Below, piece after piece: positions 1-36,875 of a stretch of DNA of 36,875 nt. Location of the stretch: positions 1-36,875 of the forward strand of contig JAFVTX010000044.1 in NCBI GenBank assembly GCA_017503015.1, given 5' to 3'. The notes beneath the pieces are model-generated. The model was given only the letters and a program-made list of their open reading frames with translations, ran no database searches and had not been told where the DNA came from. Source of the DNA: Fibrobacter sp. (GTDB lineage Bacteria > Fibrobacterota > Fibrobacteria > Fibrobacterales > Fibrobacteraceae). A program made the translations under genes and the position numbers. How positions within the stretch are numbered: the first letter of the stretch is position 1; each line of letters opens with the position of its first letter.

Positions 1-1
1 A

Positions 2-670
2 AGTTACGGAGAAAAAATTGACTTGACAGTATTAACGGATAAAGTTACCGAAAACTATACTGGAAAAGAACTGGATGATGAAATCGAGCTCGGTTATTGG
101 GGAGCAAGATATCTTGATTTAATGCTGGGGTTGTGGATTTCCGTTGACCCGAAGAGACAATTCAGCAGCCCGTATCTGTACGCCGGGAATGGCGTGAATC
201 CGGTGAACGGGGTGGATCCGGATGGAAATGTGTTTAATGATTATGGCAATCAATTGTTTGAGTATATGAAATCAACAAATTTTAATGGTAGTAAAACATT
301 AAAATTTAACATGACTAGAGCTCATGATGATCCTGATCGTTATTTTAATATAAAACCTGTAAGAATTTCAAAAATTGAACCTAGTGCTCATAATAAACCT
401 GGTTTTAAAAAGACGTATGATGTGTATTTTCCTGTGGATAAGAATGCAGATGGCACGGATCTGTCCATTATAACCTACATTACCGCAGGTCATGAATTAA
501 ATCATCCATATACTCATATGAAGGCTGGTCATAACGATGTTGGAAATGTAAAAACAGAAAAGGAATTTTTGGACAACTTAAAGAAGATGGCTGATGAGCC
601 CGAACCAGATAAAATTTACTTAGATGATTACAATTCAGCAAAGGAGATGGGGGTTTATGATGATGAGTAA
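2..670 (+). CDS. Rhs-repeat protein, 3' end, with putative metallopeptidase toxin tip (5'-partial)
   Basis: The frame is open from the first complete codon at 2, so the gene begins upstream of the window; the TTG at 23 is not a real start. Counting from 23, residues 10-70 carry the Rhs-associated core (YTGKELDDE, GYWGARYLD, LWISVDP, NGVDPDGN), which ends the conserved cage. After the DPDGN motif the sequence becomes AT-rich and unlike the core, as expected of an exchangeable C-terminal tip. The tip contains GHELNHPYTH (about 156-165), which includes HELNH, an HExxH zinc-protease signature. In Rhs/polymorphic toxin systems the tip is the toxic domain and the next gene encodes immunity. Protease activity is inferred from this one motif; no third zinc ligand was identified with confidence. 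The 3' end overlaps the next gene by 14 bp. Confidence 0.85.
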   Translation, partial: SYGEKIDLTVLTDKVTENYTGKELDDEIELGYWGARYLDLMLGLWISVDPKRQFSSPYLYAGNGVNPVNGVDPDGNVFNDYGNQLFEYMKSTNFNGSKTLKFNMTRAHDDPDRYFNIKPVRISKIEPSAHNKPGFKKTYDVYFPVDKNADGTDLSIITYITAGHELNHPYTHMKAGHNDVGNVKTEKEFLDNLKKMADEPEPDKIYLDDYNSAKEMGVYDDE

Positions 671-1184
671 AACATATTTGATAATTTTTTTTTTGACAAG
701 CCTCTGTTTTGCTCAAAAGAATGTGGCTTGCCGTTATTCTGATTATGATACAACGGGACAAACATCAAGTCTTTTGAAAGAAGTTGAATATGATTGCGGA
801 ATGTACTCAGTGTATAGTGTTTCGTGTTTTTCTGATTCAAGTTTTCTTTATAAATTTACCATTGGTGTACAACCTATTTCATCTTTAAAAATTAGACCAG
901 AAGATTTTTTAAAAACAATATATGCCTTAAGCTGTAAAACCTTTAAATATTTTAAGAAACACGATGCTTCTTTAGATTTAAAAAAAGAAATTCTTTATTT
1001 GGAGCAGAACAAACGAGTGGAAAAAATTGTAATTTTTGATACTCTAGTGCGAGATTCATTTTATTATGCTTATATTGAAAGCTTATTTGATGGAGATTCT
1101 TTGATAAAGAGATCCTATAAGGATTCTGTATTTGCTGAACACTCAAAAAAAAGAAACGTAAAACAAGAACTGCGCCTTCACTAG
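657..1184 (+). CDS. Small exported protein, candidate immunity protein of the Rhs tip
   Basis: This 175-aa protein is not recognised. Three successive ATGs lie at 657, 660 and 663, and an AAGGAG at about 640-645 favours 657; the upstream in-frame ATG at 624 has no such site. The N-terminus (TYLIIFFLTSLCFA then QKN) is a convincing cleavable signal peptide, so the protein probably acts in the periplasm or outer membrane. It overlaps the end of the Rhs gene, which suggests translational coupling, and shares the AT-rich composition of the toxin tip, so the two were probably acquired together. Four Cys residues lie in the mature part. Position immediately behind an Rhs tip is the only argument for an immunity role. 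If right, the signal peptide implies neutralisation outside the cytoplasm. Confidence 0.65.
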   Translation: MMMSKTYLIIFFLTSLCFAQKNVACRYSDYDTTGQTSSLLKEVEYDCGMYSVYSVSCFSDSSFLYKFTIGVQPISSLKIRPEDFLKTIYALSCKTFKYFKKHDASLDLKKEILYLEQNKRVEKIVIFDTLVRDSFYYAYIESLFDGDSLIKRSYKDSVFAEHSKKRNVKQELRLH

Positions 1185-1612
1185 CAAACTGCAACTATTG
1201 GGCGACTTTGTGTACAATTCCGAGGGTAATTTGACGGAAGACAATTACTTGAAAGGTGAGAATCTCAAAAAATGCACTTGTGCATTTTTATTGCCGAATC
1301 GTAGTGTATTGCGCTTTGTGCAACTCCAAAAGTCTGAAAATTTCCTATGCTTGGAGAGGTATGCCTATCGAGTTCACACAATATCCTCCGCAGAAGAATA
1401 CGGGAAGTTCCAGCGACACCGCCCGCCTTTCGATGATGTACGACGGGTTGGGCAGACGCATCTCCAAGACGTTCCTGACAAAGTCGGCTACCACGGCAAG
1501 CTGGGATTCGCTCAAAGTGACGCACTACACCGGCATCGGCACCGAAATCAGGGAGTACAAGACCTGGAACTTTGTGCGTTTCCTCCATTTTTGGCATTTA
1601 ATCCAAAAATGA
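1162..1612 (+). pseudogene. Relic of an Rhs gene (disrupted YD-repeat segment)
   Basis: Two Rhs fragments lie in different frames. The first, about 1162-1260, reads GDFVYNSEGNLTEDN. The second, about 1331-1558, reads LKISYAWRGMPIEF, then MMYDGLGRRISKTF and THYTGIGTEIREY. They are typical YD/Rhs repeat pieces and would join naturally but for about 70 bp of AT-rich, unrelated sequence between them that carries a short inverted repeat. After the second fragment the frame runs into non-Rhs sequence and stops at 1610-1612. There is no start, no full core and no tip. This is probably debris from recombination at an Rhs locus. This is the only stretch over 300 bp in the window without an intact gene. 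Confidence 0.7.
1268..1289. repeat. Short perfect inverted repeat inside the Rhs relic
   Basis: AAAAATGCAC and GTGCATTTTT flank a 2-nt centre. With A-rich and T-rich outer arms it could act as a small bidirectional terminator, or it may mark the inserted sequence that splits the Rhs relic. Function is not shown. Confidence 0.5.
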
Positions 1613-1655
1613 ATGAGAATATCGCAAAGGTTATAAGCAAAAGTGCCTTTTTTTC

Positions 1656-1662
1656 TATATTT
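1656..1662 (+). promoter_or_regulatory. Putative -7 box of cmk
   Basis: TATATTT, followed by CG and preceded by a T-run, matches the Bacteroidetes-type -7 consensus TAnnTTTG. It ends 10 bp before the ATG at 1673, leaving no room for a Shine-Dalgarno, so the transcript is predicted to be leaderless or nearly so. Confidence 0.55.
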
Positions 1663-1672
1663 CGCCCCACTT

Positions 1673-2344
1673 ATGACCAAAAGTGGCGAGAATTTCGTGA
1701 TAGCCCTGGATGGCGGTTCGGGTACCGGCAAGAGTACCACCGCTAAGATTGTGGCCAAGACCCTGGGTATCACCTATCTGGACACGGGCGCCATGTACCG
1801 CGCCGTGACGTTAGCTGCCCTGGACGCAGGACTCCCTGCCGAGGACGGCCCCGCCATGGACAAGTTGCTCTCTAACCTGACTCTGGGGTTCGACTCCGAA
1901 AATCACATTTTGATTAACGGGGTGTGCCGCGAAAGCGAAATCCGCGGTATGAAGGTGTCGAACAACGTGAGCATCTACTGCGCCCTGCCGTCGGTCCGGG
2001 CCGCCATGACCAGGCAGCAGCGTGAAATCGGCAAGAAGCAGAGCTGCATCTTGGATGGCCGCGATATCGGAACCGTGGTGTTCCCCGATGCCAAGTACAA
2101 GTTTTTCATGGTGACGGACGTAGAGGTCCGCGCCGAGCGCCGCTACAAGGAACTCCTTGAAAAAGGCGAAAAAGTGACTCTCGAAGAAGTCCTCCACAAC
2201 TTGGTAGAACGGGACCGGCTGGACTCTTCCCGCGCAAACGCCCCCCTCAAGAAGGCGGACGACGCTATCGAAATTGACACTACACACATCTCAATCCAAC
2301 AACAGGTGCAAAAGATTCTCGACTACGTAGGTGTAGTGGCGTAG
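1673..2344 (+). CDS. cmk: Cytidylate kinase
   Basis: Phosphorylates CMP/dCMP to CDP/dCDP with ATP in the cytoplasm (pyrimidine salvage and supply). At 223 aa it has the usual length. The P-loop GGSGTGKST follows FVIALD at about residues 13-21; DTGAMYRAVTLAAL (about 34-47) is the family motif; LDGRDIGTVVFPDA is the CMP-kinase nucleotide-binding segment; and RxxRDRLDSSR-like residues (VERDRLDSSRANAPL) form the lid. The ATG at 1673 is chosen because upstream codons are not family-like and a -7 box lies just before it. It stands directly upstream of rpsA, the same order as in many bacteria, so the two are probably co-transcribed. It ends in TAG, evidence that TAG is a genuine stop here. Confidence 0.95.
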   Translation: MTKSGENFVIALDGGSGTGKSTTAKIVAKTLGITYLDTGAMYRAVTLAALDAGLPAEDGPAMDKLLSNLTLGFDSENHILINGVCRESEIRGMKVSNNVSIYCALPSVRAAMTRQQREIGKKQSCILDGRDIGTVVFPDAKYKFFMVTDVEVRAERRYKELLEKGEKVTLEEVLHNLVERDRLDSSRANAPLKKADDAIEIDTTHISIQQQVQKILDYVGVVA

Positions 2345-2379
2345 CCTGAATCCTTTGAACCACAACCCAAATAAACAAT

Positions 2380-4173
2380 ATGTCTCAAAATCTCAAATTC
2401 GGAACTCAAGAAGATCTCGCTGAAATCCTCGCCGCCCAAGGCGAATGCAGCCCCGACTTCCGCAAGGCTAACGCCGACATCTACGCCGGCATGGACTGCC
2501 TGGAACAGGGCAAGCTCGTTACCGGTAAGATTAGCCAGGTGAACGACCAGGAAGTGCTGATTGACGTGAACTACTAGTCCGAAGGTGTCATTGACCGTGC
2601 TGAATTCAAGGACACGGACTCCCTCGAAATCGGTTCCGAAATCGAAGTGTTTGTCGAAAAGCTGGAAGATGAAGACGGACGTCTCATCCTCTCCAAGCAG
2701 AAGGCCGACTTCGTGCGCGTGTGGGACCGCATCCACGCCGCTTTCGAAAACAACGAAGTCGTGCGCGGTACGCTCACCAAGCGTATCAAGGGCGGTGTGG
2801 TTGTCGACCTGTTCGGCATCGACGCCTTCTTGCCGGGTTCCCAGATCGACCTCCGTCAGATCCCGGACATCAACGCCCTCATCGGTCAGGAATTCGACCT
2901 CAAGGTTATCAAGGTCAACAAGGCCCGCCGCAACATCGTCGTTTCTCGCCGTGTGGTTCTCGAAGAAGAACGCAACAAGCAGCGTGGCGACGTTCTCGAA
3001 ACTCTCGAGAAGGGTCAGGTCCGCAAGGGTATCGTCAAGAACATCACCGACTTCGGAGCATTCATTGACCTGGGCGGCGTAGATGGCCTCCTCCACATCA
3101 CCGACATGAGCTACAAGCGCATCAACCACCCGACCGAATTGCTCCAGCTCGGCCAGGAAGTCGAAGTTATGGTTCTCGACTTCAACGACAAGAAGGAACG
3201 CATTTCTCTGGGCATGAAGCAGCTTAAGCCCCATCCGTGGAAGGATATCGCTGAACGTTATCCCGAAGGCGCTATCGTCAAGGGTAAGGTTGTTTCCATT
3301 ACCGATTACGGTGCATTCGTTGAACTGGATAGCGGCGTCGAAGGCCTCATCCACGTTTCCGAAATGTCCTGGACCCAGCACGTCAAGCACCCGTCCAAAA
3401 TCCTCACCGTTGGTCAGGAAGTGGAAGCCGTGGTGCTCAAGGTCGAAGAAGATGCTGAACGTATCTCTCTCGGCATGAAGCAGCTGGAAAGCGATCCGTG
3501 GGATTCTATCGAAACTGAACTTCCGCCGGGTGCCCGCGTGGTTGGTGAAATCCGCAACATCGCTTCCTTCGGCGCCTTCGTTGAAATCAAGGAAGGTGTT
3601 GATGGCCTCATCCACGTGTCTGACATGTCCTGGACCAAGAAGATCACTCATCCCAACGAAATGGTCAAGAAGGGTGACAAGGTGGAATGCGTTGTGCTGG
3701 CCGTCGATAAGGAAAAGCGCCGCATTAGCCTTTCCATGAAGCACCTCACTGAAGACCCGTGGGATTCTGTGGAAACCACATACCCCGTGGACGCCGAAGT
3801 GAAGGGCAAGATCGTTCGCATGCTGGACCGCGGTGTCGTGGTTGAACTTGCCGACGGTATCGAAGGCTTCATCCCGGTTTCCAAGCTCACCGCTGAATAC
3901 ATCAAGGTTCCTGCCGATGCGTTCAAGGTTGGCGACGAAGTTCCGGCCGTGGTGACCGAAATCGACCAGAACAACCGCAAGATCTTCCTCTCTGTGGTGG
4001 ACTACTTCAAGAACCGTGAATCCGCCGAGCTGAAGGCTTGGATGGATTCTCACAAGCCGGGCGAATCTGGCACCACCATCGGTGAAGCCGCCGCCCCCAA
4101 GAAGAAGAGCACCAAGAAGAAGGCTGAGAAGGCTGCTGACGAAGCTGCCGAAAAGCCGGCTGAAGAAGCCTAA
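2380..4173 (+). CDS. rpsA: 30S ribosomal protein S1, interrupted by an in-frame amber codon
   Basis: S1 binds mRNA on the 30S subunit and helps initiation. The complete frame is 597 codons and holds six S1 (OB-fold) domains: about residues 45-110, 125-205, 210-285, 295-370, 380-455 and 465-540, each with the FGAFVEL/GLIHVSEMSW-type core in domains 3-5. A Lys/Ala-rich tail follows (KKKSTKKKAEKAADEAA). Codon 66 (2575-2577) is TAG, within domain 1 between VLIDVNY and SEGVIDRAEF, where S1 proteins normally carry Lys (AAG). The frame is otherwise perfect, so a single A-to-T change explains it. Taken literally, translation gives a 65-aa peptide; a GTG at 2647 could restart but would lose domain 1. 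The ATG at 2380 has no SD, only an A-rich leader. Sequencing error, true nonsense mutation or suppression cannot be separated here. Confidence 0.9.
2575..2577 (+). other. In-frame TAG within rpsA
   Basis: Reading from ATG 2380, codon 65 is TAC and codon 66 is TAG, followed in the same frame by uninterrupted S1 sequence to the TAA at 4171-4173. The codon lies inside an ACTAGT hexamer. Confidence 0.9.
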
Positions 4174-4175
4174 TT

Positions 4176-4218
4176 GGTTGTGGGTTATGAGTGATGAGTT
4201 CGCAAGCCTATGGCTTGC
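4176..4218. repeat. Heptamer array (about 4 units) plus hairpin behind rpsA
   Basis: Units GGTTGTG, GGTTATG and AGTGATG run in 7-bp register from 4176, three bases after the rpsA stop. They lead into a perfect hairpin, GCAAGCC (4202-4208) with GGCTTGC (4212-4218). This is the shortest and most degenerate member of the heptamer family described in the findings. Confidence 0.55.
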
Positions 4219-4292
4219 TTTGAGGTGAAATAATGGCGCTTCGTGCAAAATGAAAACACCTGGGACTTATCGCTAACCAGTCGCTTAAAGGA

Positions 4293-4328
4293 ATCCCGCG
4301 GATAAAACCGCGGGGTTTCTTTTTATTT
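4293..4328 (+). terminator. Rho-independent terminator of cmk-rpsA
   Basis: CCCGCGG (4295-4301) pairs with CCGCGGG (4308-4314) across an ATAAAA loop. It is followed by a T-rich run (4316-4328). Confidence 0.85.
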
Positions 4329-4382
4329 AGAATTGGATGTATAGTCAAGGGAATGTCATTGAATAGCTATCTTGTATCTGTG

Positions 4383-5588
4383 ATGAAAAAGATTTTTTTG
4401 AGTGCTTTGGTTGGGACAGTCGCCCTCTCTTTTTGGGGGTGCGCTGGTGGGCCCAAGGTAGATGACCCGGAATTTTTCAAGAACAAGTCGGGTGTTATCG
4501 GCGTGTTCAGGCAGCCCGCCTTTTACTGCAGCGAGGCCAGCCCCCAGTATATGCAGCTGGGAGATTCTACGGTGCTGGTGAAACCCGCCTATAGCGAAGA
4601 CCAGGACAACCTCTTTGTGCAGGAGATGGGCCCTGGAGTTGCAACCCTGAAATACTATGAATACGCCTGTGGCGAGGACAAGCACAAGTTCGTGCTGGAT
4701 ACCACCCGCAAGGACGGGGCGTCGGGCCTGGTGGTGCCGGAATCGGGATTCTGCAAGACGGTGGTTTCCTTTGTGGAAGGGGACAAGCTGTTTACCCAGA
4801 ACGACGACCTGCTCATTGAATTTTTCGAGAAGCATAAGGTGGCCACCGGCTACCACATGATTCCCTACTGCGAAGTGGTGACGCCGAGAGGCCGGACCGT
4901 ATCGACGGGCATGGATTCGGATTCCTTGCTGCAGGTGAAATACGAGGCGGCTATTGCCGATGCCGCTGAGGCAAAACAAGAAGAGATTTACCCGCTGGTC
5001 ACCGTTACGCCAGAGTCGGAGGGAGTGACTTGGGACAGGGATTCTACCCATGTGCTGGTGATTACCTTCCACGATAGGCCTGACATTTACGATACGGATA
5101 CGTTGGTCATGTCGCAGGAAGTATGGGTAGTTTCGGAAAAGGAACTGTATTCCTGGTATAAGTCGAACAATGCTGGCGTAAAGGATTGGGATGTCCGCTT
5201 CAAGCAACTGCTGGGAATTCGTGCAAGCGCGAAGTATACCCATTTCTCTGCTTTGTGGGTGAAGCCCATAGACCTGGTGCGTCCGGCTTACCAGACCGAC
5301 GTAAAACTGGATTCCATGACGCTGAAGTTTGACGAAAGTTTCGACGACTACACCTACGACAAGGAGTTCAAACTTTCGTTCAAGCGCTGGTTCGACGACA
5401 GCCGTGCAAAGGCCTACGTCAAGAAAACGGGCTACCCCTGGACCCGTCTGGGCTATACCTATGACTGGGGCGCCGAAGACAAGAAATACGGTCTCACGGA
5501 ATTCCTGATTTTGCAGGACTCCCATGTGCGGGTGCAGTTCACCAAGAACGTGCCCACCTTCGTGAAGTGGCTGGAAGAGCGGAATTAA
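4383..5588 (+). CDS. Predicted lipoprotein of unknown function
   Basis: This 401-aa protein is not recognised. The N-terminus MKKIFLSALVGTVALSFWGC has a Lys-rich head, a hydrophobic core and a lipobox-like FWGC, so it is predicted to be lipidated at Cys20. The mature part is acidic and aromatic-rich, with no transmembrane segments or recognised catalytic motif. I choose ATG 4383, which gives a clean signal peptide, over ATG 4353, which has an AAGGGA too close to work. A TAnnTTG-like box (TATCTTG, 4368-4374) lies 8 bp before 4383, similar to other apparent leaderless starts here. It stands alone between the rpsA terminator and a convergent methyltransferase gene. Confidence 0.75.
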   Translation: MKKIFLSALVGTVALSFWGCAGGPKVDDPEFFKNKSGVIGVFRQPAFYCSEASPQYMQLGDSTVLVKPAYSEDQDNLFVQEMGPGVATLKYYEYACGEDKHKFVLDTTRKDGASGLVVPESGFCKTVVSFVEGDKLFTQNDDLLIEFFEKHKVATGYHMIPYCEVVTPRGRTVSTGMDSDSLLQVKYEAAIADAAEAKQEEIYPLVTVTPESEGVTWDRDSTHVLVITFHDRPDIYDTDTLVMSQEVWVVSEKELYSWYKSNNAGVKDWDVRFKQLLGIRASAKYTHFSALWVKPIDLVRPAYQTDVKLDSMTLKFDESFDDYTYDKEFKLSFKRWFDDSRAKAYVKKTGYPWTRLGYTYDWGAEDKKYGLTEFLILQDSHVRVQFTKNVPTFVKWLEERN

Positions 5589-5597
5589 TTTTTTTGA

Positions 5598-6422
5598 TTA
5601 TCGACGAACCATGACCCGCCACAACTGCTGGCGGGCATTTTTGTACTTGCGTTCGAAGGCGGTGATGGACTGCTCAGGCTCGAACACTTCGCAGCTAACG
5701 GATTTCACTACTACATTGTCATCCCCGGCGCCTGTACTGAGCGAAGTCGAAGTATGACCGGGGATCTCCTTGACTATACCCGCCGCCAGTTCAAATTCCC
5801 GAGCATAGATTTCCCAGTTGGTCCGCAACTCCGTTTCTTGCGCCAACTGCAACAGGGTGGGGAATATGGGGTGCAGGTGGAAACGCCTGCCTGCTTCGCT
5901 CTGCTTGGGCCAGGGGTTGGGGTAATAGAGGGCGTGATAGGGAATGGCCCACTGCTTACTTGTTACTTTATCCAAAGCGAGCCGCCAAAAGTCGATGAGT
6001 TCCGCCCGGACATAGAAAATGTTTTTAGGTGCTTCTTGCTTGGCGCCGCCGTTTCGCGCCTCGGTGCCGCGGGACTGACCGGTGTCGAAGGCTCTGCCCG
6101 CCTTGTCCAGGCGGATGGCGGACTTGTCGATGCCGATGACAGGATAGTCCGGATAGCGCCTTGCCAGATGTTGTGTGCTTTCGCCGGTGCCGCATCCTGA
6201 ATCCAGAATGACAGGCTGTGGGGCGGCGCAGGATGGTCCTTCGGACTGGGCGAACCTTTTGATGTAAAAGTCAGCGATGAACTGTTCCGCGTCGGCGAAG
6301 GCATTTCGGGTGTGGTCGGCGATGGGCCTCTTGTATTCGGTGGTGGCGTACTTGCGGACCAGCTTTTCCAAATCCTTGAAAGGGCCGTCTTGGTTGGACA
6401 GGACTTCGCGAGCGTTGTTCAT
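5598..6422 (-). CDS. TrmB-like SAM-dependent methyltransferase (tRNA guanine-N7 family)
   Basis: Residues 72-81 (ILDSGCGTGE) form the SAM-binding motif I, and GIDKS at 97-101 ends the next strand. YPNPWPK (167-173) corresponds to the PDPWPK signature of tRNA (m7G46) methyltransferases, and RRFHLHPIFPTLL plus ELRTNWEIYAREF continue the family pattern. The usual enzyme methylates guanine-46 of tRNA. At 274 aa it is longer than typical TrmB, with an N-terminal extension of about 60 residues. Residues 221-236 (PGHTSTSLSTGAGDDN) are the translation of an intergenic-type repeat inserted in frame. Its ATG overlaps the stop of the upstream regulator (ATGA), so the two are translationally coupled. Whether it is the cell's main TrmB or a divergent paralogue is open. 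Confidence 0.8.
   Translation of the reverse strand: MNNAREVLSNQDGPFKDLEKLVRKYATTEYKRPIADHTRNAFADAEQFIADFYIKRFAQSEGPSCAAPQPVILDSGCGTGESTQHLARRYPDYPVIGIDKSAIRLDKAGRAFDTGQSRGTEARNGGAKQEAPKNIFYVRAELIDFWRLALDKVTSKQWAIPYHALYYPNPWPKQSEAGRRFHLHPIFPTLLQLAQETELRTNWEIYAREFELAAGIVKEIPGHTSTSLSTGAGDDNVVVKSVSCEVFEPEQSITAFERKYKNARQQLWRVMVRR
5719..5766. repeat. REP-like repeat inserted inside the TrmB-like gene
   Basis: ATCCCCGG (5721-5728) and CCGGGGAT (5758-5765) are inverted ends around a core containing GAGCGAAGTCGAAGTA. The GAGCGAAGTCGAAG-type core is shared with the intergenic repeat at 33218-33258 (AGGACGAAGTCGAAGGAT). It is read in frame by the minus-strand gene. Confidence 0.7.
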
Positions 6423-7564
6423 TCCTGGACCTCGATGCCGTACTTGTTCACCTTGTAATGCATCATGCGGGGGCTTACCTGCAGGTCGCGGCCGGCGGCG
6501 CTCAGGTTCCCGTTGTTTTTGCGCAGGGCTTCCATCAGGATTTCTTTTTCGTAGGAGCGGAGCAGCGTGGAGAGCGACGCCGGACCTTCGGGAATGAGCG
6601 ACGTGCCCGAGGTAACGTCGGTCTGCAATGTGGGCGGAAGGTCGTAGGCGTTGATGCTTACGTCTGTGGTGGCGAGGCAGGCGTGCTCGATGCAGTTTTC
6701 CAGTTCACGCACGTTGCCCGGCCAGTGGTAGCTCATGAGCATGTCGATGGCGGGAGTGCTGAGCCTCTGGATTTTCTTGCCGTATTTCAGGTTCATCTTG
6801 GCGATGAAATGGTCTGCCAAAAGCAGAATGTCCGTTTTGCGTTGGGACAGTTCCGGCAGCTTGATCTGGAAAATGTTCAGGCGGTAGTAGAGGTCTTCGC
6901 GGAAAAGCCCCTGCTGCATCAGGGTTTCAAGGTCCTTGCCGGTGCTGGCGATAATCCGGATGTTTGCGTTTTGGAAAATGTTGCTCCCCAGGCGGCTGAA
7001 GCGCCGGTCTTGCAGGAACTGCAAAAGCTTGGTCTGTGCGGCAAGGGGCAGGGAGCCGACCTCGTCTATAAAAAGGGTGCCGCCGTTTGCCTGCTCCGCC
7101 TTGCCCAGGTGGCGTGCGGTGGCGCCAGTGAAGGCGCCCCTTTCGTAGCCGAACAGTTCGCTTTCCAGGGAGTTGAATCCTTCGCCTGCGTTCAGGGAAT
7201 CGCAGTTCAAGATGACGAAGGGCCCGCTCGCCCTTTCGGACATGCGGTGCAAAGTCCTTGCGGTGTGTTCCTTGCCGGTACCTGCCGCCCCGCGGATAAG
7301 CACCACGGCGTCGCTACTTGCGATTTGTCGCACCTGCCGCTCCACCTCTTGCATGGCGCGGGTGTTTCCGATGAGATCGCTGGGAGTGCCGCCCATGAGG
7401 TCCCGAAGTTCCTGGAATTTCTTCTGGTACCCCGTTTCGACGGCGGCGAAATTGTTGCCGATGATTTCTTGCAACCTTTGCCTCAGGCGGTCCTTGGCAC
7501 GGATATGGTGCAGGGCGTCGTCGATTTGGCGCAGGGCTTCTGTTTGCAGGGCGTTGAATTCCAT
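6419..7564 (-). CDS. Sigma54-dependent transcriptional activator (NtrC/NifA type, no recognised sensor domain)
   Basis: An AAA+ enhancer-binding protein that remodels sigma54-RNA polymerase. It is 381 aa: a short N-terminal helical region (1-60) with no receiver, PAS or GAF domain that I recognise; an AAA+ domain with Walker A GAAGTGKE (92-99, unusual Ala where Glu is common), the sigma54-contact loop GAFTGA (143-148), Walker B TLFIDEVG (163-170), an arginine-finger region FREDLYYRLN and WPGNVRELEN; and a Fis-type HTH (about 350-375). It is divergent from glnN across 172 bp containing a sigma54-like promoter and twin palindromes, so it probably controls glutamine synthetase, perhaps also itself. 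The ATG at 7564 has a -7 box only 5 bp upstream and no SD. The downstream methyltransferase overlaps it by ATGA. Confidence 0.92.
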   Translation of the reverse strand: MEFNALQTEALRQIDDALHHIRAKDRLRQRLQEIIGNNFAAVETGYQKKFQELRDLMGGTPSDLIGNTRAMQEVERQVRQIASSDAVVLIRGAAGTGKEHTARTLHRMSERASGPFVILNCDSLNAGEGFNSLESELFGYERGAFTGATARHLGKAEQANGGTLFIDEVGSLPLAAQTKLLQFLQDRRFSRLGSNIFQNANIRIIASTGKDLETLMQQGLFREDLYYRLNIFQIKLPELSQRKTDILLLADHFIAKMNLKYGKKIQRLSTPAIDMLMSYHWPGNVRELENCIEHACLATTDVSINAYDLPPTLQTDVTSGTSLIPEGPASLSTLLRSYEKEILMEALRKNNGNLSAAGRDLQVSPRMMHYKVNKYGIEVQE

Positions 7565-7569
7565 GGCCT

Positions 7570-7576
7570 AAATATA
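7570..7576 (-). promoter_or_regulatory. Putative -7 box of the sigma54 activator gene
   Basis: On the minus strand this reads TATATTT, then AGGCC and the ATG. The 5-bp gap predicts a leaderless transcript. Confidence 0.55.
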
Positions 7577-7606
7577 GGATTGTTAGGCGGTTTGTTTTGT
7601 CTGTGC

Positions 7607-7651
7607 TTTACAAATATGTAATAATAGTGATGAATTTTACAAAAATGTAAA
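7607..7651. promoter_or_regulatory. Twin palindromes TTTACA-N4-TGTAAA (candidate activator sites)
   Basis: Site 1 at 7607-7622 is TTTACA-N4-TGTAAT and site 2 at 7636-7651 is a perfect TTTACA-N4-TGTAAA. They start 29 bp apart, close to three helical turns, so a dimeric regulator would bind the same face of the DNA. They lie between the activator gene and its likely target glnN. The binding protein is inferred from position. Confidence 0.6.
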
Positions 7652-7657
7652 GAAAAC

Positions 7658-7671
7658 GGCCTGAAATTTGC
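7658..7671 (+). promoter_or_regulatory. Putative sigma54 (-24/-12) promoter of glnN
   Basis: GGCCTGAAATTTGC has GG and GC with exactly 10 bp between, and a TTGC at the -12 side as in the RpoN consensus. The predicted start is near 7683, about 54 bp before the glnN ATG. Confidence 0.55.
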
Positions 7672-7705
7672 CATTTTTTCACTGCAAAGCTACCGTTCTC
7701 CTTTC

Positions 7706-7712
7706 TATTTTT
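7706..7712 (+). promoter_or_regulatory. Putative housekeeping -7 box of glnN
   Basis: TATTTTT followed by CG fits TAnnTTTG. A good SD (AAAAGGA, 7724-7730) follows 7 bp before ATG 7737. With the sigma54 site upstream, glnN may have two promoters. Confidence 0.45.
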
Positions 7713-7736
7713 CGCCCCGAAACAAAAGGACGCACT

Positions 7737-9854
7737 ATGATCAGCACCCGCAAGAATACCGTCAACGATATCGCTTCGGCACCTGCCACCCCCATCAAGC
7801 CCGCCACGCCGGCAAATATCGACTATTTCGGCGAGGACGTGTTCAATGCCCGGGCCATGCGGAACTACCTTTCCAAGGAAACCTGTGAAAAGCTTTTGGC
7901 CACCATTGACGAGGGCGCTCCCCTGGACGCCAACATCGCAAGCGAAGTGGCCCATGCCATGAAGCGCTGGGCCCTGGACCGTGGAGCTACCCACTTTACC
8001 CACTGGTTCCAGCCCCTTACCGGCTCTACCGCCGAAAAGCACGATTCCTTCTTGGAACTGGAAGAAGGCAAGCCCATCATGGTGTTCAGCGGCAAGAACC
8101 TGATTGTGGGGGAGCCGGACGCCTCCAGTTTCCCCAGCGGGGGCCTGCGCTCTACCTTCGAGGCCCGGGGATACACCGCCTGGGACCCCACCAGTCCCGC
8201 TTTTATCAAGCGCCACGGTAACGGTGCGACCCTTTGTATTCCCACGGCGTTCTGCAGCTATACCGGCGAGGCCCTGGACAAGAAAACGCCCCTGCTCCGC
8301 AGCTTGCAGGCCCTTTCCAAGTCCACCCGTAGGCTCATGACCTGTTTTAAGGCGAGCCCCAAGAAGACCACCGTGACTCTTGGCGCCGAGCAGGAATATT
8401 TCTTGATCGACAAGCGTTTTTACCTGCAACGGCCGGACCTGTACCAGGCGGGGCGCACTATCTTCGGGGCAACACCTGCCAAGCACCAGCAGATGGACGA
8501 CCACTACTTCGGTAGCATTCCCACCCGCATCTTGAACTTTATGAACGATGTGGAAATGGAACTGTGGAAGCTTGGAATTCCGGCCAAGACCCGCCACAAC
8601 GAGGTGGCTCCTGCCCAGTTCGAACTGGCTCCCATCTTTGAAGAGGTGAACCTGGCCTGCGACCACAACATGCAGATTATGGAAGTGCTCCGTCAGGTGG
8701 CAGACAGGCACGGGCTGGTTTGCCTGCTCCACGAGAAGCCCTTTGCCGGCGTGAACGGTTCGGGCAAGCACAACAATTGGAGCATTACTTATGGTCATGG
8801 AAACTTGCTGAACCCCGGCAAGGACCCGCACCAGAATGCGGTTTTCTTGACGGCTCTCTGCGCCGTGATTTATGCGGTGGATACCCACGCCGACCTGCTC
8901 CGCATGACGGTGGCGGGAGCGGGTAACGACCATCGTCTGGGGGCCAACGAGGCACCTCCGGCGATTATGTCTATCTACCTTGGTGACCAGCTGATGGATG
9001 TCATCGACCAGCTGGAACAGGGCGTGCCCAAGTCCAGCAAGCAGGCGGGTGCCATGCGGATTGGCGCAGACGCCTTGCCGCCGCTCCCTCGGGACGCTAC
9101 CGACCGTAACCGCACGAGTCCCTTCGCCTTTACGGGAAACAAGTTCGAATTCCGCGCTCCGGGCTCTAGCCAGAGCTGTTCCGAACCCAACGTGGTGCTG
9201 AACACCATCGTGGCCGAAGCTTTTGACATGATTGCGGAACAGCTGGAAAAATTGGACGAGAAGAATTTCCACACGGGACTGCAGAAGATTCTCCAGAAAA
9301 TCGTGAAGGAACACAAGCGCGTAATCTTCAACGGCAACGGCTATACCGACGAATGGATTGCCGAAGCGGAACGTCGAGGACTCCCCAACATCAAGACCTC
9401 CATGGAAGCCATGAAGGCCCTGGTGAAAGACGAGAATGTGGCCCTGTTCGAAAAATACGGCGTGATGAACCGTCGCGAGATGGAATCCCGCTACGAAGTG
9501 AACGTGGAGGATTTCCACAAGCGTATCCATATCGAAGGGGAAATCGCCCGTGACCTGGCAAAGAACGTGATTTTGCCCAAGGTGGTGGATTCTTACTCCA
9601 ATGCCCTCAAGACAAACGAAATGGCCCTGAACCAAGGATTCCCTGGCTTGGATGGTTACGCCAAGGCTCTGGGCGAAGGTTCTTCGAAACTGATGGCCGC
9701 CATTGCCAAGATGGAAGCCTGCCTGGAGAAGGACCACGAGGATATTCTCGACGCCATGGCGGAACTTCGCGGCGTGGTGGACGCCCTGGAAAAAATCGTG
9801 CCCGACGACTGCTGGCCCCTGCCCAAGTACAGGGAAATGCTGTTCATTTACTAA
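7737..9854 (+). CDS. glnN: Type III glutamine synthetase
   Basis: Makes glutamine from glutamate, ammonia and ATP; the main ammonia-assimilating reaction in the cytoplasm. At 705 aa it has the length of GSIII (about 700-730) and is much longer than GSI (about 470). Visible motifs are the GSIII N-terminal block around VFNARAMRNYL, the active-site strand GAEQEYFLID (about 212-221), the NGSGKHNNWS loop (about 339-348), GAGNDHRLGANEAPPAI, and the ATP/glutamate-binding NRTSPFAFTGNKFEFRAPG (about 457-475). The ATG at 7737 is set by the SD AAAAGGA 7 bp upstream. The divergent sigma54 activator and the sigma54-like promoter suggest nitrogen-responsive control. No terminator is obvious behind it; a C-tract follows. 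Confidence 0.96.
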   Translation: MISTRKNTVNDIASAPATPIKPATPANIDYFGEDVFNARAMRNYLSKETCEKLLATIDEGAPLDANIASEVAHAMKRWALDRGATHFTHWFQPLTGSTAEKHDSFLELEEGKPIMVFSGKNLIVGEPDASSFPSGGLRSTFEARGYTAWDPTSPAFIKRHGNGATLCIPTAFCSYTGEALDKKTPLLRSLQALSKSTRRLMTCFKASPKKTTVTLGAEQEYFLIDKRFYLQRPDLYQAGRTIFGATPAKHQQMDDHYFGSIPTRILNFMNDVEMELWKLGIPAKTRHNEVAPAQFELAPIFEEVNLACDHNMQIMEVLRQVADRHGLVCLLHEKPFAGVNGSGKHNNWSITYGHGNLLNPGKDPHQNAVFLTALCAVIYAVDTHADLLRMTVAGAGNDHRLGANEAPPAIMSIYLGDQLMDVIDQLEQGVPKSSKQAGAMRIGADALPPLPRDATDRNRTSPFAFTGNKFEFRAPGSSQSCSEPNVVLNTIVAEAFDMIAEQLEKLDEKNFHTGLQKILQKIVKEHKRVIFNGNGYTDEWIAEAERRGLPNIKTSMEAMKALVKDENVALFEKYGVMNRREMESRYEVNVEDFHKRIHIEGEIARDLAKNVILPKVVDSYSNALKTNEMALNQGFPGLDGYAKALGEGSSKLMAAIAKMEACLEKDHEDILDAMAELRGVVDALEKIVPDDCWPLPKYREMLFIY

Positions 9855-9890
9855 ACCATTTACGTACAAAAAAACACCCGAGGTCCACTG

Positions 9891-9937
9891 CCCCCCCCCT
9901 TTTTCTATATTCATTGTTATATTTAGAGGGGGGGGGG
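9891..9937 (+). promoter_or_regulatory. Promoter region bracketed by C9 and G10 homopolymer tracts
   Basis: Nine C (9891-9899) and ten G (9928-9937) flank a 28-bp AT-rich segment containing TATATTT (9918-9924), a -7 box match. The tracts are complementary and could pair in RNA or DNA; each is also prone to slipped-strand length change. An SD (AAAAGGAG, 9948-9955) and ATG 9962 follow. Confidence 0.65.
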
Positions 9938-9961
9938 TATTCCCCTCAAAAGGAGAAAACT

Positions 9962-11344
9962 ATGAAAAAACTACTATGGACATCGGCTATTGCCCTGACG
10001 GCCGTGGCGTGCCTTACCGCCTGTGATGAAAGCACCAGCGGTGCCTCTAATGCCATCGCATCCTACAAGACAGAAACAGCCCTTCCGGACACCTGCGAGA
10101 TGGAAGTGGCCAAGGCTGGCGACACCTACTTCGCCTGCTTTGAGAATAAGTGGGTGGAAGTTACGGACTCCGCCACCGTGGAACAGTTCAAGGAAGGCCT
10201 TGACGAGGACGAAATCAAGGGAAAACTTGAAGAACTGGAAGACCTACTGAAGCCCACCACGCCGGCTAAGCCCAAGTCCTCCAGTAGTAAGAAGACGGAC
10301 GAGGATGTGGAGTCCAGCGACAGCGAAGAGCCCGAAAGTTCCGCCAGCGAAGAAGAATGCACTGGCCGCCGCTGCAAGACCGACAATTCTAGTAGCTCCA
10401 AGAAGAGTAACGGTGGAAACGGTGGCTCTAGTGAAGGTGATGAAGGCGGCGAAGGAAGCTCTCCGTCTAGTGCCGAAAGCAGTTCTCCCTCCAGTACTGA
10501 ATCTAGCTCTCCGTCCAGTGCCGAAAGCAGTTCTCCCTCCAGTACTGAATCTAGCTCTCCGTCCAGTGCCGAAAGCAGTTCTCCCTCCAGCACTGAATCT
10601 AGCTCTCCGTCTAGCGCTAACTCCAGCGTGAGCAAATGTGGCGGCGTTGTCTACGATCCCGAAACTCAGTCCTGCGTTGGCACAGTAATCAAGGACAAGT
10701 GTGGCGATAATCTTTATACACACCAGCAAAACTGGGCCTGTGTTGACGAAAACTACTACTATATCGATCCGACAGACGAAGATTTTGTCTATGTTGTCGA
10801 CAAGAGAGACGGCAACGCCTACAGAGTCTTAATGGGACCGGATAAGGTTGTTTGGATGGCCGAAAACCTGCGGTATGATAATGGCTCAACTAGGTGTTAT
10901 TCAGGAGATAATTCCGAGTGCTCGTTGTATGGCAGAGCCTATACTTGGACAGATGCGGCCGGTAGTATTTGTCCAGATGGTTGGCATACCGCGAGTGGCG
11001 ACGAATGGATTAATCTTGTTTCGGCAGCTGGAACAACAACAAAAGAATCTTTACAAAATCTCAGATCCACAAGCGGATGGCGTGAGGGCTATAATGGCAA
11101 TGATGAATTCGGATTCAATATGTTGGAAATTAATTTCCGAGATAATTCAAGTGGAAGCCGTATTTCTGGGGCGTATTTCTGGTCGTCAGATGAAGTTGGA
11201 ACAGCATACGGAAACAATGTCACCATATATGAAGACTTTAATTGGAATGGTGCCGATGGAGGCGATTCAAAAACACGCTATGCCTCTGTCCGTTGCGTAA
11301 TGGATGACGCCACCTTGCCCAAGTTGGCGAAAGCTCTTGACTAA
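9962..11344 (+). CDS. Lipoprotein with Ser-rich linker and Fibrobacter succinogenes major paralogous domain
   Basis: This 460-aa predicted surface lipoprotein starts with a signal peptide ending LTAC, so Cys21 is the likely lipidated residue. After a short charged region comes a long low-complexity linker (about 100-225) rich in Ser, Glu and Pro, including 16-residue repeats of the SSPSSAES/SSPSSTES type. The C-terminal part (about 280-450) carries WMAENLRYD, CSLYGRAYTW, CPDGWHTASGDEW, GYFWSSDE-like AYFWSSDE and YASVRCVMD. These are hallmarks of the Fib_succ_major (TIGR02145) domain, a large family in Fibrobacter related to C-type-lectin-like/FGE folds; its function is unknown. SD AAAAGGAG and ATG 9962 fix the start. 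A strong terminator follows. Confidence 0.9.
   Translation: MKKLLWTSAIALTAVACLTACDESTSGASNAIASYKTETALPDTCEMEVAKAGDTYFACFENKWVEVTDSATVEQFKEGLDEDEIKGKLEELEDLLKPTTPAKPKSSSSKKTDEDVESSDSEEPESSASEEECTGRRCKTDNSSSSKKSNGGNGGSSEGDEGGEGSSPSSAESSSPSSTESSSPSSAESSSPSSTESSSPSSAESSSPSSTESSSPSSANSSVSKCGGVVYDPETQSCVGTVIKDKCGDNLYTHQQNWACVDENYYYIDPTDEDFVYVVDKRDGNAYRVLMGPDKVVWMAENLRYDNGSTRCYSGDNSECSLYGRAYTWTDAAGSICPDGWHTASGDEWINLVSAAGTTTKESLQNLRSTSGWREGYNGNDEFGFNMLEINFRDNSSGSRISGAYFWSSDEVGTAYGNNVTIYEDFNWNGADGGDSKTRYASVRCVMDDATLPKLAKALD
10457..10624 (+). repeat. 48-bp in-frame tandem repeat (3.5 copies) coding the Ser-rich linker
   Basis: Near-identical units run 10457-10504, 10505-10552 and 10553-10600, and a half unit follows. 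Each codes 16 residues of the SSSPSSAES / SSSPSSTES pattern. Copy number could vary by recombination without shifting frame. Confidence 0.9.
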
Positions 11345-11371
11345 TTAATTCCGTATCGTTTGGACATTCAC

Positions 11372-11405
11372 GCCCGAGGTTCTCTGAACCCCGGGCTTTT
11401 GTTTT
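11372..11405 (+). terminator. Rho-independent terminator
   Basis: GCCCGAGGTTC (11372-11382) pairs with GAACCCCGGGC (11386-11396) with one mismatch, followed by TTTTGTTTT. Confidence 0.85.
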
Positions 11406-11437
11406 GTTCGTGCCACGAGCCCCACACTTCTAATTAC

Positions 11438-11444
11438 TACATTT
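11438..11444 (+). promoter_or_regulatory. Putative -7 box of the 14-residue-repeat gene
   Basis: TACATTT fits TAnnTTT. It lies 24 bp before ATG 11469, with an SD (AAGGGGG, 11458-11464) between. Confidence 0.5.
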
Positions 11445-11468
11445 CCCTACTACTACCAAGGGGGCTTT

Positions 11469-11822
11469 ATGCAAGATGCTGAACGGGATAAACGCATATC
11501 CGAACTTGTGAAAAAGGACCAGGAGCACGACGCCCGCCTGGATGCCCAGGCCGAAAAGGATTACGAGCACGACCTGCGTATCGATTCCCTCTACAGCAAG
11601 GAACGGGAGCAGGAATTCAAGATCAAGGCCCAGGTGGCAAAGGACGCGGAACACGATTTCCGCCTGAATTCCGTGGACTCCAAGAACGAGGAGCAGGATT
11701 CGGAACTGCACCGCCAGTCCATCAAGGACCGGGAGCACGATGCCCGTCTGGAAACCCTGGAAAAGCTTTATGCGGACTTGGCCGCCCGTGTGGAATTTCT
11801 GGAATCGCAACTGAAGAAATAG
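11469..11822 (+). CDS. Small coiled-coil protein built of 14-residue repeats
   Basis: This 117-aa protein is not recognised. From about residue 14 it is six tandem 14-residue repeats with the pattern xxKDxEHDxRLDxx, for example VKKDQEHDARLDAQ, AEKDYEHDLRIDSL and SIKDREHDARLETL. It then ends in a short leucine-zipper-like helix (LYADLAARVEFLESQL). Fourteen residues equal two heptads, so a long continuous amphipathic helix or coiled coil is likely. It has no signal peptide, so it is presumably cytoplasmic. SD AAGGGGG and a -7 box precede it. It ends 4 bp before the EF-G-like gene, suggesting one operon; a link to translation is only suggested by that. Confidence 0.75.
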   Translation: MQDAERDKRISELVKKDQEHDARLDAQAEKDYEHDLRIDSLYSKEREQEFKIKAQVAKDAEHDFRLNSVDSKNEEQDSELHRQSIKDREHDARLETLEKLYADLAARVEFLESQLKK

Positions 11823-11826
11823 GCCC

Positions 11827-13824
11827 ATGTCGCAGCCAGTCCGGAACATCGCCATCCTTGCCCATGTGGATGCGGGTAAGACCACCTTGTCGGAACGGAT
11901 TCTGTTCACGGCAGGGGAGGTGCGTCGTCCGGGCCGCGTAGAAGAAGGCCTTGCCACCATGGACTACCTGCCCGAAGAAAAGGACAGGGGCATCACTATC
12001 GAAAGTGGCGTGGCCCACTTTGAGTGGAAGGATACCTGGTTCAATTTTATCGATACGCCGGGTCACGTGGATTTTGGCGCCGAGGTGGACACGGCCCTCA
12101 CGGCGGTGGAAGGGGCGATTCTTGTGGTGAGTGCCGCCAGCGGTGTAGAGACCCAGACGGTGGCCGCTTTCAAGAAACTTCGGGAGGCGGGCGTTCGGAC
12201 GATTTTGTTCGTGAACAAGCTGGACAATCCCGACTATTCCCTGGACGAAACCCTTATCAACATCGAAGAGGTTCTGGGTGTGCGTCCGGTGCTCATGACG
12301 CTGCCGGAATATCGGGACGGCAAGATGACCGGCGTGCTGGACGTGCTGAGCAAAAGCCGCCTGGAACATTCCGCTACCGGCGAAGAGGTGGTGGACGAAG
12401 GCTGGAACGTGGATGACGGTTGGGACCAGGCCCACGACCTGAAAAAGCACTACGCCGAGGCGGTGGAATTTGCCAGCAATTTTGACGACGAGATTTTGAA
12501 GCTTGCCATGGAAGGTAAGCCTGTGCCGGCGAAGATTCTCTTGCGGGGGCTGAAAGCCCTGGCGGCAAGCGACGATTACGCCCTGTGCTACGCAGGCTCT
12601 GCCATGGAAGGTTTTGGCGTGCGAAGCCTCACGACGGCGCTGACTTTCTTTTTGCCAGAGGTGCCCGCCTTTGACAAGGGCGAACTGGGTCAGGTGATAC
12701 GCCTCCGGTATTTCAAGGGCGTGGGGGAGATTTCCATATTCCGCAGCCACACGGATTTGGAGCGCAAGGCGTGGCCTGCTGGCTTTGAGTTTTCGAGACT
12801 GAAGGCGAACCTGCTGGTGCCTGTAGATGAAATCCGCGCAGGCGATATTTACGCTATGCGCACCCCTTTCGAGACGGAACTGGGAGAGGTGATTTATTTA
12901 GACGAGAGACGAGAGACGAGAGACGAGAGAAGTGAGGCGCGAGGCACGAACCCCGAGCCTCGAACCTCGAACCCCGAGCCTCGAACCTCCATCCGCGACA
13001 AATATCAGCCCCTTTTGCAGACCCGCGTGGAGTGCCTGGGTTCCGAGGATTTTTTGCATGTGGACAAGAGCCTGAATATGCTTGGCCGTATGGACCCCAG
13101 TTTCCGCGTCCAGAAGGATGACGGCGGTTTCTGGTACTTGCATACCGTAGGCGAGGTGCAGTTGGACGTGCTGCTTTCGCGCCTGAAACGGGAATTCGGT
13201 TGCGAAGTGAAGGCCGGAAGCCCCGAGGTGCGCTGGCAAGAGCGTTTATGTCGTGAGGTGGGTCCTGTGGAAAATTCGTTCCAGCTTGGGCCCCACAAGA
13301 TTTCTATCAAGCTTTCGGCGACGCCTTTGGAAGGCGATGCCCATGATATACGTCTTTCTGCGGAATTTTTGGAGACTGCTCCCCGTGAGATTCTGGCCGG
13401 TGTCCGCTCGGCCCTGCTGGAATCTGCCGAAGTCGGGATTCTCGGCAAGGGAGCGCTGGTAGGCGTGCGCTTTGAGGTCCACGAGTTCACCTGGACCGAG
13501 GGAGCGCTCCCGCCTATGATCAAGAAGGCCTGCGCCGATGCAGTTACAAAGCTGATCAAGCCCGCCGATGTGGAACTTTACGAGCCCATCATGGAGCTTT
13601 CTCTGGAATGCCCCGTGAACTTTGCAGGTCTTGTGACCGGTGATATCCAGTCACGGGACGGCAAGGTGAAAGAAATCGGCGGCGACGGCAAGACCCATTT
13701 TTTGAAGGCGGAAGTCCCGCTGCGAAAAATTTTCGGCTATGCTACCGGCGTGCGGAGCATCAGCAAGGGCACTGCCCTTTACAGCATGAAGTTGCTGGGG
13801 TATAAGCAAATAGGGAAGGCGTAG
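11827..13824 (+). CDS. EF-G-like translational GTPase (paralogue)
   Basis: This 665-aa cytoplasmic GTPase resembles EF-G and ribosomal-protection factors. G1 is AHVDAGKTT (about 12-20), switch I ends DRGITIES (about 56-63), G3 is DTPGHVDF (about 76-83) and G4 is NKLD (about 130-133). Domain II (about 280-355) carries RLRYFKGVGEISIF; domains III-V follow, with GEVQLDVLLSRLKREF and the terminal LRKIFGYATGVRSISKGTALYSM. G1 has Val where classical EF-G usually has Ile, as in TetM-type factors, but nothing else makes it a resistance gene. Residues about 359-388 (RRETRDERSEARG then two NPEPRTS) are a translated heptamer array in the domain II-III linker, so that segment is probably disordered. It follows the 14-residue-repeat gene by 4 bp and ends in TAG. 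Confidence 0.85.
   Translation: MSQPVRNIAILAHVDAGKTTLSERILFTAGEVRRPGRVEEGLATMDYLPEEKDRGITIESGVAHFEWKDTWFNFIDTPGHVDFGAEVDTALTAVEGAILVVSAASGVETQTVAAFKKLREAGVRTILFVNKLDNPDYSLDETLINIEEVLGVRPVLMTLPEYRDGKMTGVLDVLSKSRLEHSATGEEVVDEGWNVDDGWDQAHDLKKHYAEAVEFASNFDDEILKLAMEGKPVPAKILLRGLKALAASDDYALCYAGSAMEGFGVRSLTTALTFFLPEVPAFDKGELGQVIRLRYFKGVGEISIFRSHTDLERKAWPAGFEFSRLKANLLVPVDEIRAGDIYAMRTPFETELGEVIYLDERRETRDERSEARGTNPEPRTSNPEPRTSIRDKYQPLLQTRVECLGSEDFLHVDKSLNMLGRMDPSFRVQKDDGGFWYLHTVGEVQLDVLLSRLKREFGCEVKAGSPEVRWQERLCREVGPVENSFQLGPHKISIKLSATPLEGDAHDIRLSAEFLETAPREILAGVRSALLESAEVGILGKGALVGVRFEVHEFTWTEGALPPMIKKACADAVTKLIKPADVELYEPIMELSLECPVNFAGLVTGDIQSRDGKVKEIGGDGKTHFLKAEVPLRKIFGYATGVRSISKGTALYSMKLLGYKQIGKA
12901..12991 (+). 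repeat. Coding heptamer array, 13 units in exact register
   Basis: Thirteen successive 7-bp units fill 91 bp: four GACGAGA, then degenerate units such as GGCGCGA, ACCCCGA and GCCTCGA. Most end in GA. The array lies inside the EF-G-like gene and is read without frameshift. Confidence 0.85.
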
Positions 13825-13954
13825 CCCTCCTTATCCTTATACTTAAAAAGCGCCGCAAGCGGCGCCCACAGACGTAAACACAGACAAAAAGAATAGCACA
13901 GTCATTGTGTTTATGTCTGTGCAAGGAGGGTTTTAGGGAGGGTGTAACCCTCCC
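13825..13954. terminator. Nested inverted-repeat region between convergent genes, including terminators
   Basis: Four pairings are visible. CCCTCCTT (13825-13832) pairs with AAGGAGGG (13923-13930). GCGCCGC (13850-13856) pairs with GCGGCGC (13859-13865). CACAGACGTAAACACA (13867-13882) pairs with TGTGTTTATGTCTGTG (13906-13921), one G-T. GGGAGGGT (13936-13943) pairs with ACCCTCCC (13947-13954). On the minus strand the GC hairpin is followed by TTTTT, a plausible terminator for the DUF58 gene. The rest may end the EF-G-like transcript. Confidence 0.7.
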
Positions 13955-13960
13955 TATTCG

Positions 13961-14851
13961 TTACATTCTTGCCATCTTGGCCCGGCGCCTGAAATGCTCG
14001 ATAAGCGGAGCCACGGTGTCCTTGAAGTCATCGTGGGTCTCGATGCGCACAAAGTCGATGGACATGCGCTGGAACAGTTCCTTGGTGGCCTTGCCCTGAC
14101 GCTTTGCCTCTCGGGCGAAAGCCTCCCGGAAGGTGGCGTCGCCGGTATCGATGAGGAGTGTTTCTCCGGTTTCGGGGTCTTCCAGTTCTACGAGTCCTGC
14201 GGGGGGCAGTTCCGTTTCCCGGGGGTCAACGACGGAGACCGCAAGCACGTCGTGGCGCTTGCGCAGAATCTTGAAGGCGTTTTCGAAGCCCTGGTTCAGA
14301 AAGTCGCTCATCACCACGACCACGGCACGGCGGTTCAGAATCTTGCCGGCATATTCCAGCGCCACTTGGGTGTTGGTGCCGTGGTGCTGCGGCTTGAAAT
14401 AGAGGATTTCGCGGATAAGCCGCAGCACGTGCTTGCGGCCTTTCTCGGGCGGGATAAACAGTTCCACCTGGTCGGTGTAAATCAGCAGACCCACCTTGTC
14501 GTTGTTCTTGATGGCGGCAAAGGCGAGAAGTGCGGTCAAAGTCGCCATGACTTCGCCCTTCATCTGCTTGCCGGAGCCGAATTCCGAGGAACTGGAGGCG
14601 TCCACCATCAAGAGCATGGTCATCTCGCGTTCTTCGATGAACTTTTTCACGTAAGGAGAGCCTGTTCGGGCAGTCACGTTCCAGTCAATGGTGCGCACGT
14701 CGTCGCCCGGCATGTACTCCCGGACTTCGCTGAATTCCATACCGTTCCCTTTGAAGGAACTGTGGTAGGCACCGGTCATGACGGTGTCCAGCGTTCCGCG
14801 GACAGAAAGCTCAATGCGGCTGACGGTCTTTAAAACTTCTTTGTCTAGCAT
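13961..14851 (-). CDS. DUF58 family protein (VWA-like)
   Basis: Predicted 296-aa cytoplasmic protein of the DUF58 family. The family signature FSEVREYMPGDDVRTIDWNVTARTG is complete (about residues 39-63), followed by a von Willebrand A-like fold with the metal-site-like MVDASSSSEFG (about 82-92) and DFLNQGFENAF. DUF58 proteins usually sit with MoxR AAA+ ATPases and VWA membrane proteins; none of those partners is in this window. I choose ATG 14851 (MLDKEVLK) over the codon at 14869: a -7 box lies 8 bp upstream of 14851 and would be inside the longer version. No SD is visible, consistent with a leaderless mRNA. Confidence 0.9.
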   Translation of the reverse strand: MLDKEVLKTVSRIELSVRGTLDTVMTGAYHSSFKGNGMEFSEVREYMPGDDVRTIDWNVTARTGSPYVKKFIEEREMTMLLMVDASSSSEFGSGKQMKGEVMATLTALLAFAAIKNNDKVGLLIYTDQVELFIPPEKGRKHVLRLIREILYFKPQHHGTNTQVALEYAGKILNRRAVVVVMSDFLNQGFENAFKILRKRHDVLAVSVVDPRETELPPAGLVELEDPETGETLLIDTGDATFREAFAREAKRQGKATKELFQRMSIDFVRIETHDDFKDTVAPLIEHFRRRAKMARM

Positions 14852-14859
14852 TTCGCCCA

Positions 14860-14866
14860 CAATATA
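14860..14866 (-). promoter_or_regulatory. Putative -7 box of the DUF58 gene
   Basis: Minus strand TATATTG followed by TG, 8 bp before ATG 14851. It is close to TAnnTTTG. Confidence 0.5.
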
Positions 14867-14900
14867 CAAAGTTTACGGCTGTGAGGCAAACGGGGGCGTT

Positions 14901-15020
14901 GCGGGGGGAAAGCCCCCGCTAGAAGGGGTGGTGAGCAACAACGCTGGCGTTGTGCGAGCCAGGGGAAAGCTTTCCCCTAACCATTGACACATCAAGCGGA
15001 TCCCCGACCAAGTCGGGGAT
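14901..15020. repeat. Cluster of three hairpins between two minus-strand genes
   Basis: GCGGGGG/CCCCCGC (14901-14907 with 14913-14919), a perfect 18-bp palindrome AGGGGAAAGCTTTCCCCT (14961-14978), and ATCCCCGAC/GTCGGGGAT (15000-15008 with 15012-15020). The third is followed by ATGACAAA, as is the hairpin at 20289-20307, so the two look like one dispersed family. No gene is seen in 14867-15099. Confidence 0.7.
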
Positions 15021-15067
15021 GACAAAGAGGGAATCCCCCGGGATGACACTTCTTGAGTCCCGCTATC

Positions 15068-15102
15068 CTAACCACTAATCACTAACCACTAACCACTAAC
15101 TA
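15068..15102. repeat. Heptamer array (5 units) ending on a stop codon
   Basis: Units CTAACCA, CTAATCA, CTAACCA, CTAACCA, CTAACTA are in exact 7-bp register. The last three bases are the stop codon of the minus-strand sugar transferase. Confidence 0.9.
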
Positions 15103-16272
15103 ATACGCCCCTTCGCCCTTGAAAACGACCTTGAAGGTCTTGAGGATGAGCTTGAAGTCGTCGGCCAGCTTGCCACCACGGCGGATGTAGTCGTTGTCCA
15201 GGCGCATCTGCCCTTCGAAGCTGATGTTGCTGCGGCCGCTGACCTGCCAGATGCAGGTGAGTCCGGGGGTTACGGAAAGGCGCATGCGATGCCAGGGTTC
15301 GTAGGTTTCCACCTCTTCGGGCAGGGGAGGCCTTGGGCCCACGATGGACATGTCGCCGTTGATGATGTTCACCAGCTGGGGCAGTTCGTCGAGGCTGAAC
15401 TTGCGGAGAACACGACCGAAGGGGTAGATGCGGGGGTCGTTCTTGATTTTGAAAGTCTTGCCGCCGGTCTCGTTCAGGGCCATGAGATCTTTTTTTCGTT
15501 CTTCGGCATCTACGTACATGCTGCGGAACTTGTACATGGTGAACAGCGAGCCGTTCTTGCCTACGCGGGTCTGCTTGAAGATGATGGGCCCCTTGGGGTC
15601 GCTGATTTTTACGGCCAGGGCACAGAAAAGAAGTACCGGCGAAAGGATAATCAGGCCCAGCAGGGCGCCTGTAAAGTCCACGCAGCGCTTGATGATGTGC
15701 CGAAAACGAATCTTGTGGGGGTGGGGCCAGATGTGGTCCATGTTCAGACGGTCAACACGGAAGAAACTGCCGTTGGTGCTGTTGAATTCCTTGATGGTGT
15801 CGGCCAGTTCCAAGTTGTCCTTTTCTTGGAGGCCGGTATAGAGGTAGGCCTTGAAGATGGGCTTCTTGGGCTTGTGCCGCAGGTTCTGGATAAGGCCCGC
15901 GTCGTTTAGCCTGTGAAGGATCTCTTTTCGAATATTCTCCAGGGTGGAAAGGTCCGAATTCAGCAGGATGACCCCGATGCCGTTGCCGTCGGAAAGGTAG
16001 CCGATGACATCGATGAACCGGAGGTGGGAGAACATGGTAAGCAGGCTGATTCGCCAGGTCTGCTCTACGGTTTGGTTCGGCCATGCCCAGCCCAGCAGGT
16101 CGAACTGGTGGGCGTAAATCTGGACAAAGATGAAGGGCTTGCGGGTGCGGTTTGCCCGCAGGAACTCCTCGTTCAGCCTGGCCCGGAAAAGCCTGGCCGG
16201 ATAGACGATGTTCTTTAGCCTCTGCTCCGTGAGTATGGAGTCAATGGCTGGATTTACCGATCCCTGTTCCAT
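15100..16272 (-). CDS. Polyprenyl-phosphate sugar-1-phosphate transferase with an extra N-terminal domain
   Basis: The C-terminal half (about 190-390) is a bacterial sugar transferase: a membrane hairpin CVDFTGALLGLIILSPVLLFCALAV, then GPIIFKQTRVGKNGSLFTMYKFRSM, SLDELPQLVNIINGDMSIVGPRPPLP and TPGLTCIWQVSGR. This family moves a sugar-1-phosphate from a nucleotide sugar to undecaprenyl phosphate, starting exopolysaccharide or O-antigen units at the inner membrane. Unlike WcaJ/WbaP it has no four-helix N-terminal bundle. Instead residues 1-185 are soluble and include VIGYLSDGNGIGVILLN, which resembles a degenerate GGDEF-type fold (inference). A -7 box 6 bp before ATG 16272 and no SD suggest a leaderless mRNA. 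It is divergent from hom across a heptamer element. Confidence 0.9.
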   Translation of the reverse strand: MEQGSVNPAIDSILTEQRLKNIVYPARLFRARLNEEFLRANRTRKPFIFVQIYAHQFDLLGWAWPNQTVEQTWRISLLTMFSHLRFIDVIGYLSDGNGIGVILLNSDLSTLENIRKEILHRLNDAGLIQNLRHKPKKPIFKAYLYTGLQEKDNLELADTIKEFNSTNGSFFRVDRLNMDHIWPHPHKIRFRHIIKRCVDFTGALLGLIILSPVLLFCALAVKISDPKGPIIFKQTRVGKNGSLFTMYKFRSMYVDAEERKKDLMALNETGGKTFKIKNDPRIYPFGRVLRKFSLDELPQLVNIINGDMSIVGPRPPLPEEVETYEPWHRMRLSVTPGLTCIWQVSGRSNISFEGQMRLDNDYIRRGGKLADDFKLILKTFKVVFKGEGAY

Positions 16273-16278
16273 GGGAGT

Positions 16279-16285
16279 AAATATA
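16279..16285 (-). promoter_or_regulatory. Putative -7 box of the sugar transferase gene
   Basis: Minus strand TATATTT, ending 6 bp before ATG 16272. Confidence 0.55.
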
Positions 16286-16313
16286 GCAAATAGGAAAGCT
16301 TGGAACTATATTG

Positions 16314-16411
16314 AGTTAAGAGTTCAAAGTTACTAGTTACTAGGATTTAGGAATAAGATGCTATTTGCTTAGAAATTCATCTCTAACTAGTAACTAGTAA
16401 CTAGTAACTAA
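16314..16411. repeat. Inverted pair of heptamer arrays
   Basis: On the left, AGTT or AGGA starts recur every 7 bp at 16314, 16321, 16328, 16335, 16342 and 16349. On the right, TAACTAG recurs at 16384, 16391 and 16398, with a partial unit at 16405. The arms (AGTTACT versus AGTAACT) are inverted and flank about 30 bp of unrelated AT-rich sequence. Confidence 0.85.
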
Positions 16412-16434
16412 TTTCGGACATAACTCCTTTTTTC

Positions 16435-16441
16435 TACATTT
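16435..16441 (+). promoter_or_regulatory. Putative -7 box of hom
   Basis: TACATTT preceded by a T-run, 31 bp before ATG 16473; a TGGAG (about 16461-16465) serves as SD. Confidence 0.5.
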
Positions 16442-16472
16442 ACCGCCGTAAAATTCAAAATGGAGACGCCTT

Positions 16473-17762
16473 ATGTTGCGTATTGGTCTTATTGGAACGG
16501 GAACCGTCGGTGGCGGAGTTATCCAGATTCTGGAGCAGAAAATTGCCGAGTACAAGGAAAAGCTCGGTGTGGAACTGGAACTGGCCTGCATTTGCGCCAA
16601 GTCCGAAGAAGAAGTGGCCCCCTACAAGGCGAAGGGTTACAAGGTTTCGACCAACGCCGACGAAATGATTGCCGGCAACGACATCGATGTGCTGGTGGAA
16701 CTGGCCGGTGGCTACAACATGCCCCGCAAGTGGATTCTGGCTGCCCTCGAAAGCGGCAAGCACGTGGTGACCGCCAACAAGGCTCTTCTCGCCAAGTATG
16801 GTCACGAGATTTTCCCCCTGGCCGCCAAGAACGGACTGCATGTGCTGTTCGAAGCTGCCGTAGGTGGAGGCATTCCCATTATCCGCAGCCTGCAGGAAGG
16901 CCTGCTGGGCTCTACGGTAGAAAGCCTGAGCTGCATCATCAACGGCACCTGCAATTACATCCTTAGCCGTATGGCCGACGAAGGCCTGGACTTTGACGTG
17001 GTGCTGAAGGACGCCCAGAAGCTCGGCTTTGCCGAAGCGGACCCCACCTTCGACATCGAAGGTATCGACTCCGCCCACAAGACGGCCCTGCTTGCAAGCC
17101 TCTGCAGCGGCAAGCGGGTGGATTTTGAAAAGATTCATGTGACGGGTATTTCCAAGATTACCGCCCAGGATATCGCCTTTGCCAAGGAAATCGGTTGCTG
17201 TGTTAAGCTCCTCGGCATCTATCATCGGGATGGCGACCGTGTGGACGCCCGTGTGCATCCCTGCTTTGTCTCTAACGAAAACCTGCTTTCCAACGTGAAC
17301 GGCGTGATTAACGCTGTCTACCTCAAGTGCGATAACCTGGGCGAAACGGTGCAGACCGGTGCCGGTGCTGGCCGCCTCCCGACGGCCTCTGCCGTGGTGG
17401 CGGACCTGGTGTCCTTGGCCCGCTCTGTGGACATGGGCAGCCGCAGGGCGCTCCCCATGGGCTGGTTCAATGTGGAAAATTCCGCCACGCTGGTGCCTAT
17501 TTCGGAAACGTCTTCCCGCTACTACCTGCGCTTCACCTCCCGTGACGCCTGCGGTGTGCTGGCGAAGATTACAAGCATCCTCGCCGATAACAACATCTCC
17601 ATTGAGACCATCATCCAGAAGAATGTGAAGGACCCAGGCAAGGTTTCCATTGTGGTCATTACCGAAAAGACCCAGGACAGCAAGGCCTCGAAGGCGGTGG
17701 AGGCTATCGACGCCCTGCCCGAAATCGTGGAAAAGAGCCAGGTTATCCGTTTCCTGGTCTAA
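16473..17762 (+). CDS. hom: Homoserine dehydrogenase
   Basis: Reduces aspartate semialdehyde to homoserine with NAD(P)H, the branch point to threonine and methionine; cytoplasmic. It is 429 aa, the usual length of the monofunctional enzyme with a regulatory domain. The Rossmann motif GLIGTGTVGGGV is at residues 5-16. VVTANKALLAKYG, FEAAVGGGIPIIRSL and INGTCNYIL mark the central domain, and GFAEADPTFDIEGIDSAHKTALLASL the catalytic segment. The C-terminal ACT domain (about 348-429, YYLRFTSRDACGVLAKITSIL) suggests feedback control, probably by threonine. No aspartokinase is fused, unlike ThrA/MetL of enteric bacteria. The ATG is supported by the TGGAG SD. It ends 41 bp before another sugar transferase gene, with no terminator between. 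Confidence 0.96.
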   Translation: MLRIGLIGTGTVGGGVIQILEQKIAEYKEKLGVELELACICAKSEEEVAPYKAKGYKVSTNADEMIAGNDIDVLVELAGGYNMPRKWILAALESGKHVVTANKALLAKYGHEIFPLAAKNGLHVLFEAAVGGGIPIIRSLQEGLLGSTVESLSCIINGTCNYILSRMADEGLDFDVVLKDAQKLGFAEADPTFDIEGIDSAHKTALLASLCSGKRVDFEKIHVTGISKITAQDIAFAKEIGCCVKLLGIYHRDGDRVDARVHPCFVSNENLLSNVNGVINAVYLKCDNLGETVQTGAGAGRLPTASAVVADLVSLARSVDMGSRRALPMGWFNVENSATLVPISETSSRYYLRFTSRDACGVLAKITSILADNNISIETIIQKNVKDPGKVSIVVITEKTQDSKASKAVEAIDALPEIVEKSQVIRFLV

Positions 17763-17789
17763 AAATTGGTTTCTGGACGGACCATTTTG

Positions 17790-17796
17790 TAGATTA
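17790..17796 (+). promoter_or_regulatory. Possible -7 box of the WbaP-type gene
   Basis: TAGATTA, near TAnnTTT, lies 7 bp before ATG 17804; no SD is present. Weaker than the other boxes. Confidence 0.3.
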
Positions 17797-17803
17797 GGCC
17801 TGT

Positions 17804-19255
17804 ATGATTCGTGCCGCCACATTGGAAAGGGTGCTCCTTCTCCTTTCGGACTTTCTCGCCCTGACAATCTGCTTTGTCCTGGCGTACTGGGTCCAGTTCC
17901 ATAGCGGCTGGATTGCCGAAAAGTTCGACCCTTCCAAGACCCTGGATGCCTACTGGCATATCGGGTGTGCCCTGAATATCTGCTGGCTGTTCTGGTTTAC
18001 CTTTACGGGGCTGTACCGCACGTGGCTTTTACAGTCCAGAACTTTGCAGGTCTTGCGGGTGTTGCGGGCCGTTTTTGTAGGTGTGGTCCTGATTATTGTC
18101 GGGCTGTTTGGCTCTGAGTTTATGGGCAAGGTGGCCGCCGGTGCTCCCCTGACTGGCAACTACATCTATGGTTCCCGCTTTACCTGGATCTTGGTCTATG
18201 GTGTCTTTGTATTGGTGCTGGTCGCTGCGTTCCGCATGGTGCTGTACCTTGGGCTAAGGTCGTTGCTCCGTCGGGGCTATGGGGCGAACAAGGTGCTGGT
18301 CCTTGGCTGTACGGAATCCGGTAAGAATATTGCAGAAGCTTTGAAAAAAGCTCCTGAGGTTGGTCAGCAGGTGGTGGGGTTTGTTGATGAACGCTATCAG
18401 GTGATGGACCATCATTTTTGCGATGTTCCGGTTCTTGGCAAGTATTCGGATTTGCCCACATTGGTCAAGAAGTTGGGCATTTCGGGAATCATTATCGCTC
18501 ATGACAGCTCTTCTCCGCAAGAAATCATGCGTGTGCTGGTATGGGTTTGCGAACTTCCCTTGCATATCTACATTGTGCCTGAGCTTTACCCTGCCGTCAA
18601 TGGCCGGTTCAAGAGTAACCTGGTCCACGGGTTCGAACTGCAGGAACTTTTCCCCTTAGCCATGCCGCCCTGGCAGGTACAGATCAAGAGATTCCTGGAT
18701 ATTGTTATTGGTGGAATTATCGGACTTTGCTCCTTGCCGGTGTGCCTGTTGGCGGCCATCGCCATCAAGCTGGATGACCACGGCCCCATTTTTTATTCCC
18801 AGGAACGCATCGGCCTGTACGGTAAGCCCTTTACGGTTTACAAGTTCCGCACCATGCGCACCGATGCCGAAAAGTTCGGGGCTCAGTGGGCCACCAAGAA
18901 GGACCCTCGCATTACCCGTGTGGGGCATTTCTTGCGCAAGACCCGCATTGATGAACTACCGCAGATTTTGTGTGTACTGAAGGGCGACATGAGTATGGTG
19001 GGGCCTCGTCCCGAACGTGCCGTATTCATTGGCAAGCTCCGTGAGCAGATTCCCTTTTATATTGGACGCCTGAAGATGAAACCCGGTCTTACCGGCTGGG
19101 CCCAGGTGCGCCACCATTATGACAATAGTATTGAGGATGTTCAAATCAAGCTGCAGTACGATATGTATTATTACGAGAACATGAGCCTGCTTCTGGATTT
19201 CCAGATTCTCGTGCGGACGGTCTATGTGGTTTTGACCGGAAAAGGAGCACAATGA
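17804..19255 (+). CDS. Exopolysaccharide polyprenyl glycosylphosphotransferase (WbaP/WcaJ type)
   Basis: This 483-aa inner-membrane enzyme transfers a sugar-1-phosphate to undecaprenyl phosphate, the first step of a surface polysaccharide repeat unit. Four N-terminal transmembrane helices are visible (about 8-30, 47-68, 80-102 and 120-145). A CoA-binding-like domain follows (about 160-270, [19 protein letters not shown]), then a fifth membrane segment ([27 protein letters not shown], about 290-317). The catalytic domain has [49 protein letters not shown] and [10 protein letters not shown]. It is the full-length architecture, unlike the soluble-N-terminus enzyme at 15100-16272, so the two probably start different glycans. 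No other glycan genes are adjacent. Confidence 0.93.
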
Positions 19256-19257
19256 TG

Positions 19258-19404
19258 AGTTAATAGTTCTGAGTTACTAGTTACTAGATAGTCTTAACAT
19301 AGATGTTTCTGGTATCTAATAACCATGTTCTAGTGACTTTTCGACATTAAATAATGCGGCGAAGCCGCTCTAGTAACTATCAACTATTAACTAGTAACTA
19401 AATT
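19258..19404. repeat. Inverted heptamer arrays filling the intergenic region before nadC
   Basis: On the left, AGTT starts every 7 bp at 19258, 19265, 19272 and 19279. On the right, TAGTAAC, TATCAAC, TATTAAC, TAGTAAC run 19371-19398 with a partial unit up to the nadC ATG. Between them lies a hairpin, GCGGC (19356-19360) with GCCGC (19364-19368). The left array begins inside the stop region of the preceding gene. Confidence 0.85.
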
Positions 19405-20268
19405 ATGTACGGCGATAACTCAACACCTGTTTTCCCAGTTAACGATGCTCTCACCATGATCCGTCTCGCGTTGGCCGAAGACGTGCGGACAGGCGATGTG
19501 ACCAGCGAATGGACTATCCCCGCCGACCAGAGGCAGCATGCCCGCCTGATAGCGAAAGAAGACGGCGTGCTGGCAGGACTCCCTGTGATTGAACTGGTTT
19601 TCCAGGAACTGAAGGCAAGCGTGAAGGTGACGCTCCACAAGAAAGACGGTGACGTGGTCAAAAAGGGCGACCTGATTGCCGAAATGGACGGCACCACCCA
19701 TGAACTCTTGACGGGCGAACGAACGCTCCTGAACTTTATCCAGCAGCTTTCGGGCGTGGCCACGGTGGCCCATACCTTCCAGGAAGCCCTGAAGGGCGGA
19801 AAGACCAAGGTGCTGGATACCCGCAAGACGGTGCCCGGTTTCCGCACATTGCAAAAATACGCCGTGCGTGTAGGGGGCGGTTCCAACCATCGCATGGGAC
19901 TTTTCGACATGGTGTTGGTGAAGGACAACCACATTGCTGCGGCAGGCGGTGTTTTGCAGGCTCTTGAAGTGGTGAAGAAGAACAACAAGCAAGGCCTGAT
20001 GGTGGAAATGGAAGTGGAAAATTTCGACCAGCTGCGGGCCTTGTTGAACAAGGGCGTAGACGTAATCATGCTGGACAACATGAGCAACGAGATGATGGCC
20101 GAGGCCCTGAAGATTATCAAGGAAAGCGGCGACAAGTGCCTGGTGGAAGGCTCTGGAAACATGACGCTGGAACGTGCGAAGGAAATCGCTACCCTTGGTC
20201 TTGACTATATTTCGGTCGGGGCATTGACTCATAGTGTGAAGGCTCTTGACATCTCCATGAGGATATAG
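19405..20268 (+). CDS. nadC: Nicotinate-nucleotide pyrophosphorylase (quinolinate phosphoribosyltransferase)
   Basis: Converts quinolinate and PRPP to nicotinate mononucleotide, CO2 and PPi in de novo NAD synthesis. At 287 aa it has the normal length. Motifs are LAEDVRTGDVTSEWTIP near the N-terminus, GERTLLNFIQQLSGVAT (about 108-124), the substrate-binding TRKTVPGFRTLQKYAVRVGGGSNHRMGL (about 138-165), VLVKDNH and the C-terminal VEGSGNMTLERAKEIATLGLDYISVGALTHS. The start is the ATG at 19405 directly after a heptamer array; no SD is visible. nadA and nadB are not in the window. coaX follows 52 bp downstream across a REP-like hairpin, pairing two cofactor genes. Confidence 0.95.
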   Translation: MYGDNSTPVFPVNDALTMIRLALAEDVRTGDVTSEWTIPADQRQHARLIAKEDGVLAGLPVIELVFQELKASVKVTLHKKDGDVVKKGDLIAEMDGTTHELLTGERTLLNFIQQLSGVATVAHTFQEALKGGKTKVLDTRKTVPGFRTLQKYAVRVGGGSNHRMGLFDMVLVKDNHIAAAGGVLQALEVVKKNNKQGLMVEMEVENFDQLRALLNKGVDVIMLDNMSNEMMAEALKIIKESGDKCLVEGSGNMTLERAKEIATLGLDYISVGALTHSVKALDISMRI

Positions 20269-20288
20269 TCTCTATGTAGAAAAGGAGA

Positions 20289-20307
20289 TGCCCGGTCAAG
20301 CCGGGCA
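20289..20307. repeat. REP-like hairpin between nadC and coaX
   Basis: TGCCCGG (20289-20295) pairs with CCGGGCA (20301-20307), followed by TGACAAA. It resembles the hairpin at 15000-15020, including the GATGACAAA-type right flank. Confidence 0.65.
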
Positions 20308-20320
20308 TGACAAATGGTAG

Positions 20321-21145
20321 ATGAAAAAGAATTTGAAAAAGTCGGATACGGTCTCGTTTGTGGTGGATGTGGGCAACTCCCACACGGTTCTTGGCATATT
20401 CAAGGGCGACAAGGTGGTGGACCACTGGAGGCTCACCACCCGCAAGGAAACCACCAGCGACGAGGTGATGAACCGCATTGGCGGTCTTGTCCGTTTTTCC
20501 GAAATCAAACCTTCGACTATTACCCACGTGGGGCTTTCGACGGTGGTGCCTGCCCATGAACGCCCGTGGATCAAGGCCCTGCAGACCCTGTTAAAGCGGC
20601 CTGTGCAGGTGGTGAGTTCCGACAACTGCCTGGGATGCCCTATCGCCTACCCGAACCCGGCTTCGCTAGGTTCTGACCGTCTCTGCAATATCATCGCCCT
20701 TCGGGACCGTGGCTACAAGGATGCCATCGTGGTGGACATGGGAACGGCCACTACTTTTGACGTGATGAAGGATGGCGGCTTTGCTGGGGGTATCATTATT
20801 CCCGGTATCAGTGCCAGCTTGGATGTTTTGACCGAGAAGGCGGCAAGGCTTTTACCGGTGAGCATTGAATGGCCGGAACACGTGATTGCCAACAACACCG
20901 ACGACGCCATCCGCGCGGGTCTCTTGTACGGGTTCATGGCGGAGCTTGAAACCCTGGTGGCCAAAATCAAGGCCGAGATGGGCAAGAAGAAGGTCCCCGT
21001 GTTTGCCACGGGAGGCTGGGGCCGCATGGTCATGGGACACAGCAAGGTGATTGACACCTACGACCCCTACCTGACCCTGAACGGGGTGCGCCTGGTTGCC
21101 CTTCATGGCAATGGCGCTGCCGATATTGAGGGCGAAGAGGACTGA
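20321..21145 (+). CDS. coaX: Type III pantothenate kinase
   Basis: Phosphorylates pantothenate, the first step of CoA synthesis. This 274-aa protein belongs to the CoaX (ASKHA-fold) type, not the CoaA P-loop type. The N-terminal phosphate-binding motif is VDVGNSHTVLGIF (about 13-25); NPASLGSDRLCNIIAL (about 112-127) and VDMGTATTFDVM (about 138-149) are the other conserved blocks, followed by GGIIIPGISASLDVL. Type III kinases are typically insensitive to CoA feedback. The ATG at 20321 is the first in frame; no SD is visible. It faces the convergent envelope gene, 4 bp from its stop, and no terminator is seen between them. Confidence 0.93.
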   Translation: MKKNLKKSDTVSFVVDVGNSHTVLGIFKGDKVVDHWRLTTRKETTSDEVMNRIGGLVRFSEIKPSTITHVGLSTVVPAHERPWIKALQTLLKRPVQVVSSDNCLGCPIAYPNPASLGSDRLCNIIALRDRGYKDAIVVDMGTATTFDVMKDGGFAGGIIIPGISASLDVLTEKAARLLPVSIEWPEHVIANNTDDAIRAGLLYGFMAELETLVAKIKAEMGKKKVPVFATGGWGRMVMGHSKVIDTYDPYLTLNGVRLVALHGNGAADIEGEED

Positions 21146-21149
21146 TTCC

Positions 21150-22631
21150 CTAGAATCTGAAGCCTGCCTGCAGGTGCAACGCAAATCCGTTGCGGAAAAC
21201 AAGCGAAGAAAAGGAATCCCATTTTTCGGCAAGGGAATAGCCCTTGTTCTTTTCTGTTGTGATGTCTTCGTCGGTATCGGGAATGTCGGGTGGCTCGGGT
21301 TCTTCGGCAGGTCCTTTGTCTGGTCCCTTTTCGGTGTGAAAGTGCAGGGGAATAATCTGTTCCATACCGAAGGAGACAAAGAAGGCTTTTGACGGGGATT
21401 GCAGTTCGGTGCCTAGCCCCGCCAATGCTCCGACGACATAGCCCTCCTGTTGCCAGGTGCTGGTAGAATGCTTGATGTGGAAGAACCCGGATTTTTCCTT
21501 GCGCATGTTTAGCTTGGCTATGTAAGAGGCGTAAAAACCGTCAAGGGTTGCCTTGGGTAGCAGGTGCCAACGGCCCACATTCAGGTTCCACTGGTAGCCC
21601 AAACTGGCGTCTAAGATTTTTCCGTCAATGTCGCCATATATGCGGAAAGAACGTTGAAAAACGCTAAAGGAAAGAGTCTTGAGGATAGAACTTTTCAGGG
21701 CTCTGTTGGGAGCCAGAGTCTCGTAAAAGCGCCTGCTTTCCCAGGGGATGTTTATTTCCAGGGTCCCGTAAACGGCCCTTGCCGTGAATCGGTCGCCGTC
21801 TTGGAACTTGTGCTGGAAGCTTGCCTGGAAAAGGTTTGCGTCTAGTCCCAGGGGCAGGTAGGCGAATCTCTTTTCGCTTGCCTCGTCGCCGTTTTCCCGC
21901 ATCAGGCCGAACAGCCGGATATCGGCGTACAGGTAGGCGTAAGAAAGTTGGACTTTGTTGCTGGTTCCGTCATAGAGGTAGCGGAAGTCTGTTCCCCAAA
22001 AATCAGAGGAATCGCTGAAGGCGTAACCCCACTGGTTTTCGATGTCGGGTGAGGTTTCACTGTAGAAAAATGCCCCTTGCAGTCGATGGCTCAGTAGCCT
22101 TGTTCCCGCAGAAAAACTTTTGGCGAGTATGGTAGATTGGTAGGTAGCGTCAATGGTAGGAACGTAATCCTCTTCCCAGTCGGAATGCCAGTGAATTCCC
22201 GAAAGTTCAAGGAGTCCGGCGTTGATGGATGCCTTGGCGTAGAGCAAGGAGTCGGGAAGGTGGAAACGGGATGAAACCCCTATGGCAGGAAGTGCGCTAA
22301 CGTTGGCATCTACGCCAAAGAATTTGAAATCCCTGGAAAGGGATGTGTGTCCTGTAGTGAGAGTTTCTCCTGTCTTCAAATTCCAGGAATAGTTTTTACG
22401 GTCGCTGTCGCGGCGGTAACTTAGATGGTAATGACTCTTTCCGACGCTTGCCCCCAAAGCCCAATCCCCTGCCTGCAAGCTGTCGCTGATGGAACAAGTT
22501 TTTACAGACGCCTTTGAACCCTTCCAGTCCAACAGAAAAAGCCCGTCGCACTGGACGAGCCCGGAGTTCCAGGCGAACCCCGTGTTTGCAATGAGCAGGG
22601 TCGCCAGGAGAACTTTTGTTAGGTTACTCAA
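21150..22631 (-). CDS. Predicted outer-membrane beta-rich protein, TTG start
   Basis: This 493-aa protein is not recognised. A signal peptide (SNLTKVLLATLLIANTGFA) precedes a long sequence of alternating polar/aromatic segments (for example HYHLSYRRDSDRKNYSWNL, VQLSYAYLYADIRLFG, WGYAFSDSSDFWGTDFRYLYDG). It ends in aromatic Phe (LHLQAGFRF), typical of outer-membrane beta-barrels. The start is taken as TTG at 22631, which overlaps the upstream stop as TTGA, a translational-coupling arrangement; TTG 22640 is an alternative. A Glu/Pro/Asp-rich loop (about residues 445-468) lies near the C-terminus. Coupled expression suggests it works with the lipoprotein encoded just upstream. Confidence 0.7.
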   Translation of the reverse strand: MSNLTKVLLATLLIANTGFAWNSGLVQCDGLFLLDWKGSKASVKTCSISDSLQAGDWALGASVGKSHYHLSYRRDSDRKNYSWNLKTGETLTTGHTSLSRDFKFFGVDANVSALPAIGVSSRFHLPDSLLYAKASINAGLLELSGIHWHSDWEEDYVPTIDATYQSTILAKSFSAGTRLLSHRLQGAFFYSETSPDIENQWGYAFSDSSDFWGTDFRYLYDGTSNKVQLSYAYLYADIRLFGLMRENGDEASEKRFAYLPLGLDANLFQASFQHKFQDGDRFTARAVYGTLEINIPWESRRFYETLAPNRALKSSILKTLSFSVFQRSFRIYGDIDGKILDASLGYQWNLNVGRWHLLPKATLDGFYASYIAKLNMRKEKSGFFHIKHSTSTWQQEGYVVGALAGLGTELQSPSKAFFVSFGMEQIIPLHFHTEKGPDKGPAEEPEPPDIPDTDEDITTEKNKGYSLAEKWDSFSSLVFRNGFALHLQAGFRF

Positions 22632-24304
22632 GGAACACAAACTTCAAAGCATTCGTTGTAGTAAGTTTCAAAGCATTCGTTAAAGTAGTTTCTGTATTCT
22701 AAGCACTCGTCAAAGGAGCTGTATGCAGCACCTCCATCGGTGTAGTTGAAATTATTACACATTATATCTGTATCGCATCCGCCTTCGTCTCTGTCCCAGA
22801 AATTGAATCTGATGCCCTTCAGTTTGTCAATCAGTTCCCAAACGTCTTTCTGTTCGAAGTCGGGGAAGATTCTGCCAAAGGTGGGATCCTTGAAGATAAT
22901 CACGCCCTCGCCGTCGTCGGGGAAGGAACGCGTCCCGTCAAGGAAGCTTATCAATGTTACCGTTTCGGTTCCGGCCTCGTTGGTGAACTTGAAGGTGGTC
23001 AGGTCACTGCCATTAAACTTGTAGTACGGAAGGAACGGTTCTGTCCCTTTGACGTTTTCGAAGTACTTGCGAGCATTGACCACGAAGGTTTTTCCCTTGA
23101 ACGTCACTTCGTAGGGGCCACGGGTGGCCTCTAGTCCCTTGCCTAGATTTTCGATGATGTCCTTTACGTCACTGGTGCTGATGTCTGCGTCGGCACCCTT
23201 GCCCACCACGTAGAGGTCGTAGTCCTGGCTTCCCTTTGTCATGCTCTCGTTAAGGCTGTACTGGAATGCGGCACGGATTTCGGTAAGGGCGCTATCCACC
23301 AAATTCGGAATGTTTTTCCATTCCTTTTGTTTGTTGCTGTAAATGGAGGTGAATGTTCCGTTTGCACCGATAAGGTTCACGATTTTGACAAGGGCAGCCT
23401 TTTGCTTGGCGGTGGGTTCTTCTTCGCCCACGGTGAGTCCATCCAGGTTGTTGATCCAGTCATATTTGCCGTTGTCATCGATTTCCAGATTCATGCTGGT
23501 GGCGATGGTGATGGCGGCCTTTGTGGCGAACAGGCCACCCAGGGCTATGCCGAACTCGCTGTTGTCCATTTCGAGGATTTCTTCACCGTCACTGAGCTGC
23601 AGCGCGTAGTCGCCTTGAGCCACAATGTATTGCATGTATGTTATGGCGGAATCCACCGTGGGGGCGACTTCCTTTTCAAGGGCGTCCTGAGCGGTCTTGG
23701 TAAAGCTCTTGTTCTTGGAAAGAGTGGTTATCATGTCTGTGAAGTCTCCCAAGCTTTCGATGCCGTAGTCGCTGAACCAGAAATCGTAATCGCTGTACAA
23801 GTCATTCAGAGTCTTGTTGTTGGCCAGGTCCACAATGGAGGCTACTGCGTAACCCAGTTGGGCGTTGCAGTTTTTGGGAGCCTTGTTCAAAACTTTCTTG
23901 TAGGCAGACTTGACTTCGGTACTGAGGGATTTTCCCTTGTCAAAGTCCTTGTCGGCGAATGCCTCAAACAGGTCGATGGCCTTTTCGTTGACCACGTCCA
24001 GTGCTTCTAGGACACTCTCGCCATCTTTTGTGTCGCAGGCGGAACGCATGAGACCATTTACTTCGGTGGATGCTGTGGAACCGGACGATTTGATAGTTTG
24101 TTCATCTCCTCCATCTTCGGTCTTAGTTTCTTCTTTTTCTGTAGAAGCAGAACTTTTGTCCAGGATGTCGTCAATGTCATCCAGGGAGGCGGAGGACGAA
24201 CTGTCTCGGGTATCCTCGGGTTCAGAAGAGGAATGGCTGTCTGAAGAACAGGCTGAAAGGGTTGTGATTGCAAGCGATATTCCGAGAATCCAGAAAAATC
24301 TCAT
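22628..24304 (-). CDS. Large predicted lipoprotein, coupled to the beta-rich protein
   Basis: This 558-aa protein is not recognised. MRFFWILGISLAITTLSAC is a lipoprotein signal with lipobox LSAC; a Ser/Asp/Glu-rich linker (about 20-75) follows. The main part is mostly helical. The last 45 residues are Cys- and aromatic-rich (CDTDIMCNNF, then YFNECFETYYNECFEVCVP), with the NECFE segment duplicated and six or more Cys that could form disulfides. ATG 24304 is fixed by GGAGG (24310-24314 on the plus strand as CCTCC). The stop overlaps the TTG of the next gene. A Fibrobacter envelope role is likely, but no function can be assigned. Confidence 0.75.
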   Translation of the reverse strand: MRFFWILGISLAITTLSACSSDSHSSSEPEDTRDSSSSASLDDIDDILDKSSASTEKEETKTEDGGDEQTIKSSGSTASTEVNGLMRSACDTKDGESVLEALDVVNEKAIDLFEAFADKDFDKGKSLSTEVKSAYKKVLNKAPKNCNAQLGYAVASIVDLANNKTLNDLYSDYDFWFSDYGIESLGDFTDMITTLSKNKSFTKTAQDALEKEVAPTVDSAITYMQYIVAQGDYALQLSDGEEILEMDNSEFGIALGGLFATKAAITIATSMNLEIDDNGKYDWINNLDGLTVGEEEPTAKQKAALVKIVNLIGANGTFTSIYSNKQKEWKNIPNLVDSALTEIRAAFQYSLNESMTKGSQDYDLYVVGKGADADISTSDVKDIIENLGKGLEATRGPYEVTFKGKTFVVNARKYFENVKGTEPFLPYYKFNGSDLTTFKFTNEAGTETVTLISFLDGTRSFPDDGEGVIIFKDPTFGRIFPDFEQKDVWELIDKLKGIRFNFWDRDEGGCDTDIMCNNFNYTDGGAAYSSFDECLEYRNYFNECFETYYNECFEVCVP

Positions 24305-24344
24305 GAGAACCTCCATTATTTTGTTAAAAGAATATAATAAAAAT

Positions 24345-24383
24345 TGAGAAAAAAAGAAAGGTCCCGGCGAAATCGCCGGGACC
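24345..24383 (-). terminator. Rho-independent terminator of the ECF sigma operon
   Basis: GGTCCCGGCG (24360-24369) pairs with CGCCGGGACC (24374-24383). On the minus strand it is followed by CTTTCTTTTTTTC. Confidence 0.88.
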
Positions 24384-24412
24384 TTGTTGTGTATCAAGGA
24401 ATTTTGTGCAAT

Positions 24413-25018
24413 TTAAGGGGCCTCATGGGGCGGGGCTTCCCGTTCGGGGGGAGGTGTAGGCCCGCTTTCCCGGGGGCCCCGCTTGCCATGATGGCCTTTT
24501 TTAAACTTTTCGATGTTTTCTTTCAAGACCTGGCGGAACTTTTCTTGCTGTTCCTTGGTGATAATCTTGTTGATGCTCTTGATGCCTTCGATGCGGTTAT
24601 CCAGCAGGGCTTTTTGGGCGTCGAGTATTTTGACCTTGGCCGCTTCGATTTGAGCTTCGTCACCGCTGTCCAGGGCATCTTTCAGTTCCTTTTCGGCAGA
24701 CATCTTTTGTCCGAAGAGTTCCTTGAAGGCCTTGCCGGTCTCTTCGCGGTGTTTGTCCAGGGCGGTCTTTTGCTCCGGAGTCACCTGCAGCAGGGAATCG
24801 AACATGGCCGGGTGGGGCCAGTTTTTCTGGAAACCCTTGCCTTCGTGGCCTTTTTTGAAATGGCCTTCGGGCGCTGCCGCCACTTTTTCGGGAGCGTCCA
24901 TACGGTCGCAAGAATGCTTGGAACAACAGTGCACACTGCAGCATGTGCCGAGGAAGAACCCTACGGCGCAGGCAAGCACGATGAGGCTTGCCACGAATAT
25001 TTTAACGGAGTTTTTCAT
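24413..25018 (-). CDS. Spy/CpxP-like periplasmic protein with Cys/His-rich membrane-proximal motif
   Basis: This 201-aa protein starts with an uncleaved-looking N-terminal membrane segment (VKIFVASLIVLACAVGFFLG), then CCSVHCCSKHSC, a dense Cys/His cluster that could bind metal or sense redox. The central part (about 75-170) is a helical LTxxQ-like domain with VTPEQKTALDKHREE and ITKEQQEKFRQVLKE, as in Spy, CpxP and ZraP-type chaperones/metal sensors. The C-terminal tail is His/Pro/Glu-rich. It is the third gene of an operon with an ECF sigma factor and a one-span protein, overlapping the latter by 1 bp (TAATG) with GGAGG upstream. The layout recalls CnrYXH-type metal-responsive systems, where the CnrX-like sensor belongs to this fold. 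Metal sensing is an inference. Confidence 0.82.
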   Translation of the reverse strand: MKNSVKIFVASLIVLACAVGFFLGTCCSVHCCSKHSCDRMDAPEKVAAAPEGHFKKGHEGKGFQKNWPHPAMFDSLLQVTPEQKTALDKHREETGKAFKELFGQKMSAEKELKDALDSGDEAQIEAAKVKILDAQKALLDNRIEGIKSINKIITKEQQEKFRQVLKENIEKFKKGHHGKRGPRESGPTPPPEREAPPHEAP

Positions 25019-25404
25019 TACTTATCCTCCTTTTTTAAGAGATAACTGATGAATTGAAATTCGTCTAAAGATTCCAGGTCGGCATCGCTCTGCCCGAGGT
25101 TGCTGTACCAGTTGCTCAGAATGACGGCGCTGTCGGCTTGAGATGCGGCGACGTCGGCTGAAACCATGTCGGATGCGGCGGTCTGGTTCTTGACGGCCGG
25201 AGCGGTTTCATTGGCGTCGATAGACCTGAGGAACAGGCTGAAACCCACCAGCAAGAAACTTGCGGCGATGGGAACGGCTGAGAAAAAGCTGAACTTGAGG
25301 GTGCGCTCTTTTTCGGCCTTGTCGAGCCGTGCGCAGACCTTGTCCCAGGAATCTTCCCTAGGCGTAATCCGTTCCATTTTGGAAAAGTCGATGGAATCAC
25401 GCAT
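25018..25404 (-). CDS. Putative membrane anti-sigma factor
   Basis: This 128-aa protein has a short cytoplasmic part (1-38, acidic/basic), one transmembrane segment (FFSAVPIAASFLLVGFSLFL, about 40-59) and an extracytoplasmic tail rich in Ala, Asp and Ser. It has no zinc-binding HxxxCxxC anti-sigma motif, so the assignment rests on size, topology and position directly behind the ECF sigma gene, which it overlaps by 8 bp. Its stop overlaps the ATG of the Spy/CpxP-like gene. In such systems the cytoplasmic segment holds the sigma factor at the membrane until a periplasmic signal arrives. Confidence 0.65.
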   Translation of the reverse strand: MRDSIDFSKMERITPREDSWDKVCARLDKAEKERTLKFSFFSAVPIAASFLLVGFSLFLRSIDANETAPAVKNQTAASDMVSADVAASQADSAVILSNWYSNLGQSDADLESLDEFQFISYLLKKEDK

Positions 25405-25939
25405 TTTTCTGTTTCCTTGTCAAAAAGTCCTTTACAAAGTGCCTCGCCCTGCTGAGCCTTGCCTTGATGGTTCCGTCGGGCATGCGGTAAATCTCTGTCA
25501 AATCCTTGATGTCTAGCCCCTCGGCGTCCTTGAGCCAGAGCATGCTCCGGGTTTCGGCGGGCAGCTGGTTTAGCCCTAGGGTTAAAAGTTCTGTATCAAA
25601 CTCCTGTTCCTTTTCTTCTGTGCCCAGGGCGCTTTCGACGATAGTGTCCCAGTTTTCTTCTTCCAGTTCGGCGTGCCTACGCTCTGCCCGGAGTTTCATG
25701 AGGCGGGCGTTGACGGTGAGCCTGTAGAGCCAGGTGCCGAGATTGCTCTCGCCACGGAATTTCTGAACGGATCTGGGCACCTGGACAAAGACATCCATCA
25801 GTATGTCTTCGGCCTGGTCCCGGTCCTTGAGCATCCGGAAGGCGAGATTCAACACATGGCCGCTATGTTCTTGCCAGAGTATGGCAAGAGCTTCGCGGCT
25901 GCCGCTTTTCAAGCCGTTCAAGACACCTCTTTCGTTCAT
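25397..25939 (-). CDS. ECF-family RNA polymerase sigma factor
   Basis: This 180-aa protein has the two-domain ECF layout. Region 2 (about 20-85) reads HSGHVLNLAFRMLKDRDQAEDILMDVFVQV and FRGESNLGTWLYRLTVNARL. Region 4 (about 120-172) reads LNQLPAETRSMLWLKDAEGLDIKDL, then the recognition helix MPDGTIKARLSRARHFVKDFL. It directs transcription of stress genes and usually its own operon. The ATG at 25939 is chosen; the longer frame starts at a TTG in the promoter. Its -7-like box (25981-25987, minus) overlaps the one for the divergent GH3 gene. The operon order is sigma, anti-sigma, Spy/CpxP-like, terminator. Confidence 0.93.
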   Translation of the reverse strand: MNERGVLNGLKSGSREALAILWQEHSGHVLNLAFRMLKDRDQAEDILMDVFVQVPRSVQKFRGESNLGTWLYRLTVNARLMKLRAERRHAELEEENWDTIVESALGTEEKEQEFDTELLTLGLNQLPAETRSMLWLKDAEGLDIKDLTEIYRMPDGTIKARLSRARHFVKDFLTRKQKNA

Positions 25940-25980
25940 TCTACTATTTGGATGTGCGGGGGTGGGGGATGGTTGCAAAA

Positions 25981-25994
25981 AAATATAAATTTTG
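25981..25994. promoter_or_regulatory. Overlapping divergent -7 boxes
   Basis: Minus strand TATATTT (25987-25981) serves the ECF sigma gene. Plus strand TAAATTT(T)G (25986-25994) serves the GH3 gene. They overlap back to back, so the two promoters may exclude each other. Confidence 0.4.
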
Positions 25995-26037
25995 CGAAAA
26001 ATTCAAAAAACGCCTAAAGTAATCTACTGGAGCCAAT

Positions 26038-27210
26038 ATGAAGAGACTTTTTGTCGCCCGTTGGGTCGCCTTCGGCCTATTTGCATCCTTGTTAGTCTCA
26101 TGTTCCAATGTGGATTCCTCTACCAGTGTGTCGGAGGATTGCTGCAAGGATCCTTTTGCCATAGAGAACCTGACTCTCCGGGAAAAGGTGGGCCAGATGT
26201 TTTTGGTGCGGCCGGAGGCCCTGGACACGAGCATCCACTGGAAAAGCTATACGGAGCTTCCGGATTATGGCCTGCAGGAGGTGAACCGGACCATGCTTGC
26301 GGTAAACGAGAATTACCCCATCGGTGGCATGATTCTCTTTGCCCACAACATAAAGGACAAGTCCCAGCTGGCTACCTTTATCGAAGATATCCGGAAACTG
26401 AAGGGTTTGCCCCTGCTTGCCATTGACGAGGAAGGCGGTCGGGTGGCCCGCATTGCCAACAACGGAACCTTTGATGTTCCCAAGTACGAAAGCATGGCCG
26501 CCGTTGCCGAGGCCGGCGACCCGAGCGAAGTCTATAAGATGGCCTTTACCATCGGTTCCTATGTTCGGGAGTATGGCTTTGACATTGACTTTGCGCCGGT
26601 GGCCGACGTGAACACCAACCCGGAAAACATCGTGATTGGCCCCCGTGCATTTTCGGACACCCCGGAAGTGGTGGCCGACATGGTGCAGGCCTACTTGCAG
26701 GGGCTTGACTCTGCAAAGGTGGTGGGAACCCTTAAGCATTTCCCGGGCCACGGCGACGTGAAGGCGGATACCCACACGGGATACGTGGCTACCCAGAAGA
26801 CCTGGGAGGAAATGAAGACCTGCGAGATGGTTCCTTTCAAGGCGGGAATCGATGCCGGAGCCCAGATGATTATGACCGCCCATATTGCCGCCCCGAAGGT
26901 GACGGGAAACAACCTACCCTCCACCCTTTCGCCGGTGATTTTGCAGGAGAAATTGCGGGGTGAACTGGGCTTCAAGGGCATCATCGTGGCCGACGCCATG
27001 GACATGGGTGCCATCGTGCAGGAATACGGTGTAGAAGAATCCGCCGTAAAGGCGATTCAGGCGGGAATCGACATTGTGCTTTGCCCTCTTGACTTTGTAA
27101 AGGCTTTTGATGCCGTGATGGCGGCGGTGGAAAAGGGAGAAATCAAGGAATCTCGCATAGACGAAAGCGTGCGTCGGATTCTAGAACTGAAAAAGAGCAT
27201 CAAGAGATAG
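26038..27210 (+). CDS. Glycoside hydrolase family 3 lipoprotein, beta-N-acetylhexosaminidase-like
   Basis: This 390-aa protein resembles NagZ and other GH3 N-acetylhexosaminidases. The signal peptide ends LLVSC, so Cys22 is lipidated and the enzyme is extracytoplasmic, unlike cytoplasmic E. coli NagZ. LTLREKVGQMFLV opens the barrel; LLAIDEEGGRVARI (about 125-138), KHFPGHGDVKADTHTG (about 233-248, with the His of the Asp-His pair region) and VADAMDMGAI (about 317-326, nucleophile Asp) are present. Only the single GH3 TIM-barrel domain is there, as in NagZ. Likely substrates are peptidoglycan or chitin fragments. SD TGGAG sets the ATG. The ABC-F gene begins 2 bp after its stop. Confidence 0.9.
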   Translation: MKRLFVARWVAFGLFASLLVSCSNVDSSTSVSEDCCKDPFAIENLTLREKVGQMFLVRPEALDTSIHWKSYTELPDYGLQEVNRTMLAVNENYPIGGMILFAHNIKDKSQLATFIEDIRKLKGLPLLAIDEEGGRVARIANNGTFDVPKYESMAAVAEAGDPSEVYKMAFTIGSYVREYGFDIDFAPVADVNTNPENIVIGPRAFSDTPEVVADMVQAYLQGLDSAKVVGTLKHFPGHGDVKADTHTGYVATQKTWEEMKTCEMVPFKAGIDAGAQMIMTAHIAAPKVTGNNLPSTLSPVILQEKLRGELGFKGIIVADAMDMGAIVQEYGVEESAVKAIQAGIDIVLCPLDFVKAFDAVMAAVEKGEIKESRIDESVRRILELKKSIKR

Positions 27211-27212
27211 GC

Positions 27213-29072
27213 ATGCCCATTCTTTCTGCAAAGAACCTGCTTTTGCGCATCGGGGCGAACGCCCCCCTGTTGGACAACGTGTGCTTTGATATCGAGGCCG
27301 GAGACCGGATTTGCCTGGTGGGCCGAAACGGTTGCGGCAAGAGCACCTTGCTGAAGGTGCTTACAGATGAAATGGAGGTGCAGTCCGGCGAGGTCATCAA
27401 GAAGTCTGGCTTGCGGATTTCCCGAATGATCCAGGAGATTCCCGCCCACATGGAGGGAACCGTGCGGGACGTGGTGATGGAGCCGCTTTTGCTGTCGGGC
27501 ACGGCCCGCACGGGTGGCTCCGGCGAAGACGGTGCCGACGAGGGCCAGCACAATGCCCATGCCGAGGCGGTCCTCGGCAAGACGGGCATTGATGCCGACG
27601 CTTTGTTCGACAGCCTTTCCGGCGGGCAAAAGCGTCGCGTGCTCTTTGCACGGGCCCTCGCTCAGGACCCGGATCTGCTTTTGCTTGACGAACCTACCAA
27701 CCATCTGGACATTCCCGCCATACAGTGGCTGGAGGGAATCGTCACCCGCCTGAACTGTGCCGTTCTTTTTGTGAGTCACGACCGGGCCTTTGTCCGGAGG
27801 GTAGCATCCCGAATTTTTGACCTGGACCGTGGCCGCGTGCGTTGCTGGGATTTCCCCTACGACAAGTTCGTGCAGTTTCGGGACCAGGCTCTGGCCGAAG
27901 AGGAAAAGGCCAACGCCCTTTTTGACAAGAAACTGGCCGAAGAAGAAGTCTGGATCCGCAAAGGAATCCAGGCCCGCCGTACCAGGAACGAGGGCCGGGT
28001 CCGCGCCCTCATCAAGATGCGTGAAGAACGGGCGGCCAGGCGCTCCCGGGTAGGGAACGTGAACATGCAGATTACCGAGGCGGAAAAGTCCGGCCGCCTG
28101 GTGGCACGCCTTACCGACGTGAACTATTCTTACGGCGGCTCGCCCTTGATCAATAACCTCACCACGGAAATTTTCCGTGGTGACCGCATAGGAATCGTGG
28201 GGCCCAACGGTTCGGGAAAGACCACGCTCTTGCGGTTGATTTTGGGAGAACTTGCGCCGGAAAGCGGAATGGTTCGGCTGGGGACGAACCTGCAAGTGGC
28301 CTACTTTGACCAGATGCGGACCAGGCTTCGGGAAGACAAGTCCCTGGTGGAAAACATCGGCGACGGTCAGGCCTACATCACGTTGAACGGCGTGAAGCGT
28401 CATGTGCTGAGTTACCTGCAGGATTTTCTGTTTTCGGCGGACAGGGCCCGAGGCCCTATTAGTGCTTTGAGCGGCGGTGAACGGAACCGGCTGTTGCTGG
28501 CTTGCCTCTTTAGCCACCCCAGCAACGTGCTGGTGCTGGACGAACCTACCAACGATTTGGACATGGAAACTCTGGACCTGCTGGCGGATTTGATTGCGGA
28601 CTATAAGGGAACTGTTTTGACGGTGAGTCACGACCGGGCTTTTTTGGATTCGGTGGCTACGGAGATTCTGGCCATCGAAGAAAACGGGAATGTTTTTGAA
28701 GCGGTGGGTGGTTACAGCGATTACGAGGCCAACCGAAAACAGCGTGAAAAGGAAGCCGCCAGCGCAGCCCGTGCCTTGGCCGAAAGGGAACAGACTCGAA
28801 ACCAGCAGGGCTCCGTCGCTGCGAGAGCTACCCCTGCCGAGGCGCCAAAAAAGAAAAAGCGCAGTTACAACGAGGAGCGGGAATACGCCGCCCTGCCTGA
28901 AAAAATCGAGACTCTGGAAGCGGAAATCGCCCAGCGCCAGACGGAACTTTCGAAGCCCGAAGTTTATACCAATGCGGCCCGGATTGTGGAGCTACAGGGC
29001 GAAATTGCGGAAAGGGAGGCTGCTTTGGAACGCGCTTACGAGCGTTTTGAGGAATTGGACGCCCTGGGATAG
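27213..29072 (+). CDS. ABC-F family ATPase (Uup-like)
   Basis: This 619-aa cytoplasmic protein has two ABC domains and no membrane segment. Domain 1: Walker A GRNGCGKST (about 36-44), signature LSGGQKRR (about 135-142), Walker B LLLLDEPTNHLD. Domain 2: Walker A GPNGSGKTT (about 329-337), signature LSGGERNR (about 419), Walker B VLVLDEPTNDLD. The inter-domain linker (about 225-300) is charged and helical, and the C-terminal 65 residues form a coiled coil (EKIETLEAEIAQRQTEL), as in Uup. ABC-F proteins act on the ribosome or on DNA/RNA structures; which one here is not clear. It is coupled to the GH3 gene (2-bp gap), and no terminator separates them. Confidence 0.93.
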   Translation: MPILSAKNLLLRIGANAPLLDNVCFDIEAGDRICLVGRNGCGKSTLLKVLTDEMEVQSGEVIKKSGLRISRMIQEIPAHMEGTVRDVVMEPLLLSGTARTGGSGEDGADEGQHNAHAEAVLGKTGIDADALFDSLSGGQKRRVLFARALAQDPDLLLLDEPTNHLDIPAIQWLEGIVTRLNCAVLFVSHDRAFVRRVASRIFDLDRGRVRCWDFPYDKFVQFRDQALAEEEKANALFDKKLAEEEVWIRKGIQARRTRNEGRVRALIKMREERAARRSRVGNVNMQITEAEKSGRLVARLTDVNYSYGGSPLINNLTTEIFRGDRIGIVGPNGSGKTTLLRLILGELAPESGMVRLGTNLQVAYFDQMRTRLREDKSLVENIGDGQAYITLNGVKRHVLSYLQDFLFSADRARGPISALSGGERNRLLLACLFSHPSNVLVLDEPTNDLDMETLDLLADLIADYKGTVLTVSHDRAFLDSVATEILAIEENGNVFEAVGGYSDYEANRKQREKEAASAARALAEREQTRNQQGSVAARATPAEAPKKKKRSYNEEREYAALPEKIETLEAEIAQRQTELSKPEVYTNAARIVELQGEIAEREAALERAYERFEELDALG

Positions 29073-29083
29073 TCGGACGAGCC

Positions 29084-29099
29084 TGTGATTTAAGTCACA
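29084..29099. promoter_or_regulatory. TGTGA-N6-TCACA palindrome (CRP/FNR-type site) or weak terminator
   Basis: TGTGATTTAAGTCACA equals the classic CRP consensus halves with 6-bp spacing. Its centre is about 24-30 bp upstream of the -7 box at 29115-29123, roughly -37 from the expected start. It is followed by ATCGTATTTTTTTATT, so it might instead be a short terminator for the ABC-F gene. Confidence 0.5.
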
Positions 29100-29114
29100 A
29101 TCGTATTTTTTTAT

Positions 29115-29123
29115 TACATTTTG
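29115..29123 (+). promoter_or_regulatory. -7 box of the large secreted protein gene
   Basis: TACATTTTG matches TAnnTTTG with one extra T; SD AAGAGG (29141-29146) and ATG 29153 follow. Confidence 0.6.
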
Positions 29124-29152
29124 GGCAGATGGGAAATCATAAGAGGTCTATT

Positions 29153-31861
29153 ATGATGAAAAAGATGATTTCGTTTGGCGCGCTATGCGCTCTGGTTTCT
29201 ACCGTTTCTGCCGCAACTACGGTCTGGACTGAAGACGGTCCCGGTGAAAAGGCTCCGGCGTACTGGCTGGATTATGTGTATCCAGACAAAACTACGCTTG
29301 CCTCTGTCGACACGTCCACTACTGCTGAGAATGTGAAGGTCGCAGTAATGCATGCTTCGGCAGGATCAACCGATAATGGGGCCGGATTTGGCTTTGCCTG
29401 GGCGCAGAACTCTTCTTACCAAACGATTCCCGTAAACCTTTCTGCTTACAAGGGAGTTTGCTTGACTTATAGTGCTACAACTCGCTTGCGTATGGATTTT
29501 AAGCAGTCCAACCTGGAATCAAGTAGCAACTTCTATGGTACGGAATTAGATTCGACAAATGGATTTAAAAAGGTTTTTATCGCTTTTAATGAACTAAAGC
29601 AGGGCTGGACTTCGTCTCCAAGAATTTCGTGGGATGTGACGAGTCAGAAAGGAGTGCAGTTCGGCTACAAGAAGGGATTTGTGACGAATTCAGCCAACAC
29701 TTCCATCTTCCAGTTGAAAAGTTTTATCCTTGGCAATGAATGTGAAACCTTTGCCCCAGTCCTGGTAGAAGGTGTCGAAAGCCCTGGTTCTTTGACCTTG
29801 AACGAGGGGAACGTGCATTCTCTGGACTTGACGGAAATTTTTGTGGACCCCGATGGCGAGGCCCTTACCTACACGGTGTCGATTTTGGCGGAGAATGCGG
29901 GTGACGTGGTACTTGCCGATGACCAGTACAATACCACTCATGTGCTGAATCTGAAAACAGGCTATAATCCTAAGGGTGGTGCCAGGGTGACTGTTACGGC
30001 GAAAGATCCGACCAACAAGACTGCTGTCTATGAACTGGATGTAACTACGGTTGACGGAGAAAATGCTCCGGTGGCTGTAAATGACAGCTACACGACCCAG
30101 GAAGAAAAGGCCTTGAGCGTCGATTTCAGGAATTTCGTGACGGTAAATGATGACGATGCCGATGGCGACAAGTATGTGCCAGAACTCGTTACGTCGGTTA
30201 GTCACGGAACCCTGGATTTTGACGTAGAAAATGGGGGATTTACCTATACCCCGGCAAAGGATTTCTTTGGCGAAGACGCTTTTACGTACCAGTTGAAGGA
30301 ATTGCCCCGTGATGGAGATGACAGCTACGAAGTCAAAACGAGTAACGTGGCTACGGTAACTATTTCCGTTACGAATGTAGATGACCCCATCCAGGTGGAA
30401 GTGGTTAATCCGACATTCAAGATAGGTTCGGACGAATACGAACTGATGAAAGATACGGTGGAAGTGGATGAAGACTTCAGTTCGCTTACGGTCAAGATTT
30501 CCACTACCGATGTTGTCTTTAGCGACCCGGACGTGACTGCAGCGTCGTTGCAAGTGAAGGCGATGTCTAGCGGGGTTGTGAGTGTTGATGCCGGAGAATA
30601 CAACGGAAATTATCTGATTAGGGTGGATGCTGTAGAAGATTCAAATGGCGTTGCCAAGGTGACACTGTTTGCAGCTGACAATGGCGATACCGCAAGTGTG
30701 TGGTTCTTTGTAAAGGTGAACTCCGTGGTAGATCCACCTGTGGCTGTCAATGACGCCTATACCGTGGTGCAGGATTCCGTGAACAAGATTGCCGCTAGCA
30801 AGGGCGTTCTTGCAAACGACGTGAACCCCGACGGAAAGACAACTCTCAAGGCCTATTTGGTGGCAGATGCCAGCAAGGGCAAGGTGACACTTGCCGAAGA
30901 CGGTTCGTTTACCTATGCTGCGGGCAAGGAGAAAGGCTCTGATTCGTTCACCTACTATATCGTGAATGCCGAAGGAGTTGAGTCTGAACCGGCCACTGTT
31001 ACGCTGACGGTGGCTCACAAGAATCTGCCGCCCCAGATTGTTGCCGGGGTAGCGGATACCGTTGGAAACCGTCTTAGCTCTTTGACGGAAGATTTCTCTG
31101 GAATAAAGAGGTTTACTGCTGCTGAGGTGAAAAGCTGGTTTGCAGACGACGAGGATGCAACTTTGACCTTTACCACACGTACCGATGATAGCTTGCTTGC
31201 ACCGACCATGGTTTCTGGAGCCTTGCAAATCAAGGCTGTCAAGGATGCCTGCGGTGATGCCCAAGTCATAGTGATTGCTGCGGACACCAAGGGAGCGAAG
31301 ACGGAACTTGCAATACCAGCGAAAATTGCCTGCGTGAATGACAAACCCGTTCTTGTAAAATATTACGATTCTCTGTATGTAGGAACGGAATCTGTCTTTA
31401 CAAAGGCATTTGACCTTAAGAAATGGATTTCAGACCCCGATGGGGATGTTCTCAGTTACAAAGTGCTGGGAGTTAGCGGAGCCGAAAATTTTATTTCTTG
31501 GACTATAGATGGCGACAACCTGATTTTGTCTTCTTTGGAAGGGGCTTCGTTGGAGCCGAATAAGTTTCTATCCATAAAGGTGGTGGCGTCTGATGCTTCT
31601 ACAAGCACGACTATGAGTTTTGCCGTGCTTACGAGAGATGCTCCTCCGGCAGGGATTGCACCGCAGGTTGCCGCTGCCAAACTGAATTGGCGGAGAGCAA
31701 TTGCCACCAATCATGGTGCTGTGGCGCTGTTCGATATGCAGGGCCGCGTGATGTGGAAGGCCAAACTCCCGGTCAGCGAAGCCGACGTGCGTAACGCCGC
31801 CGCTCAGGTGCAAGGCAGAAAGATCCTGCAGGTGAATCGCCAGAGCTGGACGATTAAATAG
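29153..31861 (+). CDS. Large secreted multidomain protein with cadherin/Ig-like repeats and T9SS-like C-terminus
   Basis: This 902-aa protein has a cleavable signal peptide (KKMISFGALCALVSTVSAA). Residues about 20-200 resemble a carbohydrate-binding beta-sandwich seen in secreted Fibrobacter proteins (LSAYKGVCLTYSATTRLRMDFKQ, WDVTSQKGVQFGYK); that likeness is tentative. Then come tandem cadherin/Ig-like modules: PVAVNDSYTTQEEKALSV with FTYTPAKDFFGEDAFTYQL, PVAVNDAYTVVQDSVNKI with LANDVNPDG and FTYAAGKEKGSDSFTYYI, and two more degenerate ones. The last 80 residues (ALFDMQGRVMWKAKLP and GRKILQVNRQSW) look like a T9SS type A sorting domain. No catalytic domain was seen; it is probably an adhesin or substrate-binding surface protein. 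ATG 29153 or 29156 is fixed by AAGAGG; a CRP-like palindrome lies upstream. Confidence 0.85.
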   Translation: MMKKMISFGALCALVSTVSAATTVWTEDGPGEKAPAYWLDYVYPDKTTLASVDTSTTAENVKVAVMHASAGSTDNGAGFGFAWAQNSSYQTIPVNLSAYKGVCLTYSATTRLRMDFKQSNLESSSNFYGTELDSTNGFKKVFIAFNELKQGWTSSPRISWDVTSQKGVQFGYKKGFVTNSANTSIFQLKSFILGNECETFAPVLVEGVESPGSLTLNEGNVHSLDLTEIFVDPDGEALTYTVSILAENAGDVVLADDQYNTTHVLNLKTGYNPKGGARVTVTAKDPTNKTAVYELDVTTVDGENAPVAVNDSYTTQEEKALSVDFRNFVTVNDDDADGDKYVPELVTSVSHGTLDFDVENGGFTYTPAKDFFGEDAFTYQLKELPRDGDDSYEVKTSNVATVTISVTNVDDPIQVEVVNPTFKIGSDEYELMKDTVEVDEDFSSLTVKISTTDVVFSDPDVTAASLQVKAMSSGVVSVDAGEYNGNYLIRVDAVEDSNGVAKVTLFAADNGDTASVWFFVKVNSVVDPPVAVNDAYTVVQDSVNKIAASKGVLANDVNPDGKTTLKAYLVADASKGKVTLAEDGSFTYAAGKEKGSDSFTYYIVNAEGVESEPATVTLTVAHKNLPPQIVAGVADTVGNRLSSLTEDFSGIKRFTAAEVKSWFADDEDATLTFTTRTDDSLLAPTMVSGALQIKAVKDACGDAQVIVIAADTKGAKTELAIPAKIACVNDKPVLVKYYDSLYVGTESVFTKAFDLKKWISDPDGDVLSYKVLGVSGAENFISWTIDGDNLILSSLEGASLEPNKFLSIKVVASDASTSTTMSFAVLTRDAPPAGIAPQVAAAKLNWRRAIATNHGAVALFDMQGRVMWKAKLPVSEADVRNAAAQVQGRKILQVNRQSWTIK

Positions 31862-31863
31862 TT

Positions 31864-32002
31864 CAGATTTCAGAAGTCAGAATTCGGAATTAAAAATTCA
31901 GGATTAACAAAGAATGCTCCGCTAAAGCGGAGCATTTAATTTATAAATATTGAAAATTCAGTTCGGAAATCAAATCTGAATTCCGAACTCCGAATTCCTA
32001 AC
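31864..32002. repeat. Two heptamer arrays around a terminator hairpin
   Basis: The left array has six units in register (31864-31905; CAGATTT, CAGAAGT, CAGAATT and so on). The right array has seven units (31954-32002; TCTGAAT, TCCGAAC, TCCGAAT and so on) ending one base before the ackA stop codon. The arms are roughly complementary (CAGAATT-type versus AATTCTG/GAATTC-type). Confidence 0.88.
31913..31944. terminator. Bidirectional terminator between convergent genes
   Basis: AATGCTCCGC (31913-31922) pairs with GCGGAGCATT (31927-31936) across TAAA. It has T-rich flanks on both strands, ending the secreted-protein and ackA transcripts. Confidence 0.85.
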
Positions 32003-33175
32003 TTATTTCACCAGAGCTTCTGTATCCAGTGCGATGAGCAGTTCTTCGTTGGTGGCGACGACCATGGCGGTGGGGGTGCCGTCCTTACTGATGATGTGGC
32101 CGGATTCCTTGCCGTTCTTTTCGTTGCGGGCTTCGTCGATCTGGTAGCCGAGAATTTTGAGGTTGTCCATGGCCATCTTGCGGACAAGCTTGCTGTTCTC
32201 GCCGATACCGCCGGTGAACACCAGCGCGTCGATGCGGGGGAGAGCCATGGCGATGCCGCCGATTTCGCGGGTGAGCCTGTAGGCGAAGGTTTCGAGGGCG
32301 ATCTGTGCACCCACGTGGCCTTCGCTTGCGGCCTGCGTCAGGGTGCGCATGTCGTTAGAAAGTCCGGAGAGGCCGAGGAGGCCCGATTCCTTGTTCACGA
32401 GCTTGTCAAGACGGTCGATATCATAGCCGTATTTTTTGCTGATGAAGAAGAGGATGGCCGGGTCAAGGGAGCCGGAGCGGGTGCCCATGATGAGGCCCTC
32501 CAGCGGGGTAAAGCCCATGGTGGTATCAACGCACTGGCCGTTCAGAATGGCGGAGCAGCTGGAACCGTTACCGAGGTGAGCCGTGATGAAGCAGCAGTCT
32601 TCCGGCTTCTTGCCCAAAATCTTGGCGGCTTCGCCGGTCACGAAGCGGTGGCTCGTGCCGTGTGCGCCGTAGCGGCGAATCTTGTCTTCTTCGTAGAACT
32701 TGTAGGGGATGCCGTAGAGGTAAGCCTTGCGGGGCATGGTCTGGTGGAAGGCGGTGTCGAACACGGCGACCTGCGGGAGGCCCGGGAAGAACTTGGTGGC
32801 GCATTCCATACCGGTGGCGTGTGCGGGTTCGTGGAGCGGGGCGAACAGCGTGATGCTGCGGATGTAGTCAATGACTTCCTGCGTGACGTGCTCGCTCTTG
32901 ACGTACTTGCCGCCGTGCACCACACGGTGGCCGATGGCTTCAATCGTGTCGGTGAGCTTCTGTTCGGCGAGGAACTTCTGCACTTCGGCAACGGCTTCGG
33001 CGTGAGTCGGGCAGTCGAAATTGAAGTCGATGTTTCCGACCGGGCCCTTGGCCTTGACGTGGCCATTTACGCCGATATTTTCGACGAGGCCGCTGGAGAT
33101 GGACTGTTTGGTCTGGGTGTCGATAACGGCGAACTTGACCGAGGAACTGCCGCAATTGAGAACGAGTACGCGCAT
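32003..33175 (-). CDS. ackA: Acetate kinase
   Basis: Makes ATP and acetate from acetyl phosphate, the energy-yielding end of fermentation to acetate. At 390 aa it has the standard length. Motifs: LNCGSSSVKFAV (6-17), HRVVHGG (about 85-91), FDTAFHQTMP (about 139-148), YGAHGTSHRFV (about 169-179), HLGNGSSCSAI, DTTMGFTPLEGLIMGTRSGSLDP and FTGGIGENS (about 317-325). pta, its usual partner, is not adjacent. The ATG at 33175 has no SD; a heptamer array and a REP-like element fill the leader side, so the promoter is probably near 33260-33290 and the array would be transcribed. The stop codon abuts another heptamer array. Confidence 0.97.
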   Translation of the reverse strand: MRVLVLNCGSSSVKFAVIDTQTKQSISSGLVENIGVNGHVKAKGPVGNIDFNFDCPTHAEAVAEVQKFLAEQKLTDTIEAIGHRVVHGGKYVKSEHVTQEVIDYIRSITLFAPLHEPAHATGMECATKFFPGLPQVAVFDTAFHQTMPRKAYLYGIPYKFYEEDKIRRYGAHGTSHRFVTGEAAKILGKKPEDCCFITAHLGNGSSCSAILNGQCVDTTMGFTPLEGLIMGTRSGSLDPAILFFISKKYGYDIDRLDKLVNKESGLLGLSGLSNDMRTLTQAASEGHVGAQIALETFAYRLTREIGGIAMALPRIDALVFTGGIGENSKLVRKMAMDNLKILGYQIDEARNEKNGKESGHIISKDGTPTAMVVATNEELLIALDTEALVK

Positions 33176-33182
33176 AATTACT

Positions 33183-33258
33183 TAGGGGTTAGGATTTAGG
33201 GCCTAGGGGCTAGGGGCGTCATCCTGAGCGGAGTCCGTAGGACGAAGTCGAAGGATCT
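33183..33258. repeat. Heptamer array joined to a REP-like element upstream of ackA
   Basis: Five units (TAGGGGT, TAGGATT, TAGGGCC, TAGGGGC, TAGGGGC) run 33183-33217 in exact register. They join GTCATCCTGAGC and GAAGTCGAAGGATC (33218-33257), a dispersed repeat of a type seen in many bacterial genomes and related to the one inside the TrmB-like gene. Confidence 0.85.
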
Positions 33259-33346
33259 AGACCGGATATTTTAATTAGCATTGGGAATAATAGCATTTTG
33301 GCTTGGTGTTGGCTTTTGGGGTACGAAAAAAACTAAATTCAAGGCG

Positions 33347-33877
33347 ATGTTCAAGAAAATCGCAGAGTTTGATAACCGTGTGTCGGTCTACTGGACCAAC
33401 CGGCATTTCTCGGAGAAGGTAAACGACCGGCTCCGTTTTTATGTGCGGCTTGGTGACGGCTACATCTGGGGCGCCTTTGCCCTGTTCGTTCTTGTGATGG
33501 TGGGTTGGGAGAAGTTTTTGCCCATTTTGTGGCAGGCCCTGATGGCCCTGGCGGTAAGCCTCATTATTTACGAGGTGGTAAAGCTGAACACCAAACGGCC
33601 TCGCCCCTTTGCCGCAAATCCGCAAATCAAGGCGGAAGTGCCGCCCCTGGACAAGTACAGTTTCCCTTCGGGGCATACCATGAACAACTTGGCAGTGGCC
33701 AGTGCCGTCTTTTACGGCGTGCCCCGGTACGGCTGGGTTATGCTGATTTTGCCCTTGACCTGGGGGCTCTTGCGGGTGTACTTTGGCGTGCACTGGCTGA
33801 CGGACATCTTGTGCGGCTTTGTGCTGGGTATCGTGAGCTTTGTGCTGGGGCACCTGCTGTGGATAATGATTTTCTAG
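33347..33877 (+). CDS. PAP2-family membrane phosphatase
   Basis: This 176-aa integral membrane protein has the three PAP2 motifs: KLNTKRPRPF (about 83-92), YSFPSGHT (about 103-110) and RVYFGVHWLTD (about 142-152). About four or five hydrophobic helices surround them. It is an acid-phosphatase-type lipid phosphatase, with undecaprenyl pyrophosphate, phosphatidate or a glycolipid phosphate as possible substrate. The ATG at 33347 (MFKKIAEFD) is preferred: the longer frame starts with TTG inside the divergent promoter region. No clear SD is present. A histidine phosphatase gene follows after 5 bp, so the two are probably one operon. Confidence 0.9.
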   Translation: MFKKIAEFDNRVSVYWTNRHFSEKVNDRLRFYVRLGDGYIWGAFALFVLVMVGWEKFLPILWQALMALAVSLIIYEVVKLNTKRPRPFAANPQIKAEVPPLDKYSFPSGHTMNNLAVASAVFYGVPRYGWVMLILPLTWGLLRVYFGVHWLTDILCGFVLGIVSFVLGHLLWIMIF

Positions 33878-33882
33878 ACGTA

Positions 33883-34587
33883 ATGACAAACGATTTTGTA
33901 AGCGCCCAGGACTTCTTTGAATCTCTCGCTCCCGACGAGCGGGTTTACCTGCTGGTGCGGCACGGTGAACGGAACCATATCACGCCAAACGATCCGGATT
34001 ATGGCGCCCACGTGGGTCTGACGGAGCGTGGGCGGGAGCAAGCCCTTGGTTTGGGCCGGGTTGTCTCTGCTAGTGGCAAATCGCCTGCCGATGTGTGCTT
34101 TTTCTCTAGCCCTGTGGGGCGTTGTGTGGAAACGGCCGAATATATCGGCAAGGGTTGCGGTGTCAAGAACTCCGAGGTGGAAAAACTGGACTGCCTGGCG
34201 GAATACTTTGTTCAGAATTACGCCGCCTATGAGGCTGTGCTGCGTGCTGGCTTTTACGAGGGTATCTGCGAGTGGCTGGCGGCCAATTCCCGCGAAGCAG
34301 AAGTGACGGAAACGCAAGACGCAGATGCTCCTTTTTACCCCCTGGCGGAACGCTCCGAGGAGATGCTTTCCATGATGCTCGAAAAGGGGCATGCCCGTTT
34401 TAACGTGTTCGTGACCCACGACGCCTGGGTGGTGCCCTGCCTTACGCACTTTTGCGGCCTGAAATTTACGCCCCAGCGTTGGATGAATTTTTTGACCGGG
34501 ATGGCGGTAGTGGTCGGCAGCGACGGCCTGACTGTCCGGCGGATTGTTCCCGTGACGGCACTCCCTACGGGGTGGCTCCTTTTTTAG
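33883..34587 (+). CDS. Histidine phosphatase family protein
   Basis: This 234-aa cytoplasmic protein has the branch-1 phosphoglycerate-mutase-like layout. The catalytic LVRHGERN motif is near residues 24-31, FFSSPVGRCVETAEYI (about 73-88) is the second conserved block, and VFVTHDAWVVPCL (about 175-187) holds the second catalytic His. PLAERSEEMLSMML supplies the acidic region. The substrate cannot be told: phosphoglycerate mutase, sugar phosphatase and small-molecule phosphatase members all share this fold. The ATG at 33883 lies 5 bp after the PAP2 stop. A short non-coding stretch follows before the next promoter. Confidence 0.85.
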   Translation: MTNDFVSAQDFFESLAPDERVYLLVRHGERNHITPNDPDYGAHVGLTERGREQALGLGRVVSASGKSPADVCFFSSPVGRCVETAEYIGKGCGVKNSEVEKLDCLAEYFVQNYAAYEAVLRAGFYEGICEWLAANSREAEVTETQDADAPFYPLAERSEEMLSMMLEKGHARFNVFVTHDAWVVPCLTHFCGLKFTPQRWMNFLTGMAVVVGSDGLTVRRIVPVTALPTGWLLF

Positions 34588-34630
34588 GGGTTTTGCCCGA
34601 CCGGTCCATTTACTTTGGATGTGTTTTATA

Positions 34631-34639
34631 TACATTTTG
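34631..34639 (+). promoter_or_regulatory. -7 box of the SpoIIE-type phosphatase gene
   Basis: TACATTTTG, the same sequence as at 29115-29123, followed by SD AAGAGG (34670-34675) and ATG 34682. Confidence 0.6.
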
Positions 34640-34681
34640 TCCAATGACCTTAACCTATCTGTAGATATTAAGAGGTTCTTT

Positions 34682-36875
34682 ATGGGTTTTAATTTCCGCG
34701 GGCTGGCCTTTAAGCAGTCCATGATGATCTTGGCGGCTATTACGGTCGTGTTTGGCTTGATTTTTGCCATCATGGGCCAAAAGACTCAGGACATACTGAA
34801 CAAGATTACCATCGAAAACGGTGAGGAAACCAGCCGGGCCAATGTGAACTACATTGACAAGCTGTTCAATTCAGGGAAACTTGTGGGTGATGACATTGCA
34901 GAAACCCTAGGCAAGAGGAGAATGGCCAAGGCGGATTTGGATACCTTCCTGTTGCATTCCCTTACCAACGCCCGTAACCTGATTCCCCAGATTGTGGCTG
35001 TGGTGCTGGCCTATGAACCTGGCATGGGCCCGGAAACTCCCAAGGGCGAATTCATGCGTCTTGCCCGCTTTACCGAAAACGAAATCCGCCTGGTTACGGG
35101 AGCCAATTACCAGGACAAGGAATGGTATTCCAGCACCAAGGAAGGTAAGACCAGCCGTTGGCAAGAACCTTTTATCGGTGAGTTCGTTCCCGAACCCATT
35201 GCCGTCTATACCGTCCCTATTTTCCAGAAGGATAAAAATGGCGATGACGTTTTGGCGGGCGTTCTGGCCGTCGATATGTCTATCGAGTTCCTTAAAGACG
35301 AAATCGCGACGATTCCCGTTTCCAACGGGGGCTATGCCCTGATCACCTCGGAAAATAATGTGGCTGTCGCTTACCCTAAAAGCATTGCCCAAGGGAAAAG
35401 AAATCGTGAAATAGTGGTCAAGGAAATCCGCGGCAACAGCACCGTTGACTTTGACAGGAAAAATAGGGACCCAAGCGGGCTGTTTATGGGAACGGTGGCC
35501 GGCGGAGAAGAATCGGCCGTTTACTACACCAAAATCAACTCCAACAATTGGACATTTATGGTGGTGTGGCCCGTCCAGAAGTTTTTACAAGACCAGAGAG
35601 ACACCCGCAAGCTTTTCTTGATACTTGCCCTGGGTGGTTATGGCGTTATCCTTGTCATCATCTTGTTGATTTCTTTCAGAGTGGCAAAGCCTCTCAAGGA
35701 GCTCGTTTTTGCGGCAAAGAAACTTGGCGGTGGAAATTTCGATGTGGATATTCCGAAGGTGTCTGGCCGTGACGAGGTGGCGGAATTTGCGACGGCTTTC
35801 TCGAATATGCTTTCTACGCTCAAGGCGCATATCGAAAAAGAGAAAGACATGAAACGGATTGAGCGGGAGCTGGATCTTGCCCGCAATATTCAGCTTTCCA
35901 TGTTGCCCGGAGCCGAGCGCGACGAAAATTCCGAAGACGACCGCCATGAACTTGCCCCCTTCTTGCTCCCCGCAAAAGAAGTGGGAGGCGATTTCTACGA
36001 TTTCTTCAAGATAGACAACGACCATCTTTGCGTGGTGGTGGGCGATGTTTCCGGAAAGGGCGTCGCAGCGGCTCTGTTCATGATGGTGGCTCGAATAATC
36101 CTTCGTACCATGTCGAAGAACTTGAAGTCCGTAGTGGATGCTTTCAACAAAACGAACTATGCCCTGGCAAAGCGGAACAATTTGATGATGTTCGTGACGG
36201 TCTGGGCGGGAATTATCGATTTGCGCACGGGGCATGTGGAGTTCGCCTCCGCCGGACACAATCCTCCTGCGGTCCGCCACGAAGACGGCTCGGTAGAGTT
36301 TATCCCTAGCCGCTCGGAACTGGTCATGGCGGCTATGGAAGATACTGTATATACCAAGCAGACCTATGACCTCAAGAAAGGCGATACCCTGTTCCTCTAT
36401 ACCGACGGCGTGACGGAAGCGACCAATGACAAGGATGAACTGTTCGGCAACGACAGGCTTCTGGATGCCTTGAAAAGGGGTGGCCGGCAGAACACTTCTG
36501 ACACGTGCACGCAGGTCAAGAGGGAGCTGGACGGCTTTGTGCAGAAGGCTCCGCAGTTCGATGACATTACCATGCTTGCTGTTAAGTTCAACGGAAGCGA
36601 CGAACCCGTATGGGAACGCTACGAAAAGACGGTGAACGTGGCCGAAAACGACAAGGGCGCTCTCAAGTCCTTTGTGCAGGATATCCTTACTCCTATGGAC
36701 GGAGCAAAGAAATTGCAGATGCAGGACGCCTGGGAACGTTACGAGAAGATTGTGGACGTTGTTCCCGAGAACCAGGATATTCTGACGGCGTTTGTGGAAG
36801 GGATTCTTGCCCCCATGGAAGGTTCCATGAAGTCCCAGATGCAAATCAATATCGCCATCGATGAAATCTACAGTA
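34682..36875 (+). CDS. Membrane SpoIIE-type PP2C phosphatase with HAMP and start of an RsbW-like domain (3'-partial)
   Basis: The frame is open to the window end (731 codons seen). TM1 is at about 13-33, an extracytoplasmic dCACHE-like sensor at 35-300, TM2 at about 311-333 (LFLILALGGYGVILVIILLI), HAMP at about 333-385 and a signalling helix at 390-415 with ARNIQLSMLP. The SpoIIE/PP2C domain (about 420-640) has EVGGDFYDFF, VVGDVSGKGVAAALFM (metal Asp), FASAGHNPP and FLYTDGVTEATN. A 40-residue segment (644-683) is then repeated at 684-723, leading into INIAIDEIYS, the start of an RsbW-type HATPase domain. It should control a partner-switch by dephosphorylating an anti-anti-sigma (STAS) protein, and perhaps bind it through the kinase-like part. 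SD AAGAGG sets the ATG. Confidence 0.9.
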   Translation, partial: MGFNFRGLAFKQSMMILAAITVVFGLIFAIMGQKTQDILNKITIENGEETSRANVNYIDKLFNSGKLVGDDIAETLGKRRMAKADLDTFLLHSLTNARNLIPQIVAVVLAYEPGMGPETPKGEFMRLARFTENEIRLVTGANYQDKEWYSSTKEGKTSRWQEPFIGEFVPEPIAVYTVPIFQKDKNGDDVLAGVLAVDMSIEFLKDEIATIPVSNGGYALITSENNVAVAYPKSIAQGKRNREIVVKEIRGNSTVDFDRKNRDPSGLFMGTVAGGEESAVYYTKINSNNWTFMVVWPVQKFLQDQRDTRKLFLILALGGYGVILVIILLISFRVAKPLKELVFAAKKLGGGNFDVDIPKVSGRDEVAEFATAFSNMLSTLKAHIEKEKDMKRIERELDLARNIQLSMLPGAERDENSEDDRHELAPFLLPAKEVGGDFYDFFKIDNDHLCVVVGDVSGKGVAAALFMMVARIILRTMSKNLKSVVDAFNKTNYALAKRNNLMMFVTVWAGIIDLRTGHVEFASAGHNPPAVRHEDGSVEFIPSRSELVMAAMEDTVYTKQTYDLKKGDTLFLYTDGVTEATNDKDELFGNDRLLDALKRGGRQNTSDTCTQVKRELDGFVQKAPQFDDITMLAVKFNGSDEPVWERYEKTVNVAENDKGALKSFVQDILTPMDGAKKLQMQDAWERYEKIVDVVPENQDILTAFVEGILAPMEGSMKSQMQINIAIDEIYS
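36611..36850 (+). repeat. 120-bp in-frame duplication in the SpoIIE-type gene
   Basis: Codons 644-683 (36611-36730) and 684-723 (36731-36850) both begin WERYEK and share the pattern FVxxILxPMxGxxKxQMQ. The copies are diverged, so the duplication is not recent. Confidence 0.85.

Follow-up and report, generated by a model that had tools for sequence, protein, structure and literature searches.

Phase variation through slippage in homopolymer tracts is best known from host-adapted pathogens. In Neisseria meningitidis, the promoter of opc contains a poly-C tract in which 11 or 12 Cs result in different expression (PMC3447861), and in Treponema pallidum, poly-G tracts of 8 to 10 bases are found close to the promoters of the surface genes tprL, tprE/G/J and tp0126 (PMC7864442). 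A literature search that combined Fibrobacter with phase variation returned nothing on this genus, judged by title, and a search for transcription start sites in Fibrobacter found no paper. So could tracts of this kind control the expression of a surface gene in Fibrobacter as well?

The window, that is, the whole stretch of DNA that we analyzed, is contig C44 (36,875 bases) of a 2.96-Mb Fibrobacter genome (G000, hereinafter the own genome), for which all genome-wide counts were obtained from pattern searches together with short stretches of sequence; all window features described here lie on the + strand. The only runs of at least seven Gs or Cs within the window are a C9 tract (9891-9899) and a G10 tract (9928-9937), one located at a promoter and the other in a leader. 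The first-pass annotation described these tracts as flanking the -7 box of a surface-lipoprotein gene, and so they do: the box, TATATTC (9906-9912), which aligns with the TATATT boxes of orthologues and paralogues, lies between them. The intertract sequence has an exact match in Fibrobacter sp. UBA4375, the sole one in an exact search of named genome contigs. Because both genomes of the window type may be metagenome assemblies, the tract lengths have to be taken as consensus values.

The gene downstream of the tracts (9962-11344) encodes a 460-aa lipoprotein with a signal peptide and a lipobox evident in the translation, and with a FISUMP domain that scores 136.7 bits against TIGR02145 (E = 1.3e-39), far above the curated cut-off of 41.65 bits, which makes the protein a member of this family. 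The family is large, with 81 domain matches in the own genome. The lipoprotein gene sits downstream of glnA, the gene for type III glutamine synthetase (7668-9854, delimited as the longest ORF, so that a later ATG may be the true start; Pfam GSIII_N, 6.4e-76, and Gln-synt_C-ter, 8.9e-40). On the far side, the slot is bounded by a 117-aa gene (11469-11822) whose product is 96-100% identical in each relative where it was found and has no match in family profile searches; an Rfam search of positions 7000-12000 yielded no match. This slot (9855-11468), which glnA delimits on the other side, is empty in G002, G050, G061, G016 and G069; the window, G060 and G028 have a FISUMP gene there on the same strand, and G022, and probably also G076, a different FISUMP gene on the opposite strand. 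It is a site of gene turnover, which duplicated terminators flank in G028. The G028 gene resembles that of the window at the N-terminus and diverges in the FISUMP domain (73% identity over the N-terminal 110 residues but only 33% in the domain), so that, as far as this pair of sequences goes, the protein consists of a constant front and an exchangeable back.

The promoter of the lipoprotein gene is credible on pattern statistics, since the own genome contains 20 instances of TATATT(T/C)...AAGGAG...ATG at suitable distances and none of the reversed pattern. Beyond the -7 box, no conserved -35/-33 element was detected among 19 promoter rows of the own genome. From the usual spacing, transcription would be expected to start near 9918, downstream of the C tract and upstream of the G tract. 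A second TATATTT (9918-9924), absent from the first-pass annotation and common to the window and G060 only, is a possible cryptic promoter which would start transcription inside the G tract. Genus-wide, the arrangement TATATT-G7-ATG was retrieved in 24 rows, against 12 for the control, many of these cases being poly-G at the place of the Shine-Dalgarno (SD) sequence, and this signal is too weak when taken alone.

The C tract stands where the 3' arm of the terminator on the glnA side used to be, as indicated by the gap-free alignment of ACCCGAGGTCCACTG-C9-T5 in the window (9876-9904) with ACCCGAGGTTCACTG-AACCCCGGG-T5 in G028. The C block likewise aligns with the terminator arm of G002 without gaps. 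In G028, glnA is followed by ACCCGAGGTTCACTG-AACCCCGGG-TTTTT-CTATATT, the FISUMP gene, another copy of this terminator and, last, the 117-aa gene; in G002, where the FISUMP gene is missing, only one terminator separates glnA from the 117-aa gene. In the window and G060, ACCCGAGGTCCACTG is followed by C9T5 or C8T6, respectively, and then by CTATATT, and in both the second terminator is intact (in the window, CCCGAGGTTCTCTGAACCCCGGG after the lipoprotein gene, 11373-11395). Put another way, the 3' arm that reads AACCCCGGG in the relatives reads CCCCCCCCC in the window. The predicted folding energy of the terminator hairpin is -13.9 kcal/mol in G028 and G002 and -1.1 kcal/mol in the window; the stable, G+C-rich hairpin with a T run that characterizes an intrinsic terminator is present in the former two and missing in the window. 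The T run itself (9900-9904) belongs to the terminator and to the promoter alike, and such fusions of a terminator T run with a -7 box occur at nine sites elsewhere in the genus, compared to none for the reversed arrangement. Measured from CTG through the T run, the block spans 14 nt in all four orthologous loci (window, G060, G028 and G002), and the tract therefore changed by substitution, not by slippage; the difference between C9 and C8, as read from the alignment, is a single C/T substitution that leaves the length of the block as it was. The view of the C tract as a length-variable site is not supported.

As for the G tract, it forms the 5' arm of a leader hairpin, GAGGGG...CCCCTC (9926-9947), that folds to -13.5 kcal/mol and lies directly before the SD sequence AAAAGGAG (9948-9955), in which AGGAG is invariant across ten aligned leaders. 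The pattern GGGG-N-CCCC-AAAAGGAG is found at 17 distinct sites in the genus, against five in the reversed control, and the longest G run among these is that of the window; because all the others have only G4-G6, the long G tract cannot be considered conserved. Further paralogues build the leader stem from other letters (GGATT/AATCC or GATTG/CAATC). Given that a single leader folds no better than its dinucleotide shuffles, the argument for the hairpin comes from its recurrence across genes and not from energy; in the family of the window, Fisher's test gives p = 2.5e-4, a value obtained with mononucleotide shuffles and with sequences that are related to one another. The broader idea that every gene with this promoter carries a leader hairpin is not supported (p = 0.41 for the other genes).

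In the sister species, six Gs and a T stand in place of the ten Gs of the window, in DNA that is otherwise about 95% identical. Across 15 kb aligned with the sister (34 indel events and 541 mismatches), only one other homopolymer of at least five bases differs in length, by a single base. The first-pass annotation is therefore correct in that the G tract belongs to the promoter-to-SD leader and differs in length between sister species, and constancy in relatives, one part of its own refuting condition, comes out differently for the two tracts, with the G tract variable (G10 against G6 in a single sister species) and the C block fixed. The functional effect that it attributed to the length of the G tract is not borne out in silico: from G4 to G14, the energy of the hairpin in the gene's own mRNA and the exposure of the SD sequence are predicted to remain nearly flat (-13.5 to -15.3 kcal/mol, with an SD unpaired probability of 0.55-0.60), in a calculation that leaves out the effects of the ribosome and of RNA polymerase. 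With the C block fixed, no -35 element found and the prediction for the G tract flat, neither promoter spacing nor ribosome access would be expected to respond to tract length.

The two tracts are also complementary to each other. The RNA of positions 9885-9945, which includes the C9:G10 hairpin, folds to -30.5 kcal/mol, better than all of 200 dinucleotide shuffles; as single-stranded DNA, the hairpin is weaker, at -13.2 kcal/mol, with equally good folds in 15 of 200 shuffles. The hairpin over the promoter region that was proposed at the outset can, then, form in principle, but not in the gene's own mRNA, whose inferred start is downstream of the C tract; for the two tracts to pair, the RNA must have read through from glnA, or the DNA must be single-stranded. 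In the read-through RNA, the SD sequence has a predicted exposure of 0.38, against 0.56 in RNA from the gene's own promoter. A role of the C9:G10 hairpin as a replacement terminator was considered and rejected because no T run follows it.

The scenario that best accommodates these findings is an ordinary Fibrobacter promoter with its leader, where two hairpin arms have turned into homopolymer runs, and we would put the probability of this reading at about 0.6. The FISUMP gene occupies the slot bounded by glnA and the 117-aa gene, which is empty, filled or differently filled depending on the species, and its promoter has the T run in common with the terminator on the glnA side (TTTTTCTATATT). 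Alignment and folding show that, in the lineage shared by the window species and its sister, the terminator arm has CCCCCCCCC in place of AACCCCGGG at the same length, with loss of the hairpin, which probably lets some glnA transcription enter the lipoprotein gene. In the leader, relatives have G4-G6 and the window G10, a difference that is directly seen, with growth by slippage as its presumable cause; the additional Gs would merely slide the stem or widen the loop, and the leader is therefore predicted to be much alike from G4 to G14. The region would then be a simple promoter with a leader hairpin, subject to near-neutral drift of tract length, with length variation shown for one tract, between species, and likewise predicted to be near-neutral. 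Because the runs represent the end of a decayed terminator and the stem of a leader hairpin, they do not demonstrate an on/off switch.

Drift alone, however, leaves one observation unexplained. Individually, the tracts are unremarkable: the genome has 25 runs of at least eight Gs or Cs, compared to 120 expected from composition and 41 expected from the observed run extension, and nearly all of its long tracts, by our reading of the ORFs, fall outside convincing genes. Complementary tract pairs within 60 nt are another matter, with about 0.012 expected per genome and three seen, all of them inverted and none direct. The close pairing of C9 and G10 is beyond chance. One of the three inverted pairs belongs to the repeated MKKSFQRVIATLNLFQGKQSLTIF lipoprotein family. 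The third, G9 followed by C8 at a distance of 44 nt (G000:C2:35644-35704), precedes an ORF of 457 aa. Among the G tracts of the genome, the longest is an intergenic G13 (G000:C12:1317-1329).

Among the alternatives, the one that fares best is phase variation proper, whereby slippage in the G tract, and perhaps in the C tract, would change the expression of the surface lipoprotein. The contrast of G10 with the G6 of the sister species in otherwise closely similar DNA speaks for this view, as do the membership of the lipoprotein in the large FISUMP family and the fact that promoter tracts of similar length control surface genes elsewhere (PMC3447861, PMC7864442). Against it, the length of the C tract is unchanged and the search for a -35 element that this tract might space gave none, and the G tract follows the -7 box, has a length that is predicted not to matter and measures only G4-G6 in the rest of the leader family. 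Phase variation at the window tracts is thus possible but is not the best reading, and we consider it unlikely.

Nor are such tracts special to surface genes. C10 or C8, followed by T7 and CTATATTT, precedes a leuC-like gene in G060 (C20:1702) and G022 (C60:44185), where the C8-C10 run at the promoter ends a G+C-rich element; judging by its N-terminus, the gene encodes the isopropylmalate dehydratase large subunit. In the own genome, a C10 tract is present upstream of the same gene (G000:C38:68761), with a different flank after the tract. A further lipoprotein gene, starting MMYKKISSR..., has G9 (G000:C48:11552-11560), or G7 in the sister species (G060:C45), at the SD place immediately before the ATG, where tract length could alter translation.

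The window tracts by themselves do not establish phase variation, but they lead to a stronger candidate. The lipoprotein genes that start with MKKSFQRVIATLNLFQGKQSLTIF share a signal peptide and differ in their C-terminal parts (FISUMP and others), and upstream of them lies a promoter block that occurs in many Fibrobacter species, TTTTACAAT-G(8-10)-TATGGACTTTGGCAGGGGCATTACCTATATTTAACAAGATAAACTATAGACGGGG, and that we read in 24 copies. The G tract is unbroken at G8-G10 in 23 of the 24 (G9 in 14, G8 in eight and G10 in one), the remaining copy having GGGGGAGG; the 55-nt downstream flank departs from its commonest form by no more than three bases, again in 23 of the 24 copies. The exception in the flank is C57 of the own genome, seemingly with an indel; the copies in this genome are at C8:38279, C28:58970 and C57:53278. 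The block is 95% identical in G005, whose glnA end is just 80-81% identical to that of the window, and in some species an upstream C tract pairs with the G tract of the block (CCATACCCCCCC...GGGGGGGTATGG). With a long tract maintained at 8-10 bases while the rest of the block hardly changes, this arrangement resembles a contingency locus and is a better candidate for phase variation than C9/G10 of the window; alternatively, the block could be a conserved element for protein binding or transcription start, or the product of recent interspecies transfer. The window gene is not part of the MKKSFQRV-block family, its leader and signal peptide being those of a different family. A broader hypothesis would make the G/C tracts at FISUMP promoters contingency loci in Fibrobacter, with the G8-G10 block as the established form and C9/G10 as a recent, independent instance that maybe also acts, via read-through C9:G10 pairing, as a switch that senses the origin of the transcript; we regard this combination as rather improbable.

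Yet another possibility pertains to the origin of the pair and is compatible with the preferred reading of an ordinary promoter and leader: the C tract could have been copied from the G tract by template switching within an imperfect inverted repeat, in which case the pair would be the scar of a replication hairpin over the promoter, with no regulatory role. The five differences, which are clustered, are changes to C throughout, increase the complementarity to the G tract and leave the length unchanged, fit this scheme, and so does the inverted orientation of every close tract pair in the genome. Nevertheless, a biased series of substitutions would be indistinguishable from copying, which leaves no recognizable signature because the shared part is a pure homopolymer, and we hold copying to be distinctly doubtful. 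Finally, the proposal that the C9:G10 hairpin in read-through RNA frees CCCCTC to pair with the SD sequence, which RNA from the gene's own promoter would leave open by forming the short hairpin, can draw on the exceptional stability of this hairpin, on the lower predicted SD exposure in read-through RNA and on the loss of the terminator that would block read-through, but only a small effect is predicted, just one relative has the C tract, with a much weaker long hairpin (-17.4 kcal/mol in the sister), and glnA read-through is itself only presumed, so that this mechanism is very improbable.

How does the locus, then, compare with the known systems? The overlap of terminator and promoter is of the same kind as in G028, the C71 paralogue and seven other sites in the genus, where the T run leads straight into the -7 box (GGGTTTTTCTATATT), and differs in that the window and its sister have lost the terminator hairpin to a C run. 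The leader hairpin is similar to known leader stem-loops upstream of ribosome-binding sites in being short, in ending right before the SD sequence and in being kept while its letters change; the likeness is one of position and structure, and a role in mRNA stability or translation is putative. Like the tract of opc (PMC3447861), the C tract of the window is poly-C located just upstream of the core promoter of a surface-protein gene, but the opc tract varies between variants, whereas the C block of the window is fixed in orthologues and no -35 element was found. In Treponema, the tracts are within the promoter itself, either between -35 and -10 or surrounding -10 (PMC7864442), in contrast to the G tract of the window, which is in the leader, downstream of the -7 box. 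The conserved block of other FISUMP genes comes closer to the Treponema model than this G tract does; the hypothesis that its tract switches expression can be put to test on existing metagenome reads and, if true, would show how a fibre-degrading gut bacterium diversifies its surface.
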